From the NCBI RefSeq assembly GCF_017993425.1, contig NZ_JAGOMQ010000027.1, positions 1 to 59,594 of the forward strand: a stretch of DNA of 59,594 bases, given 5' to 3'. Positions 1 to 59,594 of this stretch are shown here, piece by piece. A program made the translations under genes and the position numbers. The stretch is from Amaricoccus sp. Its GTDB lineage: Bacteria > Pseudomonadota > Alphaproteobacteria > Rhodobacterales > Rhodobacteraceae. The notes beneath the pieces were generated by a model, which was given only the letters and a program-made list of their open reading frames with translations, was not told where the DNA came from and searched no databases. Each line of letters starts with the position of its first letter. The stretch's first letter is position 1.

Positions 1-1
1 G

Positions 2-124
2 GTGCAGTCCCCGACGGCGATCGTGCTCTACGTCATCGCCGCGATCGCCGTCCTGCTGCCGCTCTACCTGCGGCTGCGCGGCAAGGACAAGGTCCTGAGC
101 GCGCTGGCCGCCGACGAGGACTGA
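2..124 (+). CDS. C-terminal end of a membrane protein (partial)
   Basis: An open frame enters from the left edge and stops with TGA at 122-124, leaving 40 residues. They hold one hydrophobic segment (IVLYVIAAIAVLLPLYLRLR) followed by a short charged tail ending in DED, as at the C-terminus of a polytopic transporter or anchored protein. A strong hairpin terminator begins 27 bases after the stop, so this is a genuine transcription-unit end. The family cannot be told from the fragment. A GTG lies at the very first codon, but a free-standing 40-residue protein seems less likely than a cut gene. Confidence 0.6.
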   Translation: MQSPTAIVLYVIAAIAVLLPLYLRLRGKDKVLSALAADED

Positions 125-151
125 CGGCCGACAGGCGCCGGCCGCCGACCG

Positions 152-180
152 AAGGCCCGCCCCGAAAGGGGCGGGCCTTT
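152..180 (+). terminator. Rho-independent-type terminator after the partial gene
   Basis: Perfect 12-bp stem (AAGGCCCGCCCC at 152-163 pairing with 168-179) closed by a GAAA tetraloop, with a short T run at the end. It lies just downstream of the stop at 124. Confidence 0.8.
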
Positions 181-371
181 CGCGCTTCACGCCCCCGGCG
201 GTGTTGTCGGTTCGCGGCGGCGGGCATAGGGATCCGGAAAAACCGGGGGAAGCAGGGCGATGACGCAAGACGCGGCGTCCGGGGAGGGGCCGGGCGCCGG
301 ATGGGCGTCACGGCCAGCCGAACCCTCCCGATCCCGCCGACGCCTATCCGGACCGCGGGAGGAGGGGTCCC

Positions 372-391
372 GAGGCGGCGCAAGCCGCCTC
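372..391 (-). terminator. Hairpin downstream of the small 445-732 gene
   Basis: GAGGCGGC/GCCGCCTC perfect 8-bp stem with a 4-base loop. A 16-bp all-GC palindrome at 429-444 abuts the stop codon at 445. Both could end the minus-strand transcript, though neither has a T tract. Nothing else recognisable lies in 185-444. Confidence 0.4.
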
Positions 392-444
392 CGGCGGAGC
401 GGGGGCTCGATGCCCCCCGACGACGGGCCCCCCGGGCCCGGGGG

Positions 445-732
445 TCAGGGGCGCCAGTCGGCGAAGACCTCGTAGATCTCGGGGTCGGGGGTGGCGTCGA
501 GCAGGTCGTGGAAGCGCCGCCAGATCACGCGCACCCGGTCGACCGCCTCGGGCGAGGCGCCGCTCTCGTCGATCTGGCCGATGACGTAGCCGGCGCCGTC
601 CTCGTTCATCACGATCAGGATGTGGCGCACCCCGGGCTGCGCGAGGATCTCGGCCCTGAGCTCCTCCATCAGCGCCCGCGCCGGGGCGACGCTGTCGTCC
701 CGCATCTTGAACCTGGTGATCCGCGCCTGCAT
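445..732 (-). CDS. Small conserved protein of unknown function, dimeric alpha-beta-barrel-like
   Basis: 95 residues from ATG at 732, chosen because GGGGGAGGAGG sits about 9 bases upstream; a longer frame to 948 would need low-complexity Arg/Ala-rich sequence and is rejected. The body (ARITRFKMRDDSVAPARALM, then a beta strand HILIVMNEDGAGYVIGQ and the tail EIYEVFADWRP) has the size and strand-helix pattern of small antibiotic-monooxygenase-like (ABM-like) proteins that form ferredoxin-fold dimers. No catalytic motif is evident, so no function is assigned. It is divergent from yciB across a GC-rich gap. Confidence 0.6.
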   Translation of the reverse strand: MQARITRFKMRDDSVAPARALMEELRAEILAQPGVRHILIVMNEDGAGYVIGQIDESGASPEAVDRVRVIWRRFHDLLDATPDPEIYEVFADWRP

Positions 733-850
733 CGGCGGCCTCCTCCCCCTCGTGGACGCCGGGCGAAAGCGGCGCGCGCGGGCGCTCCCCGCGGCCCGGC
801 CCCGCGCGGGTCGCGGGAGCTTACCACGCCGCGCCGCCATCGCCATAGCC

Positions 851-870
851 GGCCGCGGCCGGCCGCGGCC
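851..870. repeat. 20-bp perfect palindrome (two tandem GGCCGCGGCC units)
   Basis: Two adjacent copies of the self-complementary decamer GGCCGCGGCC in the divergent gap between the small 445-732 gene and yciB. It may be a by-product of very high GC. No promoter could be picked out in 733-916. Confidence 0.5.
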
Positions 871-916
871 CGCCGGGGCATGGCGTTCCGGCGCGGGCGG
901 GGATAAGAGGATGGCC

Positions 917-1546
917 ATGGCCGCGCGCAGCATCAATCCGATCCTCAAGCTCGTGCTCGAGATCGGCCCGATCGTCGTCTTCTTCCTCGCCTATCGCTGG
1001 GCGCCGGTCCCGGCCGGGCTCTCCGACACCGAACGGCAGCTCGAGCAGATCCTGTTCTCGACCAAGGTCTTCGTCCCGACGATCCTCGCGGCGCTCGCCG
1101 CCAGCTACGCGCTGACCCGCAAGCTGCCGCGGATGGCCGTCATCACCGCCATCGTCGTGACGGTCTTCGGCGGGCTGACGCTGGTCCTGCGCGACGACAC
1201 CTTCGTCAAGATGAAGCCGACGATCCTCTACGCGCTCTTCGCCGGCATCCTCGCCTTCGGGCTGCTGCGCGGGCAGAGCTACCTCAAGTACCTGATGGAC
1301 GAGATCATCCCGATGCGCGACGAGGGCTGGCTCAGGTTCACCCGCCGCTTCGTCGTGTTCTACGCCGTCCTCGCGGTGCTGAACGAGGTGGTGTGGCGCG
1401 GCTGGGGGACCGACGTCTGGGTGAACTTCCGCACCTTCGTGCTGCCGCTCGCCAACCTCGCCTTCGTCATGGCGCAGGTGCCGCTCTTCAGCCGCTACGC
1501 CATCGTCGAGCCGAAGCAGACCGATCCTACCGCCGGCGAAAGCTGA
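917..1546 (+). CDS. yciB: Inner membrane-spanning protein YciB (septation protein A family)
   Basis: 209 residues from ATG 917. An ATG six bases earlier is in frame, but the AAGAGG at 905-910 abuts it, whereas spacing to 917 is normal. The family hallmarks are present: an N-terminal helix (LKLVLEIGPIVVFFLAYR), the signature LTLVLRDDTFVKMKPTILYA near residue 85-105, and MDEGWLRFTRR-like sequence before the last helices. About five to six membrane segments are predicted by eye. Known family members (YciB/IspZ) sit in the inner membrane and affect envelope integrity and division; the molecular activity is not established. Its last 20 bases overlap the 3' end of convergent trmB. Confidence 0.93.
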   Translation: MAARSINPILKLVLEIGPIVVFFLAYRWAPVPAGLSDTERQLEQILFSTKVFVPTILAALAASYALTRKLPRMAVITAIVVTVFGGLTLVLRDDTFVKMKPTILYALFAGILAFGLLRGQSYLKYLMDEIIPMRDEGWLRFTRRFVVFYAVLAVLNEVVWRGWGTDVWVNFRTFVLPLANLAFVMAQVPLFSRYAIVEPKQTDPTAGES

Positions 1547-2234
1547 GATAGGCGGGCGCGCGCCCCTCGCGCAGCGCCTTCGCCTCGTAGCGCGTCCGTC
1601 GCCAGTCCGGCCAGGGCAGGGCGGGGTCGCGCGCCTCGCGCTCGAAGGCGCTCCCCTCCACCGCGGCCAGCGCATGCGCCACGTAGTCCGGGATGTCGGT
1701 CGCGAGGCGAAGCTCGCCGCCCGGCGCGATCACGCGGGCGAGCGCGGCGAGGTTCTCCGCGCTCATGAAGCGGCGCTCGCGGTGGCGGGTCTTCGGCCAC
1801 GGATCGGGATAGAGCAGGAAGACCCGGGCGAGCGCGGCCGGCGGAAGCAGCTCCACGAGGTCGCGCGCGTCGCCGGGGTGGATGCGGACGTTGGCGAGTC
1901 CCGCCGCCGCGGCCTTGGCGAGGAAGGCGGCCACGCCGTTGACGAAGGGCTCCGCCCCGAGGAAGCCGACGCCCGGGTTGAGCGCGGCCTGGTGCGCGAG
2001 GTGCTCGCCGGCGCCGAAGCCGATCTCCAGCCATACCGGCCGGGCGTCGCCGAAGAGCGCGGCCGGATCGACGGGGGCCCGCGCCGGGTCGCCCGCGCGC
2101 GCCGCCCCGGGGATGGCGAGGCGCGGCAGCAGCTCGGCGACCAGCCGCGCCTGCGCCGGGCGCAGCGCCTTGCCGTGGCGTCGGCCGTAGAACTTGCGGG
2201 CCGGCCGCGCGGGCGCGGGGGACGCCTCGCTCAC
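1527..2234 (-). CDS. trmB: tRNA (guanine(46)-N7)-methyltransferase TrmB
   Basis: 235 residues from GTG 2234, which overlaps the metK stop as GTGA, so translation is probably coupled. The protein transfers a methyl group from SAM to N7 of G46 in the tRNA variable loop. Visible motifs are the SAM-binding strand-loop [12 protein letters not shown] (residues 68-79) and the family signature [16 protein letters not shown] (141-156), whose acidic and basic residues bind the guanine and RNA. The C-terminus ends in [10 protein letters not shown]. Co-transcription with metK, which makes its cofactor, fits. It converges on yciB with a 20-bp overlap. Confidence 0.95.
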
Positions 2235-3400
2235 ACCGCGGCGCGCAGCGCCTCGACGAGGTCGGCGCGCTCCCAGGAGAAGCCGCCGTCGGCGTCGGGC
2301 GCCCGCCCGAAATGGCCGTAGGCGGAGGTGCGCTGGTAGATCGGCCGGTTGAGCCCGAGCGTGGTGCGGATGCCCTTCGGGGTCAGGTCCATCACCTGGC
2401 CGAGCGCCTTCTCGATCGCCGCGGCCGGGACCGTGCCGGTGCCGTAGGTGTCGGCGTAGATCGAGAGCGGCCGCGCCACGCCGATCGCATAGCTGAGCTG
2501 GATCACGCAGCGATGCGCGAGGCCGGCGGCGACGACGTTCTTGGCGAGGTAGCGCGCGGCGTAGGCGGCGGAGCGGTCGACCTTGGTCGGGTCCTTGCCC
2601 GAGAAGGCGCCGCCGCCGTGCGGGGCCGCGCCGCCGTAGGTGTCGACGATGATCTTGCGCCCCGTGAGGCCGGCGTCGCCGTCGGGGCCGCCGATGACGA
2701 AGCGGCCCGTCGGGTTGACGTGCCAGACGGTCCGTCCGGTCAGCCAGCCCTCGGGCAGCACCTCGCGGATATAGGGCTCGACCATGGCGCGCACGTCGGC
2801 CGAGGTCATGTCGGGGTCGAGGTGCTGGGTGGAGAGCACCAGCGAGGAGACCTCCACCGGCTTGCCGTCCGCGTAGCGGAGCGACAGCTGGCTCTTCGCG
2901 TCGGGCCCGAGGCGGGGCTCGGCGCCCGACTTCCGCGCCTCGGCGAGACGGCGGAGGATGGCGTGGGCATAGTGGATCGGGGCGGGCATCAGCTCGGGGG
3001 TCTCGGCGACGGCGTATCCGAACATGATGCCCTGGTCGCCGGCGCCCTCCTCCTTGCCCTCGGCGGCGTCGACGCCCGCGGCGATGTGCTCGGACTGGCC
3101 GTGTATCAGGTTCTGCACCTGCAGCGTCGCCCAGTGGAAGCCCTTCTGCTCGTAGCCGATGTCCTTCACGCAGTCGCGGACGATGCCCTCGACGCGGGCG
3201 AGCACCGCGCCCGGGCCGCGCACCTCGCCGCCGACGATGACGCGGTCGGTGGTGGCGAAGGTCTCGCAGGCGACGCGGGCCTCGGGGTCCTCGCGGAGGA
3301 AGGCGTCGAGAACGGCGTCCGAGATGCGGTCGCAGACCTTGTCCGGGTGGCCCTCGGACACCGATTCCGACGCAAACGTGTAGTCGCCGCGGATTTCCAT
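2231..3400 (-). CDS. metK: S-adenosylmethionine synthetase
   Basis: 389 residues, normal family length, from ATG 3400 with GAGGGG directly upstream. It makes SAM from methionine and ATP in the cytoplasm. The ATP/methionine-site signatures are present: [11 protein letters not shown] (residues 11-21), [10 protein letters not shown] (121-130), and the glycine-rich loop [19 protein letters not shown]. It is the first gene of a metK-trmB pair (4-bp overlap). A hairpin at 3488-3516 insulates it from the upstream regulator, and a plausible own promoter follows that hairpin. No recognised SAM riboswitch consensus was found in the 266-bp leader. Confidence 0.97.
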
Positions 3401-3449
3401 ACCCCTCGGAGCCCTTCTCGCCTGTCCTTCGCCCGCGCGGGCGCCGCCC

Positions 3450-3479
3450 TCCCTACTTCCGGGGCCGGGTCGGGGTCAA
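3450..3479 (-). promoter_or_regulatory. Candidate metK promoter
   Basis: On the minus strand TTGACC (3479-3474) is followed after 18 bases by TAGGGA (3455-3450), about 50 bases ahead of the metK start. The -35 is good and the -10 moderate. It lies immediately downstream of the hairpin that would end the preceding transcript. Confidence 0.4.
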
Positions 3480-3487
3480 CGGGCGGA

Positions 3488-3516
3488 AGCCCGCGTCGCG
3501 GGGGGCGACGCGGGCT
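3488..3516 (-). terminator. Hairpin between the XRE regulator and metK
   Basis: Perfect 12-bp stem AGCCCGCGTCGC/GCGACGCGGGCT with a five-base loop, located after the regulator stop (3667) and before metK. The T tract is minimal (TT). It may be a terminator for the upstream gene or an attenuator for metK. Apart from this and the candidate promoter, 3517-3666 shows nothing. Confidence 0.5.
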
Positions 3517-3666
3517 GTCGGCAGCGGGGCTCAGGTCAGGCCGCGCCCCCGCATGTCCGCTCGGGGGAAGGGCCGGTCCGGCCGCCGGAGGAGAGGCGGC
3601 CGTTGCGCTGCGACCTCGGGCCGGCACGGGGCCGGCGAAGGCGGTCGGCTTGGTCGGAGCGCCGCC

Positions 3667-4074
3667 TCAGCGGCGGGCGCGGCCGCGGTCCTCGTCGGCG
3701 AGCGAGCGGACGAGCGCCAGCACCGAGGCGCGCGTGCTCGACTCGCCGATGGCGCCGAAGGCGGAGGTGAGCTGGCGCACCTCGTCGGGGCCGGCCGCCG
3801 AGGGCGTCGCGACGCCGTTGGCGCGCCCCGAATGGTCGGAGGCGAGGCCCTCGAAGAAGTAGCCGGGCGGCACGCCGAGATACTCGGCGATCTGCCAGAG
3901 CCGCCCCGCGCCGATGCGGTTCGAGCCCTTCTCGTATTTCTGCACCTGGCTGAAGGTCAGCCCCAGGTGCCGGCCGAGCCGCCCCTGGCTGATGCCGAGC
4001 GCCTCGCGCCGGTCGCGCAGCCGCTGGCCCACATGCACGTCGATTTCCCTCGCGGACAAGGTCACGTTCGCCAC
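3667..4074 (-). CDS. XRE-family transcriptional regulator
   Basis: 135 residues from GTG 4074; a second GTG at 4065 has better spacing from AAGGGG and may be the true start. A Cro/C1-type helix-turn-helix occupies about residues 15-70 (GQRLRDRREALGISQGRLGR, then LTFSQVQKYEKGSNRIGAG), followed by GYFFEGL and a variable Ser/Ala-rich tail. This protein is commonly found beside lnt and metK in Rhodobacterales. Its target is not evident; no clear palindrome was seen in its own 111-bp upstream gap (4075-4185). Confidence 0.85.
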   Translation of the reverse strand: MANVTLSAREIDVHVGQRLRDRREALGISQGRLGRHLGLTFSQVQKYEKGSNRIGAGRLWQIAEYLGVPPGYFFEGLASDHSGRANGVATPSAAGPDEVRQLTSAFGAIGESSTRASVLALVRSLADEDRGRARR

Positions 4075-4185
4075 CCCTTACACATGTCGTCGCCCGCGCC
4101 ATCCGGCGCCGTCGCCGCGCGTCCCTACGGACCGCAGCGCGCGCCTCCTGGCGATACCGGGCGTCCCACCACTCCCTTGATCAGG

Positions 4186-5733
4186 TTATCTGCGGCGTGG
4201 CCGAGAAACGCGACTCCTAAGATTTGAAAGAGTTAATCCGAAAACTGCCGCAACCGCCAAGAGCGCGGGAACATCGCCCCGTCGAGCGTATATCGTTTCG
4301 GGCCATGCCGGGGGAAGCACGGCGTCGATGTGGCCCTCGACTCCGAGCGGCAGCATGGCGACCACCCGGCCGCGGGAATCGATCATCGCCGACACGCCGG
4401 TGTTCGCCGCCCGAGCGAGGGGCAGGCCCTGCTCGATCGCCCGCGCTCGCGCCTGGGCGAAGTGCTGGTAGGGGCCGGCCAGCGCGCCGAACCAGGCGTC
4501 GTTGGTGATCTGCGCCACCCATTCCGGCCGCCCCTCCGGCGCCCGCAGCGCCGCCGGGAAGATGGCCTCGTAGCAGACGAGCGGCAGGAAGGGCGGCAGG
4601 CCGGCGGCGGCGATCAGCTGCGGGCCCGGCCCGGGCGAGAAGCCGCGCGCCGTCAGCGTCGCGATCTCCGGCCCGCCGAGCCGCCCGATCGCCCGGCCGA
4701 GCGGGATGTACTCGCCGAAGGGGACCAGCCGGTCCTTGTCGTAGACCGCCGCGGCCGCGCCGTCGGGGCCGAGGACCGCGAGGGAGTTGAACCAGCGCTC
4801 GCCGTCCGGCGCCGGCTCCGCCCGGTTGATCCCGAGGATGACCGGCCGCCCTCCGGCCGCCGCGGCGATCTCCGCCTGGAGGGCGGGCGCCTCGCCGAGG
4901 AGGAAGGGCGCGGCGGTCTCCGGCCAGATGGTCACGTCCGGCGCACGCTCGGCGGGGGCGCGGGTGGCGGCGAGGTGGCGGTCGAAGAATTCCTGCTGGA
5001 GCTCGGGCGCCCATTTCAGCCGCTGCGGGATGTTCGGCTGCACCAGCCGCACCACGACCGCCGGCGACCGCGGCGTCTCGGGCAGCGCCAGCCGCCAGGC
5101 CCCGTAGCCCCAGCCCGCACCCACCAGCGCCGCAGCCGTGAGCGCGCCGGCGAGGCCGCGCCGCCCGGCCGCCGCGCCGGGCAGCAGGCCGGCGGCGAGG
5201 GTCAGGAAGGTCAGGCCGTAGGGGCCGGTCACGGCGTCGAGCTGCATGACGGGGGTCTCGATCCAGGCATAGGCCGGCAGCGCCCAGGGGAAGCCGGTCA
5301 GCACGTGGCCGCGCAGCCCCTCCGCCGCTGTCCAGACGCAGGCGAGGACCAGCGCCCCGGCGAGGCCGCGCCGCCCGAGGCCGCGGGCGAGCGCGAAGGC
5401 CGCGCCCCAGAAGAGCGCGAGCCCGCCCGCCATGCCGAGGAGCGCGAACGGGGCGAGGGCGCCGTAGCGTTCCGGCTCCACCAGGAAGGGCTCGACGATC
5501 CAGAAGAGCCCGGCCCCGAAATAGCCCGCCCCCGCCGCCCAGCCGCGCAGGAAGGCCGCCCGCGGCCGCGGCGCCGCCTGTGCCAGCCAGAGGAGCGGCG
5601 GCAGCGCGAGGAAGAGCGCGAGGGGGAGCGAGACGGGCGGCTGCGTCGCGGCGAGGACCACGCCGCACAGCGCCGCGAGGAGCGCGGCGCGCATGCCGGT
5701 CAACGCGGCGACCCGCGCGCGGAGCCCGTGCAC
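4186..5733 (-). CDS. lnt: Apolipoprotein N-acyltransferase
   Basis: 515 residues from GTG 5733 (no good ribosome site; ATG 5694 is an alternative). It adds the third acyl chain to the N-terminal cysteine of lipoproteins in the inner membrane. About six hydrophobic N-terminal segments precede a nitrilase-like periplasmic domain with the Glu-Lys-Cys triad: E272 in TIWPETAAPFLL, K333 in VYDKDRLVPFGEYIP, C387 in LPLVCYEAIFP. A last membrane segment precedes a basic tail. It follows the CorC-like gene by nine bases, so the two are probably co-transcribed; this order is classical for the ybeY-corC-lnt block. Confidence 0.96.
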   Translation of the reverse strand: MHGLRARVAALTGMRAALLAALCGVVLAATQPPVSLPLALFLALPPLLWLAQAAPRPRAAFLRGWAAGAGYFGAGLFWIVEPFLVEPERYGALAPFALLGMAGGLALFWGAAFALARGLGRRGLAGALVLACVWTAAEGLRGHVLTGFPWALPAYAWIETPVMQLDAVTGPYGLTFLTLAAGLLPGAAAGRRGLAGALTAAALVGAGWGYGAWRLALPETPRSPAVVVRLVQPNIPQRLKWAPELQQEFFDRHLAATRAPAERAPDVTIWPETAAPFLLGEAPALQAEIAAAAGGRPVILGINRAEPAPDGERWFNSLAVLGPDGAAAAVYDKDRLVPFGEYIPLGRAIGRLGGPEIATLTARGFSPGPGPQLIAAAGLPPFLPLVCYEAIFPAALRAPEGRPEWVAQITNDAWFGALAGPYQHFAQARARAIEQGLPLARAANTGVSAMIDSRGRVVAMLPLGVEGHIDAVLPPAWPETIYARRGDVPALLAVAAVFGLTLSNLRSRVSRPRRR

Positions 5734-5742
5734 GGGGAGGCG

Positions 5743-6666
5743 CTATTCCGCGGCTTCGGCGGCGCCCGGCGTGGCGCGCCCCAGCCGCAGCCGTAGCCGC
5801 TTGATCCGGCGGGCGTCGGCGTCGAGCACCTCGAACTCGTGGCCATCGGGATGGACGACGATCTCGCCGCGCGCCGGCACCCGGCCGGCGAGCCGCGACA
5901 CGAGGCCGCCGAGCGTGTCCACCTCCTCGGCGAGCTCGGGCGCGGCGAGGCGGACCCCGGTCTCCTTGGCGAAGTCGTCGAGCTCCATCCGCGCCGGCGC
6001 GACGTAGACGCCCTCGCCCTCCTGCGACCAGAGCGCGGCCTCGTCCTCGTCGTGCTCGTCGCCGATGTCGCCGACGATCTGCTCGAGGATGTCCTCGATG
6101 GTGACGAGCCCGTCGACCCCGCCGTACTCGTCGATGATCAGCGCCATGTGGATGCGGGCCGCCTGCATCTTCTGCAGCAGCACCCCGATCGGCATCGACG
6201 GCGGCACGTAGAGGAGCGGGCGCAGCAGGCCCTCGAGGTCGAAGCCGCCGTCGCCCTCGCCGAAGCCGTAGCGCAGCGCCAGGTCCTTGAGATGGACGAG
6301 GCCCTTCGGCCGGTCGAGCGAGCCGGAATAGACCGGCAGCCGGGTCATCGTGCTCGACTTGAACGCCGCGACCAGCCCGTCGAGCCCGACGTCGTCGGGC
6401 ACGGCGATCACCTCGGTGCGCGGGACGCTGACGTCCTCCACCCGCATCCGGCGGATGCGGCGGACGTTGCCGATCATCTCGCTCGAGCCGGGATGCGCCG
6501 CAGCGGGCTCGGCGTCGTCGTCGCCGTCCTCGGACTGGCCCTCCGCGCCGTCACGCCGGAACAGGCGCGCGAGGAAGGATGGTCTGGCCGAACTGTCGGT
6601 CTCGGCCTCGTCGGGGCCTGCGGTCGAGGCCGCGGCTCCGCTGTCGTGCTCGCCCATCGGGGGCAT
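5743..6666 (-). CDS. corC: CBS-domain protein of the CorC/hemolysin family
   Basis: 307 residues from ATG 6666 (MPPMGEHD; the Met four residues on is an alternative). An acidic, low-complexity N-terminus is followed by two CBS domains (about residues 75-205; [48 protein letters not shown]) and a C-terminal CorC_HlyC domain ending near residue 295. It lacks the DUF21 membrane domain, as does E. coli CorC/YbeX. The family is linked to magnesium/cobalt efflux and ribosome homeostasis. The position between ybeY (29-bp gap) and lnt (9-bp gap) is conserved. Confidence 0.92.
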
Positions 6667-6695
6667 GGTCCGTTGCGACGCCCCAGGGGCGCCTC

Positions 6696-7175
6696 CTAGC
6701 GGCTATATGGGTCCGCCACCCCGAGGCTGGCAAGCACTTTCCGCTCCAGCGCCTCCATCGCCTCGGCCTCGGCGTCGTCCTCGTGGTCGTGGCCGAGGAG
6801 GTGCAGGACGCCGTGGACGACGAGATGGGTCACGTGGTCGGGGGCCGCGATCCCCGCCGCCTGCGCCTCGGCGGCGCAGGTCTCCCAGGCGAGCGCGAGG
6901 TCGCCGAGGAAGCGCGGCTCTCCCGGCGTCGCCGGCCCGTCGGCCGAGGGCCAGGAGAGCACGTTGGTCGGTCCCGCCTTGCCGCGCCATTCGGCGTTCA
7001 GCGCCGCGATCCGGGCGTCGTCGGCGGCGAGGAGGCCGATCTCGCATGCCTCCGGGTCCAGCCCGGCGGCGGCGAGCGCCGCGGCGGCGGCGCGGCCGGC
7101 GAGCGCCGGCAGGTCGAGCGCCTGCCAGCGCTCGTCCTCGACGATTGTGTCGACGGGACCGGCGTCCTCAGCCAT
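6696..7175 (-). CDS. ybeY: Endoribonuclease / rRNA maturation factor YbeY
   Basis: 159 residues. The zinc site HGVLHLLGHDH places three histidines at H121, H125 and H131, and TNVLSWPS near residue 70 matches the conserved TDVLSFP segment. The family works on 16S rRNA 3'-end maturation and 70S quality control. The start overlaps the end of phoH by 8 bp, indicating an operon with translational coupling. Confidence 0.95.
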   Translation of the reverse strand: MAEDAGPVDTIVEDERWQALDLPALAGRAAAAALAAAGLDPEACEIGLLAADDARIAALNAEWRGKAGPTNVLSWPSADGPATPGEPRFLGDLALAWETCAAEAQAAGIAAPDHVTHLVVHGVLHLLGHDHEDDAEAEAMEALERKVLASLGVADPYSR

Positions 7176-8175
7176 CCGACTTCGACGCGGCCTCGTAGGC
7201 GACGATGATGCGGGCGACGAGGCTGTGGCGGACCACGTCGGCGGCGGTGAAGCGGACGAAGCCGATGCCGTCGACGCCCTTGAGGATGCGCTCGGCCTCG
7301 ACGAGGCCGGACGTCACGCCGCGCGGCAGGTCGATCTGGGTGGTGTCGCCGGTCACCGCCATGCGGCTGCCCTCGCCGAGGCGGGTGAGGAACATCTTCA
7401 TCTGCATCGTCGTGGCGTTCTGCGCCTCGTCGAGCACCACGAAGGCGTTCGACAGCGTCCGCCCGCGCATGAAGGCCAGCGGCGCGATCTCGATCTGGCG
7501 CTCCTCCATCATCTTCTGCACCTGGCGCGCCGGGAAGAAGTCGTTCAGCGCGTCGTAGAGCGGCTGCATGTAGGGATCGACCTTCTCCTTCATGTCGCCG
7601 GGCAGGAAGCCGAGGCGCTCGCCGGCCTCGACGGCGGGGCGGGAGAGGATGATGCGCTCGACATGGCCCTCGATGAACATCGAGACGGCGGCGGCGACGG
7701 CGAGGTAGGTCTTGCCGGTGCCGGCCGGCCCGAGGCCGAAGACCAGCTCGTTGCGGTAGAGGCTCTGGACGTAGGCCGTCTGCGCGGCGGTGCGCGGCTC
7801 GACGAGCTTCTTGCGGGTGCGGATCTCGATGGGCGCGGCGCCGAACATCTCGAGCTGGCCGACGCGGGCCTCGCCGCGCGGCTGGCCGCCGGGCATGCGG
7901 ATCGCGGCGTCGATGTCGCCGGGGGTGACCTCGCGCCCCTGCTCCAGCCGGGCGTAGAGGGCGCGCAGCAGCTGCTCGGCGGCGGCGCGCTCGGCCTCGT
8001 CGCCGTGCAGCGCGAGCTGGTTGCCGCGGCGGTGGATGGCGACGTCGAGGCGCATCTCGACCTGCACGAGATTGCGGTCGAGCTCGCCGCAGAGGTCGAT
8101 CAGGAGGCGATTGTCGGGAAACTCGAGGACGCTGTCGCCGGCGTTCGGGGCAGGGGAGCGCGCGCTGGTCGCCAA
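7168..8175 (-). CDS. phoH: PhoH-like ATPase
   Basis: 335 residues from TTG 8175, preferred because GGAGG lies five bases upstream; the frame opens further to another TTG at 8241. The N-terminal region with RNA-binding-like sequence precedes a P-loop: GPAGTGKT at residues 149-156, with Walker B in FVVLDEAQN and a conserved GRTLSNAFVVLDE stretch. PhoH/YbeZ proteins are cytoplasmic ATPases that partner YbeY in ribosome and RNA metabolism; here the two genes overlap. The upstream gap to miaB (8176-8337) holds a cluster of GTGAAC half-sites. Confidence 0.94.
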   Translation of the reverse strand: MATSARSPAPNAGDSVLEFPDNRLLIDLCGELDRNLVQVEMRLDVAIHRRGNQLALHGDEAERAAAEQLLRALYARLEQGREVTPGDIDAAIRMPGGQPRGEARVGQLEMFGAAPIEIRTRKKLVEPRTAAQTAYVQSLYRNELVFGLGPAGTGKTYLAVAAAVSMFIEGHVERIILSRPAVEAGERLGFLPGDMKEKVDPYMQPLYDALNDFFPARQVQKMMEERQIEIAPLAFMRGRTLSNAFVVLDEAQNATTMQMKMFLTRLGEGSRMAVTGDTTQIDLPRGVTSGLVEAERILKGVDGIGFVRFTAADVVRHSLVARIIVAYEAASKSDG

Positions 8176-8260
8176 AGGGCCTCCGGGCCGGAATGAGGAC
8201 TCTACCGGTCCGAGAGTGCCCCAGCCGGAGCGGAGGCGCAAGCCGGGCGCGCTGCCTTGG

Positions 8261-8298
8261 GTGAACGGCTGCGTGAACCGCGGGTGTTCACGCGTGAA
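8261..8298. promoter_or_regulatory. GTGAAC half-site cluster with a 12-bp palindrome, upstream of phoH
   Basis: GTGAAC occurs at 8261 and 8273 and its inverse GTTCAC at 8286. The second and third copies form an inverted repeat (GCGTGAAC/GTTCACGC, 8271-8278 and 8286-8293). Immediately overlapping is TTCACGCGTGAA (8287-8298), a perfect 12-bp palindrome. The arrangement looks like an operator for the phoH-ybeY-corC-lnt unit. No regulator is identified, and a transcript-end hairpin for miaB is an alternative reading. Confidence 0.4.
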
Positions 8299-8337
8299 AA
8301 TTGCCTAAGTCATTGGAATCGTGTAATCGGACCTTTG

Positions 8338-9666
8338 CTACGCGGCCAGCGCGCCCGCCAGCGAGTTCGGTCCGGCGGCGAGGATGCGGGCCGGCACGAT
8401 GCGGCCGAGGAGCGCGGGGTCGGCCTCGAGGTGGACCGCGTTGAGGTAGGGCGAGCGGCCGGCGACCTGGCCGGGCTCGCGGCCGGGCTTCTCGAGGAGG
8501 ACGGGCAGGGTGCGGCCGACGAGGCTGGCCTGGAAGGCGGCCTGCTGGCGGGCGAGCAGGGCCTGGAGGCGGCGGAGGCGGTCGGACTTCTCCGCCTCGG
8601 CGACCTGCCTGCGGTCGGCGGCGGGGGTGCCGGGGCGGGAGGAATAGGCGAAGGAATAGGCCTGCGCGTAGCCGACCGCCTCGACGAGGGCCAGCGTCTC
8701 GGCGAAGTCGGCCTCGGTCTCGCCCGGGAAGCCGACGATGAAGTCGCCGGAGAGCGCCATGTCGGGGCGCGCCGCCCGGATGCGCTCGATCAGGCGGAGG
8801 TAGCCGGCGGCGGTGTGGCGGCGGTTCATCGCCTTCAGCACCCGGTCGCTGCCGGCCTGCACGGGCAGGTGCAGGTAGGGCATGAGCTTCGGCTCAAGGG
8901 CATGGGCCTCGATCAGGTCGTCTGCCATGTCGTTCGGGTGCGAGGTGGTGTAGCGCAGCCGCTCCAGCCCCTCGATCCGCGCCAGCCGCCGCAGCAGCGC
9001 GGCGAGCGTCACGCCCTCGCCGTCGCGGTAGGCGTTGACGTTCTGGCCGAGCAGCGTGATCTCGACGACGCCGCGGGCGACGAGGTCGCGGGCCTCGGCC
9101 TCGATGCGGCCGGCGGGGCGGGAGACCTCGGCGCCGCGGGTGTAGGGCACCACGCAGAAGGCGCAGAACTTGTCGCAGCCCTCCTGCACGGTCAGGAACG
9201 CCGCCGGGGCGCGGCGGGCGCGGCGGTCGGCGGGCAGGTGCTCGAACTTGTCCTCCTCGGGGAACTCCGTCTCCACCGGCCGCTCGCCGCGGCCCACGCG
9301 GTCGAGGAGCGCGGGCAGGCGGTGATAGGCCTGCGGCCCGACGACGAAGTCGACCGCCGGGGCGCGCGAGAGCATCTCCGCCCCCTCGGCCTGCGCCACG
9401 CAGCCGGCGACGCCGATCGCCATCCCGGGGCGCGCGGCCTTCAGCCGCTTCAGCCGGCCGATCTCGGAATAGACCTTTTCGGCGGCCTTCTCGCGGATGT
9501 GGCAGGTGTTGAGGAGCACGAGGTCGGCGTCCTCGGGCGTCCCGGTCGCCGCATAGCCCTGCGCCGCCAGCGCCGCGGTCATCCGCTCGCTGTCGTAGAC
9601 GTTCATCTGGCAGCCATAGGTGCGGACGAACAGCTTCTTCGGCGCGGTCGTCTTCGGCGCGGTCAT
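8338..9666 (-). CDS. miaB: tRNA-2-methylthio-N6-isopentenyladenosine37 synthase MiaB
   Basis: 442 residues from ATG 9666 (GGGGA about 8 bases upstream; an in-frame TTG at 9687 is less likely). It is a radical-SAM methylthiotransferase that modifies A37 of tRNAs. The N-terminal auxiliary cluster uses C19 ([13 protein letters not shown]), C55 ([10 protein letters not shown]) and C89 (GVAGCVAQ). The radical-SAM cluster CxxxCxxC is C164, C168, C171. The C-terminal TRAM domain covers about 370-435. Usual family length is 440-470. It precedes phoH as in many alphaproteobacteria. Confidence 0.97.
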
Positions 9667-9770
9667 GGGCGGTCCCCGGAACGGCAAGGGCGCGCCCCCG
9701 GTCCGGGGCGCGCGCCCTCGCTGTAGCGGCGCGGCAGGGTCGTTTCAACCCGCCCGCCGACGCGCCGCGG

Positions 9771-10187
9771 CTACTTCCGCGGCTTGCGGCCGAGGCCGAT
9801 CTTCTTGGCGAGCTCCTGCCGCTTGGCGGCGTAGTTCGGGGCGACCATGGGGTAGTCGGGCTTCAGGCCCCACTTCGTCCGGTATTCCTCGGGGGTCATG
9901 TTGTAGGAGGTCATCAGATGCCGCTTCAGCATCTTGAGCTTCTTGCCGTCCTCGAGGCAGACGATGTAGTCGTCGGTCACGGACTTCTTGATCGGCACCG
10001 CCGGGGTCAGCTCGACAAAGGCGGCCTCGTCGCCGGAGGCCAGCTCGCTCAGCTTGTTGAACACGGACTGGATCAGCTCGGCGACGTCTCCCTGGCCCAC
10101 AGTGTTGCTGGCGACGTGGGCCGACACGATCTCGGTCGTCAGGGCAAGCAGCTCGCCCCGGCCGATGGTTTGCTCTTCTGTCATCAT
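9771..10187 (-). CDS. mucR: MucR/Ros-family transcriptional regulator with atypical zinc finger
   Basis: 138 residues from ATG 10187 (a second Met follows; AGGATGAGG upstream). The N-terminal oligomerisation part (residues 5-55) and the DNA-binding part (CLEDGKKLKMLKRHLMT, EEYRTKWGLKPDYPMVAPNY, KKIGLG) match MucR/Ros. In Ros the zinc ligands are two Cys and two His in CxxC...H...H; here only C77 and H90 remain, the second Cys is Asp80 and the last His is replaced by Ser94/Tyr95. Some rhizobial homologues also have altered or absent zinc ligands. MucR proteins are global H-NS-like silencers of AT-rich promoters; the AT-rich leader of this gene fits autoregulation. Confidence 0.92.
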   Translation of the reverse strand: MMTEEQTIGRGELLALTTEIVSAHVASNTVGQGDVAELIQSVFNKLSELASGDEAAFVELTPAVPIKKSVTDDYIVCLEDGKKLKMLKRHLMTSYNMTPEEYRTKWGLKPDYPMVAPNYAAKRQELAKKIGLGRKPRK

Positions 10188-10284
10188 GCCTCATCCTTCA
10201 CCTGCAACCGGCGCAGGTTTTCCCGTTGTGTCGGTTGCTTTTCGTGGGCGCCCGAACGGCTGCGAGTTGCCGGGCGATGCATCC

Positions 10285-10313
10285 ATAATATTTTCCAGAA
10301 TCGTCGATGGCAA
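10285..10313 (-). promoter_or_regulatory. mucR promoter
   Basis: On the minus strand TTGCCA (10313-10308), 17-base spacer, TATTAT (10290-10285). Transcription would begin near 10278, giving a leader of about 90 bases. The surrounding 10280-10375 is strikingly AT-rich for this genome, with several T-A steps of the kind MucR binds. The rest of the 293-bp gap to the peptidase gene shows nothing else. Confidence 0.7.
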
Positions 10314-10480
10314 GACAGTCAGCGAAATTTAAAGCTGAAAATTTTCGGCTCCGAGGTAGTCGGCATAAACATGCCTGTCGCGTGCAAGTATGGAGCCGGG
10401 GGTTTCGTTGCCGCGCCCCGATCAGAACCGCGACAACGGCGCCGATTAGGGCCAGAGTTCCCCGCCCGGGAACGCGCCGC

Positions 10481-12502
10481 TCAGGCGGGCGCGAGGCCGC
10501 GCTGGGCGAGCAGGGCCTCCACCCCGGGGAGCCGGCCGCGGAAGGCCTCGTAGAGCTCGGCCGCGTCGCGCGAGCCGCCCTTGCTCAGGATGTTCTCCGC
10601 GAGGCGCGCCGCCACCGCCGGGTCGAAGAGGTCGCCGGTCTCGCGGAAGGCGGCGAAGGCGTCGGCGTCCATCACCTCCGACCACATGTAGGAATAGTAG
10701 CCGGCCGAATAGCCGTCGCCGGCGAAGACGTGGTCGAAATGCGGCGTGGCGTGGCGCATCACGATCGCCGCCGGCATCCCCAGCCGGTCGAGCGTCGCCG
10801 CCTGCGCCGCCATCGGGTCGGCGGGGGCCGGCCCGGAATGCAGGTCGAGGTCGACGACCGCCGAGGCGACGTATTCCACGGTGGCGAAGCCCTGGTCGAA
10901 GTTCCGCGCCGCGATCAGGCGCGAGAGCAGCTCCGGGGGCATCGGCGCGCCGGTCTCGGCGTGGCGGGCATGGGTGGAGAGCACCTCCGGCGCCTCCAGC
11001 CAGTGCTCGTAGAGCTGCGAGGGCAGCTCGACGAAGTCGCGCGCCACCGCGGTGCCGGAGACGAACGGATAGGTCACGTCCGACATCAGCACGTGCAGCG
11101 CATGGCCCATCTCGTGGAAGAGCGTGCGCGCGTCGTCGAAGGTCAGCAGCGTCGGCTGGCCGGCGGGCGCCTTGGCGAAGTTGCAGACGTTGATCGCGAT
11201 CGGCGCCTCGGGCCCGTCGAGCTTCGACTGGCTGCGGAAGGAGGAGCACCAGGCGCCCGACTTCTTCGACGGCCGGGCGAAGTAGTCGCCGACGAAGACG
11301 CCGACATGGCCGCCGTCGCGGGTCACCTCCCAGGCGCGGGCGTCGGGGTGGTGGAGGCCGGCCTCGATCGGCTGGAAGGAGAGGCCGAAGAGGCGGCGGG
11401 CGACGTCGAAGGCGGCGGCGATCATCGCGTCGAGCTGGAGGTAGGGCTTCACCTCGGCCTCGTCGAGGGAATGCTCCTCGCGCTGGCGGATCGCGGCGTA
11501 GCGCCGCCAGTCCCACGGCGCGAGCGCGTCGTTGACGCCCTCGGCGTGCATGAGCTCGGCGAGGCGGCGCGCGTCCGCCTCGGCGCGGGCGCGGGCCGGG
11601 CCCCAGACCGCCATGAGGAGGTCGCGCACGTGCTCCGGCGTCTTCGCCATCTCGGTCGCGAGCTTGTAGTCGGCGAAGCTCGCATAGCCGAGGAGCCGCG
11701 CCCGCTCGGCGCGCAGCGCGAGGATCTCGGCGGCGACGGCGCGGTTGTCGGTCTCGCCGCCCCCGGCGCCCCGGGCGATCCAGGCGCGGAAGGCGGTCTC
11801 GCGCAGGTCGCGGCGGGGGGAGAATTGCAGGAACGGCACGATCAGGCTGCGCGACAGCGTGACGACGTGGCCCTGGAGGCCGCGATCGGCGGCGGCCTGG
11901 GCGAGGGCGTCGACGAGGAAGGGCGGCAGGCCCTCGAGGTCGGCCTCGGCGAGCGGCATCGTCCAGGACTTCTCGTCGGCGCGCACGTTCTGCGAGAACG
12001 TCGTCGTGAGCGTCGCCAGCCGCTCCATCGCCGCGGCGAGGCGGTCGCGGTCGGCCCCCTCGAGCTTCGCGCCGGCGCGGACGAACATGCGGTGGTAGAG
12101 CTCGAGCACGCGCGCCTGCTCGGGGTCGAGGCCGAGCGCGTCGCGGGTCTCCATCAGCCGGTCGATGCGGGCGAAGAGCCTCGCGTTCAGCATCGTGGCG
12201 GAGGAATGGGCGGAGAGGCGGGGGGAGAGCTCGCGCTGCAGCGCCTCGATCAGGTCGTTGGTGTGGGCGCTCGCGAGGTTGAAGAAGATCGCGCAGACGC
12301 GGTCGAGCTTCCTCTCGGCGCGCTCCATCGCCTCGATGGTGTTGGCGAAGTCCGGCGGCTCCGGGTTGTCGGCGATGGCGTCGATGTTGGCGCGCCCCTC
12401 GGCCAGCGCCTCGTCGAAGGCGGGGGCGAACTCCTCGTCGCGCAGCGCGTCGAGCGGCGGCATCCCGTAGGGCCGGTCCCATTCCCGAACGAGCTGGTTC
12501 AT
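10481..12502 (-). CDS. M3-family zinc oligopeptidase (Dcp/OpdA type)
   Basis: 673 residues, typical length for Dcp/oligopeptidase A. The zinc motif HEMGH is at 463-467 (FHEMGHALH) with the third ligand E492 in ARDFVELPSQLYEHW. The N-terminal helical lid starts PPLDALRDEEFAPAFDEALA. C-terminal GYSAGYYSYMWSEVMDADAF is the family signature that contributes Tyr/His to substrate binding. No signal peptide, so it is cytoplasmic and probably degrades short peptides. Dcp versus PrlC/OpdA cannot be settled by eye. It stands alone: 77 bp from the cytochrome gene upstream, with no shared pathway. Confidence 0.93.
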   Translation of the reverse strand: MNQLVREWDRPYGMPPLDALRDEEFAPAFDEALAEGRANIDAIADNPEPPDFANTIEAMERAERKLDRVCAIFFNLASAHTNDLIEALQRELSPRLSAHSSATMLNARLFARIDRLMETRDALGLDPEQARVLELYHRMFVRAGAKLEGADRDRLAAAMERLATLTTTFSQNVRADEKSWTMPLAEADLEGLPPFLVDALAQAAADRGLQGHVVTLSRSLIVPFLQFSPRRDLRETAFRAWIARGAGGGETDNRAVAAEILALRAERARLLGYASFADYKLATEMAKTPEHVRDLLMAVWGPARARAEADARRLAELMHAEGVNDALAPWDWRRYAAIRQREEHSLDEAEVKPYLQLDAMIAAAFDVARRLFGLSFQPIEAGLHHPDARAWEVTRDGGHVGVFVGDYFARPSKKSGAWCSSFRSQSKLDGPEAPIAINVCNFAKAPAGQPTLLTFDDARTLFHEMGHALHVLMSDVTYPFVSGTAVARDFVELPSQLYEHWLEAPEVLSTHARHAETGAPMPPELLSRLIAARNFDQGFATVEYVASAVVDLDLHSGPAPADPMAAQAATLDRLGMPAAIVMRHATPHFDHVFAGDGYSAGYYSYMWSEVMDADAFAAFRETGDLFDPAVAARLAENILSKGGSRDAAELYEAFRGRLPGVEALLAQRGLAPA

Positions 12503-12579
12503 CGCCGCCTCCCTGTCTGCGCCGCGACTACCTCGGGCGCGGACGGGTTCCCGTCAACCCCCCGGAGCCGGTCCGGGAC

Positions 12580-13503
12580 TCAACCCCCGGACGAGCCGGA
12601 CGAGGCCTGCGCCGGGACGACCCCGAGATAGGCGGCGATCGCCTCGCGGTCCGGGGCGGGGAGCATCGCCATGTTCTGCTGGACCGCGACCATGCTGCCG
12701 CCGACGCTGTCGAACTCGGGCGTGAAGCCGGTCTCGAGGTAGTAGGCGATGTCGCCGGGCGACCAGTCGAGGCCGCCGGGGGTGATGTTCGGGATGCGGC
12801 CCTTGCCCTCCGGGTTGGGGGCGCCGGCCAGCCAGCGCGACTTCTCCAGCCCGCCGGCGAGGTTCCGCGGCGTGTGGCACTCGCCGCAATGGCCCGGGCC
12901 CTCGACGAGGTAGCGGCCTCGGACGAGCCTGGGGTCGGCCTCGTCCACCGCGATCACCGGCGCGTCGGAGAGGAAGGCGAGCTTCCAGAGCCCGACGCCG
13001 CGGCGGAGGGTGAACGGGAAGGCGAGCTCGTGGCCGGGCGCGCGTCCCTGCACCGCCGGCAGCGTGGCGAGATAGGCGCGCAGGTCGGCGATGTCGGCCG
13101 GGTCCATGCGCGCGTAGGAGGTATAGGGGAAGGCCGGGTAGTAGTGCCGCCCGTCCGGCGAGACGCCCCGCATCATGGCGTTGGCGAGGTCGGCCGTCGT
13201 CCAGGCGCCGATGCCGTCCTCCGGGTCGGAGGAGATGTTCGGCGCCACGAACGTGCCGAAGTCGCTGGCGAGCCGCCGCCCGCCGCCGAGCCTCAGCTTC
13301 TCCTCGTCCTTCGCGCCCTCGGCGGCGTGGCACGAGGCGCAGCCGCCGGCCCAGAACACCAGCTCGCCGCGGCCGGCGTCGCCCTCGGGCAGCGCCGACA
13401 GCGTCGCGAGCTCCAGCCGCTCGGGCCGGGTGAGCAGCCAGAACGCCCCGCCCCCGACGAGGGCGAGGAGGATCGCCGCGAAGAGGAGGCGCCAGCCGAG
13501 CAC
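12580..13503 (-). CDS. Membrane-anchored diheme cytochrome c
   Basis: 307 residues from GTG 13503. A single N-terminal membrane anchor (residues 4-24) precedes two heme c sites: CASCH at 55-59 and CGECH at 206-210, with candidate Met ligands in the stretches containing AMMRGVSPDG and SMVAVQQNMAM. The layout resembles the diheme subunits of periplasmic dehydrogenases (alcohol/aldehyde dehydrogenase type) and related electron carriers. It follows the cytochrome c' gene by three bases, so the two are co-translated. The C-terminus ends in a Ser/Gly tail. Confidence 0.88.
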   Translation of the reverse strand: MLGWRLLFAAILLALVGGGAFWLLTRPERLELATLSALPEGDAGRGELVFWAGGCASCHAAEGAKDEEKLRLGGGRRLASDFGTFVAPNISSDPEDGIGAWTTADLANAMMRGVSPDGRHYYPAFPYTSYARMDPADIADLRAYLATLPAVQGRAPGHELAFPFTLRRGVGLWKLAFLSDAPVIAVDEADPRLVRGRYLVEGPGHCGECHTPRNLAGGLEKSRWLAGAPNPEGKGRIPNITPGGLDWSPGDIAYYLETGFTPEFDSVGGSMVAVQQNMAMLPAPDREAIAAYLGVVPAQASSGSSGG

Positions 13504-13506
13504 GCG

Positions 13507-13953
13507 CTACTTCAGCCGGAACTTCTCGTGGCAGCTGCTGCACTCCTCCATCACCGGCTTGATCAGCGCGGCGAAGGTGGCGGCGTCGGCCGGTCCGTCG
13601 CGGCCCGCCTTCTCGGCGGCGGCCGAGGTGGCGGCGAGGAGCTTGGCCAGCTCGGCGTCGAAGCCGGCGCGGTCGCTCCAGATCGCCGGCGCCGCCTTGG
13701 AGCGCGCCGGATCCTCGGAGCCCTCCGGGAAGTAGCCGCCATAGGTCATCGCCGCGGCGTGGATGGTGGCGATCACCGACTTGCCGAGCGCCGGCGCGTA
13801 GGGGATCTCGTTCTTCATCACGCCCCCGGCCACGCCCGCCGCCGCGCCGACGCTGCTCATGATCGCCTGCCGCTGGGCGACAGGGTCCTCGGCGGCGACG
13901 GAGGGAAGCGCCAGCGCCCCGAAGGCGCCGATAAGGAGGCCGAGGCGTTGCAT
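13507..13953 (-). CDS. Cytochrome c' (class II)
   Basis: 148 residues from ATG 13953 with AGGACAGGGACAG upstream. A signal peptide (about residues 1-21, ending SVAA) exports it to the periplasm. The heme site is at the extreme C-terminus, CSSCHEKFRLK (C138, C141, H142), the position that defines the four-helix cytochrome c' / c556 family. Such proteins bind NO or carry electrons at low potential. It sits between the P450 gene (58-bp gap) and the diheme cytochrome (3-bp gap). Confidence 0.92.
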   Translation of the reverse strand: MQRLGLLIGAFGALALPSVAAEDPVAQRQAIMSSVGAAAGVAGGVMKNEIPYAPALGKSVIATIHAAAMTYGGYFPEGSEDPARSKAAPAIWSDRAGFDAELAKLLAATSAAAEKAGRDGPADAATFAALIKPVMEECSSCHEKFRLK

Positions 13954-14011
13954 CTGTCCCTGTCCTTTCCGTGGCGCGCGTCCGTTGCGGCGCGCGGCTT
14001 CGTGAGGAGGA

Positions 14012-15256
14012 CTATTCCCGAACACCCCCCGCCGGCGCGATAGCAATCTCGTGATCGCGCGGAAGGACGCCGATCCGCACGTCGAGCCGCTCCAGCCCGC
14101 GGAAGTGATAGCGGTCGGCGAAGACCGCCGGCCGCGCCAGCGCGAGCCCGGGCAGCCGGCGGAACAGCGCCGGCAGCGCGACGGCGAGCTCCAGCCGGGC
14201 GAGCGGCGCGCCGACGCAGAAATGGATGCCCGCGCCGAAGGCGAGCTGCGCCGGCCCGCCGCGCGCGGGCTCGAACCGCCCCGGATCGGGATAGCGCGCC
14301 GGATCGCGGTTCGCCGCCGCGAGCAGGCAGCCCACCACCTCGCCCGGCGCGAAGCGGTGGCCGAACGCCTCCGCCTCCTCCCGCGCGATCCGGGTGAACA
14401 TGTGGAGCGGCGGGTCGAAGCGCAGGATCTCCTCCGCCGTCGCCTCGGTCGCGGCCGCGTCGGCGAAGAGCCGGGCGGGGTCGAGCCCCAGCGCGAGGAT
14501 CGCCCGCACCCCGTTGCCGATCGCATGGACCGTCGCCTCGTGCCCGGCGTTCAGGAGCAGGATGCAGGTGGCGATCAGCTCGTCCGTGCTCAGCCGCTCG
14601 CCGTCCTCCTCCGCCGCGATCAGGCTCGCGATCAGGTCGTCCCCCGGCGCCGACCGCCGCGCCTCGACGAGCCCGCGCAGGTAGGCGGAGAACTCCGCCG
14701 CCGCGGCGTCGGCCGCGTCCTCCACCGCCCGGTCGCGGCGCGCCTGGTACATCGCCACCATGGCGTGCGACCAGCCGAGCAGGCGGTCCGCCATCGCCTC
14801 CGGCACGCCGAGCAGGCGCGCGATCACCACCACCGGCAGCCGCTCGGCGAAGGCGGCGATGAGGTCGACCTCCGGACCCTCCAGCCGGTCGATCAGCCCG
14901 TCCGCCAGCGCGGCGATCTCCGGCCTCAGCGCGGCGATGCGTCGCGAGGTGAAGGCGCGCAGCACCAGCCCGCGCAGCCTTGTATGCGCCGGCGGCTCGC
15001 GGTCGAGGAGCGACAGGTCGTCGATCGCGTAGAACCGCGCCAGATGCGCCGGCCGGGCGGGGCGCATCCCCTCCGGCGGCTCGCGCCCGAAGCGCCGGTC
15101 GCGCAGCAGCGCATTCACCGCGTCGTAGCCGGCGGCGCAGGGGAACCCGTACTCCTCCCACAGGAAGAGCGGCCCTGCGGCGCGGGCGCGGTCGTAGAAC
15201 GGGTAGGGGTCCTGCACGAACGCCGCCGCGCGCGGGTCCTGGCTCAGCCGCCGCAT
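14012..15256 (-). CDS. Cytochrome P450
   Basis: 414 residues, standard bacterial soluble P450 length. I-helix oxygen-activation motif AGHEAT (237-242), ExxR E276-R279 in EEILRF, NRDP near 317, and heme-ligand loop FGAGIHFCVGAPLAR with C347. No membrane anchor. The start ATG lies inside the end of the PLP-enzyme gene (13-bp overlap), so the two are translated together. No ferredoxin or ferredoxin reductase gene is adjacent; the nearby c-type cytochromes are periplasmic and are not obvious redox partners. The substrate cannot be inferred. Confidence 0.95.
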   Translation of the reverse strand: MRRLSQDPRAAAFVQDPYPFYDRARAAGPLFLWEEYGFPCAAGYDAVNALLRDRRFGREPPEGMRPARPAHLARFYAIDDLSLLDREPPAHTRLRGLVLRAFTSRRIAALRPEIAALADGLIDRLEGPEVDLIAAFAERLPVVVIARLLGVPEAMADRLLGWSHAMVAMYQARRDRAVEDAADAAAAEFSAYLRGLVEARRSAPGDDLIASLIAAEEDGERLSTDELIATCILLLNAGHEATVHAIGNGVRAILALGLDPARLFADAAATEATAEEILRFDPPLHMFTRIAREEAEAFGHRFAPGEVVGCLLAAANRDPARYPDPGRFEPARGGPAQLAFGAGIHFCVGAPLARLELAVALPALFRRLPGLALARPAVFADRYHFRGLERLDVRIGVLPRDHEIAIAPAGGVRE

Positions 15257-16419
15257 CCCGCCCGCTCCAGCGCCTGCTCCAGGTCGGCGATCAGGTCGGC
15301 CGGATCCTCGATCCCCACCGACAGCCGCAGCAGCGTCGGCGGGGCCGGCGAGCCCTCGCCCTCCACGGTGCGGCGGTGCTCGATCAGGCTCTCCACGCCC
15401 CCGAGCGACGTCGCCGGGATGAACGCCTCGGCGAAGCGCGCCACGTCGACCGCCTGCGCCTCCGTCCCGGCGACGAGGAGCGACAGCATCCCCCCGAACC
15501 CGCCGGTCATCTGCCGCGCCGCCACCGCATGGCCGGGATGCCCCGGCAGCCCGGGATAGAGCACCCGCGCCACCCGCGGATGCCCGTCGAAATGCCGCGC
15601 GATCGCCAGCGCGTTCTCGCTCGCCCGGGCATAGCGCAGGTGCAGCGTCCTCAGCCCGCGCAGCAGCAGCCAGGCCTCGAAGGCGGCCATCACGCTCCCC
15701 ATCAGCCGCCGCACCGTGCAGAGCTCCTCCCAGAGCGCGTCGCGCCGGGCGAGGCTCAGCACCCCCGCGGTCAGGTCGGAATGGCCGCCGAGATACTTCG
15801 TCCCCGAATGGAACGCCACGTCGGCCCCGAGCGCCAGCGCCCGCGTGGTGCAGGGCGGCGCGGCGGTGCAGTCGACGGCGAGGATCGCGCCCCCGGCATG
15901 GGCCGCCTCCGCCGCCGCGGCGATGTCGGCGATGTCCCAGGCCGGGTTGCTCGGCGTCTCCAGCCAGACGAGCCGCGTCCGCCCGGGCCGGATCGCCGCG
16001 GCCGTCGCCGCCGCCCCGCCGTCCGTCTCCGCCTCGACGAAGCTCACCTCGATCCCGCGCCGCGCCTGCATCCGCCGCAGCCAGTTGGCCCCGCCGAGAT
16101 ACATGCCGCCCGGCGCCACGACATGGTCGCCGGTCGCCAGCGTCTCGACGAGGGCCGCCATCGCCGCCATCCCGCTCGCGAAGACCAGCGTCCCCTCGGC
16201 GCCCTCGATCGCCGCGAGCACCGCCTCGACATGCTCGACCGTCGGCCCGCCGTCGCGCGCGTAGATATAGGCCTGCCGCGCCGCATAGCCCTCGTCCCGG
16301 GCGAAGGTCGAGGCGAGCTCGATCCCCGGCACGACGGCGCCGGTCCGCGGGTCGATGCGCCGCAACGCCTGCGCGGCGATCGTCGCGGGCGAGGGCGGCG
16401 CGTTGCGGCGACCGGCCAC
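15244..16419 (-). CDS. PLP-dependent enzyme of the Cys/Met metabolism family (cystathionine synthase/lyase type)
   Basis: 391 residues from GTG 16419 (weak ribosome site). Fold-type I gamma family: PLP Lys K208 in FHSGTKYLGGHSD, Gly-rich phosphate site FASGMAAMAAL near 80-90, cofactor Asp D183. The usual DNTFATP segment reads DCTAAPP, and the normally Tyr/Arg-containing YSR-NP segment reads YIYARDGGPT. C-terminal SLGGVESLIEHRRT matches family members that act on cystathionine or O-acyl-homoserine. Exact reaction (synthase, beta-lyase or gamma-lyase) is not clear. The 13-bp overlap with the P450 gene suggests that the amino-acid product or substrate is linked to the oxygenase. Confidence 0.88.
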   Translation of the reverse strand: MAGRRNAPPSPATIAAQALRRIDPRTGAVVPGIELASTFARDEGYAARQAYIYARDGGPTVEHVEAVLAAIEGAEGTLVFASGMAAMAALVETLATGDHVVAPGGMYLGGANWLRRMQARRGIEVSFVEAETDGGAAATAAAIRPGRTRLVWLETPSNPAWDIADIAAAAEAAHAGGAILAVDCTAAPPCTTRALALGADVAFHSGTKYLGGHSDLTAGVLSLARRDALWEELCTVRRLMGSVMAAFEAWLLLRGLRTLHLRYARASENALAIARHFDGHPRVARVLYPGLPGHPGHAVAARQMTGGFGGMLSLLVAGTEAQAVDVARFAEAFIPATSLGGVESLIEHRRTVEGEGSPAPPTLLRLSVGIEDPADLIADLEQALERAGCGG

Positions 16420-16689
16420 GGGAGACTCAGCTCGCCCTGGCCGGGACGCGCCCGGTCGCCGCCGCGAGCGGCGCGCCGGGGCGCGGGGAGGGGGGCGGGG
16501 CGGCGGTCACGGTCGAGGCCTTCGGGCAGGGGTCGGTCCCACACTAGCGCCCGCCCCGGACCCCCGCAACTCGGTCGTCAGCCCGCGGGCGGCGCGGCCT
16601 CGGCCGCGAGCGCCGCCGGCCCCGCGGCCCGCCGTTGGAGCAGAAGACCCCCACGTCGATTCGGCCAGCCGCCGTCGCCGGCGACGGGT

Positions 16690-16728
16690 CTCCTCGACGA
16701 GGATCCCCGGCCGGATGTCGCGATACCG
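16690..16728 (-). pseudogene. Short remnant resembling a TupA-like ATP-grasp gene
   Basis: Read on the minus strand this stretch encodes YRDIRPGILVEE, nearly identical to YKHIRPGILVED and YKDIRPGILVER in the two intact neighbours, and the DNA is also similar (CTCGACGAGGAT and the following GG.CGGAT). The frame is closed by a TAA about four codons before and soon becomes Arg-rich with no family resemblance after. It lies 57 bases beyond the end of the first intact copy. It may be a decayed third gene or a recombination scar. The rest of 16420-16784 holds no gene I can support. Confidence 0.4.
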
Positions 16729-16784
16729 GCGGCGCGATTATCACCGCGCCGCGCAGCGCCAAAGGGGAACTGACGTGACTGCGG

Positions 16785-17762
16785 TCAGCCCGCGACCGGC
16801 CGGGCCTCTCCGGACTTCCACGGCTCCGTCGGAACCACGGACCCGCGACGGCGGCGGGTCTCGTCGAGGCGCGAGATGTCGATCATGTCGCCGAACATCC
16901 GCTCGAACTCCTTCGGCTCGAAGCGGATCAGCCCGGCGCCGTGGTGGAAGGTGATCTCGCCGAACCAGGGCCGGTCGCCGCGCCCGAGCAGGAAGTCGAT
17001 CCGGCAGAACAGGAAAGGCTCGGCGAGGATCTGCGCCCATTCCATCAGCTGCGCGAGGTTGTGCGGCGGGTCGATCTCGTGCTCGAGCTGCGGGGCCGGC
17101 CCGGCGAAATGCATCCGCTTCCAGTCCGGATCGTAGAAGATCTCGCGCCGGTTCTCGAAACGGTCGAGCACGACCTGGATGAAGCCCGGCACGCCGTGGA
17201 AGCAGTAGAACTTGATCTCGCGGACGTTGCCGTTGTCGCTGTCGATGAAGTCCTCGACGAGGATCCCGGGGCGGATATGCTTGTACTGGTGCTCGCGGAA
17301 CTCGTAGTACTTGTTGATCGCCAGCCGCTTGCGGACCTTCTCCCGCACCTCGTCCCACTGGAACCCCGACCGGTCGCGGCACAGGAACACGCCGCCCTGG
17401 TCGTGATTCGTCTTGATGACGAAGCGCTCGCCGTCGAGCGTCTGCGGGTTGATGTCGGCCGGGTCGTAGCTGACGCGCTGCGCCGGGATGATCGTCTCGG
17501 GGCCGAGCTTGGCGGCGACGTAGTCGCGGGCGCGGATCTTGTCGGCGCACTGGGTGTGCAGCGCCGAGCGGTCGTGCAGCTTCAGCCACAGGATCTTCTC
17601 GGACAGATCCTTGGGCTCGACGAGGTCGGGCGCGAAGCCGTGCCGGTGCACGTACTGCTTGCGCATGAGCATGGCGTCCGGAAGCAGGTAGCGGTCGATA
17701 GCCCGCCGGAGGCTCCTGGTCGCGTTCTGGATAAGCGATGGGGACGTCTGGGCGGTGGTCAT
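16785..17762 (-). CDS. TupA-like ATP-grasp protein, copy 1
   Basis: 325 residues from ATG 17762 (AGGA upstream; the frame opens to 17852 but that extension is low complexity). The order of motifs matches the TupA-like ATP-grasp family: SEKILWLKLHD, CADKIRARDYVAAKLG, FVIKTNHDQGGVFLCRD (nucleotide-binding Lys and Gly-rich loop), RPGILVEDFID, REIKFYCFHG, FLFCRIDFLLGRGDRPWFGE and a metal-site GEITFHHGAG. TupA itself takes part in teichuronopeptide synthesis in Bacillus; in Gram-negatives the family is usually found in surface polysaccharide loci. Here no glycosyltransferase or exporter is nearby. No signal peptide, so cytoplasmic. 226 bp separate it from its paralogue. Confidence 0.82.
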   Translation of the reverse strand: MTTAQTSPSLIQNATRSLRRAIDRYLLPDAMLMRKQYVHRHGFAPDLVEPKDLSEKILWLKLHDRSALHTQCADKIRARDYVAAKLGPETIIPAQRVSYDPADINPQTLDGERFVIKTNHDQGGVFLCRDRSGFQWDEVREKVRKRLAINKYYEFREHQYKHIRPGILVEDFIDSDNGNVREIKFYCFHGVPGFIQVVLDRFENRREIFYDPDWKRMHFAGPAPQLEHEIDPPHNLAQLMEWAQILAEPFLFCRIDFLLGRGDRPWFGEITFHHGAGLIRFEPKEFERMFGDMIDISRLDETRRRRGSVVPTEPWKSGEARPVAG

Positions 17763-17988
17763 CCGATTACGATTCCTGAGCCGCGAACGGCGCAATCCCT
17801 GATTACAACAAGCAGAACCCTGCGCGGCGGGCGCCGGCCTCGTGCCTTCCATACAAGCCCAACGTTCCTGAGCCGCCCGAGAACGCGGGCGCCAGTTTCC
17901 GCCGAGGCGGCTCGAATGGCAAGCCCAATGCTGCGGCTGCGGTTAAACCCCCGGCGAGAAGCGGCGCCGGGCCCGTCCTGCCGGAGCC

Positions 17989-19134
17989 TCACCGCGCGTC
18001 CTGGAGGCGCGCCCAGGTGCGGCCGAGGTCGAGCCGGCGGCTCTCGTCCCAGGCCGCCCGCTGCGCCCGGCGCGATTCGTCGATGCGCGACAGGTCGATC
18101 ATGTCGCCGAGCGCCCGCTCCATCTCGGGCGGGTTGTAGCGCACCAGCCCGGCGGCGGGATGGAAGGTGATCTCGCTGAACCAGGGCCGGCCGCTGGTGT
18201 CGAGCAGGAAGTCGACGCGGCAGAACAGGAACGGCTCGGAGAGCCGCGCCGCCGCGGCGAGCATCCGCTCCAGCGCGCGCGGCCGCGGCAGGTCGTGCTC
18301 GATCTCCGGCGAGCGGCCGTGGAAGCTCATCCGCCGCCAGTCGGGGTCGAGGTTGGCGTGGCGCCGCTCGGAGAAGCGGCCGACGATCGCCTGCACGAAG
18401 CGCGGCTCGCCGTGGAAGCAGTTGATCTTGATCTCGAGGACGTCCTGGCCCCTCTCGCCCTCGAGGAAGCGCTCGACGAGGATGCCGGGGCGGATGTCCT
18501 TGTACTGGCGCTCGCGGAACTCGTAGTACTTGTTGGTCTTGGCGCGCTTGCGGATCTTGGCGCGCATGTCCTCCCAGTCGAAGCTCTCGCGGTCGCGGCA
18601 GATGAAGACGCCGCCCTGGTCGTGGTTGGTCTTCACCACGAAGCGGTCCTGGCGGATCGCCTGCGCGGTGACCTCGGACGGGTCGTAGGTGACGAGGAGC
18701 GTCGGCACCAGGAACTCGCTGCCGGCGCGCGCGGCCACGTAGTCGCGCACGAGGATCTTGTCGGCGCAGAGCGTGTGCAGGCGCGAGCGGTCGTGCAGCT
18801 TCAGCCACAGCACCTTCTCGGAGAGGTCGCGGGGGCTGAGCAGGTCGGGATAGAACCCGTTGCGCTGCCGGTACTGCCGGCGCGCCATCAGGTAGTCGGG
18901 ATAGAGGTAGCGCTTCAGGCGCTCCTTCAGCGAGCGCGCCAACGTGGAGCGCGCCAGTCCGGACTCCTTGGCGGGGGCGGCTCGGTTATTGCTCAATGTC
19001 GTCACGAAGGGCGTGGTCACGGTGGGCGTATGCGGCTGGGCGCGCGGCGGTCGCGGGCGTCTGGCGGACAGGATAGATCGGGGCTGCGGACATGGGTGCA
19101 GTCCTGAACGAGTTTGGTTAAGCTGACCTTCCAT
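17989..19134 (-). CDS. TupA-like ATP-grasp protein, copy 2
   Basis: Up to 381 residues from ATG 19134, but no ribosome site supports that start; the family domain only begins near residue 68 (LARSLKERLKRYLYPDYLMA), and a GTG at 19020 or a later start is possible. The domain parallels copy 1 motif for motif: LSEKVLWLKLHDRSRLHTLC, FVVKTNHDQGGVFICRD, RPGILVERFLEGERG, LEIKINCFHGEP, FLFCRVDFLLDTSGRPWFSE. The C-terminus continues past the domain with an Arg-rich tail. Tandem duplication of copy 1 is the simplest origin. An acceptor for ligation (amino acid or amino sugar) is unknown. Confidence 0.82.
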   Translation of the reverse strand: MEGQLNQTRSGLHPCPQPRSILSARRPRPPRAQPHTPTVTTPFVTTLSNNRAAPAKESGLARSTLARSLKERLKRYLYPDYLMARRQYRQRNGFYPDLLSPRDLSEKVLWLKLHDRSRLHTLCADKILVRDYVAARAGSEFLVPTLLVTYDPSEVTAQAIRQDRFVVKTNHDQGGVFICRDRESFDWEDMRAKIRKRAKTNKYYEFRERQYKDIRPGILVERFLEGERGQDVLEIKINCFHGEPRFVQAIVGRFSERRHANLDPDWRRMSFHGRSPEIEHDLPRPRALERMLAAAARLSEPFLFCRVDFLLDTSGRPWFSEITFHPAAGLVRYNPPEMERALGDMIDLSRIDESRRAQRAAWDESRRLDLGRTWARLQDAR

Positions 19135-19306
19135 GCGGGGAGCGACATTGGCAAGTAGCCACGACCCGCGGACCGGGCCGCGCCGGCCCGCCGCCGGGAA
19201 GTCGCGCTGCCCCGCTCCCCCTGCCAGCCCTACGTAGCGTCCCGCGCGCCTCCGGCAATCGCCCGCCGCGCCCGCGGCTTTCCTTGCGCGGAAACCCGCC
19301 CGCGCG

Positions 19307-20344
19307 TCAGGGCGGCGGCGCCACCGACTGCCGCTCGACCAGGGTGCATTCGACCTTGATCTGCGGCTGCGCGCCGCCGCGCCGCAGCCCCTCGGCCAGC
19401 ACCTCCACCGCCTGCCGCCCCATCTCGTAATGCGGCAGCGTCACCGTGGTCAGCGGCGGCCGCATGAACTGCGCGATCTCGCGGTCGTCGTAGCCGACCA
19501 CCGACACGTCCTGCGGGATGCGCAGCCCGAGCTCCTTCAGCGCGTCGTAGGCGCCCACCGCCATCATGTCGTTGGCGACGAAGATCGCCGTCGGCGGGTC
19601 CGCCAGCGCCATCAGGTCGCGGGTGTGCTGGTATCCCGTCGGCGGCTCCCAGTTGCCCGGGCGCACCAGCTCCGGGTCGAAGCCGATCCCGTGCTCGGCG
19701 AGCGCCCGCCGGTAGCCCTTGAGCCGGTCGCGCGAGGCGTCGGTCCAGGACTGCCCGGCGATATGGGCGATGCGCCGGTGTCCGGCCCGCACCAGCGCCA
19801 TCGTCGCGGCATGGCCGCCGAGAAACTCCGCCGGCGTCACCGAGGGCAGGCTGTGGTCGGGCAGGAGGCAGTTCAGCAGCACCGTCGGCGCCTCGAGCAG
19901 CCGCGCCGAGGGCAGCCGGACGCGCCGGGTCAGGATCGTGGCGTAGACGAGCCCGGCCAGCGGCTCGCGCATCAGGTCGTCGAGCAGCCGCGCCTCCAGC
20001 CCGGCGTCGCTGTGGCTCACCCCGGCGACGACCGTCATCCCCGCCTCCCAGGCCTTCTCGCGCACCGCGTCGAGCTGCAGCGCGCACCAGGGATCGGTCG
20101 AGATCTCGTCGGCGATGAACCCGATCCGCCGCGCCCCGGCATGGCCCGCCGGCGGGACCGGCCCGCGCGGCAGCGCATAGCCGAGCTCCCGCGCCGCCTC
20201 GCGCACCCGGCTGCGCGTCGTCGCGCCGATCCGCGAGCCGCGGGTGTTGTTGAGCACGAGCGAGACCGTGGTCTGCGACACGCCCGCGCGCGCCGCGACG
20301 TCGATCATCGTGGGGGCGCGCGCGCCCTCCTCGCCCGGCTCCAA
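19307..20344 (-). CDS. LacI-family transcriptional regulator
   Basis: 345 residues from TTG 20344, chosen because GGGAGGA lies six bases upstream. Helix-turn-helix PTMIDVAARAGVSQTTVSLV at 11-30 with the hinge region to about 65, then a periplasmic-binding-protein-like effector domain (RIGFIADEIS, LAGLVYATI, IFVANDMMAVGAYDALKEL, SVVGYDDREIAQFM). It is divergent from the sugar ABC importer, and the gap holds two similar near-palindromes, so it most likely represses both itself and the importer until a sugar binds. Confidence 0.93.
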   Translation of the reverse strand: MEPGEEGARAPTMIDVAARAGVSQTTVSLVLNNTRGSRIGATTRSRVREAARELGYALPRGPVPPAGHAGARRIGFIADEISTDPWCALQLDAVREKAWEAGMTVVAGVSHSDAGLEARLLDDLMREPLAGLVYATILTRRVRLPSARLLEAPTVLLNCLLPDHSLPSVTPAEFLGGHAATMALVRAGHRRIAHIAGQSWTDASRDRLKGYRRALAEHGIGFDPELVRPGNWEPPTGYQHTRDLMALADPPTAIFVANDMMAVGAYDALKELGLRIPQDVSVVGYDDREIAQFMRPPLTTVTLPHYEMGRQAVEVLAEGLRRGGAQPQIKVECTLVERQSVAPPP

Positions 20345-20375
20345 GGCGGTCCTCCCGGCGGCCGGGCAGCCCCGG

Positions 20376-20389
20376 CACTAAAATTAGCA
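20376..20389. promoter_or_regulatory. LacI-type operator O1 (candidate)
   Basis: CACTAAA-ATTAGCA. The right half-site is identical to that of O2; the left half matches the ideal inverse (TGCTAAT) at four of seven positions. It overlaps the predicted transcription start of the lacI-type gene, the right place for autorepression. Confidence 0.5.
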
Positions 20390-20392
20390 GAC

Positions 20393-20422
20393 ATTATCAG
20401 CATTAACATCATGATCCGTCAA
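20393..20422 (-). promoter_or_regulatory. Promoter of the LacI-family gene
   Basis: Minus strand TTGACG (20422-20417), 18-base spacer, GATAAT (20398-20393). Start predicted near 20386, about 40 bases before the TTG start codon. One of the most canonical promoters in the window. Confidence 0.65.
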
Positions 20423-20436
20423 CATAAACAAATGCG

Positions 20437-20465
20437 TTGGATTCGCCCGTTGCTCATATTAGCAT
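20437..20465 (+). promoter_or_regulatory. Promoter of the sugar ABC operon (candidate)
   Basis: TTGGAT (20437-20442), 17-base spacer, TAGCAT (20460-20465). The -10 overlaps operator O2. An alternative is TTAACA at 20403 with TAAACA at 20425 (16-base spacer). Confidence 0.4.
20451..20464. promoter_or_regulatory. LacI-type operator O2 (candidate)
   Basis: TGCTCAT-ATTAGCA, a 14-bp palindrome with one mismatched pair, over the putative -10 of the importer promoter. Its centre is 75 bp (about seven helical turns) from O1. Confidence 0.55.
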
Positions 20466-20546
20466 GAGTCCCGACGCGCCCCCTCGAAGGGCGCGCGCGG
20501 CAGCCCGCGCCGAACGTCGAGACGGGCAGGAAGCATAAGGGGAGGA

Positions 20547-21506
20547 ATGATGAAGCGCATAATCGCAAGCGCCCTCGCGGCGTCGGTCGCGCTCTGCGCC
20601 CTGGCGGCGAACGCCCAGGACAAGACCCAGATGGCCTTCGTGGTCAACGGCGCCTCCGACTTCTGGAAGCTCGCCGAGGCGGGGGTCAAGAAGGCGCAGG
20701 GCGAGCTCGGCGACGCCTACGACCTGCAGTTCCGCTATCCCGCCCAGGCCACCGCGGCGCTGCAGAACGCGCTGATGGACGACCTCGTCGCCGCCGGCGC
20801 CGACGCGATCATGATCTCGTCCGTGGACCCGAAGACCTCCACCGACGCCTTCAACCGGATCGCCGCGCAGATCCCGCTCTTCACCACCGACTCGGACGCG
20901 CCGCAGTCGAACCGCATCGCCTATATCGGCTCGTCGAACACCGACGCCGGCGTGCAGGCGGGCGAGATCGCGCTGAAGGCGCTGCCGGACGGGGCGAAGT
21001 GCATGGGCTTCGTCGGCCTCCCCGGCGCCGACAACGCCCGCGAGCGCATCGAGGGCTTCCGCAAGGCGGTCGAGGGCTCCAAGGTCGAGCTGGTCGACGT
21101 CCGCGGCGACGACATCGACTTCGCCCGCGCCCGCTCCAACGTCGACGACGTGCTGGCGGCGAGCCCCGAGATCACCTGCATGGTGGGCTTCTATTCCTAC
21201 AACCCGCCGAAGATCTACGAGGCGCTCCAGGCCGCCGGCAAGGTCGGGCAGATCACCGTCATCGCCTTCGACGAGGACCCGATCACGCTGGGCGCCGTCC
21301 GCTCGGGCGAGTTCGCCGGCACCGTGGTGCAGCAGCCCTTCGAGTGGGGCTACCAGGGCATGAAGCTGATGGCGCAGTACCTCGGCGGCGACAAGTCCTT
21401 CGTCCCGGCCGACGGCCTGATCATCGTGCCGACCAAGGTGATCGACAAGGAGAACGTCGACGCGTTCGAGGCCGACCTGAAGGCCAAGATCGCCTCGGCG
21501 AGCTGA
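20547..21506 (+). CDS. Sugar ABC transporter substrate-binding protein
   Basis: 319 residues from ATG 20547 with AAGGGGAGGA upstream. Signal peptide 1-23 ending LAANA-QD. Periplasmic-binding-protein family of ribose/xylose/galactose type: TQMAFVVNGASDFWKLAEAG, DAIMISSVDPKTSTDAFNRI, GFVGLPGADNARERIEGFRK, VIAFDEDPITLGAVRSGEFAGTVVQQPFEWGYQGM. First gene of an importer operon, divergent from the LacI-type regulator. No sugar kinase, isomerase or dehydrogenase follows, so the substrate is open. Confidence 0.94.
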   Translation: MMKRIIASALAASVALCALAANAQDKTQMAFVVNGASDFWKLAEAGVKKAQGELGDAYDLQFRYPAQATAALQNALMDDLVAAGADAIMISSVDPKTSTDAFNRIAAQIPLFTTDSDAPQSNRIAYIGSSNTDAGVQAGEIALKALPDGAKCMGFVGLPGADNARERIEGFRKAVEGSKVELVDVRGDDIDFARARSNVDDVLAASPEITCMVGFYSYNPPKIYEALQAAGKVGQITVIAFDEDPITLGAVRSGEFAGTVVQQPFEWGYQGMKLMAQYLGGDKSFVPADGLIIVPTKVIDKENVDAFEADLKAKIASAS

Positions 21507-21574
21507 GCCGGAGAGCCCGCGACGCCGGCCGCCGCGCCCCTCCCCGGGGGCGCGGCGCGCGCGCGGGCGCAGCC

Positions 21575-23074
21575 ATGGCGGAGCCCTTCCTCGAGCTGAT
21601 CGACATCGGCAAGACCTATCCCGGCGTCGTCGCCCTCGACGGCGTCAGCCTCGAGGTCGCGCCGGGCGAGGTGATCGGCCTCGTCGGCGAGAACGGCGCC
21701 GGCAAGTCGACGCTGATGAAGGTCCTCGGCGGCGTGACCGAGCCGACCTCGGGGCGCATCCGCGTCGACGGCGCCGAGCGCGCCGCCATGACAGTCGCCG
21801 ATGCGATCGCCGCCGGCATCGCCTTCGTCCACCAGGAGCTCAACCTCTTCGACAACCTCGACGCGGCCGCCAACGTCATGATCGGCCGCGAGCCGCTGAC
21901 CGGCGGGCCGCTCCGCCTCGTCGACCGCCGCGCGCTCCGCGCCGCCGTCGCGCCGCTCTTCGCCCGGCTCGGCGTCGACTTCTCGCCCGACGCGCCGGTG
22001 GCCGGCCTCTCGCTCGCCCAGCGCCAGCTCATCGAGATCGCCAAGGCGCTGTCGCTCGCCAGCCGCCTCGTCATCATGGACGAGCCCACCTCCAGCCTCA
22101 CCCTCTCCGAGACCGCGCGCCTCCTCAAGGTGATCGCCGAGCTGAAGGCCGACGGCGTCAGCGTCATCTTCATCTCGCACCGGCTCGACGAGGTGACCGC
22201 CTGCGCCGACCGCGTCGTCGTGCTGCGCGACGGGCGGATGGTCGGGCGGCTGCCCCGGGCCGAGATCTCGCCCGCAGCGATGATCCGGCTGATGATCGGC
22301 CGCGACCTCAAGTCGATCTACAGGCCCCCGGCCGCGCCCCCCGGCGGGCCGCTCCTCGAGATCGCCGGCGCCCGCACCGCGGCGCGGCCCGAGCGCACCG
22401 TCGACCTCACGCTCCGCCAGGGCGAGATCCTCGGGCTCGCCGGGCTGATCGGCGCCGGCCGGACCGAGCTCGCCCGGGGCATCTTCGGCGTCGAGCGGCT
22501 CCTCGCCGGCACGATCCGCCTCGGCGGCCGCACCCTCGCCATCGCCTGCCCGCGCGACGCGATCGGCGAGGGCATCTACCTCGTCCCCGAGGACCGCAAG
22601 GCGAGCGGCGTGCTGCTCGACCTGCCGATCGCCGCCAACGTCTCGCTGCCGCAGCTGCCGGCCCTCGCCCGCGGCGGGCTCGTCAGCCGCGAGGCCGAGA
22701 CCCGCCTCGCCGAGGGCGAGCGCCGCCGCCTCGGCATCCGCGCGCCCGACGTCGCCACCGGGGTCGGCGCGCTCTCCGGCGGCAACCAGCAGAAGGTCGT
22801 GCTGGCGAAGTGGCTCGCCATGCGGCCGCGCGCCATCGTCTTCGACGAGCCGACGCGCGGCATCGACGTCGGCGCCAAGCGCGAGATCTACGACATCCTG
22901 CGCGGCCTCGCCGATTCCGGCGTGGCCATCCTGATGATCTCCTCCGACATGGAGGAGGTGATCGGGGTGAGCGACCGCATCGCGGTCATGCACGAGGGCG
23001 CGATCAGCGGGGTGCTGGAGCGGGCCGAGTTCTCGGAGCAGCGCGTGCTCCAGCTCGCGGTGGGGCACGGATAA
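21575..23074 (+). CDS. Sugar ABC transporter ATP-binding protein (two nucleotide-binding domains)
   Basis: 499 residues, the usual size of the RbsA/MglA/XylG family with two fused ABC domains. Domain 1: Walker A GENGAGKST (38-46), signature LSLAQRQLIEIAKAL, Walker B LVIMDEPTSSL. Domain 2: degenerate P-loop GLIGAGRTEL, signature LSGGNQQKVVLAKWL, FDEPTRGIDVGAKREIY. The ATG at 21575 has no clear ribosome site, but the family begins exactly here. 68 bases follow the binding-protein gene; the permease starts nine bases after the stop. Confidence 0.95.
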   Translation: MAEPFLELIDIGKTYPGVVALDGVSLEVAPGEVIGLVGENGAGKSTLMKVLGGVTEPTSGRIRVDGAERAAMTVADAIAAGIAFVHQELNLFDNLDAAANVMIGREPLTGGPLRLVDRRALRAAVAPLFARLGVDFSPDAPVAGLSLAQRQLIEIAKALSLASRLVIMDEPTSSLTLSETARLLKVIAELKADGVSVIFISHRLDEVTACADRVVVLRDGRMVGRLPRAEISPAAMIRLMIGRDLKSIYRPPAAPPGGPLLEIAGARTAARPERTVDLTLRQGEILGLAGLIGAGRTELARGIFGVERLLAGTIRLGGRTLAIACPRDAIGEGIYLVPEDRKASGVLLDLPIAANVSLPQLPALARGGLVSREAETRLAEGERRRLGIRAPDVATGVGALSGGNQQKVVLAKWLAMRPRAIVFDEPTRGIDVGAKREIYDILRGLADSGVAILMISSDMEEVIGVSDRIAVMHEGAISGVLERAEFSEQRVLQLAVGHG

Positions 23075-23083
23075 GGGAAGGCG

Positions 23084-24076
23084 ATGCAGAAGAAGGACTT
23101 CGGGCTCCTGGTGCTGATCCTCGTAGTCGGCGCGATCGTGGCCTTCATCAACCCGCGCTTCCTGTCGCCGATCAACCTCGGCAACACCGCGAACCTCGTC
23201 GGGCTGTTCGGGCTCTTCGCCATCGGGCAGGGCTTCGTCATCATCACCGGCGGCATCGAGCTCTCGGTCGGCTCGGTGATCGCGCTCCTCGGCGTGCTCT
23301 TCGTCTCGCTGGTGGCGAACGGCATGGCCTGGCCGCTCGCCGCGCTCATGATGCTCGCCCTCGGCGTGCTGATCGGCCTCGCGCACGGGCTGCTCATCAC
23401 CCGGCTCGGGATGCAGCCCTTCATCGTGACGCTCTGCGGCCTGCTGATCTACCGCGGCGCCGCGCGCTTCTACACCGCCGACGCCACCGCCGGCTTCCAG
23501 TTCGGCCAGAGCTTCCCCTGGCTCGACTGGCTGACGATCGGACGCAGCTTCGGCGTGCCGCATTCCTTCGTCGCCATGCTGGTCGTCGCGGCGGTGATGT
23601 GGGTGGTGCTGCACCGCTCGGTGTTCGGCCGCTACCTCTACGCCGTCGGCAAGAACGAGGAGGCGGCCCGCTACGCCGGCGTGCCGACGGGGCGGGTGAT
23701 CGTCGCGGCCTACGTGATCTGCGCGGTGCTGACCGCGATCGCGGCGATCTTCTTCGCCATGTACACCCGCTCGATCTCGCCGGCCTCGCACGGCAGCTTC
23801 TACGAGCTCTACGCGATCGCCGCGGCGGTGCTCGGCGGCTTCAGCTTGCGCGGCGGCGAGGGCTCGATCATCGGCGTCGTCCTCGGCGCGGTGCTGCTCC
23901 AGGTGCTGCAGAACCTCGTGAACCTGCTCGGTATCCCGTCGTCGCTCAACTTCGCGGTGATGGGCTCGGTGATCCTGATCGGCGTCATCGCCGACGACCA
24001 GATCGACCGCTACCGCCAGCGCCGCGCCGCCGCCCCCGCGCCCCAGCCCCAGCCGACCCGCGCGGAGGCCGGCTGA
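23084..24076 (+). CDS. Sugar ABC transporter permease (RbsC family)
   Basis: 330 residues with about eight to ten membrane segments and family motifs QGFVIITGGIELSVGSVIAL near residues 49-68, GRYLYAVGKNEEAARYAGV near 186-204 (the EAA-like coupling loop) and AAVLGGFSLRGGEGSIIGVV. Forms the membrane channel as a homodimer. AAGGGAAGGCG precedes the ATG. Converges on ccdB with a 22-bp gap in which no terminator hairpin was seen. Confidence 0.95.
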   Translation: MQKKDFGLLVLILVVGAIVAFINPRFLSPINLGNTANLVGLFGLFAIGQGFVIITGGIELSVGSVIALLGVLFVSLVANGMAWPLAALMMLALGVLIGLAHGLLITRLGMQPFIVTLCGLLIYRGAARFYTADATAGFQFGQSFPWLDWLTIGRSFGVPHSFVAMLVVAAVMWVVLHRSVFGRYLYAVGKNEEAARYAGVPTGRVIVAAYVICAVLTAIAAIFFAMYTRSISPASHGSFYELYAIAAAVLGGFSLRGGEGSIIGVVLGAVLLQVLQNLVNLLGIPSSLNFAVMGSVILIGVIADDQIDRYRQRRAAAPAPQPQPTRAEAG

Positions 24077-24098
24077 TCCCTGCCCCGGCGGGCTCATA

Positions 24099-24398
24099 TC
24101 AGAAGCCCGTGAACAGGAAGTCGATCGCCTTCGTGATGCGATACGCATCACCGGCCAGCGTGGCGACGGGGGCGCCGGAAAAGAAGCTGCGGGGGATTGC
24201 GGCCATCTCGCCGACGCGGAGCGCGCAGGCGACGCCGTCGACGACGCAGATCGGCTCGAGATGGGAAAGAGGCGTCGGACCCTGGTCGGTTGGCGTCAGG
24301 GGCGCCGCCATGCGCGTGGGAAGCGCGGCGAGCGACGACGCCTGCATGTCGACGACGAGCCGGCCGTCGGCAAGACGGTAGACGTCGTACTGCGCCAC
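24099..24398 (-). CDS. ccdB: CcdB-family toxin
   Basis: 99 residues from GTG 24398; GAGG eight bases upstream overlaps the ccdA stop codon, so the pair is translationally coupled. The sequence follows CcdB from start (QYDVYRLADGRLVVDMQ) to end (AYRITKAIDFLFTGF). Plasmid CcdB poisons DNA gyrase through its last residues Trp99-Gly100-Ile101; here they read Thr-Gly-Phe, so gyrase poisoning may be altered. The longer upstream frame overlapping ccdA is not used. Confidence 0.88.
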   Translation of the reverse strand: MAQYDVYRLADGRLVVDMQASSLAALPTRMAAPLTPTDQGPTPLSHLEPICVVDGVACALRVGEMAAIPRSFFSGAPVATLAGDAYRITKAIDFLFTGF

Positions 24399-24406
24399 GC
24401 GAAGCC

Positions 24407-24646
24407 TCAGGGCTTCCAGATCTGGAGGTCGGCGAGGGGCAGTCCGTGACGCTCGATCCAGTCGGCGCGCTCGGCGATGGCTGCGGCGTTCTCCGTCTCC
24501 CATCGCCGCGCCGTCTCGGTCCGGACCGCCGCCGCCAGCGCCTGCTCCGAGATCAGGGAGACGTTGAGGTCATAGGCCCGGGCGCTGTCGAGGATCTCCT
24601 GGTCCACGGTGATATTGGTCCGGGACTTGCGCCGGGGATTTGGCAT
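24407..24646 (-). CDS. ccdA: CcdA-family antitoxin
   Basis: 79 residues from ATG 24646, with GGAGGAG about nine bases upstream. A basic N-terminal ribbon-helix-helix (RRKSRTNITVDQEILDSA) for DNA binding precedes a C-terminal toxin-binding region (WETENAAAIAERADWIERHG, then LPLADLQIW). Encoded just ahead of ccdB, the normal order. Likely binds its own promoter region, where GTGT/ACAC repeats lie around 24665-24695. Confidence 0.9.
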   Translation of the reverse strand: MPNPRRKSRTNITVDQEILDSARAYDLNVSLISEQALAAAVRTETARRWETENAAAIAERADWIERHGLPLADLQIWKP

Positions 24647-24676
24647 CGAAAGACTCCTCCAGCGGCACACGAAAGA

Positions 24677-24705
24677 TGTGTATCAGAGGTGTGGCATCCC
24701 GGCAA
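24677..24705 (-). promoter_or_regulatory. ccdAB promoter (candidate)
   Basis: Minus strand TTGCCG (24705-24700), 17-base spacer, TACACA (24682-24677), about 30 bases ahead of ccdA. Short ACAC/GTGT inverted repeats cover the -10 and could be the CcdA site. Confidence 0.4.
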
Positions 24706-24808
24706 GTTCCGTTCCCGGCTTGCCATCGACCCGTCCGAGGAACGGGATGCCTCGTGCGAGAGCGGAGGCCTGCGCTTGCCGGCCTCCGTCGGCTCGTTCG
24801 GGCTTGAG

Positions 24809-24847
24809 TTGCCCTGCGAAGAAATCCACAGGATTCTGTGGATAAGC
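24809..24847 (+). repeat. 39-bp direct repeat, left copy, with DnaA-box-like sequence
   Basis: 35 of 39 bases match 25184-25222. It contains the inverted repeat ATCCACAG/CTGTGGAT and, at 24837-24845, TGTGGATAA, the inverse of the consensus DnaA box TTATCCACA. It lies 54 bp before the dispersed repeat. Confidence 0.65.
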
Positions 24848-24901
24848 ACCCTGCACAACACCTGTCTGCTCGGCTGGATCCACGGGGGCGCGCGCCGGCC
24901 G

Positions 24902-25150
24902 GCCGACCGAAGCGGGCTTGCCCGCGAGGCCCGGCGCGACAGGCGAAAGCATTGCTTTCGCCGCGCCGACGGCTGGAGCGCGGTTGCGCGCGGAAGCCGT
25001 GAGGGGCGCAGATTTCTGCGGAAGCGCGCAATCCGTCCGTGAGCGCCCCGGCGAGCGCGGAATCGCGCTCGCCCCCCGGAGGGGCGATCGCGGACGGATT
25101 TGCCGCGGGTCAAATCCGTCTGGCGTCACCGTCGCGACCTGCTTCCGGCC
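24902..25150 (+). repeat. Structured dispersed repeat, copy 1
   Basis: About 249 bp, recurring at 51568 (same strand) and 58828 (opposite strand). Hairpins in order: GCGGGC/GCCCGC; a composite stem GGCGCG plus GCGAAAGC/GCTTTCGC plus CGCGCC; ACGGCT/AGCCGT; GGCGAGCGCG/CGCGCTCGCC; and GACGGATTTG/CAAATCCGTC. Stems are kept between copies while loops differ. No protein-coding reading is convincing, although the same peptide fragments appear in each copy. The 24671-25284 gap holds only this repeat, the flanking 39-bp repeats and the ccd promoter. Confidence 0.85.
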
Positions 25151-25183
25151 GGGGCTTCCGTTCCACGGTCGCGTAAGGTGGAA

Positions 25184-25231
25184 TTGCCCTGCGAAAACAT
25201 CCACAGGATCCCGTGGATAAGCTGTGGATTA
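25184..25231 (+). repeat. 39-bp direct repeat, right copy, with two DnaA-box-like sites
   Basis: Matches 24809-24847. It contains CGTGGATAA (25212-25220, one mismatch to the DnaA-box inverse) and is followed at once by TGTGGATTA (25223-25231), then AT-rich DNA up to 25260. Confidence 0.6.
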
Positions 25232-25284
25232 TCTTTATTTCTGCTTCATATCAGCCACTTGACCTATGCCCCACTGTGAGACGC

Positions 25285-25674
25285 TCACCCGATCTCGGCG
25301 CTGGCCTCGATCTCGACCAGCGCCTCGTCCTCGATCAGCCCGGCGACGACGACCATGGTCATCACCGGGAAGTTGCGCCCCATCACCCGGCGATAGGCCT
25401 CGCCGACCTCGCGCTGGGCGGCGAGGTAGGCCTTCTTGTCGGTGACGTACCAGGTCAGCCGGGTGATGTGCTCCGGGCCGCCGCCGGCGGCGCGGACGAT
25501 GGCGACGATGTTCGCCAGCGCCTGCTCCATCTGGCCGATGAAGTCCTTCGCGACGAACACCTGATCGGCGTTCCAGCCGATCTGGCCGCCGACATAGAGC
25601 CGCCCGTCCTTGAGCATCCCGTTGGAATAGCCCTTGGGCTTCGCCCATCCCTCGGGCTGGATCGTCTGGATCAT
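25285..25674 (-). CDS. RidA/YjgF-family protein lacking the catalytic Arg
   Basis: 129 residues, last gene of the anthranilate-CoA operon, with ATGA overlap to the thioesterase. The fold motifs are clear (YVGGQIGWNADQV, QALANIVAIVRAAGG, RLTWYVTDK, ALVEIEASAEIG). In true RidA an Arg in NFPARS binds the carboxylate of 2-iminoacids; here the segment reads NFPVMTM, so that Arg is absent, as in non-RidA Rid subfamilies. In this context the natural substrate may be an enamine/imine CoA ester made by the monooxygenase/reductase encoded at the head of the operon (inference). Confidence 0.85.
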   Translation of the reverse strand: MIQTIQPEGWAKPKGYSNGMLKDGRLYVGGQIGWNADQVFVAKDFIGQMEQALANIVAIVRAAGGGPEHITRLTWYVTDKKAYLAAQREVGEAYRRVMGRNFPVMTMVVVAGLIEDEALVEIEASAEIG

Positions 25675-26090
25675 CGGGGGTCTCCTTCCATTTCTGTCTC
25701 GATGCGGGCCCGCAGCGCCTCCGGCCAGGGCCGCGGGCGTCCGTCCGCCTTGGCGTACCAGACCAGCGTCGTGGTGAAGCGCACCCGCGCCTCGCCGCCG
25801 CAGGCCGCCTCGACGGCGAGCGTCACGCTCGACCCGCCGAGCCGCACCGGCGTCAGCGTGAAGTCGAGCCGCTCGCCGAGCCGGCTCGGCTTCAGGAACC
25901 GCGTCTCGTGCGCGACCGTCGGCACGCCCATCCCCATCGGCCCGTGGATCTCGGCGAAGCCCGTGCCGAGCCGCGTCTCGAACCAGTCCTCGATCGTGGC
26001 GTTCAGCATCTCGTAGTAGCGCGGATAGAACACGATCTCCGCGGGGTCGCAGTGCTGGAACCGCACGAGGTGGGTCACGGTGAAGGCCAT
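25671..26090 (-). CDS. Acyl-CoA thioesterase, 4-hydroxybenzoyl-CoA-thioesterase-like hotdog fold
   Basis: 139 residues, typical single-hotdog length. VRFQHCDPAEIVFYPRYYEM carries the active-site Asp (D15) and the N-terminal helix; later strands HETRFLKPSRLGERLDFTL and VRFTTTLVWYAKADGRP are family-like. Such enzymes in aryl-CoA pathways release CoA from stalled or dead-end intermediates. Four bases after livF and overlapping the RidA-like gene by ATGA. Confidence 0.9.
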   Translation of the reverse strand: MAFTVTHLVRFQHCDPAEIVFYPRYYEMLNATIEDWFETRLGTGFAEIHGPMGMGVPTVAHETRFLKPSRLGERLDFTLTPVRLGGSSVTLAVEAACGGEARVRFTTTLVWYAKADGRPRPWPEALRARIETEMEGDPR

Positions 26091-26094
26091 CGCG

Positions 26095-26781
26095 TCACAC
26101 CCCCAGATAGCGGTCGGCGAGCTCGGGCGTCAGCCCCTCCGGCGCCCCGCTCCACACGGTGCGCCCCCGCTCGATCAGGAAGCACCGGTCGGCGACCTGG
26201 CGCAGCTCCTTCAGGGTCTTGTCGATGACGAGGATGGCGAGCTGCCCCTTCAGCGCATGGATCGCCGCCCAGATCTCCTGCCGCACCACCGGCGCCAGCC
26301 CCTCCGTCGCCTCGTCGAGCACGAGGAGCCGCGGGTTGGTCATCAGCGCCCGCCCGATCGCCAGCATCTGCTGCTCGCCCCCCGAAAGCGTGCTCGATGT
26401 CTGCCCCCGCCGCTCCGCGAGCCGCGGGAACAGCTTCTCCACCCGCGCTTGCGTCCACCCGCCGGGGCGGGCGGCGGCGGTCAGGTTCTCCTCCACCGTC
26501 AGCGGCGCGAAGCACCGCCGCCCCTCCGGCACCAGCCCGATCCCGAGCCGCGCCACCCGGTGGATCGCCATCCCCCGCGTCGGCTGCCCGGCGAAGGTGA
26601 TCGCCCCCTCGCGCGGGCGGAGGAGCGCCGAGATGGTGCGCACGGTCGTGGTCTTGCCCATGCCGTTCCGCCCCATCAGCGCCACCACCTCGCCCTCGCC
26701 GATGTCGAGGTCGACGCCGAAGAGCGCCTGGCTGGCGCCGTAGAAGGCGGTCACGCCGTCGAGCTTCAGGAGCGTCGTCAT
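26095..26781 (-). CDS. livF: Branched-chain-amino-acid-type ABC transporter ATPase LivF
   Basis: 228 residues. Walker A GRNGMGKTT (37-45), Q-loop region, signature LSGGEQQMLAIGRAL, Walker B RLLVLDEATEGL, H-switch in AILVIDKTLKEL (Asp-Lys rather than the usual His). LivF-type length. Overlaps livG by ATGA. Within an anthranilate catabolic operon this HAAT-type importer probably takes up an aromatic acid or tryptophan/kynurenine metabolite rather than leucine. Confidence 0.94.
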   Translation of the reverse strand: MTTLLKLDGVTAFYGASQALFGVDLDIGEGEVVALMGRNGMGKTTTVRTISALLRPREGAITFAGQPTRGMAIHRVARLGIGLVPEGRRCFAPLTVEENLTAAARPGGWTQARVEKLFPRLAERRGQTSSTLSGGEQQMLAIGRALMTNPRLLVLDEATEGLAPVVRQEIWAAIHALKGQLAILVIDKTLKELRQVADRCFLIERGRTVWSGAPEGLTPELADRYLGV

Positions 26782-27530
26782 GCCGCTTCGTCCCCCAGAT
26801 AGGCGGTCCGCACCTCCGGGTTGGCCCGGATCTCCGCCACGGTCCCGGTGGCGATCACCTGCCCGTAGACGAGGACCGAGATCCGGTCGGCGAGCGCGAA
26901 CACCGCCTCCATGTCGTGCTCGACGAGCAGGATCGGCGCGGTGCGGCGCAGCTCGGAGAGGAAGGCCGTCATCCGCTTCGAGCCGTCCGGCGAGAGCCCC
27001 GCCATCGGCTCGTCCATCAGGAACACCTTCGGCCGCATCGCGAGCGCGATGGCGAACTCGAGCTGCCGCCGCTCGCCATGGCTGAGATCCGCCGCCCGCA
27101 GCGTCGCCCGCTCGCCGAGGCCCGCGTCGTGCAGGAAGGCCATCGCCGCGGCGGTGAGGTCGAGATCGCGGCCGACCGGGCGGAAGAACCGGAACACCCG
27201 CCCCTCCCGCGCCTCGACCGCGAGCATGACGTTCTTCAGCGCGGAGAGCTCCGGCGCCACCTGGCTGACCTGGAAGGTGCGCGCGAGCCCGACGCGGGCG
27301 CGGTCGGCGGCGTCGAGATGGTCGATCCCCTGGCCCTCGAAGGCGATGGTCCCCGCGTCCTGCCGGATCTCGCCGGTGATCTGCTTGATCAGCGTCGACT
27401 TCCCGGCGCCGTTCGGCCCGATCAGGGCGTGGATCTCGCCGGGGCGGAGGTCGAGGGTCACGTCGTTCGTCGCCTTGAGCGCCCCGAACGACTTCGAGAG
27501 CCCCGTGATCCTCAGGATCGGGCTAGGCAT
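26778..27530 (-). CDS. livG: Branched-chain-amino-acid-type ABC transporter ATPase LivG
   Basis: 250 residues. Walker A GPNGAGKST (38-46), signature LSHGERRQLEFAIALAMRP, Walker B VFLMDEPMAGL, His-switch LLVEHDMEAVFALADRISVL. The insertion between Walker A and signature is LivG-like. Overlaps livM by eight bases and livF by four. Confidence 0.95.
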   Translation of the reverse strand: MPSPILRITGLSKSFGALKATNDVTLDLRPGEIHALIGPNGAGKSTLIKQITGEIRQDAGTIAFEGQGIDHLDAADRARVGLARTFQVSQVAPELSALKNVMLAVEAREGRVFRFFRPVGRDLDLTAAAMAFLHDAGLGERATLRAADLSHGERRQLEFAIALAMRPKVFLMDEPMAGLSPDGSKRMTAFLSELRRTAPILLVEHDMEAVFALADRISVLVYGQVIATGTVAEIRANPEVRTAYLGDEAA

Positions 27531-28503
27531 GGGCGTTCCTCCCGGTGACGAGGCCGATCACGCCGCCGCGGGCGAAGAGGACGACGAGGAGCAGGATGAT
27601 CCCGAGCGGCAGCTGCCAGTACTCGGTCAGGCCGCCGAGCCACTGCTCGAGCAGCACGTAGACGCAGGCGCCGATCAGCGGCCCGCACGGCCGCCCGACG
27701 CCGCCGAGGATGACGAAGACGATCAGCTCGCCCGAAAGGTGCCAGGAGAGCATCGTCGGCGAGACGAACCGGTTGAGGTCCGCGTAGAGCGCCCCCGCGA
27801 GCGCCACCGCCATGGCCGAGAGCACGAAGGCGGTCAGCCGCACCTTGAACGGCCGCACCCCCATCGAGGTCAGCCGCAGCGGGTTCTGCCGCGCCATGGC
27901 GAGCGCGAGGCCGAAGCGCGAGCGCGTCGCCACGAGGACGAGGCCGAGGACGAGGAGGAGGAGCGCGAAGGCGATCAGGAAGAAGGTGAGCGGGTCCATG
28001 GTGTTCAGGGTCCCGAGGCTGTTCCTGACGTAGATCGACAGCCCGTCCTCGCCGCCATAGGCCGGCCAGGAGATGGCGAAGTAGTAGATCATCTGCGCGA
28101 AGGCGAGCGTGATCATGATGAAGTGGACGCCGCCGGTGCGCAAGCTCAGCGCCCCGATCGGCAGCGCGACGAGGCCCGCGGCGATGACGGCCGTGAGCCA
28201 GATCACCGGCATCGAGGTGGTGCCGGGCAGCTCCAGCGGCCAGGTCATCAGCGGCTCGTAGTTCTGCGCCGCCGAGGCGAGGATGCCGGCCGCGTAGCCG
28301 CCGATCCCGAAGAAGGCGGCGTGGCCGAAGGAGACGAGCCCGCCGTAGCCGAGCGCGAGGTTGAGGCCGACGCCCGCCATGCCGAGGATGGCGGCCCGGG
28401 TGGCGAGCTGCACGACGAAGGGCTGGCCGGAGGCCCAGGCCCCGAGGGCGACGGCGAGGAGGCCGGCGAGGATGGCGACGTTGAGGAGGGTTTCGCGCGA
28501 CAT
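27523..28503 (-). CDS. livM: Branched-chain-amino-acid-type ABC transporter permease LivM
   Basis: 326 residues, about nine hydrophobic segments. Family sequence GLNLALGYGGLVSFGHAAFF near residues 46-65 and GRPCGPLIGACVYVLLEQWL near the C-terminus; the cytoplasmic coupling loop includes GLALAMARQNPLRLTSMGV. Its ATG overlaps the livH stop by one base (TGATG). Confidence 0.95.
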   Translation of the reverse strand: MSRETLLNVAILAGLLAVALGAWASGQPFVVQLATRAAILGMAGVGLNLALGYGGLVSFGHAAFFGIGGYAAGILASAAQNYEPLMTWPLELPGTTSMPVIWLTAVIAAGLVALPIGALSLRTGGVHFIMITLAFAQMIYYFAISWPAYGGEDGLSIYVRNSLGTLNTMDPLTFFLIAFALLLLVLGLVLVATRSRFGLALAMARQNPLRLTSMGVRPFKVRLTAFVLSAMAVALAGALYADLNRFVSPTMLSWHLSGELIVFVILGGVGRPCGPLIGACVYVLLEQWLGGLTEYWQLPLGIILLLVVLFARGGVIGLVTGRNAHA

Positions 28504-29417
28504 CAGTGGGCTCCCATGAGGCCGGTCGGGCGCCAGACGAGGATGACGGCCATCAGGATGTAGATCGACATCGAGGCGAGGGCCGAGCCGATCGACATGG
28601 CCGAGGCCTGGTCCATGAAGCCGCCGAGGACGATCGGCAGCAGGAAGCGGCCGAGCGTGTCGGTGACGCCGACGAGGATGGCGCCGACGAGCGCGCCCTT
28701 GATCGAGCCGATGCCGCCGATGACGACGACGACGAAGGCCATGATCAGCACCGGCTCGCCCATGCCGACCTGGACGGACTGGATCGGGCCGATCAGCGCG
28801 CCGGCGAGGCCGGCCAGCGCGGCGCCGAGGGCGAAGACGACGGTGTAGAGCCTGGCGATGTCGATGCCGAGGGCGGCGATCATCTCGCGGTCGGCCTCGC
28901 CGGCGCGGATCTGCACGCCGAGGCGGGTGCGGTTGATCAGGAGATAGAGCCCGACGGCGACGGCCACGCCCACCACGATGATCGCGAGGCGGTAGAGCGG
29001 ATAGGAGAGGGGCCCGAGATGGACGGCGCCGGCGAGGGCGGCGGGCACGTCCAGATAGAGCGGGAAGGAGCCGAAGACCCAGCGCACCCCCTCGGAGAAG
29101 ATCAGGATGAGGGCGTAGGTCGCCAGCACCTGGTCGAGGTGGTCGCGGCGGTAGAGGCGGCGCAGGACCGCCATCTCGACGACGGCGCCGGCCAGCGCCG
29201 CGCCGGCGAGGGCGGCGAGCAGCGCGAGGAGGAAGTTGCCGGTCGCCGCGGCGGTCGCGGCGGCGGCGAAGGCCCCGACCATGTAGAGCGAGCCGTGGGC
29301 GAGGTTGATGAGGCCCATGACGCCGAAGACCAGCGTCAGGCCCGCGGCCATCAGGAAGAGCATCGTGCCGAACTGGAGGCCGTTCAGCACCTGCTCGAGG
29401 AAGAGCGTGAAGGTCAT
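28503..29417 (-). CDS. livH: Branched-chain-amino-acid-type ABC transporter permease LivH
   Basis: 304 residues from ATG 29417 (MTFTLFLEQVLNGLQFG; the frame opens 13 codons earlier but without a family match). LivH signature LTLVFGVMGLINLAHGSLYM near residues 27-46, coupling loop GVQIRAGEADREMIAALGID, and GGIGSIKGALVGAILVGVTD. About eight membrane segments. It is 179 bp from livK; that gap contains a strong hairpin. Confidence 0.95.
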   Translation of the reverse strand: MTFTLFLEQVLNGLQFGTMLFLMAAGLTLVFGVMGLINLAHGSLYMVGAFAAAATAAATGNFLLALLAALAGAALAGAVVEMAVLRRLYRRDHLDQVLATYALILIFSEGVRWVFGSFPLYLDVPAALAGAVHLGPLSYPLYRLAIIVVGVAVAVGLYLLINRTRLGVQIRAGEADREMIAALGIDIARLYTVVFALGAALAGLAGALIGPIQSVQVGMGEPVLIMAFVVVVIGGIGSIKGALVGAILVGVTDTLGRFLLPIVLGGFMDQASAMSIGSALASMSIYILMAVILVWRPTGLMGAH

Positions 29418-29563
29418 GCCGAGGCCCCCCGGGCCGGACCCGTGCGGCCGCCCCACAGTGGGGCAGGGGGCAACGGGCTGGTCTTGCTTGCTTTTTCAGA
29501 CATGGCGTTTTGCGCGCCCCCTCGGGCGCCGGGCTTGCGGCCGGCGCGGCGGTCCCGGAACGG

Positions 29564-29588
29564 GCGGGGGCGGCGACGCCGCCCCCGC
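29564..29588 (-). terminator. Stem-loop between livK and livH
   Basis: Perfect 11-bp stem GCGGGGGCGGC/GCCGCCCCCGC with a three-base loop, eight bases after the livK stop. It has no T tract. Such structures often follow binding-protein genes and leave them in excess over the membrane genes by partial termination or 3'-end protection. The rest of 29418-29563 shows nothing. Confidence 0.6.
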
Positions 29589-29596
29589 GGGTCGGA

Positions 29597-30742
29597 TCAC
29601 TGCATCGGGCACTCGCCCGCGTAGGCGTCGACGTGGTTCTCGAAGGCGGTGCCGACGATCTTGTTCGTCACCACCCCGTCGTCGCGCTTCACCACCTCGC
29701 GGGCGTAGAAGTTCTGGATCGGGTGCTGGTTGTTGCCGAACTTGAAGGCCCCGCGCACCGAGGGGAAGTCCGCCGCCTTGAGCGCCGCGTGGTAGGCGTC
29801 GTGGTCGGCGATGTCGGCCTTGGCCTGGGCCGAGAGGATGAGCTGCGCGGTGTCGTAGCCCTGCGAGGCGTAGACCGAGGGCAGCCGGCCGTACTCGGCG
29901 GTGAAGGCCTCGACGAAGGCCTTGTTGGCGGCGTTGTCGAGGTCGGGCGACCACTGGGCGGTGTTGATCGCGCCGAGCGCCGCCTCGCCGACGGCGCCGA
30001 GCACGTCCTGGTCGAAGGAGAAGCCCGGGCCCATCATCGGCAGGCCGGTGTCGGAGCCGGTGAACTGCTTGATGAAGCTGATGCCCATGCCGCCGGGCAG
30101 GAAGAAGAACACGCTGTCGGCGCCGCTCGCCTTGATCTGGGCGATCTCGGCGGCGAAGTCGGTCTGGCCGAGCTTGGTGTAGAGCTCGCCGGCGAGCTCG
30201 CCCTTGTAGAAGCGCTTGAAGCCGTTGAGGCTGTCCTTGCCGGCCGGGTAGTTGGGCGCGAGGATGAAGATCTTCTTGTAGCCGAGCGTGTTGGCGTACT
30301 CGCCCGCCGCCTCGTGCTGGTTGTCGTTCTGGTAGGCGACGTTGAAGTAGTTCGGGTCGCAGCCCTTGCCGGCGAGCTGCGACGGGCCGGCGTTGGGCGA
30401 GAGGTAGAACTTGCCCTGCTTCACCGCGGCGGGCACGACGGCCAGCGCGATGTTGGAGAAGATGATGCCGGTCAGGATGTCGACGTTGTCGGACTGGATC
30501 ATCTTGTCGGCGAGCTGGACGCCGACCTCGGGCTTCTGCTGGTCGTCCTCGGCGATGACGGTGACCTCGGCGCCGGCGTCGCCGGCCTGCTTCAGCGCCA
30601 GCAGGAAGCCGTCGCGCACGTCGATGCCGAGCCCGGCGCCGCCGCCGGAGAGCGTGGTGATCATGCCGACCTTCACCGGCGCGGCCATGGCGGTCGAGGC
30701 CATCAGCAGCGCGGCGAGGCCGGCGGTCAGGGTGCGTCTCAT
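29597..30742 (-). CDS. livK: ABC transporter substrate-binding protein, LivK/HAAT family
   Basis: 381 residues from ATG 30742 with AAGGAGG eight bases upstream. Signal peptide about 1-20 (TAGLAALLMASTAMA). Family opening KVGMITTLSGGGAGLGIDVR and ABC-type aromatic/branched amino-acid binding fold (GFLLALKQAGDAGAEVTVIA, QYTFYLSPNAG-like KFYLSPNAGPSQLAGKGC, KKIFILAPNYPAGKDSLNGF). Mature protein is periplasmic. Homologues in anthranilate and benzoate clusters bind aromatic acids; the ligand here is inferred from context. Confidence 0.93.
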   Translation of the reverse strand: MRRTLTAGLAALLMASTAMAAPVKVGMITTLSGGGAGLGIDVRDGFLLALKQAGDAGAEVTVIAEDDQQKPEVGVQLADKMIQSDNVDILTGIIFSNIALAVVPAAVKQGKFYLSPNAGPSQLAGKGCDPNYFNVAYQNDNQHEAAGEYANTLGYKKIFILAPNYPAGKDSLNGFKRFYKGELAGELYTKLGQTDFAAEIAQIKASGADSVFFFLPGGMGISFIKQFTGSDTGLPMMGPGFSFDQDVLGAVGEAALGAINTAQWSPDLDNAANKAFVEAFTAEYGRLPSVYASQGYDTAQLILSAQAKADIADHDAYHAALKAADFPSVRGAFKFGNNQHPIQNFYAREVVKRDDGVVTNKIVGTAFENHVDAYAGECPMQ

Positions 30743-30769
30743 TTGTTCAACCTCCTTGTGGTTTTCTTT

Positions 30770-32407
30770 TCAGGCGCGGGCCTTCGCCGCGCGGAGCGCG
30801 AAGCGCTGGATCTTGCCGGTGGCCGTCTTGGGCAGCTCCTCGACGAACACCACCGAGCGCGGATACTTGTAGGGCGCGATTATCGCCTTGACGTGGTCCT
30901 GCAGGCGCTTGACCGTGGCGGCGTCCTCCGCGACGCCCTGCACGAGCACGACATGGGCCTGCACGATCTGGCCGCGGTCCTCGTCGGCGACGCCGATCAC
31001 CGCGCATTCGGAGACGTCGGGGTGCTTGAGCAGCGCCGCCTCCACCTCCGGCCCGGCGATGTTGTAGCCGGCCGAGACGATCATGTCGTCGTTGCGGGCG
31101 GCGAAGTGGAAATAGCCGTTCTCGTCCTGGATGAAGGCGTCGCCGGTGATGTTCCAGCCGTCGCGGACATAGGCCCGCTGGCGCTTGTCGGCGAGGTAGC
31201 GGCAGCCGGTCGGACCCTGGACGGCGAGCCGCCCGGTCGTGCCGCGGGGGACCTCGTTCATCGCCTCGTCGACGATCTTCGCGCGGTAGCCGGTGACCGG
31301 GCGGCCCGTGGTCGCCGGGAAGCTGTCGCCGAAGCGGTTGGTGATGAAGATGTGCAGCATCTCCGTCGCGCCGATGCCGTCGAGCATCGGCTTGCCGGTC
31401 TTGGCCAGCCATTCGTCGTAGACGGGGCCGGGCAGGGTCTCGCCGGCGGAGACCGCGCAGCGCAGGCTGGAGAGGTCGGCGCCCTCGTCCATCGCCTTGA
31501 GCATCACCCGGTAGGCGGTGGGCGCGGTGAAGCAGACCGTCGCCTTGTGGGTCTCGACGATCTCGATCATGTTCTGCGGCGAGGCGGTCTCCAGCAGCGT
31601 CGCCGTGGCGCCGAAGCGCAGCGGGAAGATCGCGAGGCCGCCGAGGCCGAAGGTGAAGGCCAGCGGCGGCGAGCCGATGAAGATGTCCTCCGGCGTGACG
31701 CCGAGGATCTCCTTCGCGTAGCCGTCGGCGATGATCAGGAGGTCGCGGTGGAAGTGCATCGTCGCCTTCGGCTCGCCGGTGGTGCCGGAGGTGAAGCCGA
31801 GGAGGGCGACGTCGTCGCGCCCGGTGCGGACCGCCTCGAACCGCACCGACTTGCGCAGCGCGGCGCGGTCGAGCTCGGCGTCGTGGTTCGCCGTCCCGTC
31901 GAAGCCGATCACCGTCCGGAGGAAGCGGCTGTCCTTGGCGCAGGTGGCCATCTCGTCCATCAGCCGGGTGTCGCAGAGGGCGTGGGTGATCTCGGCCTTG
32001 TCGACGATCTTCGAGAGCTCGCCGGCGCGCAGCATCGGCATCGTGTTGATGACGACGGCGCCCGCCTTGGTGGCGGCGAGCCAGGCGGCGACCATGGCCG
32101 GGTTGTTGGCGGAGCGGATCAGCACGCGGTTGCCCGGCTTCACGCCGTAGTCCTCGACGAGGGCGTGGGCGATGCGGTTCGTCCAGTCGGCCAGCTCCTT
32201 GTAGGTGCGCTGGCGGCCGTTGCCGATCAGCGCCACGTGGTCGCCGAAGCCCTGCTCCACCATGCGATCGGTCAGCTCGACGCCGGCGTTGAGATGGTCG
32301 GGATAGTCGAAGCCGGTCAGGTCGATGACCGGCCACTGGTCGGCGGGCGGCAGGTTGTCGCGGCTGAAGCTGTCGGTGTGGCCGGTCGGTCCGAGCTGCA
32401 TGTTCAT
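30770..32407 (-). CDS. abmG: 2-aminobenzoate-CoA ligase (benzoate-CoA ligase family)
   Basis: 545 residues from ATG 32407; the in-frame ATG at 32401 has a better distance (7 bases) from GGGAG. Adenylate-forming superfamily: P-loop-like FTSGTTGEPKATMHFHRD (206-220), GIGATEMLHIFITNR substrate motif typical of benzoate-CoA ligases, WNITGDAF, and C-terminal Lys in ELPKTATGKIQRF. It activates anthranilate to 2-aminobenzoyl-CoA with ATP. Cluster context (fused aminobenzoyl-CoA monooxygenase/reductase) favours anthranilate over benzoate. The symbol follows the Azoarcus evansii scheme and is tentative. Confidence 0.88.
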   Translation of the reverse strand: MNMQLGPTGHTDSFSRDNLPPADQWPVIDLTGFDYPDHLNAGVELTDRMVEQGFGDHVALIGNGRQRTYKELADWTNRIAHALVEDYGVKPGNRVLIRSANNPAMVAAWLAATKAGAVVINTMPMLRAGELSKIVDKAEITHALCDTRLMDEMATCAKDSRFLRTVIGFDGTANHDAELDRAALRKSVRFEAVRTGRDDVALLGFTSGTTGEPKATMHFHRDLLIIADGYAKEILGVTPEDIFIGSPPLAFTFGLGGLAIFPLRFGATATLLETASPQNMIEIVETHKATVCFTAPTAYRVMLKAMDEGADLSSLRCAVSAGETLPGPVYDEWLAKTGKPMLDGIGATEMLHIFITNRFGDSFPATTGRPVTGYRAKIVDEAMNEVPRGTTGRLAVQGPTGCRYLADKRQRAYVRDGWNITGDAFIQDENGYFHFAARNDDMIVSAGYNIAGPEVEAALLKHPDVSECAVIGVADEDRGQIVQAHVVLVQGVAEDAATVKRLQDHVKAIIAPYKYPRSVVFVEELPKTATGKIQRFALRAAKARA

Positions 32408-32424
32408 ACTCCCATCGTCCGCGC

Positions 32425-33249
32425 TCAGAGCGCGGTGCGTACGTCCCAGAGTTCGGGGAAGAGCACGACGTCGAGCATCTTCCTGAGGTAGCTGACCCCG
32501 CCGGTGCCGCCGGTGCCGCGCTTCAGCCCGATCACCCGCTCGACGGTGGTGACGTGGTTGAAGCGCCAGCGGCGGAAGTAGTCCTCGAGGTCGACGAGCT
32601 TCTCCGCCAGCTCGTAGATCGGCCAGTGCGCCCGGGGGTCCCGGTAGACCTGCGCCCACATCGCGGCGACCGCGGCGTCCGCGACCCGCGGCCCGTCATG
32701 GGGGCGGGTCGCCTCGGCCGGCACCGGCAGGCCGGCGCGGGCAGCGGCGGTGAGCGCCACGGCGTAGAGGTCGGGCCGCGCCAGCTCGGCCTCGAGCGCC
32801 GCGACCGTGTCGGGCCGGTGCGCATGCGGCCGCAGCATGGCGCGGTTGCGGTTGCCGAGGACGTACTCGATCATCCGGTACTGCGCCGACTGGAAGCCCG
32901 AGGACTGGCCGAGGTCGTCGCGGAACTCGGTGTAGTCCGACGGCGTCATGGTGCGCAGCACGTCCCAGGCGTTGTTGAGCTGCTCGAAGATGCGGCTGAC
33001 GCGGGCGAGGAGCTTCTGCGACTCCTCCAGCCGTCCGTCCGCGATCGCGTCGCGCGCGGCGGCCAGCTCGTGGATGGCGAGCTTCATCCACAGCTCCGAG
33101 GTCTGGTGCTGGATGATGAACAGAAGCTCGTCGTTCGCCTTCGACAGCGGGCGCTGGGCCCCGAGGATCGTGTCGATGTGGAGATAGTCGCCGTAGGACA
33201 TCCGCTGCGCGAAGTCCGTCACGGCCCCGGTCTCGGTCCGCTCGCTCAT
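32425..33249 (-). CDS. kynA: Tryptophan 2,3-dioxygenase
   Basis: 274 residues from ATG 33249, which overlaps the cupin stop (ATGA); the longer frame upstream is a shadow of the cupin gene. Opens N-formylkynurenine from tryptophan using heme. Diagnostic segments: [40 protein letters not shown] (distal His region), [18 protein letters not shown], and [19 protein letters not shown] with the proximal His, then [15 protein letters not shown]. It links tryptophan to anthranilate; formamidase and kynureninase are not in this window. Confidence 0.96.
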
Positions 33250-33694
33250 TCGTTGGCCTCCGGCGGCAGGAAGTCGACGTCGTGCGCCTTGGAGGCCGCG
33301 ACGATCGCCGGGATGTCGGTCATGTCGTGGAGCGTCTCGAAGAGCTCCCGCAGCCGCCCCGCCGGCGAGACCCAGAAGAGGGCGCGGCAGGGGGCGTCGG
33401 ACTTGTTGAAGTAGCCGTGCGGCACGCCGCGCGGCATCCGCACCAGGTCGCCGGCGCGGGCGGTGTGCCAGACGCCGTCGAGCTTCAGCTCCAGCTGGCC
33501 CTCCTGCACGAGGATGAACTCGTCCTGGTGGGGGTGGATGTGGACGGGGACGAACTGGCCGGGCTCGCTGTTCGTCTCGAAGGCGAAGGTCGAGGCGCAG
33601 GCCGCCTTGGGGAAATAGCGCTGGCCGAGGATGTTCCACTCCGTCCCGCCCTGGCCCTCCCCGTTCCGGGTGATGCCGCCGTCGAGATACTTGC

Positions 33695-33698
<4 letters not shown>
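33246..33698 (-). CDS. Cupin-domain protein
   Basis: 150 residues. Cupin motif 1 is [20 protein letters not shown] (metal ligand candidates H53/H55, E60) and motif 2 [13 protein letters not shown]. The C-terminal part ([20 protein letters not shown]) is helical. Function unknown: it is shorter and different from 3-hydroxyanthranilate dioxygenase. Sandwiched by 4-bp overlaps between the acyl-CoA dehydrogenase and tryptophan dioxygenase genes, so it very likely acts in the pathway. Confidence 0.82.
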
Positions 33699-34861
<1,163 letters not shown>

Positions 34862-34862
34862 G

Positions 34863-35660
34863 TCAGTTGCCCTCGAAGAGCGGCTTTTCCTTCGCGACGA
34901 AGGCGTGGTAGGCGCGGGCGAAATCCCGCGTCTGCATGCAGATCGCCTGCGCCTGCGCCTCGGCCTCGATCGCCTGCTCGAGCCCCATCGACCATTCGAG
35001 GTTGAGCTGGGTCTTGGTCATCATATGCGCGAAGGTCGGCCCCCTGGCGATCCGCCTCGCGAGGTCCATCGCCTCGGCGTCGAGCGCCTCGGGCGCGACG
35101 AGGCGGTTGAAGAAGCCCCACGACGTGCCCTCGTCCGCCGTCATCACCCGGCCGGTGTAGAGCAGCTCCGCCGCGCGGCCCTGCCCGATGATCCGCGGCA
35201 GCATGGCGCAGGCGCCCATGTCGCAGCCGGCGAGGCCGACGCGGGTGAAGAGGAAGGCGGTCTTCGCCTCCGGCGTGCCGATCCGCAGGTCCGAGGCCAT
35301 CGCGACGATCGCCCCCGCGCCCACGCAGATCCCGTCCACCGCGGCGATGACCGGCTTGCCGCAGGCGAGCATCGCCTTGACGAGGTCGCCGGTCATCCGC
35401 GTGAAGGCGAGGAGGCCCTTCATGTCGCGGCCGACCAGCGGGCCGATGATGTCGTGGACGTCGCCCCCCGAGCAGAAGTTGCCGCCGTTCGAGCCGAAGA
35501 CCACGACGTCGACGTCGTCGGAATAGACCAGAGCCCGGAACCAGTCGCGCAGCGCGGCATAGCTCTCGAAGGTGAGCGGGTTCTTGCGGTCGGGGCGGTC
35601 GAGGCTGACGCGGGCCACCCGGCCGGCCATCTCCAGCCTGAAATGCTGCGGGGCGGTCAT
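34863..35660 (-). CDS. Enoyl-CoA hydratase/isomerase family protein
   Basis: 265 residues. Crotonase fold: oxyanion segments [15 protein letters not shown] near residues 59-73 and [20 protein letters not shown] near 110-129. The position of the usual catalytic Glu pair reads [20 protein letters not shown], so catalysis may differ from classical hydratases; ring-cleaving hydrolases of this family are possible. Overlaps marR by ATGA. Expected step: hydration or hydrolytic opening of the six-membered ring CoA ester. Confidence 0.9.
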
Positions 35661-36130
35661 GTCTTGGTCTCCCGTTCGGCGCGGCGGTTGCGCACCGTCC
35701 GCAGCTGCTCGATCAGATGCTCTGCCTCGGCGGGCGTCACCGCGCCGAGAAGCTCGTTCACCCAGGCCTCGTGCCGCCCCGCCAGCGCGGCGAAGCTCGC
35801 CTCGCCCGCCGGTGTCAGGCGCGCCAGCATGGCGCGGCGGTCGCCGTGGACCGGCAGGCGCACGGCGAGGCCCTCGGCCTCCAGCCGGTCGACGATGCCC
35901 GTCACGTTGCCGTTCGAGACGCGCAGCACCGAGGAGAGCTCGCTCATCTTCAGCCCCTCGGGCGCGCGGCTGAGCGCGGCCATCACATCGAAGCGGGGCA
36001 GCGTGCTGTCGTGCCCGCGCAGCCGCTCGCGCAGCTCGCCCTCCACCATCCGCGACACGGCGAGGAGCCGCAGCCAGAGGCGCAGCCGCGCCTTGGAGGC
36101 CGCCGGGTCGTCGCGCTCCATCCGGCTCAT
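35657..36130 (-). CDS. MarR-family transcriptional regulator
   Basis: 157 residues from ATG 36130, overlapping the SDR stop (ATGA). Winged helix-turn-helix: [60 protein letters not shown]. Encoded inside the operon, it likely controls it by binding the palindrome at 39258-39283; regulators of this type in aryl-CoA pathways usually respond to the CoA ester (inference). Confidence 0.92.
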
Positions 36131-36891
36131 GTCTCGCCTCCCGAGATCGAGATCGCCTGCCCGGTGACCGAGCCGGAGCCGGGGCCGCAGAGCCAGAGCA
36201 CCGCCGCGGCCACCTCGTCCGGCTCGATGAAGCGGCCCTGCGGGTTCGCCGCGAGCATCGGCGCCTCGGCCTCGGCGCGGCTGCGGCCGGTCTTGGCCAT
36301 GATCTTGCCGATGGCCGTCTCCAGCATCGGCGTCAGCATGTAGCCGGGGCAGACGGCGTTGACGGTCACGCCGGTCTTCGCCGTCTCGGCGGCGAGGGCG
36401 CGGGTCAGGCCGACGACCCCGTGCTTGGCCGCGCAGTAGCCCGAGACGTAGGGATAGCCGCGCAGCCCGGCGGTGGAGGCGACCGCGATCAGCCGGCCCC
36501 AGTTCGCGTCGAGCATCGGGCCGATCGCCGCCCGCCAGGTGGCGAAGACGCCGGAGAGGTTGAGCTCGACCATCGCCGCGAAGTCGGCGGCGGTCATGCG
36601 GTGGAAGGGCCCGGTGCTCGCCCCGCCGGCGTTGGCGACGACGATGGCGGGAGGTCCCCATTCCGCGCTCGCGGCGGCGAACATCGCCTCGACCTCGTCC
36701 GGCTTCGTCACGTCGCCGGTGACGTAGCGCATCTCGGCGCCCGCCGCGTCGGCGAGCGCGGCGGCGTTCCGGCCCGCGATCGTCACCCGGGCGCCGGCGC
36801 CGGCCAGCGCCCGGGCGATCGCCGCGCCGACGCCGCTGGCGCCGCCGGTTACGAGGGCGTGCTTGCCGCCGAGATTGGCCGCGGGGCTCAT
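36127..36891 (-). CDS. SDR-family NAD(P)-dependent oxidoreductase
   Basis: 254 residues, classical SDR. Cofactor loop TGGASGVG at 15-22, NAG at 87-89, active-site N111, S139, Y152 and K156 (YCAAKHG). C-terminal [13 protein letters not shown] is typical of 3-hydroxyacyl-CoA dehydrogenase-like SDRs. Four bases after the monooxygenase/reductase stop. Probable role: oxidation of a ring or chain hydroxyacyl-CoA in the anthranilate pathway. Confidence 0.93.
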
Positions 36892-36895
36892 CGGG

Positions 36896-39196
<2,301 letters not shown>

Positions 39197-39233
39197 TTGC
39201 TTTCCTCCCGCCCTGTCCGGCCCTGATGACGCC

Positions 39234-39307
39234 ACCCTAGCGAGTCGCCAAATTTATTTCAAGCATAAAATTTCAGGCTTGAAGTTATCGCCCCGAAGGG
39301 GTATCCC
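39234..39307. promoter_or_regulatory. Shared divergent promoter and operator of abm operon and gcdH
   Basis: Inverted repeat TTCAAGC (39258-39264) / GCTTGAA (39277-39283), 12-base AT-rich spacer. Plus-strand promoter: TTGAAG (39279-39284), 17 bases, TATCCC (39302-39307), toward gcdH. Minus-strand promoter: TTGAAA (39262-39257), 17 bases, TAGGGT (39239-39234), toward abmA. Each -35 is one arm of the palindrome. ATTTCAAGC and ATTTCAGGC also form a direct repeat. Confidence 0.6.
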
Positions 39308-39373
39308 TCTCACGTCCGGCGGCGAGCGACAGGCTCGCCCGGGCCTGGATGAGATTCGGACGGAGGAAGCCCG

Positions 39374-40588
39374 ATGCACGCGATGACCCCCGACGCCGCC
39401 CGCGCCAAGCCGGCCGCCTTCGTCTGGGACGATCCGTTCCTGCTCGACGAGCAGCTGACGGAGGAGGAGCGGATGATCCGCGACGCCGCCCGCGACTACT
39501 GCCAGGACCGCCTGGCCGGCCGGGTGATCGAGGCGAACCGGCACGAGGTCTTCGACCGCGAGATCATGTCCGAGATGGGCGCGCTCGGGCTGCTCGGGCC
39601 GACGATCCCGGAGGAGTTCGGGTGCGCGGGCGTCGGCTACGTCTCCTACGGCCTCGTCGCGCGCGAGGTCGAGCGGGTCGATTCGGGCTATCGCTCCGCG
39701 ATGAGCGTGCAGTCGTCGCTGGTGATGCACCCGATCTTCGCCTACGGCACCGACGCGCAGCGGGCGAAGTACCTGCCGAAGCTCGCGACCGGTGAATGGG
39801 TCGGCTGCTTCGGGCTGACCGAGCCCGACTTCGGCTCCGACCCGGGCGGCATGATCACCCGTGCGAAGAAGGTCGAGGGCGGCTATTCCGTCTCGGGGGC
39901 GAAGAACTGGATCACCAACGCGCCGATCGCCGACGTCTTCGTCGTCTGGGCGAAGTCGGACGCGCATGGCGGCAAGATCAAGGGCTTCGTGCTCGATAAG
40001 GGCATGAAGGGCCTCGCCGCTCCGAAGATCGAGGGCAAGTTCTCCCTGCGCGCCTCGATCACCGGCATGATCCAGATGGACGAGGTCTTCGTCCCCGAGG
40101 AGAACCTGCTGCCGCATGTCGAGGGCCTCGCCGGGCCGTTCGGCTGCCTCAACCGCGCCCGCTTCGGCATCGCCTGGGGCGCGATGGGCGCGGCGGAGGC
40201 GTGCTGGCACGCGGCGCGCGACTACACGCTCGAGCGCAAGCAGTTCGGCCGGCCGCTGGCGCAGACCCAGCTCATCCAGAAGAAGCTCGCCGACATGATG
40301 ACCGAGATCGGTCTCGGCCTGCAGGGCTGCCTCCGCCTCGGCCGCCTCTTCGACGAGGGCCGCGCGCCGGCCGAGCTCATCAGCCTGATGAAGCGCAACA
40401 ACTGCGGCAAGGCGCTCGACATCGCCCGGGTCGCCCGCGACATGCACGGCGGCAACGGCATCTCGGACGAGTACGGCGTGATCCGCCACGTGATGAACCT
40501 CGAGGCGGTCAACACCTACGAGGGCACCCACGACGTCCACGCCCTGATCCTCGGCCGGGCGCAGACGGGCCTCCAGGCCTTCTCGTGA
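39374..40588 (+). CDS. gcdH: Glutaryl-CoA dehydrogenase
   Basis: 404 residues from ATG 39374 with GGAGGA six bases upstream. FAD enzyme oxidising and decarboxylating glutaryl-CoA to crotonyl-CoA. Family features: [59 protein letters not shown], catalytic Glu in [17 protein letters not shown]. The Arg that binds the distal carboxylate probably lies in the [10 protein letters not shown] region. Divergent from the abm operon and joined to the fadJ-like gene by a GTGA overlap, it would form the lower end of anthranilate and tryptophan/lysine breakdown. Confidence 0.95.
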
Positions 40589-42660
40589 CCGGCGCCGCGG
40601 CTGCCCCCGTCGCCGTCGCCCGGCGGGGCGCGGTGGCGGTCGTCACCGTCGACAACCCGCCTGTCAACGCGCTGTCGCAGGCGGTGCGGGCGGGGCTCGT
40701 CGCCGCGCTCGCCGAGACCGAGGCCGACGCGGATGTTCGGGCGGTCGTCCTCGCCTGCGCCGGCCGGACCTTCGTCGCCGGCGCCGACATCGCCGAGCTC
40801 GGCCGGCCGCCGGTCGAGCCGCACCTTCCGGACGTGATCCTGGCGATCGAGGGCGCGACGAAGCCCTGGGTCGCCGCCATCCACGGCTCCGCGCTCGGCG
40901 GCGGGCTGGAGCTGGCGCTCGCCTGCCGCTGGCGGGTGGCCGACGCTGCGGCGCGGCTCGGGCTGCCGGAGGTGAGCCTCGGGCTGATCCCCGGCGCCGG
41001 CGGCACGGTGCGGCTGCCGCGGCTGATCGCGCCGGTCGAGGCGCTGGCGATGATCGCCGGCGGCAAGCCCGTCGGCGCGCTGCGGGCCGCGGAGCTCGGG
41101 CTCGTCGACGAGGTCGCCGAGGGCGATCTCGTCGGCGCCGCGGTCGCCTTCGCCGAGGGGGCGCTCGCGCGCGACCTGCCGGCCCCGCTCGCGGCCCGCC
41201 CGCCGCTCGGCGAGGCGGATGCGGATTTCGAGGCCGCCGCCGCCGTGACCCTCGCGAAGGCGCGCGGCCAGGCGGCGCCGGTCGAGGCGGTCGCCGCGGT
41301 CCGCGACGCGCTGACCCTCGACTTCACGGCGGCCCTGGCGGCGGAGCGGCGGCGGTTCCTCGCGCTTCGCGACGGGCCGCAATCGAAGGCGTTGCGGCAT
41401 GTCTTCGCCGCCGAGCGCGGCGGCGGGCGGCGGCCGACCGGGCCGCTCCTGCCGACGGATGTGATCGGCGTCGTGGGCGGCGGCACGATGGGGGCGGGGA
41501 TCGCCACCGCCTGCCTGCTGGCGGGCCGCGAGGTGGTGCTGGTCGAGCGCGACGACGAGGCGCTGGCGCGCGGCATGGCGAGCGTCCGCGGCAACCTCGA
41601 CGGCAGCCTGAAGCGCGGCGTCCTCGACGCGGCCGGCCACGCGGCGGCGCTGGCGCGGCTTACCGGCGCCACGGACTACGCCGCGCTCGGGCGGGCGGAT
41701 CTGGTCATAGAGGCGGTGTTCGAGGATCTGGAGGTCAAGGCGGCGGTGTTCGCCGCGCTCGACGCGGCGACGCGGCCGGAAGCGATTCTCGCGACCAACA
41801 CCTCCTATCTCGACGTCGACCGGATCGCGGCGATGGTGCGCGACCCGGGCCGCGTGGTGGGCCTGCACTTCTTCGCGCCGGCGCATGTGATGAAGCTCGT
41901 CGAGGTGGTGCGCCCGGCGGCGGTGCGCCCGGAGGTGTTCGAGACGGCGACGGCCTTCGCGCGGTCGCTCGGCAAGACCCCGGTCGAGAGCGGGGTCTGC
42001 GACGGGTTCATCGGCAACCGCATCCTGACCCGCTACCGGCAGGCGATGGACATCCTGCTGCTCGAAGGCGCGCTCCCCTGGGAGGTCGACGCCGCGATGG
42101 AGGGTTTCGGCATGGCGATGGGCCCCTACGCGGTCCAGGACCTGTCGGGGCTGGAGATCGCCTGGGCCGGGCGGCGGCGCATGGACGTGCGGGCGCGCGA
42201 CGACTGGCGCTACGTGCCGATCGCCGACCGCATGGTCGAGGAGGCGCGGCGGCTCGGGCGCAAGTCCGGGGCGGGCTGGTACGACTACGCCGGCGGACGG
42301 CCCGCGCCGGCCCCCGCCGTCGAGGCGCTGATCCTCGACGTGGCGGCGCAGGCGGGCGTGGCGCGCCGGCCGGTCGGCGCGGCGGAGATCCGGGACCGGG
42401 CGCTCGCCGCCATGGTGCAGGAGGCGGCGCGATTGCTGGAGGAGGGCATCGCGGCGCGGGCCTCCGACGTCGATCTGGTGCTGATCCACGGCTACGGCTT
42501 CCCGCGCTGGCGCGGCGGGCCGTTGCACTGGGCCGAGGCGAAGGGCTTGCCGGAGGTGGTCGGCATGATCGACGGCCTCGCCGCCGGGGATCCGCGGACC
42601 TGGCAGGCCCCGCCGCTGCTGCGCCGGTTCGCCGCGGAGGGGCGGGGGTTCGCCTCGTAG
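40585..42660 (+). CDS. Bifunctional enoyl-CoA hydratase / 3-hydroxyacyl-CoA dehydrogenase (FadJ-like)
   Basis: 691 residues from GTG 40585, overlapping the gcdH stop (GTGA). N-terminal crotonase domain: [15 protein letters not shown], oxyanion [15 protein letters not shown] (100-114), catalytic Glu E129 in [16 protein letters not shown] linker leads to the NAD-binding domain [19 protein letters not shown] (294-312) with [30 protein letters not shown] and [16 protein letters not shown], then a C-terminal helical 3HCDH domain. Turns crotonyl-CoA into acetoacetyl-CoA. Confidence 0.94.
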
Positions 42661-42694
42661 GTGCAGGGCGCCTGAGCCCCGGCGAAAAAGTGCC

Positions 42695-43435
42695 TCAGGC
42701 GCGGCGGGCGGCGAGCAGGCGCTCCGCGTTGCCGTCGCCGCCCGGGATCGGGCTCGGCGTCTCCCCGAGGATCGTCCACCCCTCGCCGGCGACGAACCTC
42801 CGGACCGCCGCCGCCGCCGCCTCCGCGGCGGCGAGGTCGCGGACGATCCCGCCCTTGCCGACATGGGCGGGGCCGACCTCGAACTGCGGCTTGACCAGCG
42901 CGACCAGCGTGGCCCCCGGCCGCGCCAGCCCCATCGCCGGCCCGATCGCCTTGCCGAGCGAGATGAACGACAGATCCGCGGTGATCCAGTCCGGCGCCGG
43001 CACATCGCCGGGCTTCAGGTCGCGGACATTCCGCCCCTCGATCGCCCGCACCCGCGGATCGGCCCGCAGCTTGGGCGCAAGCTGTCCATGCCCGACATCC
43101 ACGGCCCACACCTCCGCCGCCCCCCGGGCCAGCAGCACCTCGGTGAATCCCCCGGTCGAGGCCCCGAGGTCGAGCGCGACCGCCCCCTCCGGCGAGAGCC
43201 CGAACGCCTCGAGCGCATGCAGGAGCTTCAGCGCCCCCCGCGACACCCACGGCAACGGGTCCCCCGTCACCGCCAGCCGCGCCGAAGCCGCGACCCGCAC
43301 ACCCGGCCGCCCCGCGGTCACGCCGTCGACGGTGACCACCCCCGCCGCAACCAGCGCCTGCGCCCGGCTCCGCGACGCCGCGAGGCCGGCGTCGACAAGC
43401 GCCTGATCGAGCCGCGGCCGGGTCTCCTGAGCCAA
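42695..43435 (-). CDS. tlyA: TlyA-family rRNA methyltransferase / S4-domain protein
   Basis: 246 residues. N-terminal S4 RNA-binding domain (RLDQALVDAGLAASRSRAQA, VTVDGV), then an FtsJ-like SAM methyltransferase: ALDLGASTGGFTEVLL near residues 87-102, AVDVGHGQL, DWITADLSFISL, and LVALVKPQFEVGP. Members methylate 2'-O of 16S/23S rRNA; annotation as hemolysin A is historical. Convergent with the fadJ-like gene across a 34-bp gap. Confidence 0.93.
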   Translation of the reverse strand: MAQETRPRLDQALVDAGLAASRSRAQALVAAGVVTVDGVTAGRPGVRVAASARLAVTGDPLPWVSRGALKLLHALEAFGLSPEGAVALDLGASTGGFTEVLLARGAAEVWAVDVGHGQLAPKLRADPRVRAIEGRNVRDLKPGDVPAPDWITADLSFISLGKAIGPAMGLARPGATLVALVKPQFEVGPAHVGKGGIVRDLAAAEAAAAAVRRFVAGEGWTILGETPSPIPGGDGNAERLLAARRA

Positions 43436-43463
43436 GGCCGTCTCCCCTCCCGGGCGCGGGCGC

Positions 43464-43962
43464 TCAGGCGGTGAAGGGCGCCACGGTCGCGTGCGTGGCG
43501 GCGCGCAGCGGCTCGGGGGCCACGGAGAACACGTGGTTCGGTGATCCGGCGGCGGCCCAGATCGTCGGAAAGCGGAACAGCTCCGGGTCCATCCAGACCT
43601 CGATCGGGCTCAGGTGACCGATCGGCGACACGCCGCCGATGGCGAACCCGGTGAAGGCTCGGATCCCGGCCGCGTCCGCCTTCTCCAGCGCTGCGCCGGC
43701 GAGAACCGAGGCGCGGGCAGGATCGACCTGCGCCCCGCCACAGGTCAGGAACAGCACGTGCCGGTCGGAGCCCGCGACCCGGAACACGATCGACTTGACG
43801 ATCTGGTCGACCCCGCACCCGCAAGCCCGCGCCGCCTCCGCCGCCGTCCGGGTGCTCTCGTCGAGCCGCACCACCGCGACGTCGAGGCCGAGGCGGGCCG
43901 CCTCGGCGAGCACACGATCGACCGAGCTGCCGCCACGCCCGTCGGGCGCGGCAGGCCCGGCG

Positions 43963-43985
<23 letters not shown>
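43464..43985 (-). CDS. YbaK/EbsC-family aminoacyl-tRNA deacylase-like protein
   Basis: 173 residues. Editing-domain features: [40 protein letters not shown] with the catalytic-site Lys, [12 protein letters not shown], and [14 protein letters not shown] (GG-SP loop that closes the active site), ending [12 protein letters not shown]. Hydrolyses mischarged aminoacyl-tRNA in trans (Cys-tRNAPro/ProX-like subfamily; exact specificity open). Its start overlaps the end of gltA by 23 bp. Confidence 0.9.
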
Positions 43986-45261
<1,276 letters not shown>

Positions 45262-45352
45262 GCGTCGTCCCCTCGTTTCGGGCCCCGCGCCAGCGGGACA
45301 TGGCTTCGAGCGCAACCGCGGCCGCGCCGACGGGAAAGGCGCGCGAGGCGCC

Positions 45353-46804
45353 TCAGGCCCCCGCAACAGGCGTTTCGGCGCAATCCGCGAGTCGTGCAAG
45401 CGTTTCGGTCTGGCCGAGGATCTCCATGAGGTCGAAGACGCTCGGCGAGATGGTTCGGCCGGTGAGCGCGGCGCGGATGGGCTGGGCGACCTTGCCTAGT
45501 CCCAGTCCCTCTTGCCCCGCGAACTCCCGCACGCATGCCTCCAGACCGCTCGCGGTCCAGCTAGCATGCTGCATTCGCGAAGTCAAACGAGCCAGCATTT
45601 CCCGGGCCGCGGGGTCGAGCAGCTTTACGGCCGCCGCGTCAGGGGCGACGGGGCGGTCAACCAGCGCGAATCGGCCCATCTCAAGGAGTTCCGGGAGCGT
45701 CTTCGCGCGTTCCTTCATCTCGGGCATCGCCCGGAGCAGCATGTCGCGGCGGGCGGGGGAGAGGGGCGGTTCTTGCTGCGACGCAAGGAAGGCGTTGAGC
45801 TCGGCCATCAGCGTCTCGTCGGCGGTGGCGCGGATGTGCTGGCCGGAGAGATGGGTGAGCTTGGAGAAGTCGAATCGCGCCGGCGCCTTGCCGAGATGGC
45901 TCAGGTCGAACCAGGCGATGGCCTGCTCGGTGGTGAAGAACTCGTCGTTGCCGTGGCTCCAGCCGAGGCGGGCGAGGTAATTGCGCATCGCCTCGGGCAG
46001 GAAGCCCATGTCGCGGTAGGCCTCGACCCCGAGCGCGCCGTGGCGCTTGGAGAGCTTCGAGCCGTCGGGGCCGTGGATCAGCGGAATATGCGCCCACTGG
46101 GGCACGTCCCAGCCGAGCGCCTGGTAGATCAGGGTCTGGCGGGCGGCGTTGGTCAGATGGTCGTTGCCGCGGATCACGTGGGTGACGTCCATGTCGTGGT
46201 CGTCGACGACCACCGCATGCATGTAGGTGGGCACGCCGTCGGAGCGCAGCAGGATCAGGTCATCGAGCGTCTCGTTGCGGAAGACGACGCGGCCCTGCAC
46301 GGCGTCGTCGATCGCCGTCTCGCCCTCGCGAGGCGCGCGCAGGCGGACGACGTAGGGCGCGCCCGCCGGCCAGGTCGCGGGGTCGGCGTCGCGCCAGGGC
46401 GAGACGAAGAGCGGCGGGCGGCCGTTGGCGCGGGCCTCGGTGCGGAAGGTCTCGATCTCCTCCGGCGTGGCGTAGCAGCGGTAGGCGGCGCCGGAGGCGA
46501 GCATGTCGCGGGCGACCTCGGCGTGGCGCTCGAGGCGGGAGAACTGGCTGACCGCGTCGCCGTCCCAGTCGAGGCCGAGCCAGCGCAGGCCGGCGTAGAT
46601 CGCCTCGGTGGCCTCGGGCGTGGAGCGGGCCCGGTCGGTGTCCTCGATGCGCAGCAGGAACTTGCCGCCGGTATGGCGGGCGTAGAGCCAGCAGAAGAGC
46701 GCGGTGCGGGCCCCGCCGATGTGGAGGAAGCCCGTCGGCGAGGGCGCGAAGCGCGTCACCACGGGCGCGGTCCGGGGCGCGTCGGGCGACGCTGCGGCGG
46801 GCAT
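45353..46804 (-). CDS. gltX: Glutamyl-tRNA synthetase
   Basis: 483 residues from ATG 46804, GGGAGG seven bases upstream. Class I synthetase: HIGH-like [18 protein letters not shown] (23-40), KMSKS-like [14 protein letters not shown], and [16 protein letters not shown]. The C-terminal anticodon-binding helical domain ends [19 protein letters not shown]. Whether it is discriminating (tRNAGlu only) or also charges tRNAGln cannot be judged by eye. Divergent from comEC over 74 bp. Confidence 0.96.
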
Positions 46805-46844
46805 CGGTCAACCTCCCGTTAACCAGCGGATTGTTAAGGCGAGG

Positions 46845-46873
46845 TTCTTAGGGACTTCGGCCGGGGAGAACAA
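46845..46873 (-). promoter_or_regulatory. Candidate gltX promoter
   Basis: Minus strand TTGTTC (46873-46868), 17-base spacer, TAAGAA (46850-46845), about 40 bases before the gltX start in the gltX-comEC divergent gap. Confidence 0.3.
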
Positions 46874-46878
46874 GGCGC

Positions 46879-49008
46879 GTGGGCGATTGGCTCGCCGCAC
46901 GGATCGAGGCCCAGCGGACGAGCCTGCCGCTGTGGGCGCCGGCGTTCTTCGGCCTCGGGATCGCGGTCTATTTCTCGCTGGCGGCGGAGCCGGGGGCGTG
47001 GGCGCTCGGGGCGTTGGCCGCGGGGGTCGTGCTCTGTGGCGTCGGTATCTGGCGGGCGGGGCCGGTGGCGCGGCTTTGGCTGGTGCTGGCGCTCCTGCCG
47101 GCGCTGGGATTCGGGGCGGCGGCGGTCAGGACGCGGGCGGTGGCGGCGCCGGTGCTGGAGCGCGAGATGACGGTCGCGGTCGAGGGGCGGGTGATCGGGC
47201 TCAGCCGCTCGGCGTCGGACCGGATGCGGGTGCTGCTCGACCGGGTGGTGATCCACGGGCTGGAGCCGGAGCGGACGCCGACCGAGGTGCGCATCTCGAT
47301 CGAGGCGGGGACGCCGGCCGAGGTATTGCGCCCCGGGGCGCGGGTGCTCGGGCAGGCGCGGCTGTCGCCGCCGGCGCCGCCGAGCCAGCCCGGGGGGTTC
47401 GACTTCCGCCGGGTGGCGTGGTTCGACCGGCTGGGGGCCGTCGGCTATGCGCGGAGCCCGCTCGTGGAGGTCGAGGGCGGCGAGGCGGCGCCGCTGGCGC
47501 TGCTGGCGTTCCGGCTGCGCATGGCGTTCTCGGCGCATATCCAGGCGCGGATGCCGGGGCAGGAGGGGGCGTTCTCGTCGGCGATCCTGACCGGGGACCG
47601 CTCGGGGATCGACCCGGCGGTGGACGCCGACCTGCGGGTGTCGACGCTCTATCATCTGGTGTCGATCTCGGGGCTGCACATGACGCTGATCGCGGCGTCG
47701 GTGTTCGTGATCGTGCGGAACGGGCTGGCGCTCGTGCCGGGGCTGGCGCTGCGGTGGCCGTTGAAGAAGATCGCGGCTTTGGGGGCGCTGGCGGCGGGGT
47801 TCTTCTATCTGGCGCTCTCCGGGTTCGAGGTGCCGGCGCAGCGGTCCTATGTGATGACGGCGTGCTTTCTGGTGGCGGTGCTGCTGGAGCGGCCGGCGTT
47901 GACGCTGCGCTCCGTGGCGCTGGCGGCGATGGTGGTGCTCGTGCTGGCGCCGGAGAGCCTGATGGAGGCGGGGTTCCAGATGTCCTTCGCCGCCACGATC
48001 GCGCTGATCGCGGTCTTCGAGGGGCTGCGGGGGCAGGCGTGGTGGATGGTCACCCAGACCGACCGGCGCTGGCGGCTGGCGAAGCCGGTGCTGGGGCTCG
48101 CGATGACCTCGCTGGTGGCGGGGACGGCGACGGCGCCGTTCTCGGCGTTCCACTTCAACGTCTTCGCCCAGTACGGGCTGGTCGCCAACATGCTCGCCGT
48201 GCCGATGATGGGGGCGGTGGTGATGCCGGCGGCGGTGGTGGCGGTGCTGCTTGCGCCCTTCGGCCTCGACTGGCTGGCGTTCATGGCGATGGGCTGGGGG
48301 GTGGGCTACGTGCTGGCGGTGGCGCATTTCGTCGCGGGGCTGGGCGGGGCCGTGAGCGGGGTGCCGTCGGCGCCGGGGCTGGCGCTGGGGCTGGTGACGC
48401 TGGGTGGGCTGGTGCTCGTGCTGTGGAACGGGCGGGGGCGCTGGGCGGGGCTCGCGCCGCTCGCCGCGGCGGCGGTGCTCTGGACGCAGGCGGAGCGGCC
48501 GCCGTTGCTGGTCGGGCCGGACGGGCGGCTGTTCGGGTTCCTGACGCCGGCGGGGCGGGCGCTGTCGTCGGCGACGGGGGAGGCCTATGCGGCGGCGAGC
48601 TGGCTCGAGGACGACGGCGACGTGGCGGGGCAGGAGGCGGCCAATGCCCGGGCGGCGTTCCGCGGCAAGCGCGGGCGGGTCGAGGCGGAGGCGCCGGGGT
48701 TCGGGCTGGTGCGCTACGTCGGGTTCAAGGACCCGGCGAGCGGGCCAGAGGATTGCGCCGGGGCGGCGGTGCTGATCGCGCCGCAGTGGCGGGAGGCGCC
48801 GCCGGGGCCGTGCTTCTTCATCGGCGCGGAGACGCTGCGGCGGATGGGGGCGCTGGCGCTGGCGCTCGGGCCGGAGGGGATGGTCGTCGAGGGGGCGCTG
48901 GCGCGGGACGCCGGGCGGCCCTGGGCCGCGGCGCCGGTCCGGCCGGGGCGGCTGCGGACGGAGCCCGTGCCCCCGCCGGCGGGGGCGGCTGCGGCGGCGA
49001 CGCGGTGA
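46879..49008 (+). CDS. comEC: ComEC/Rec2-family DNA-uptake channel protein
   Basis: 709 residues from GTG 46879. N-terminal membrane pair, an OB-like DUF4131 domain (ALEREM-like EREMTVAVEGRVIGLSRSAS, PSQPGGFDFRRVAWFDRLGA) and the competence core: ILTGDRSGIDPAVDADLRVS, YHLVSISGLHMTLIAASVF, GFFYLALSGFEVPAQRSYVM, then many membrane segments. The C-terminal metallo-beta-lactamase domain of Gram-positive ComEC is lacking; the short C-terminal region here (about 530-709) is soluble and Ala/Gly-rich. The family carries single-stranded DNA across the inner membrane. Divergent from gltX. Confidence 0.93.
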   Translation: MGDWLAARIEAQRTSLPLWAPAFFGLGIAVYFSLAAEPGAWALGALAAGVVLCGVGIWRAGPVARLWLVLALLPALGFGAAAVRTRAVAAPVLEREMTVAVEGRVIGLSRSASDRMRVLLDRVVIHGLEPERTPTEVRISIEAGTPAEVLRPGARVLGQARLSPPAPPSQPGGFDFRRVAWFDRLGAVGYARSPLVEVEGGEAAPLALLAFRLRMAFSAHIQARMPGQEGAFSSAILTGDRSGIDPAVDADLRVSTLYHLVSISGLHMTLIAASVFVIVRNGLALVPGLALRWPLKKIAALGALAAGFFYLALSGFEVPAQRSYVMTACFLVAVLLERPALTLRSVALAAMVVLVLAPESLMEAGFQMSFAATIALIAVFEGLRGQAWWMVTQTDRRWRLAKPVLGLAMTSLVAGTATAPFSAFHFNVFAQYGLVANMLAVPMMGAVVMPAAVVAVLLAPFGLDWLAFMAMGWGVGYVLAVAHFVAGLGGAVSGVPSAPGLALGLVTLGGLVLVLWNGRGRWAGLAPLAAAAVLWTQAERPPLLVGPDGRLFGFLTPAGRALSSATGEAYAAASWLEDDGDVAGQEAANARAAFRGKRGRVEAEAPGFGLVRYVGFKDPASGPEDCAGAAVLIAPQWREAPPGPCFFIGAETLRRMGALALALGPEGMVVEGALARDAGRPWAAAPVRPGRLRTEPVPPPAGAAAAATR

Positions 49009-49139
49009 TCTCGGGGAAGCGTCGCGCACTGCGACGTTGGACAAGGTTCTGGGCTTGCGGGAGTATTTGCGCGAGGCCTCTGCGAGAAGCCTGACGCGGA
49101 TCGGGCCGAAGCGGGTGAGGACGCGGGGCGCGTGTGGCC

Positions 49140-49186
49140 AACACGCGTGTTAGCAGGATCAACATACTGGAATATCTAGATATTCC
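49140..49186. repeat. Two perfect palindromes in the comEC-lexA convergent gap
   Basis: AACACGCGTGTT (49140-49151, 12 bp) and GGAATATCTAGATATTCC (49169-49186, 18 bp). The second sits in an AT-rich patch (49153-49205) that is unusual for this genome. Elsewhere in 49009-49378 a 7-bp stem CCCGCGG/CCGCGGG near 49319-49340 may end the lexA transcript; no gene is convincing. Confidence 0.7.
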
Positions 49187-49378
49187 GATTTCTGTTCATT
49201 CGATGGAAAGGAAGGTTGACGCGCCGGAACCCTCGGGAAGCGGGTTCTTGCAGGGGTCTCTGCGCCAAGGATCGGGTCCTTTGTGCTCTCAGGCGTTCCA
49301 GAGCCGGGAGACACCCCTCCCCGCGGGCGTCGCCGCGGGATCGACCTTGCCGGCCGGGAAAGCCCGCCGAGAGGGGCG

Positions 49379-50077
49379 TCAGGCGTGGTAGGTGCGGATC
49401 AGGCCGACGAGCTTGCCCTGCACCTCGACCTGGTGGTCCTGGTAGAGGCGGGTCTCGTAGGCGGGGTTGGCGGCCTCGAGCGCGATGGTGGAGCCGCGGC
49501 GGCGGAAGGTCTTGAGCGTGACCTCCTCGCCCTCGACCAGCGCGACGACGATGTCGCCGTTCTGCGCGGTCGGCTGCTCCTGGATCACCACGATGTCGCC
49601 GTTGTTGATGCCGGCGCCGATCATCGAGTCGCCCTTGACCTCCAGCGCGTAGTGGCGCGAGCGGCCGGCGAGCATGGCGGCGGGGACGGCGACGTTGTGC
49701 GAGGCGGTGCGGATCGCCTCGATCGGGGTGCCGGCGGCGATGCGGCCCATGACGGGGAGCTCGATCGAGCCGGGGCCGTCGGCGGAGGGGGCGCCTGCCG
49801 GCCGGGCGTCCTGCCGCTCGCCGTCGACGGCGGCAGGGCGGAAGCCGCCGGAGGCCTCGAGGCTCTCGGGGAGCTTGACGATCTCGATGGCGCGGGCGCG
49901 GTGGGCGAGGCGGCGGATGAAGCCGCGCTCCTCCAGCGCGGTGATCAGGCGGTGGATGCCGGATTTCGAGCGGAGGTCGAGCGCCTCCTTCATCTCCTCG
50001 AAGGAGGGGGGCACGCCGTCGCGCTGCAGGCGGTTGTGGATGAAATGGAGGAGGTCGTATTGCTTGCGCGTCAGCAT
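49379..50077 (-). CDS. lexA: LexA repressor
   Basis: 232 residues from ATG 50077. N-terminal winged helix ([37 protein letters not shown]) and C-terminal S24 autoprotease: cleavage bond A115-G116 in [11 protein letters not shown], nucleophile S151 in [11 protein letters not shown], general base K189 in [10 protein letters not shown]. It represses SOS genes and cleaves itself on RecA filaments. A perfect SOS box in its own promoter shows autoregulation. Confidence 0.97.
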
Positions 50078-50111
50078 CTGAGCCCGTCCCTGGCCGGCAG
50101 AACCTGACCTT

Positions 50112-50140
50112 GTTCTAGGAACGTTCATGATTTGTGTCAA
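50112..50140 (-). promoter_or_regulatory. lexA promoter with alphaproteobacterial SOS box
   Basis: SOS box GTTC-N7-GTTC at 50112-50126 (plus-strand reading), the alphaproteobacterial LexA site. Minus-strand promoter: perfect TTGACA (50140-50135), 17-base spacer, TAGAAC (50117-50112). The box covers the spacer and -10, so bound LexA blocks polymerase. Confidence 0.85.
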
Positions 50141-50168
50141 GATTCAAATGCGACACACAATCTAGGGT

Positions 50169-51401
50169 TTATAGCGCCCAAACAAACTCAACCTTGTCTC
50201 CGGCGGGCTGGGCGGGGGCGCGGGGGGCGCGGACGAGAAGGGCGTTCGCCGCGGCGAGCACCGAGAGGAGCGCGCTGTCCTGGCGGGGGAAGGGCGTGCA
50301 GGACCAGCCCTCGGGCCCGGGCTCGACGCGGGCGCGCATGTAGTGGGTGCGCGGGCCGTTCGCCTCGACCGGACCGGCGAGGCGGGCGGGCATCGGCTCG
50401 GGGAGCGCGCCGGAGAGGCCGAGCATGCGCTCGACCGCCGGCACGACGAAGAGCTGGCCGCAGACCAGCGCCGAGACCGGGTTGCCGGGCAGGCCGAGCA
50501 TGGCGCGGGCCCCGAGCCGGCCGGCCATCAGCGGCTTTCCGGGGCGCATCGCCACCTTGTAGAAGTCGAGCGCCAGCCCGTGCGCCACCGCGGTGTCGCG
50601 CACGATGTCGAACTCGCCGACCGAGGCGCCGCCGAGGGTGACGACGAGGTCGGCGTCCTCGGTCAGCGCCAGCACGGCGGCGAGGCTCTCGGGGGTGTCG
50701 CGGGCGATCGGCAGCAGGCGGGCCTCGGCGCCGGCGGCCTCGAGCATCGCCTTCAGGCCGTAGTTGTTGGAGGCGACGATCTGGTCGGGGCCCGGCGCCA
50801 CGCCGGGCGAGACGAGCTCGTCGCCGGTCGGGATCAGCGCCACCACGGGGCGGCGGGCGACCGGGACGGCGGCGGCGTTCATCGCGGCGAGGAGCGCCAC
50901 GTCGGCCGGGCGCAGGCGGCGCGGCGCGGAGAGGCTGGCGCCGGCGGCGAAGTCGGCGGCGGCGGGCCGGATGTGGCGGGCCTCGTCGCGGCCGGGGCGG
51001 ACGCGGATCGTGCTGTCGAGGTCGGGGTCGCGCTCGGCGTCCTCCTGGATCAGCACCGCGTCGGCGCCTTCGGGGATCGGCGCGCCGGTGAAGATGCGGG
51101 CGGCCTCGCCGGGGCCGACGCGGCCGTCGAAGCGGGCGCCGGCCTGGGCGGCGCCGATGACGCGGAGCGTGGCGCCGGGGCGGGCGTCGGCGTCGCGCAC
51201 GGCGTAGCCGTCCATCGCCGAGGCGGGGAAGGGCGGCTGGTCGCGGGTCGCGACCACCGGCTCGGCGAGGACGCGGCCGCCGGCCTCGGCGAGGGGGACG
51301 TTCTCGGTCCCGAGCGGGGCGACGAGGGCGAGGACGCGGGCGTGGGCCTCGGCGACGCTGAGCATGGGGGCGGGCGCGGGGGGCGTCACGGGCGGGGTCA
51401 C
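50169..51401 (-). CDS. moeA: Molybdopterin molybdenumtransferase MoeA
   Basis: 410 residues from GTG 51401 (GCGAGG just upstream); ATG 51365 (MLSVAEAHARVL) is an alternative start of 398 residues. Inserts molybdate into molybdopterin-AMP. Motifs: PPFPASAMDGYAVRDAD, RIFTGAPIPEGADAVLIQED, VALIPTGDELVSPG, VTLGGASVGEFDIV, MRPGKPLMAGRLG and GLPGNPVSALVCGQLFVVPA. Located between lexA and moaC, the usual Rhodobacterales order, but separated from moaC by 484 bp containing the dispersed repeat. Confidence 0.94.
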   Translation of the reverse strand: MTPPVTPPAPAPMLSVAEAHARVLALVAPLGTENVPLAEAGGRVLAEPVVATRDQPPFPASAMDGYAVRDADARPGATLRVIGAAQAGARFDGRVGPGEAARIFTGAPIPEGADAVLIQEDAERDPDLDSTIRVRPGRDEARHIRPAAADFAAGASLSAPRRLRPADVALLAAMNAAAVPVARRPVVALIPTGDELVSPGVAPGPDQIVASNNYGLKAMLEAAGAEARLLPIARDTPESLAAVLALTEDADLVVTLGGASVGEFDIVRDTAVAHGLALDFYKVAMRPGKPLMAGRLGARAMLGLPGNPVSALVCGQLFVVPAVERMLGLSGALPEPMPARLAGPVEANGPRTHYMRARVEPGPEGWSCTPFPRQDSALLSVLAAANALLVRAPRAPAQPAGDKVEFVWAL

Positions 51402-51567
51402 GGGGCCTCGCCGGGGCCGGACTGGCCGCGGTCCCCGGGGGCGGGTCGGGCGTTCTGGAGCTTGCCGCGGTCCGCCGGCCCCCTGTCGCGGTCGGCCGGG
51501 GCCGCGGGGCCAAGCGGATTCACACTTCTCCGCCAGCCGCCAGAGACGTGACGATATGATGCCGATA

Positions 51568-51830
51568 GCCGACCCACCGAAGCGGGCTCTGCCCGCGAGG
51601 CTGCGGCGCGACAAGCGAAAGCACGGCTTTCGCCGCGCCGACGGCTGGAGCGCGGCGGCGCGGAAGCCGTGGGGGGTCCAGATTTCCCCGTTGTGCGCCA
51701 TCCGTCCGGGAGCGCCCCGGCGAGCGCGGCGACGCGCTCGCCCCCCGAGGGGCGATCGCGGACGGATTTGCCACGGGTCAAATCCGTCTGGCTTCGGCGT
51801 CGCGGCCCCTTGCTCCCGAGCCGTGGCTTC
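51568..51830 (+). repeat. Structured dispersed repeat, copy 2
   Basis: Same order of five hairpins as copy 1: GCGGGC/GCCCGC with loop TCT; GCGAAAGC/GCTTTCGC with loop ACG inside GGCGCG/CGCGCC; ACGGCT/AGCCGT; GGCGAGCGCG/CGCGCTCGCC closed by GCGA; GACGGATTTG/CAAATCCGTC with loop CCACGGGT. It lies between the 5' end of moeA and the 3' end of moaC, antisense to both. The remaining gap (51402-51567, 51831-51885) shows nothing. Confidence 0.85.
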
Positions 51831-51885
51831 AGCGTGTGGGCCAGCGCGGCTCGGAGGCGGGCGGTCGGGAGGGGCGCGGGGGCGG

Positions 51886-52365
<480 letters not shown>

Positions 52366-52473
52366 GGGCGCCTCCGTGCGATCGCAAGGTCCTGGACGGC
52401 AGGCGCGGGCGGGCGCGGGCGGGGGTCGCCGTGTCCGCGGGTGGGGAGGCCGGTCATGGCCGCGCCCGGGCCA

Positions 52474-53280
52474 TCAGCCGGCCTCGGGGGTCCAGGGGTT
52501 GCGCAGGAGGTCGCGGGTGGCGAGCTCGACGTTCTCGGCGCGCATCAGCGCCTCGCCGATCAGGAAGCAGCGCACGCCGAAGCGGGCGAGCTGGGCGAGG
52601 TCCTGGCGGGTGGAGAGGCCGCTCTCGGCGACGATGATCCGGTCGGCGGGCACGTCGCGGGCGAGGCGGCGGGTGACGCCGATGTCGACGTCGAAGGTGG
52701 CGAGGTCGCGGTTGTTGATGCCGAGCAGCGGCGAGCGCAGCACCTTGGCGCGCTCGAGCTCCTCGGCGGTGTGGATCTCGACCAGCATGTCGAGGCCCCA
52801 GTCGAAGGCGGCCTCCTCGATGGCGAGGGCCTCGTCGTCGGAGAGCATGGCGAGGAGGAGCAGGATGCAGTCGGCGCCGATGGCGCGGGACTGGGCGACC
52901 TGCCAGGGGTCGACGATGAAGTCCTTGCGCAGGACGGGCAGCGCGCAGGCAGCGCGGGCGGCGGCGAGGTGCCCGGGGTCGCCCTGGAAGCTCGGGCCGT
53001 CGGTCAGCACGCTGAGGCAGGCGGCGCCGCCGGCCTCGTAGGCCTCGGCGAGCGCGGCGGGGTCGAAGTCCTCGCGGATCAGGCCCTTGGACGGGCTCGC
53101 GCGCTTGATCTCGGCGATGAGGCCGTAGCCGCCGCCGGAGGAGGCGCGCTGCAGGGCCTCGGCGAAGCCGCGGGTGGGGCCGGCGGCGCGGGCGGCGGCC
53201 TCGATCTCGCCGGGGCGGTCGGCCTTGGCGGCGGCGACCTCCTCGAGCTTGTAGTCGCGGATGCGGGCGAGGACGCTCAT
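52474..53280 (-). CDS. trpC: Indole-3-glycerol phosphate synthase
   Basis: 268 residues, monofunctional. TIM barrel with [20 protein letters not shown] (catalytic Lys in the first strand, 55-74), [13 protein letters not shown] (K119), [15 protein letters not shown] and VAESGLST. Closes the indole ring from CdRP. Start overlaps trpD by ATGA, so trpG-D-C form a coupled operon. Confidence 0.96.
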
Positions 53281-54317
53281 CGCTCAGGCCCCGCGCCGGC
53301 GGCGGCCGCGGTGGTGAGGCGGGCGAGCGCTTCGGCCTTGGCCCGGGCGGCGCCGCTGTCGATGCTCTCGGCGGCCAGCGCGACGCCCTCGCGGAGGTCG
53401 GCGGCGCGCTCGGCGACGAGGAGGGCCGCGGCGGCGTTCAGCAGCGTCGCGTCGCGGTAGGCGGAGGGCGCGCCGGCGAGGACGCCGCGGAGCGCCGCGG
53501 CGTTGTCGGCGGGGGCGCCGCCCTCGATGGCGGAAAACGGATGAACGGGCAGGCCGGCCTCCTCGGGATGGACGGTGAACTCGGTGACGCGGCCGTCGCG
53601 CAGCTCGGCGACGTGCGTCTCGCCGGCGATGGAGACCTCGTCGGTGCCGTCGGCGCCGTGGACGAGCCAGGCGCGGTCGGAGCCGAGGGCGGCGAGGGTG
53701 AGCGCCATCGGCTTGATGACGGCGCGGGAATAGGCCCCGGTGAGCTGGCGGCGGACGGCGGCGGGGTTGGTGAGCGGGCCGAGGATGTTGAAGATCGTGC
53801 GGGTGCCGAGCTCCTGGCGGGCCGGCATGACGTGGCGGGTGGCCGGGTGGTGGAGCGGGGCCATCATGAAGCCGATGCCGACCTCGGCCAGCGCCCGCTC
53901 GACGACCTCGGGGCCGACCATGACGTTGACGCCGAGCTCGGTCAGGGCGTCGGCGGCGCCGGATTTCGAGGAGAGGTTGCGGTTGCCGTGCTTGGCGACG
54001 ACGACGCCGGCGCCGGCGACGACGAAGGCGGCGGCGGTGGAGATGTTGAGCGTGCCCTTGCCGTCGCCGCCGGTGCCGACGATGTCCATCGCGCCGTCGG
54101 GGGCGTGGACGCGGACGCATTTGGCGCGCATCACGCTCGCGGCGGCGGCGTATTCCTCGACCGTCTCGCCGCGGGCGCGCAGCGCCATCAGGAAGCCGCC
54201 GATCTGCGCGGGCGTCGCGTCGCCCTCCATGATCGCCGCGAAGGCCGCCTCGGCCTGGGCGCGCCCGAGCGGGCCCTCGACCGCGCGGCCGATCAGCGGC
54301 TTCAGGCGCTCGCTCAT
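53277..54317 (-). CDS. trpD: Anthranilate phosphoribosyltransferase
   Basis: 346 residues. PRPP site [19 protein letters not shown] (78-96) and [20 protein letters not shown] (109-128), with [20 protein letters not shown] and GPLTNPA for anthranilate. Transfers phosphoribose to anthranilate, the same metabolite that the abm operon destroys. 4-bp overlaps on both sides. Confidence 0.96.
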
Positions 54318-54901
54318 GCCGGCACGCGCGCCCGCGCCGTCTCGAGGAAGTTCCGGAGCAGGGCGTGGCCGTGCTCGGAGGCGATCGATTCCGGGTGGAA
54401 CTGCACGCCGTGGATCGGCAGGCGGCGATGGGCGAGGCCCATGATGGTGCCGTCGGCGACGTCGGCCGTCGCCACGAGGTCGGCGGGGAGGCTGGCGCGC
54501 TCGACGCAGAGGCTGTGGTAGCGGGTGGCGCGGAACGGCGAGGGCAGGCCGGCGAAGACGCCGGTCCCGTCGTGGCGGATGTCGTCGATCTTGCCGTGCA
54601 TGATCGCCGCGGCCCGCACCACCTTGCCGCCGAAGGCCTGGCCGATCGCCTGGTGGCCGAGGCAGACGCCGAGGAGCGGCACGCCCCGGCTCGCCGCCGC
54701 CGCGATCAGCGGCAGGCAGACGCCGGCGCGGTCGGGGTCGCAGGGGCCGGGCGAGAGGATGATCGCGGAGGGATCGAGCGCCATCGCGGCGGCCGCATCC
54801 AGCTCGTCGTTGCGGCGCACCACGGTCTCGGCCCCGAGCTCGCCGAGATAGTGGAACAAGTTGTAGGTGAAGCTGTCGTAATTGTCGATCAGCAGCAGCA
54901 T
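54314..54901 (-). CDS. trpG: Anthranilate synthase glutamine amidotransferase subunit
   Basis: 195 residues from ATG 54901 with AAAGG upstream; the frame continues to 55540 without homology. Class I amidotransferase triad: C80 in [12 protein letters not shown]168 and E170 in [14 protein letters not shown]; oxyanion ILSPGP at 48-53. Supplies ammonia to TrpE, which is not in this window. First of trpGDC. Divergent from the Pro-rich membrane protein over about 100 bp. Confidence 0.96.
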
Positions 54902-55001
54902 TTTCGCGGGCCTTTCGAGGGCTTCGGGGCTGACGCCCGCTCCGGTGCGCCGTATAGATGGCCCCTGGCGCGATACGGGGTCAAGCGGGAAAGGTCGGCG
55001 C

Positions 55002-55511
55002 GTGGCGGCGGAGACGGAGATGCGGGGCATGGGTTTCGGGCGGGGCTTTCTCCTCGGCCTCGTCGTCGCGGCGGCGGCGCTGGTCGCGCTGGCGCTCGCC
55101 CGGCCGCCGCTGCCGCCGGAGCCGCCGGCGGTGGAATCCGGCGCGCCGCATGCGCCCGGTGCGCCGGAGGTGGGCGCCGCGCCCGCCTCGCCGCCGGCGC
55201 TCGGGCCGGTCGCGCCGGCGCCGCTGATCGGCGCGGAGGAGGAGGCCCCGGCGGGCCCGAGCCTTGCGCCCGTCGGCCCCGTGCGTCCGGCCGTCGCGGG
55301 CGCCGCGCCCGGCTCCTTGGTCCCGCCGCCGGCCTTGGCGGACCGGGAGGGCGCGGCCCCGGAGGACGGCGCGGCCCCAGCGACCGCGGCCCCGGAGAGC
55401 GCGGCGCCGGCGACCGCCGCCCCGGGTAACGCGGTCCCGGAGAACATGGCGCCGGGAACCGCGGTTCCGGAGAACGCGGCCCGGGAGACCGCGCCGCTGC
55501 GCAATAATTGA
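55002..55511 (+). CDS. Short anchored Pro/Ala-rich protein of unknown function
   Basis: 169 residues from GTG 55002 (AAAGG seven bases upstream) or 163 from ATG 55020. One membrane segment ([19 protein letters not shown]), then a disordered Pro/Ala/Glu tail with repeated Ala-Pro-Glu/Gly-Asn units, ending LRNN. In related bacteria the gene next to trpG or trpE often encodes a divergent polysaccharide deacetylase that begins with just such an anchor and Pro-rich linker; here the catalytic domain is missing, so this may be a truncated remnant (inference). Confidence 0.55.
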
Positions 55512-55627
55512 TCTGAGTTAAGCAAGATTCGGCTTCGCAAGCCATGGATGCTTGCGGGATCGGTCGCCAGCGGCTACCACCCTGCGGCTTGGCCGGCGAA
55601 GAACGGCATGACAGGGAGACGGCGCGG

Positions 55628-56167
55628 TTGGCGGGATTGTTGCGTATCGCCGCTGGAATCGACGGTATTAGCAGGTTCTTCGCGGGGATCGCGACCTGGC
55701 TGGTGCTGCTCTCCTGCGTGATCAGCGCCGGAAACGCCGCCTCGCGCTACCTCCTCAACCTCAGCTCGAACGCCTGGCTGGAGATCCAGTGGCAGATGTT
55801 CGCGGGGATCTTCCTCCTCGCAGCGCCCTGGGTGCTCAAGGTCAACGAGCATGTCCGGGTCGACCTGTTCTACGGCATGGCCTCGGAGCGGACGAAGCTC
55901 TGGATCGACGTGGTCGGCATCATCTTCTTCCTGTTCCCGGTGACCGCCATGGTGGGCGTCATGGCGTGGGAATCCTTCCTGTCGAGCTACCACGCCGGCG
56001 AGATGTCGATGAACGCCGGCGGGCTGCCGCTCTGGCCAGTCAAGGCGCTCCTGCCGCTCGGCATGGCGCTGATGCTCCTCCAGGGCGCGGCCGAGCTCGT
56101 CAAGCGCATCGCCGCGCTGCGCGGCTACGGCGACGCGACCCCCGAATACGAGAGGCCGCTGCAGTGA
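55628..56167 (+). CDS. TRAP transporter small permease (DctQ/TakQ type)
   Basis: 179 residues from TTG 55628, supported by GGGAG nine bases upstream and by family N-termini; the frame opens to ATG 55544 (207 residues) with no ribosome site. Four membrane segments: IATWLVLLSCVISAGNAASR, WQMFAGIFLLAAPWVLKVN (with the conserved EIQWQMF segment), DVVGIIFFLFPVTAMVGVM, ALLPLGMALMLLQGAAELV. An inverted repeat CGCAAG/CTTGCG at 55536-55556 precedes it and may be regulatory. Confidence 0.9.
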   Translation: MAGLLRIAAGIDGISRFFAGIATWLVLLSCVISAGNAASRYLLNLSSNAWLEIQWQMFAGIFLLAAPWVLKVNEHVRVDLFYGMASERTKLWIDVVGIIFFLFPVTAMVGVMAWESFLSSYHAGEMSMNAGGLPLWPVKALLPLGMALMLLQGAAELVKRIAALRGYGDATPEYERPLQ

Positions 56168-56195
56168 CCCCCGCCAACCCCGGAGGCCGCGCCTG

Positions 56196-57641
56196 ATGCT
56201 GGAATACGGCTACATGGCGCCGGCGATGTTCGCCGGGCTGATCGTCTTCATGCTGTTCGGGTTCCCGGTCGCCTTCTCGCTGGCGGCGCTCGGGCTCTCC
56301 TTCGGGTTCCTCGCCATCGAGGTCGGCTATTTCGGGCCGGAGTTCCTGCAGGCGCTGCCCTACCGGATCTTCGGCATCATGTCGAACGACCTGCTGCTCG
56401 CCATCCCGTTCTTCACCTTCATGGGCACGATCCTCGAGCGATCGGGCCTGGCGGAGGACCTGCTCGAGGGCTTCGGCCAGCTCTTCGGCCCGATCCCGGG
56501 CGGCCTCGCCTTCGCGGTGATCGTGGTCGGCGCGATCCTCGGCGCCATCACCGGCACGGTCGCGGCCTCGGTCATCGCCATGGGCATGATCACCATCCCG
56601 GTGATGATGCGCTACGGCTACGACATGAAGATCGGCACCGGCGTCATCGCCGCGGCGGGCACGATCACCCAGGTGATCCCGCCCTCGCTGGTGCTGATCG
56701 TGCTCGCCGACCAGCTCGGCGTCTCGGTCGGCGACATGTATCTCGGCGCGATCGGCCCCTCGATCCTGCAGGTCGGGCTCTTCATCCTCTTCATCATCGG
56801 CGTGGTGATCTTCCAGCCCTGGCGGGTGCCGGCGCTGCCGCTGGAGGCGCGCACGCTGCGCGGCTGGGCGCTGGCGTCGAAGGTGCTGTGGGGGATGGTG
56901 CCCTCGCTGGTGCTGATCTTCCTCGTGCTCGGCACGATCTTCATGGGCCTAGCCACCCCGACCGAGGCCGGCGCCATGGGCGCGGTCGGCGCGATCGCGC
57001 TCGCCATGCTGCACGGGCGCTACCGCAACGACCTGATGTGGCAGGCGATGGCCTCGACGGCGCGGCTGACGGCGATGGTGGTGTTCATCCTGCTCGGCGC
57101 CACGGTGTTCAGCCTCGTCTTCCAGGGCGTGAACGGCGGCCGCTGGATCGAGCACCTGCTGTCGAGCCTGCCGGGGGGTCAGACCGGCTTCCTGGTCTTC
57201 ACGATGATCTTCATCTTCTTCATCGCGTTCTTCCTCGATTTCTTCGAGATCGTGTTCATCGTGGTGCCGATGCTGGTGCCGGTGGCGAACGCGCTCGACA
57301 TCAACCTGATCTGGTTCGGCCTGCTCCTCTGCGTGAACATGCAGACCTCGTTCATGCATCCGCCCTTCGGGTTCGCGCTCTTCTACCTGCGCGGCATCGC
57401 GCCGCCCTCGATCAAGACGACGGAGATCTACTGGGGGTCGATCCCGTGGATCGTGCTGCAGCTGGTGCTGGTGGCGATCCTGATCTTCTGGCCGGAATCG
57501 GTGACCTACTGGATCGGCACGCACGAGACGCTCGATCCGGCGGCGGTGGAGAAGGCGCTGGAGGGGCTCGGCCTGCCCGATCCGGGCGGCGACCTCGGCA
57601 GTCCGGACTTCGGCGCCCCGCCGCCGCTCGACCTGAACTGA
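56196..57641 (+). CDS. TRAP transporter large permease (DctM/TakM type)
   Basis: 481 residues with about 12 membrane segments. Signature regions: MSNDLLLAIPFFTFMGTILE, GAITGTVAASVIAMGMITIP, GTITQVIPPSLVLIVLADQL, GLATPTEAGAMGAVGAIALA, FFLDFFEIVFIVVPMLVPVA, and MQTSFMHPPFGFALFYLRGI. This longer C-terminal form accompanies TakP-type binding proteins. Starts 28 bases after the small subunit. Confidence 0.95.
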   Translation: MLEYGYMAPAMFAGLIVFMLFGFPVAFSLAALGLSFGFLAIEVGYFGPEFLQALPYRIFGIMSNDLLLAIPFFTFMGTILERSGLAEDLLEGFGQLFGPIPGGLAFAVIVVGAILGAITGTVAASVIAMGMITIPVMMRYGYDMKIGTGVIAAAGTITQVIPPSLVLIVLADQLGVSVGDMYLGAIGPSILQVGLFILFIIGVVIFQPWRVPALPLEARTLRGWALASKVLWGMVPSLVLIFLVLGTIFMGLATPTEAGAMGAVGAIALAMLHGRYRNDLMWQAMASTARLTAMVVFILLGATVFSLVFQGVNGGRWIEHLLSSLPGGQTGFLVFTMIFIFFIAFFLDFFEIVFIVVPMLVPVANALDINLIWFGLLLCVNMQTSFMHPPFGFALFYLRGIAPPSIKTTEIYWGSIPWIVLQLVLVAILIFWPESVTYWIGTHETLDPAAVEKALEGLGLPDPGGDLGSPDFGAPPPLDLN

Positions 57642-57683
57642 CGACGCAAGAGAAACATACCGGACCAGCATGGGAGACTTGGA

Positions 57684-58781
57684 ATGACCCTCCGGAGGCG
57701 CAACTTCCTCAAGGCCGCCGGCGGCGGCGCGGCGGCCGCGGCCGTCCTGGCCGCCCCGGCCATCGCGCAGACCCAGCCGAAGGTCGCCTGGCGGCTGACC
57801 TCGGGCTTCCCGCGCTCGCTCGACACCATCTTCGGCGCCGCCGAGACCTTCGCCGAGCACGTCAAGGAGATGTCCGGCGGCAACTTCGAGATCCAGGTGT
57901 TCCCGGCCGCCGAGATCGTGCCGACGCCGCAGGCCGCCGAGGCCGTCGGCAAGAACGCCGTCGAGATGGCGCATACCTGCTCGTACTACTACTGGGGCAT
58001 CGACCCGACCTTCGCGATCGGCACCGCGGTGCCCTTCGGGCTGAACGCGCGGCTGATGAACGCCTGGCTCTACGAGGGCGGCGGCAACGACCTGATGAAC
58101 GCCTTCTACGCCAAGCACAACCTCTACGGCATGCCGGGCGGCAACACCGGCGTGCAGATGGGCGGCTGGTGGCGCAAGGAGATCAACTCCCTCGCCGACC
58201 TGCAGGGCGTGAAGATGCGGATCGCCGGCATCGCCGGCAAGGTCGTGGAGAAGCTCGGCGTCGTGCCGCAGCAGATCCCGGGCGGCGACATCTATCCGGC
58301 GCTCGAGCGTGGCACGATCGACGCCGCGGAGTGGGTGGGCCCCTATGACGACCAGAAGCTCGGCTTCTACAAGGTCGCGCCCTACTACTACTATCCGGGT
58401 TTCTGGGAGGGCGGTCCCGCCATCCACTTCTTCGTCAACCTCGACAAGTGGAACGAGCTGAGCCCCGAGTACAAGGCGATCCTGACCAACGCCGCGGCCT
58501 ATGCGAACACCGACATGCTGGCGAAGTACGACGCCCGCAACTCGGGCGCGCTGCGCAGCCTCGTCGCCGGCGGCGCCCAGCTGAAGCAGTTCCCGGCGGA
58601 CGTGATCGACGCGGCCTATACCGCGGCGCACGAGGTCTATGACGAGATCTCGGCGACGAACGCCGACTTCAAGACGATCATCGACAACGTCAAGGCGTTC
58701 CGCAACGAGGGCTACCTGTGGTGGCAGGTCGCGGAATACACCTACGACACGTTCATGATCCGCAACCGCAGCAAGGGCTGA
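57684..58781 (+). CDS. takP: TRAP substrate-binding protein, TakP family (2-oxo acids)
   Basis: 365 residues. Twin-arginine signal RRRNFLKAAGG ending PAIAQ, as in Rhodobacter TakP, implying export in folded form. The body closely follows TakP: WRLTSGFPRSLDTIFGAAET, CSYYYWGIDPTFAIGTAVPF, GGNTGVQMGGWWRKEIN (Arg that grips the carboxylate), VPQQIPGGDIYPALERGTID, EWVGPYDDQKLGFYKVAPYY and EYTYDTFMIRN. Expected ligands are pyruvate and related 2-oxo acids, with a metal ion in the site. Gene order Q-M-P. Confidence 0.92.
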   Translation: MTLRRRNFLKAAGGGAAAAAVLAAPAIAQTQPKVAWRLTSGFPRSLDTIFGAAETFAEHVKEMSGGNFEIQVFPAAEIVPTPQAAEAVGKNAVEMAHTCSYYYWGIDPTFAIGTAVPFGLNARLMNAWLYEGGGNDLMNAFYAKHNLYGMPGGNTGVQMGGWWRKEINSLADLQGVKMRIAGIAGKVVEKLGVVPQQIPGGDIYPALERGTIDAAEWVGPYDDQKLGFYKVAPYYYYPGFWEGGPAIHFFVNLDKWNELSPEYKAILTNAAAYANTDMLAKYDARNSGALRSLVAGGAQLKQFPADVIDAAYTAAHEVYDEISATNADFKTIIDNVKAFRNEGYLWWQVAEYTYDTFMIRNRSKG

Positions 58782-58790
58782 CGGTTCCCG

Positions 58791-58818
58791 CCGGCGCCTC
58801 TCCCTCGCGGGGCGCCGG
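58791..58818 (+). terminator. Hairpin after takP
   Basis: CCGGCGCC/GGCGCCGG 8-bp stem with a 12-base loop, nine bases after the takP stop. No T tract. Confidence 0.45.
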
Positions 58819-58827
58819 CCTGCCTCG

Positions 58828-59022
58828 CGGCCGGAAGTCCGGTCGCGACGGCGCCGCCGGACGGATCTGTCCGTCGCCAAATCCGTCTGTGGTCGCCCGC
58901 TCACGGAGAAATCTGAACCCCTGACGGCTTCCGCGCCAACGCGCTCCGGCCGTCGGCGCGGCGAAAGCAATGCTTTCGCTTGTCGCGCCGGGCCTCGCGG
59001 GCGGAGCCCGCTTCGGTCGCGC
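58828..59022 (-). repeat. Structured dispersed repeat, copy 3 (inverted, shorter)
   Basis: Read on the minus strand it repeats the first three hairpins of copies 1 and 2 (GCGGGC/GCCCGC loop TCC; GCGAAAGC/GCTTTCGC; ACGGC/GCCGT) and the last (GACGGATTTG/CAGATCCGTC, one pair changed to a U-G wobble), ending like copy 1 in CTTCCGGCCG. The fourth hairpin, GGCGAGCGCG..., is missing and replaced by a short GC stretch. It lies between takP and the APC permease gene, antisense to both. 59023-59219 has no other feature besides the permease ribosome site. Confidence 0.8.
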
Positions 59023-59219
59023 CGGGCGACTGCCGGGGGCGGGGGCGCGAGGCGGGGAGCGGGGTGACGCCGCCGCCAAGCCGCGCGGCTTCCATGACAA
59101 AACGGCTTCACAGGTCCGGACCCGCCCGCCTAGCTTGGCGGATGCGGCCATGCGAGTCGCGACTAACGGCGTCACGGACGTGCGGCCATTCCGTGTGGCG
59201 CCCGACGGAAGGGGGACAG

Positions 59220-59594
59220 ATGGCGCAGGAGAGTTTCGAGCGGGTGCTGGACAAGCGCGAGGTGATCGCGCTGGCCTTCGGGGCGATGATCGGCTGGGGC
59301 TGGGTCGTGCTCGCGGGCGGCTGGGTGGAGGCGGCGGGCGCGCTCGGCGCGATGATCGCCTTCGGCGTGGGCGGGATCGCGGTGGTGCTGATCGGGCTTA
59401 CCTATGCCGAGCTGGCGGCGGCGATGCCGCTGACCGGGGGCGAGCACGTCTACAGCCATCGCGCCTTCGGCATGGGCGGCTCGTTCCTCTGCACCTGGGC
59501 GATCATCCTCGGCTACGTCTCGGTGGTCGCCTTCGAGGCGGTGGCGCTGCCGACGGTGATCGAGCACCTGTTCCCGAACTACAAGGTCGGGCTC
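59220..59594 (+). CDS. APC-superfamily amino-acid permease (partial, N-terminal 125 residues)
   Basis: Starts at ATG 59220 with GGAAGGGGG seven bases upstream and runs off the window. The first helix carries the APC substrate-binding Gly-rich segment (IALAFGAMIGWGWVVLAGGW); helix 2 and loop show GLTYAELAAAMPLTGGEHVY, the classic APC motif, then SHRAFGMGGSFLCTWAIIL. Likely a proton- or sodium-coupled amino-acid/amine importer; substrate unknown. Confidence 0.92.
   Translation, partial: MAQESFERVLDKREVIALAFGAMIGWGWVVLAGGWVEAAGALGAMIAFGVGGIAVVLIGLTYAELAAAMPLTGGEHVYSHRAFGMGGSFLCTWAIILGYVSVVAFEAVALPTVIEHLFPNYKVGL

Follow-up and report, generated by a model that had tools for sequence, protein, structure and literature searches.

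A hairpin-rich repeat of an Amaricoccus species is a MITE family with a likely IS4-family parent and probable motif-linked insertion

Why should the same ordered set of hairpins occur three times in 59,594 nucleotides of Amaricoccus DNA? A preliminary description of this stretch (referred to at its full length as the window) saw in it a dispersed intergenic repeat and offered three identities: a REP/ERIC-like non-autonomous element, a family of structured RNAs, or a nucleoid-protein site. The repeat can now be securely assigned to a family of miniature inverted-repeat elements (MITEs) of an Amaricoccus species. No earlier paper joining 'miniature inverted-repeat' with Amaricoccus was found in the literature searched.

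The three-fold recurrence is real. All three copies align across a structured core, with long invariant stretches, and all are recovered by a covariance model of that core (Table 1); the model was built from 20 copies including copies 1 and 2, and only the score of copy 3 is independent. The stems lie where they had been placed, and copy 3 lacks the internal GGCGAGCGCG/CGCGCTCGCC hairpin and has no recognisable ends. The predicted fold of copy 1 is stronger than that of 200 of 200 shuffled sequences (z −5.5 as DNA, and −5.2 and −4.2 as RNA of the forward and reverse strands). For this copy the nhmmer match covers model positions 2–326 of 328, equivalent to 24848–25178, and the ends were then extended by position. 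Comparison of its flanks gave no 9-bp target duplication; an imperfect 41-bp direct repeat stands in its place. The window copies are thus poor examples of their family: copy 1 is without a duplication, copy 2 has degenerate ends and copy 3 has none. The 41-bp repeat contains a CCACAGGAT..GTGGATAAG dyad, and its left member holds the sole exact TTATCCACA of the whole window, a DnaA-box-like sequence. A CcdA/CcdB toxin-antitoxin pair (24099–24646, by Pfam) adjoins copy 1.

Table 1. Positions of the elements and motif sites in the window.
Feature	Position	Strand	Basis or remark
Copy 1, family-A MITE, 334 bp	24847..25180	+	nhmmer, model of 37 complete copies
Copy 1, left terminal inverted repeat CACCCTGCACAACA	24847..24860	+	2 mismatches in 14 to CACACTGCACGACA
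Copy 1, right terminal inverted repeat, degenerate	25167..25180	-	5 mismatches in 14
Copy 1, structured core	24905..25139	+	covariance model R1, 246.1 bits
41-bp imperfect direct repeat, abuts left end of copy 1	24806..24846	+	36 of 41 equal to partner
Partner of the 41-bp direct repeat, abuts right end of copy 1	25181..25221	+	
33-bp target motif, weak variant	25249..25281	+	68 bp from right end of copy 1; motif score negative
Copy 2, family-B MITE, degenerate ends	51511..51849	+	limits approximate, set by eye
Copy 2, structured core	51575..51807	+	core covariance model, 235.6 bits
Copy 3, core only	58841..59018	-	core covariance model, 138.0 bits; alignment with other copies
33-bp target motif, solitary, no adjoining element	8286..8318	-	

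The expectation that three copies imply many in the genome was borne out. The hairpin pattern of the core has 125 exact matches in the 4.24-Mb draft genome (61 on the forward and 64 on the reverse strand) and 152 with up to three mismatches; the reversed control gave none in either case. A blastn search with copy 1 returned at least 48 rows from the best 40 of 359 candidates. Contigs C3, C4, C5, C17, C46, C51 and C101 begin or end inside or near an element, and C78 and C79 do so close by. The draft assembly is therefore broken at these repeats and probably undercounts the copies. A single recent assembly duplication can be ruled out, because the copies are spread over many contigs and differ from one another in flanks and target duplications. 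Among 37 genomes searched with mismatches allowed, the core pattern occurs in two, this one (152 matches) and one congener (8), and high copy number is confined to this one. The exact pattern has four places in that congener, and they coincide with the four matches in Amaricoccus macauensis DSM 101730. A plasmid or phage origin was considered and rejected, with zero matches in plasmids, phages and viral contigs (the last searched with the exact core pattern).

That no terminal inverted repeats had been seen proved wrong for the family: the interval first described (24902–25150) ends inside the element. When 57 copies were aligned with their flanks, conservation extended past that interval and closed in an inverted repeat, CACACTGCACGACA ... 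TGTCGTGCAGTGTG. The terminal 14-mer has 85 exact matches in the genome and none in the control. Complete copies of this family (family A) are about 330 bp long (range 311–367 bp), too short for a transposase gene. A profile made from 37 complete copies gave 121 matches above 60 bits in 97 stretches; 87 are complete at both ends, and 86 of these have sufficient flank for examination. A 9-bp target duplication is exact in 32 of the 86 and has at most one mismatch in 49, where shuffled pairings give 0.1 and 0.2. Exact direct repeats of other lengths are rare (6 bp, one; 7 bp, none; 8 bp, two; 10 bp, three). By eye, copies in this genome often lie in or beside other palindromes, e.g., GTTATAATATAAC, CCGTCAACCTTC...GGTTGACGG and GGATTCCAGCC repeats.

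Comparison with sites in relatives, as the preliminary description had proposed, gave an empty site at one locus, that of window copy 2. This copy lies between moeA (50169–51365) and moaC (51886–52365; both by Pfam). The moaC–moeA gap is 520 bp here, versus 5–42 bases or an overlap between the matches in eight of ten congeners. In the remaining two, partial matches lie 234 bases apart in one and none was obtained in the other.

Window copy 2 belongs to a second family, B, of about 345 bp, with the same core of about 235 bp and different ends, CTAGCGAATTCACACTTC and, inverted, CTACGGCATTCACACATC; CTASSGMATTCACAC is the family-B end sequence. The 9-bp duplication is exact in 6 of 13 copies with both ends recognisable and matches at 8 or 9 of 9 positions in 9 of them. 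These copies came from 22 rows, nine copies being seen on both strands, and the shuffled values are 0.03 and 0.4 over rows; ends were accepted with at most five changes each, and window copy 2 was left out as too degenerate. Three family-B copies are nested in another core (on C41, C52 and C59). A 441-bp element on C101 starts with an A left end and a core; a B right end follows, and beyond it the right-hand portion of an A element. In this one case a B copy appears to have inserted into an A copy, with recombination between the two cores. No parent was found for family B, and its ends differ from the end of the resident IS described below.

For family A a parent of the IS4 family is likely. 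On C101, non-MITE sequence starting CACACTACACGACACAG, one base off the MITE repeat, enters an open reading frame that is cut by the contig end. The same IS end, CACACTACACGACA, begins C8, C19 and C23, with 99–100% identity to C101 over 126–127 bp, and a multi-copy IS at which the assembly breaks would be expected to turn up at several contig ends in this way. Plasmid proteins from 11 records match the initial 78 residues of the reading frame. The best of them, 65% identical, is an annotated IS4-family transposase of Cereibacter azotoformans, carried by an IS on pORIO4 (NZ_CP089970.1), and is the closest named relative found. This transposase scores 179.9 bits with NF033591 (IS4 family; cut-off 152) and 44.5 bits with PF01609; the resident 78-residue fragment alone reaches an E value of 0.066 with NF033591 and has no Pfam match. 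The Cereibacter IS starts CACACTACACGACA (CACACTACACGACACAGA), has the inverse of CATACTACACGACTCTTG at its other end, and lies between two copies of GCAAATACC, a 9-bp duplication. It thus resembles the MITE in an end one base off and in its duplication; unlike the MITE it is autonomous and 1183 bp long. The MITE core itself has no match in the plasmid collection that includes pORIO4.

The resident IS is known from one end only, and that end matches family A only. With the Cereibacter transposase as query, the sequence searched gave a match of just 71 residues, on C101. None of the eight PF01609 matches in the genome, whose loci were included in that search, is the transposase of the resident IS, and none of these or of the two PF00872 matches lies between paired terminal repeats. 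The PF01609 match at the C101 locus belongs to a different gene, about 1.2 kb from the IS end. A site there resembling the terminal repeat, with one mismatch, is the IS end and not that of a truncated MITE. Exact CACACTGCACGACA occurs in 3 of 198 genomes, this one and two with one match each, but such a search could not reveal the parent, because the parent's end differs by one base. A search of the sequence covered for paired terminal repeats with a duplication brought up two MITE tandems and the 441-bp hybrid and nothing else. On C23, 7 bp separate the IS end from a MITE. In an Octadecabacter arcticus plasmid (L312, 1719–1732), CATACTACACGACA, two changes from the MITE repeat, precedes a truncated relative of the IS4-family transposase.

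About half of family A shows a strong pattern of apparent site-directed insertion. Near the elements a 33-bp motif, AATCAATGGCTTAGCGAATTTTCACGCGTGAAC, is found again and again. The 86 complete copies have 49 strong matches to it no more than 200 bp from their ends, 44 of them at 31–36 bp; all 49 are directed away from the element, with 29 at the right end and 20 at the left. Counted by copy, a strong motif accompanies 46 of the 86 (44 at 31–36 bp) and is absent from 40, some of which show weak variants at the same distance. The profile rests on 63 sites from the same stretches, which were chosen around copies. Where the flank of an IS end is open, on C8 and C19, the motif lies at 34 and 33 bp; beside the IS end on C23 none was seen. 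Allowing one mismatch, the motif pattern matches at 98 places in this genome, and 60 relatives, ten of them congeners, gave no match. Two tandem pairs reuse the same 9 bp. On C4, GCCAGCAGG, GCCAGCAGG and GCCAGCAGA stand around two copies, at a site with only a weak motif variant; on C68, GGCCCACGT stands around two copies, the middle copy being inverted, and a strong motif lies 35 bp away. Tandem copies that share the same 9 bp would follow if elements inserted more than once at one spacing from the motif.

Only 4 of 80 motif sites lie inside genes, and in 59 of 76 cases the next gene downstream is oriented towards the motif. Of 20 further sites, three have an element copy and several others have different repeats. 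Repeats without the core (GACATGCGCATGTCAACCTGC..., GGGCGATTGGCC...) were observed upstream of the motif at eight loci (L219, L221, L224, L226, L227, L230, L231 and L233); some of them end in sequence that weakly resembles the A end, with the motif at the same distance, a likeness seen without a chance control. The motif's TTCACGCGTGAA was considered as parS and dropped, its two central bases being absent from the parS palindrome. The elements themselves are also largely extragenic, with 3 of 86 complete copies overlapping a larger called gene (genes were called with an in-house program rather than a standard one). Both neighbours were called for 83 complete A copies: the flanking genes are convergent around 39, co-directional around 39 and divergent around 5. 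For gaps of these stretches that have no element the corresponding counts are 19, 208 and 27, a biased background since the stretches were chosen around copies.

The core extends beyond this genome. The covariance-model search of relatives that had been proposed as a check was run at E ≤ 0.001 on 10 congeners and 50 other relatives, with at most the best 35 candidates per genome and stricter filters. It found the core in six congeners, with at least 24, 19, 12, 4, 4 and 1 matches (8 of the 12 are a single hairpin); the matches listed for the other four congeners include none. Among the matches listed for the 50 other relatives, two have one weak match each, in two other genera of the family (L145 in G022, 58.8 bits, and L146 in G020, 51.4 bits). 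On 63 loci from relatives the model gave 79 matches, 16 of them the second in their locus and nearly all of these on the opposite strand. Compensatory changes are seen at 59 of 71 pairs when the relatives are aligned to the model, with 497 cells changed on both sides versus 166 in shuffled alignments and 58–74 with the partner slid; the alignment leans towards the model, in whose building three of the members were also used. A third segment, downstream, forms a second pairing with the right arm of the long hairpin (52 both-changed cells versus 17 shuffled, maximum 28, over 54 rows, in the best of the registers scanned and with seven columns common to the first pairing).

The ends of these related copies are less clear. 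The flanks in one genome, G007, suggest by eye other ends again (CCGGGTGA...), and A. macauensis copies show no clear ends in theirs. Direct repeats of at least 8 bp flank 10 of 14 copies in G007 and 15 of 22 in A. macauensis, versus shuffled means of 7.6 and 10.8, with inconsistent ends; target duplications are not demonstrated in either by these sequences. That the core recurs and covaries in congeners, and is common to different ends, is well supported; that it has a function is inferred.

Several known systems share single features with the Amaricoccus MITE. Tn7 and the transposons that hunt res sites insert at a constant spacing from a site that they recognise; they carry target-selector genes and make 5-bp duplications. 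The set distance is alike, and the duplication is 9 bp here. REP and REPIN elements are short palindromes without target duplication, unlike the MITE. ERIC, an enterobacterial palindrome of about 127 bp, differs in length.

Further comparisons come from three papers. MITEAba12 of Acinetobacter is non-coding, with terminal inverted repeats and 9-bp duplications in 36 of 90 copies, and a resident IS, ISAba12, is believed to mobilise it in trans (PMC6382973). It is 113 bp long and AT-rich, with GGCTTTGTTGCA-type ends and no target sequence trend (PMC6382973); the Amaricoccus elements are 330–345 bp and GC-rich, with other ends and a motif at a fixed spacing. The Yersinia element YPAL/RU-2 is like them in not being AT-rich and in having internal inverted repeats; its targets span or adjoin dyad symmetry, and filled and empty sites have been compared. 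It differs in its 168-bp length, its duplications of 3–26 bp, and inverted repeats that are internal rather than terminal (PMC2229807). The same paper describes the CIR repeats of Caulobacter and Brucella, also alphaproteobacterial and intergenic with a conserved fold, as a two-armed RNA with a GANTC site (PMC2229807). QMITE2 of Coxiella has direct repeats of 7–9 bp, terminal inverted repeats around a core, and a strong predicted fold. Its core is 113–145 bp, and the available text mentions targeting of attTn7 but neither a core common to differently ended families nor a target motif for QMITE2 (PMC10969869).

Taken as a whole, the observations are very probably explained by MITE families with an IS4-type parent acting in trans, motif-linked insertion, and hairpins that are kept. 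The DDE transposase of the resident IS would move family A in trans and insert it with a 9-bp stagger. The transposase or a partner would read the 33-bp motif, allowing new copies to re-enter the same 9 bp and form tandem arrays. Ends may be exchanged through nested insertion and recombination between cores, which the 441-bp A/B hybrid fits. The hairpins may be kept because they help mobility, or because they make insertion behind genes harmless. A REP-, BIME- or ERIC-type element or nucleoid-protein site serving a chromosomal function is highly improbable: high copy number, a mostly extragenic position, hairpins and rarity between divergent genes would suit one, whereas the terminal inverted repeats, the 9-bp duplications, an IS with matching ends, the site empty in relatives, and high copy number in a single genome of 37 all speak for MITEs. 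Of the original proposal 'non-autonomous' therefore holds and 'REP/ERIC-like' does not.

It is harder to say what maintains the core. One proposal, less likely than not to hold, is that it is a structural module under selection, whose two hairpins are mutually exclusive, passed by nested insertion and recombination between unrelated ends and transposases across the genus and spread here by an IS4-family element aimed at the 33-bp motif behind genes. A serious alternative, though a doubtful one, is that the core has no function and that its stems seem constrained through template-switch correction between inverted repeats during replication. Few wobble pairs interrupt the mostly Watson-Crick stems, and arm-to-arm copying would likewise account for the resemblance among three arms, but template switching alone leaves unexplained why ordered hairpins persist in diverged congeners and with different ends. 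Structured RNA, with the core acting at transcript 3' ends as a stabiliser, attenuator or processing site and mobility secondary, is unlikely. Covariation in congeners, the arm with two partners and the scarcity of copies between divergent genes agree with it, as does an excess of G-T over A-C cells at pairs at least 70% Watson-Crick (79:48 in relatives, 78:30 at home); this excess is modest, and alignments fitted to a model that accepts G-U could themselves yield such a lean. Rfam gave no gathering-level match across the window and none at E ≤ 1 over 24800–25250. Relative to co-directional genes, complete A copies are 18 in the same and 21 in the opposite orientation, other copies 5 and 7, A. 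macauensis copies 7 and 6, and G007 copies 0 and 4 (by hand count), too few cases to weigh. With no orientation preference in the two genomes that have sufficient cases, a role at the mRNA level is not favoured.

Bacterial MITEs are usually viewed as remnants of insertion sequences with a filler interior. In these families the interior is common and kept, and it is the ends that differ. This raises the questions of whether folded interiors aid the movement or tolerance of MITEs, and how non-autonomous elements gain new ends. The pattern of sites also points to what may be an IS4-family element with site-directed insertion.
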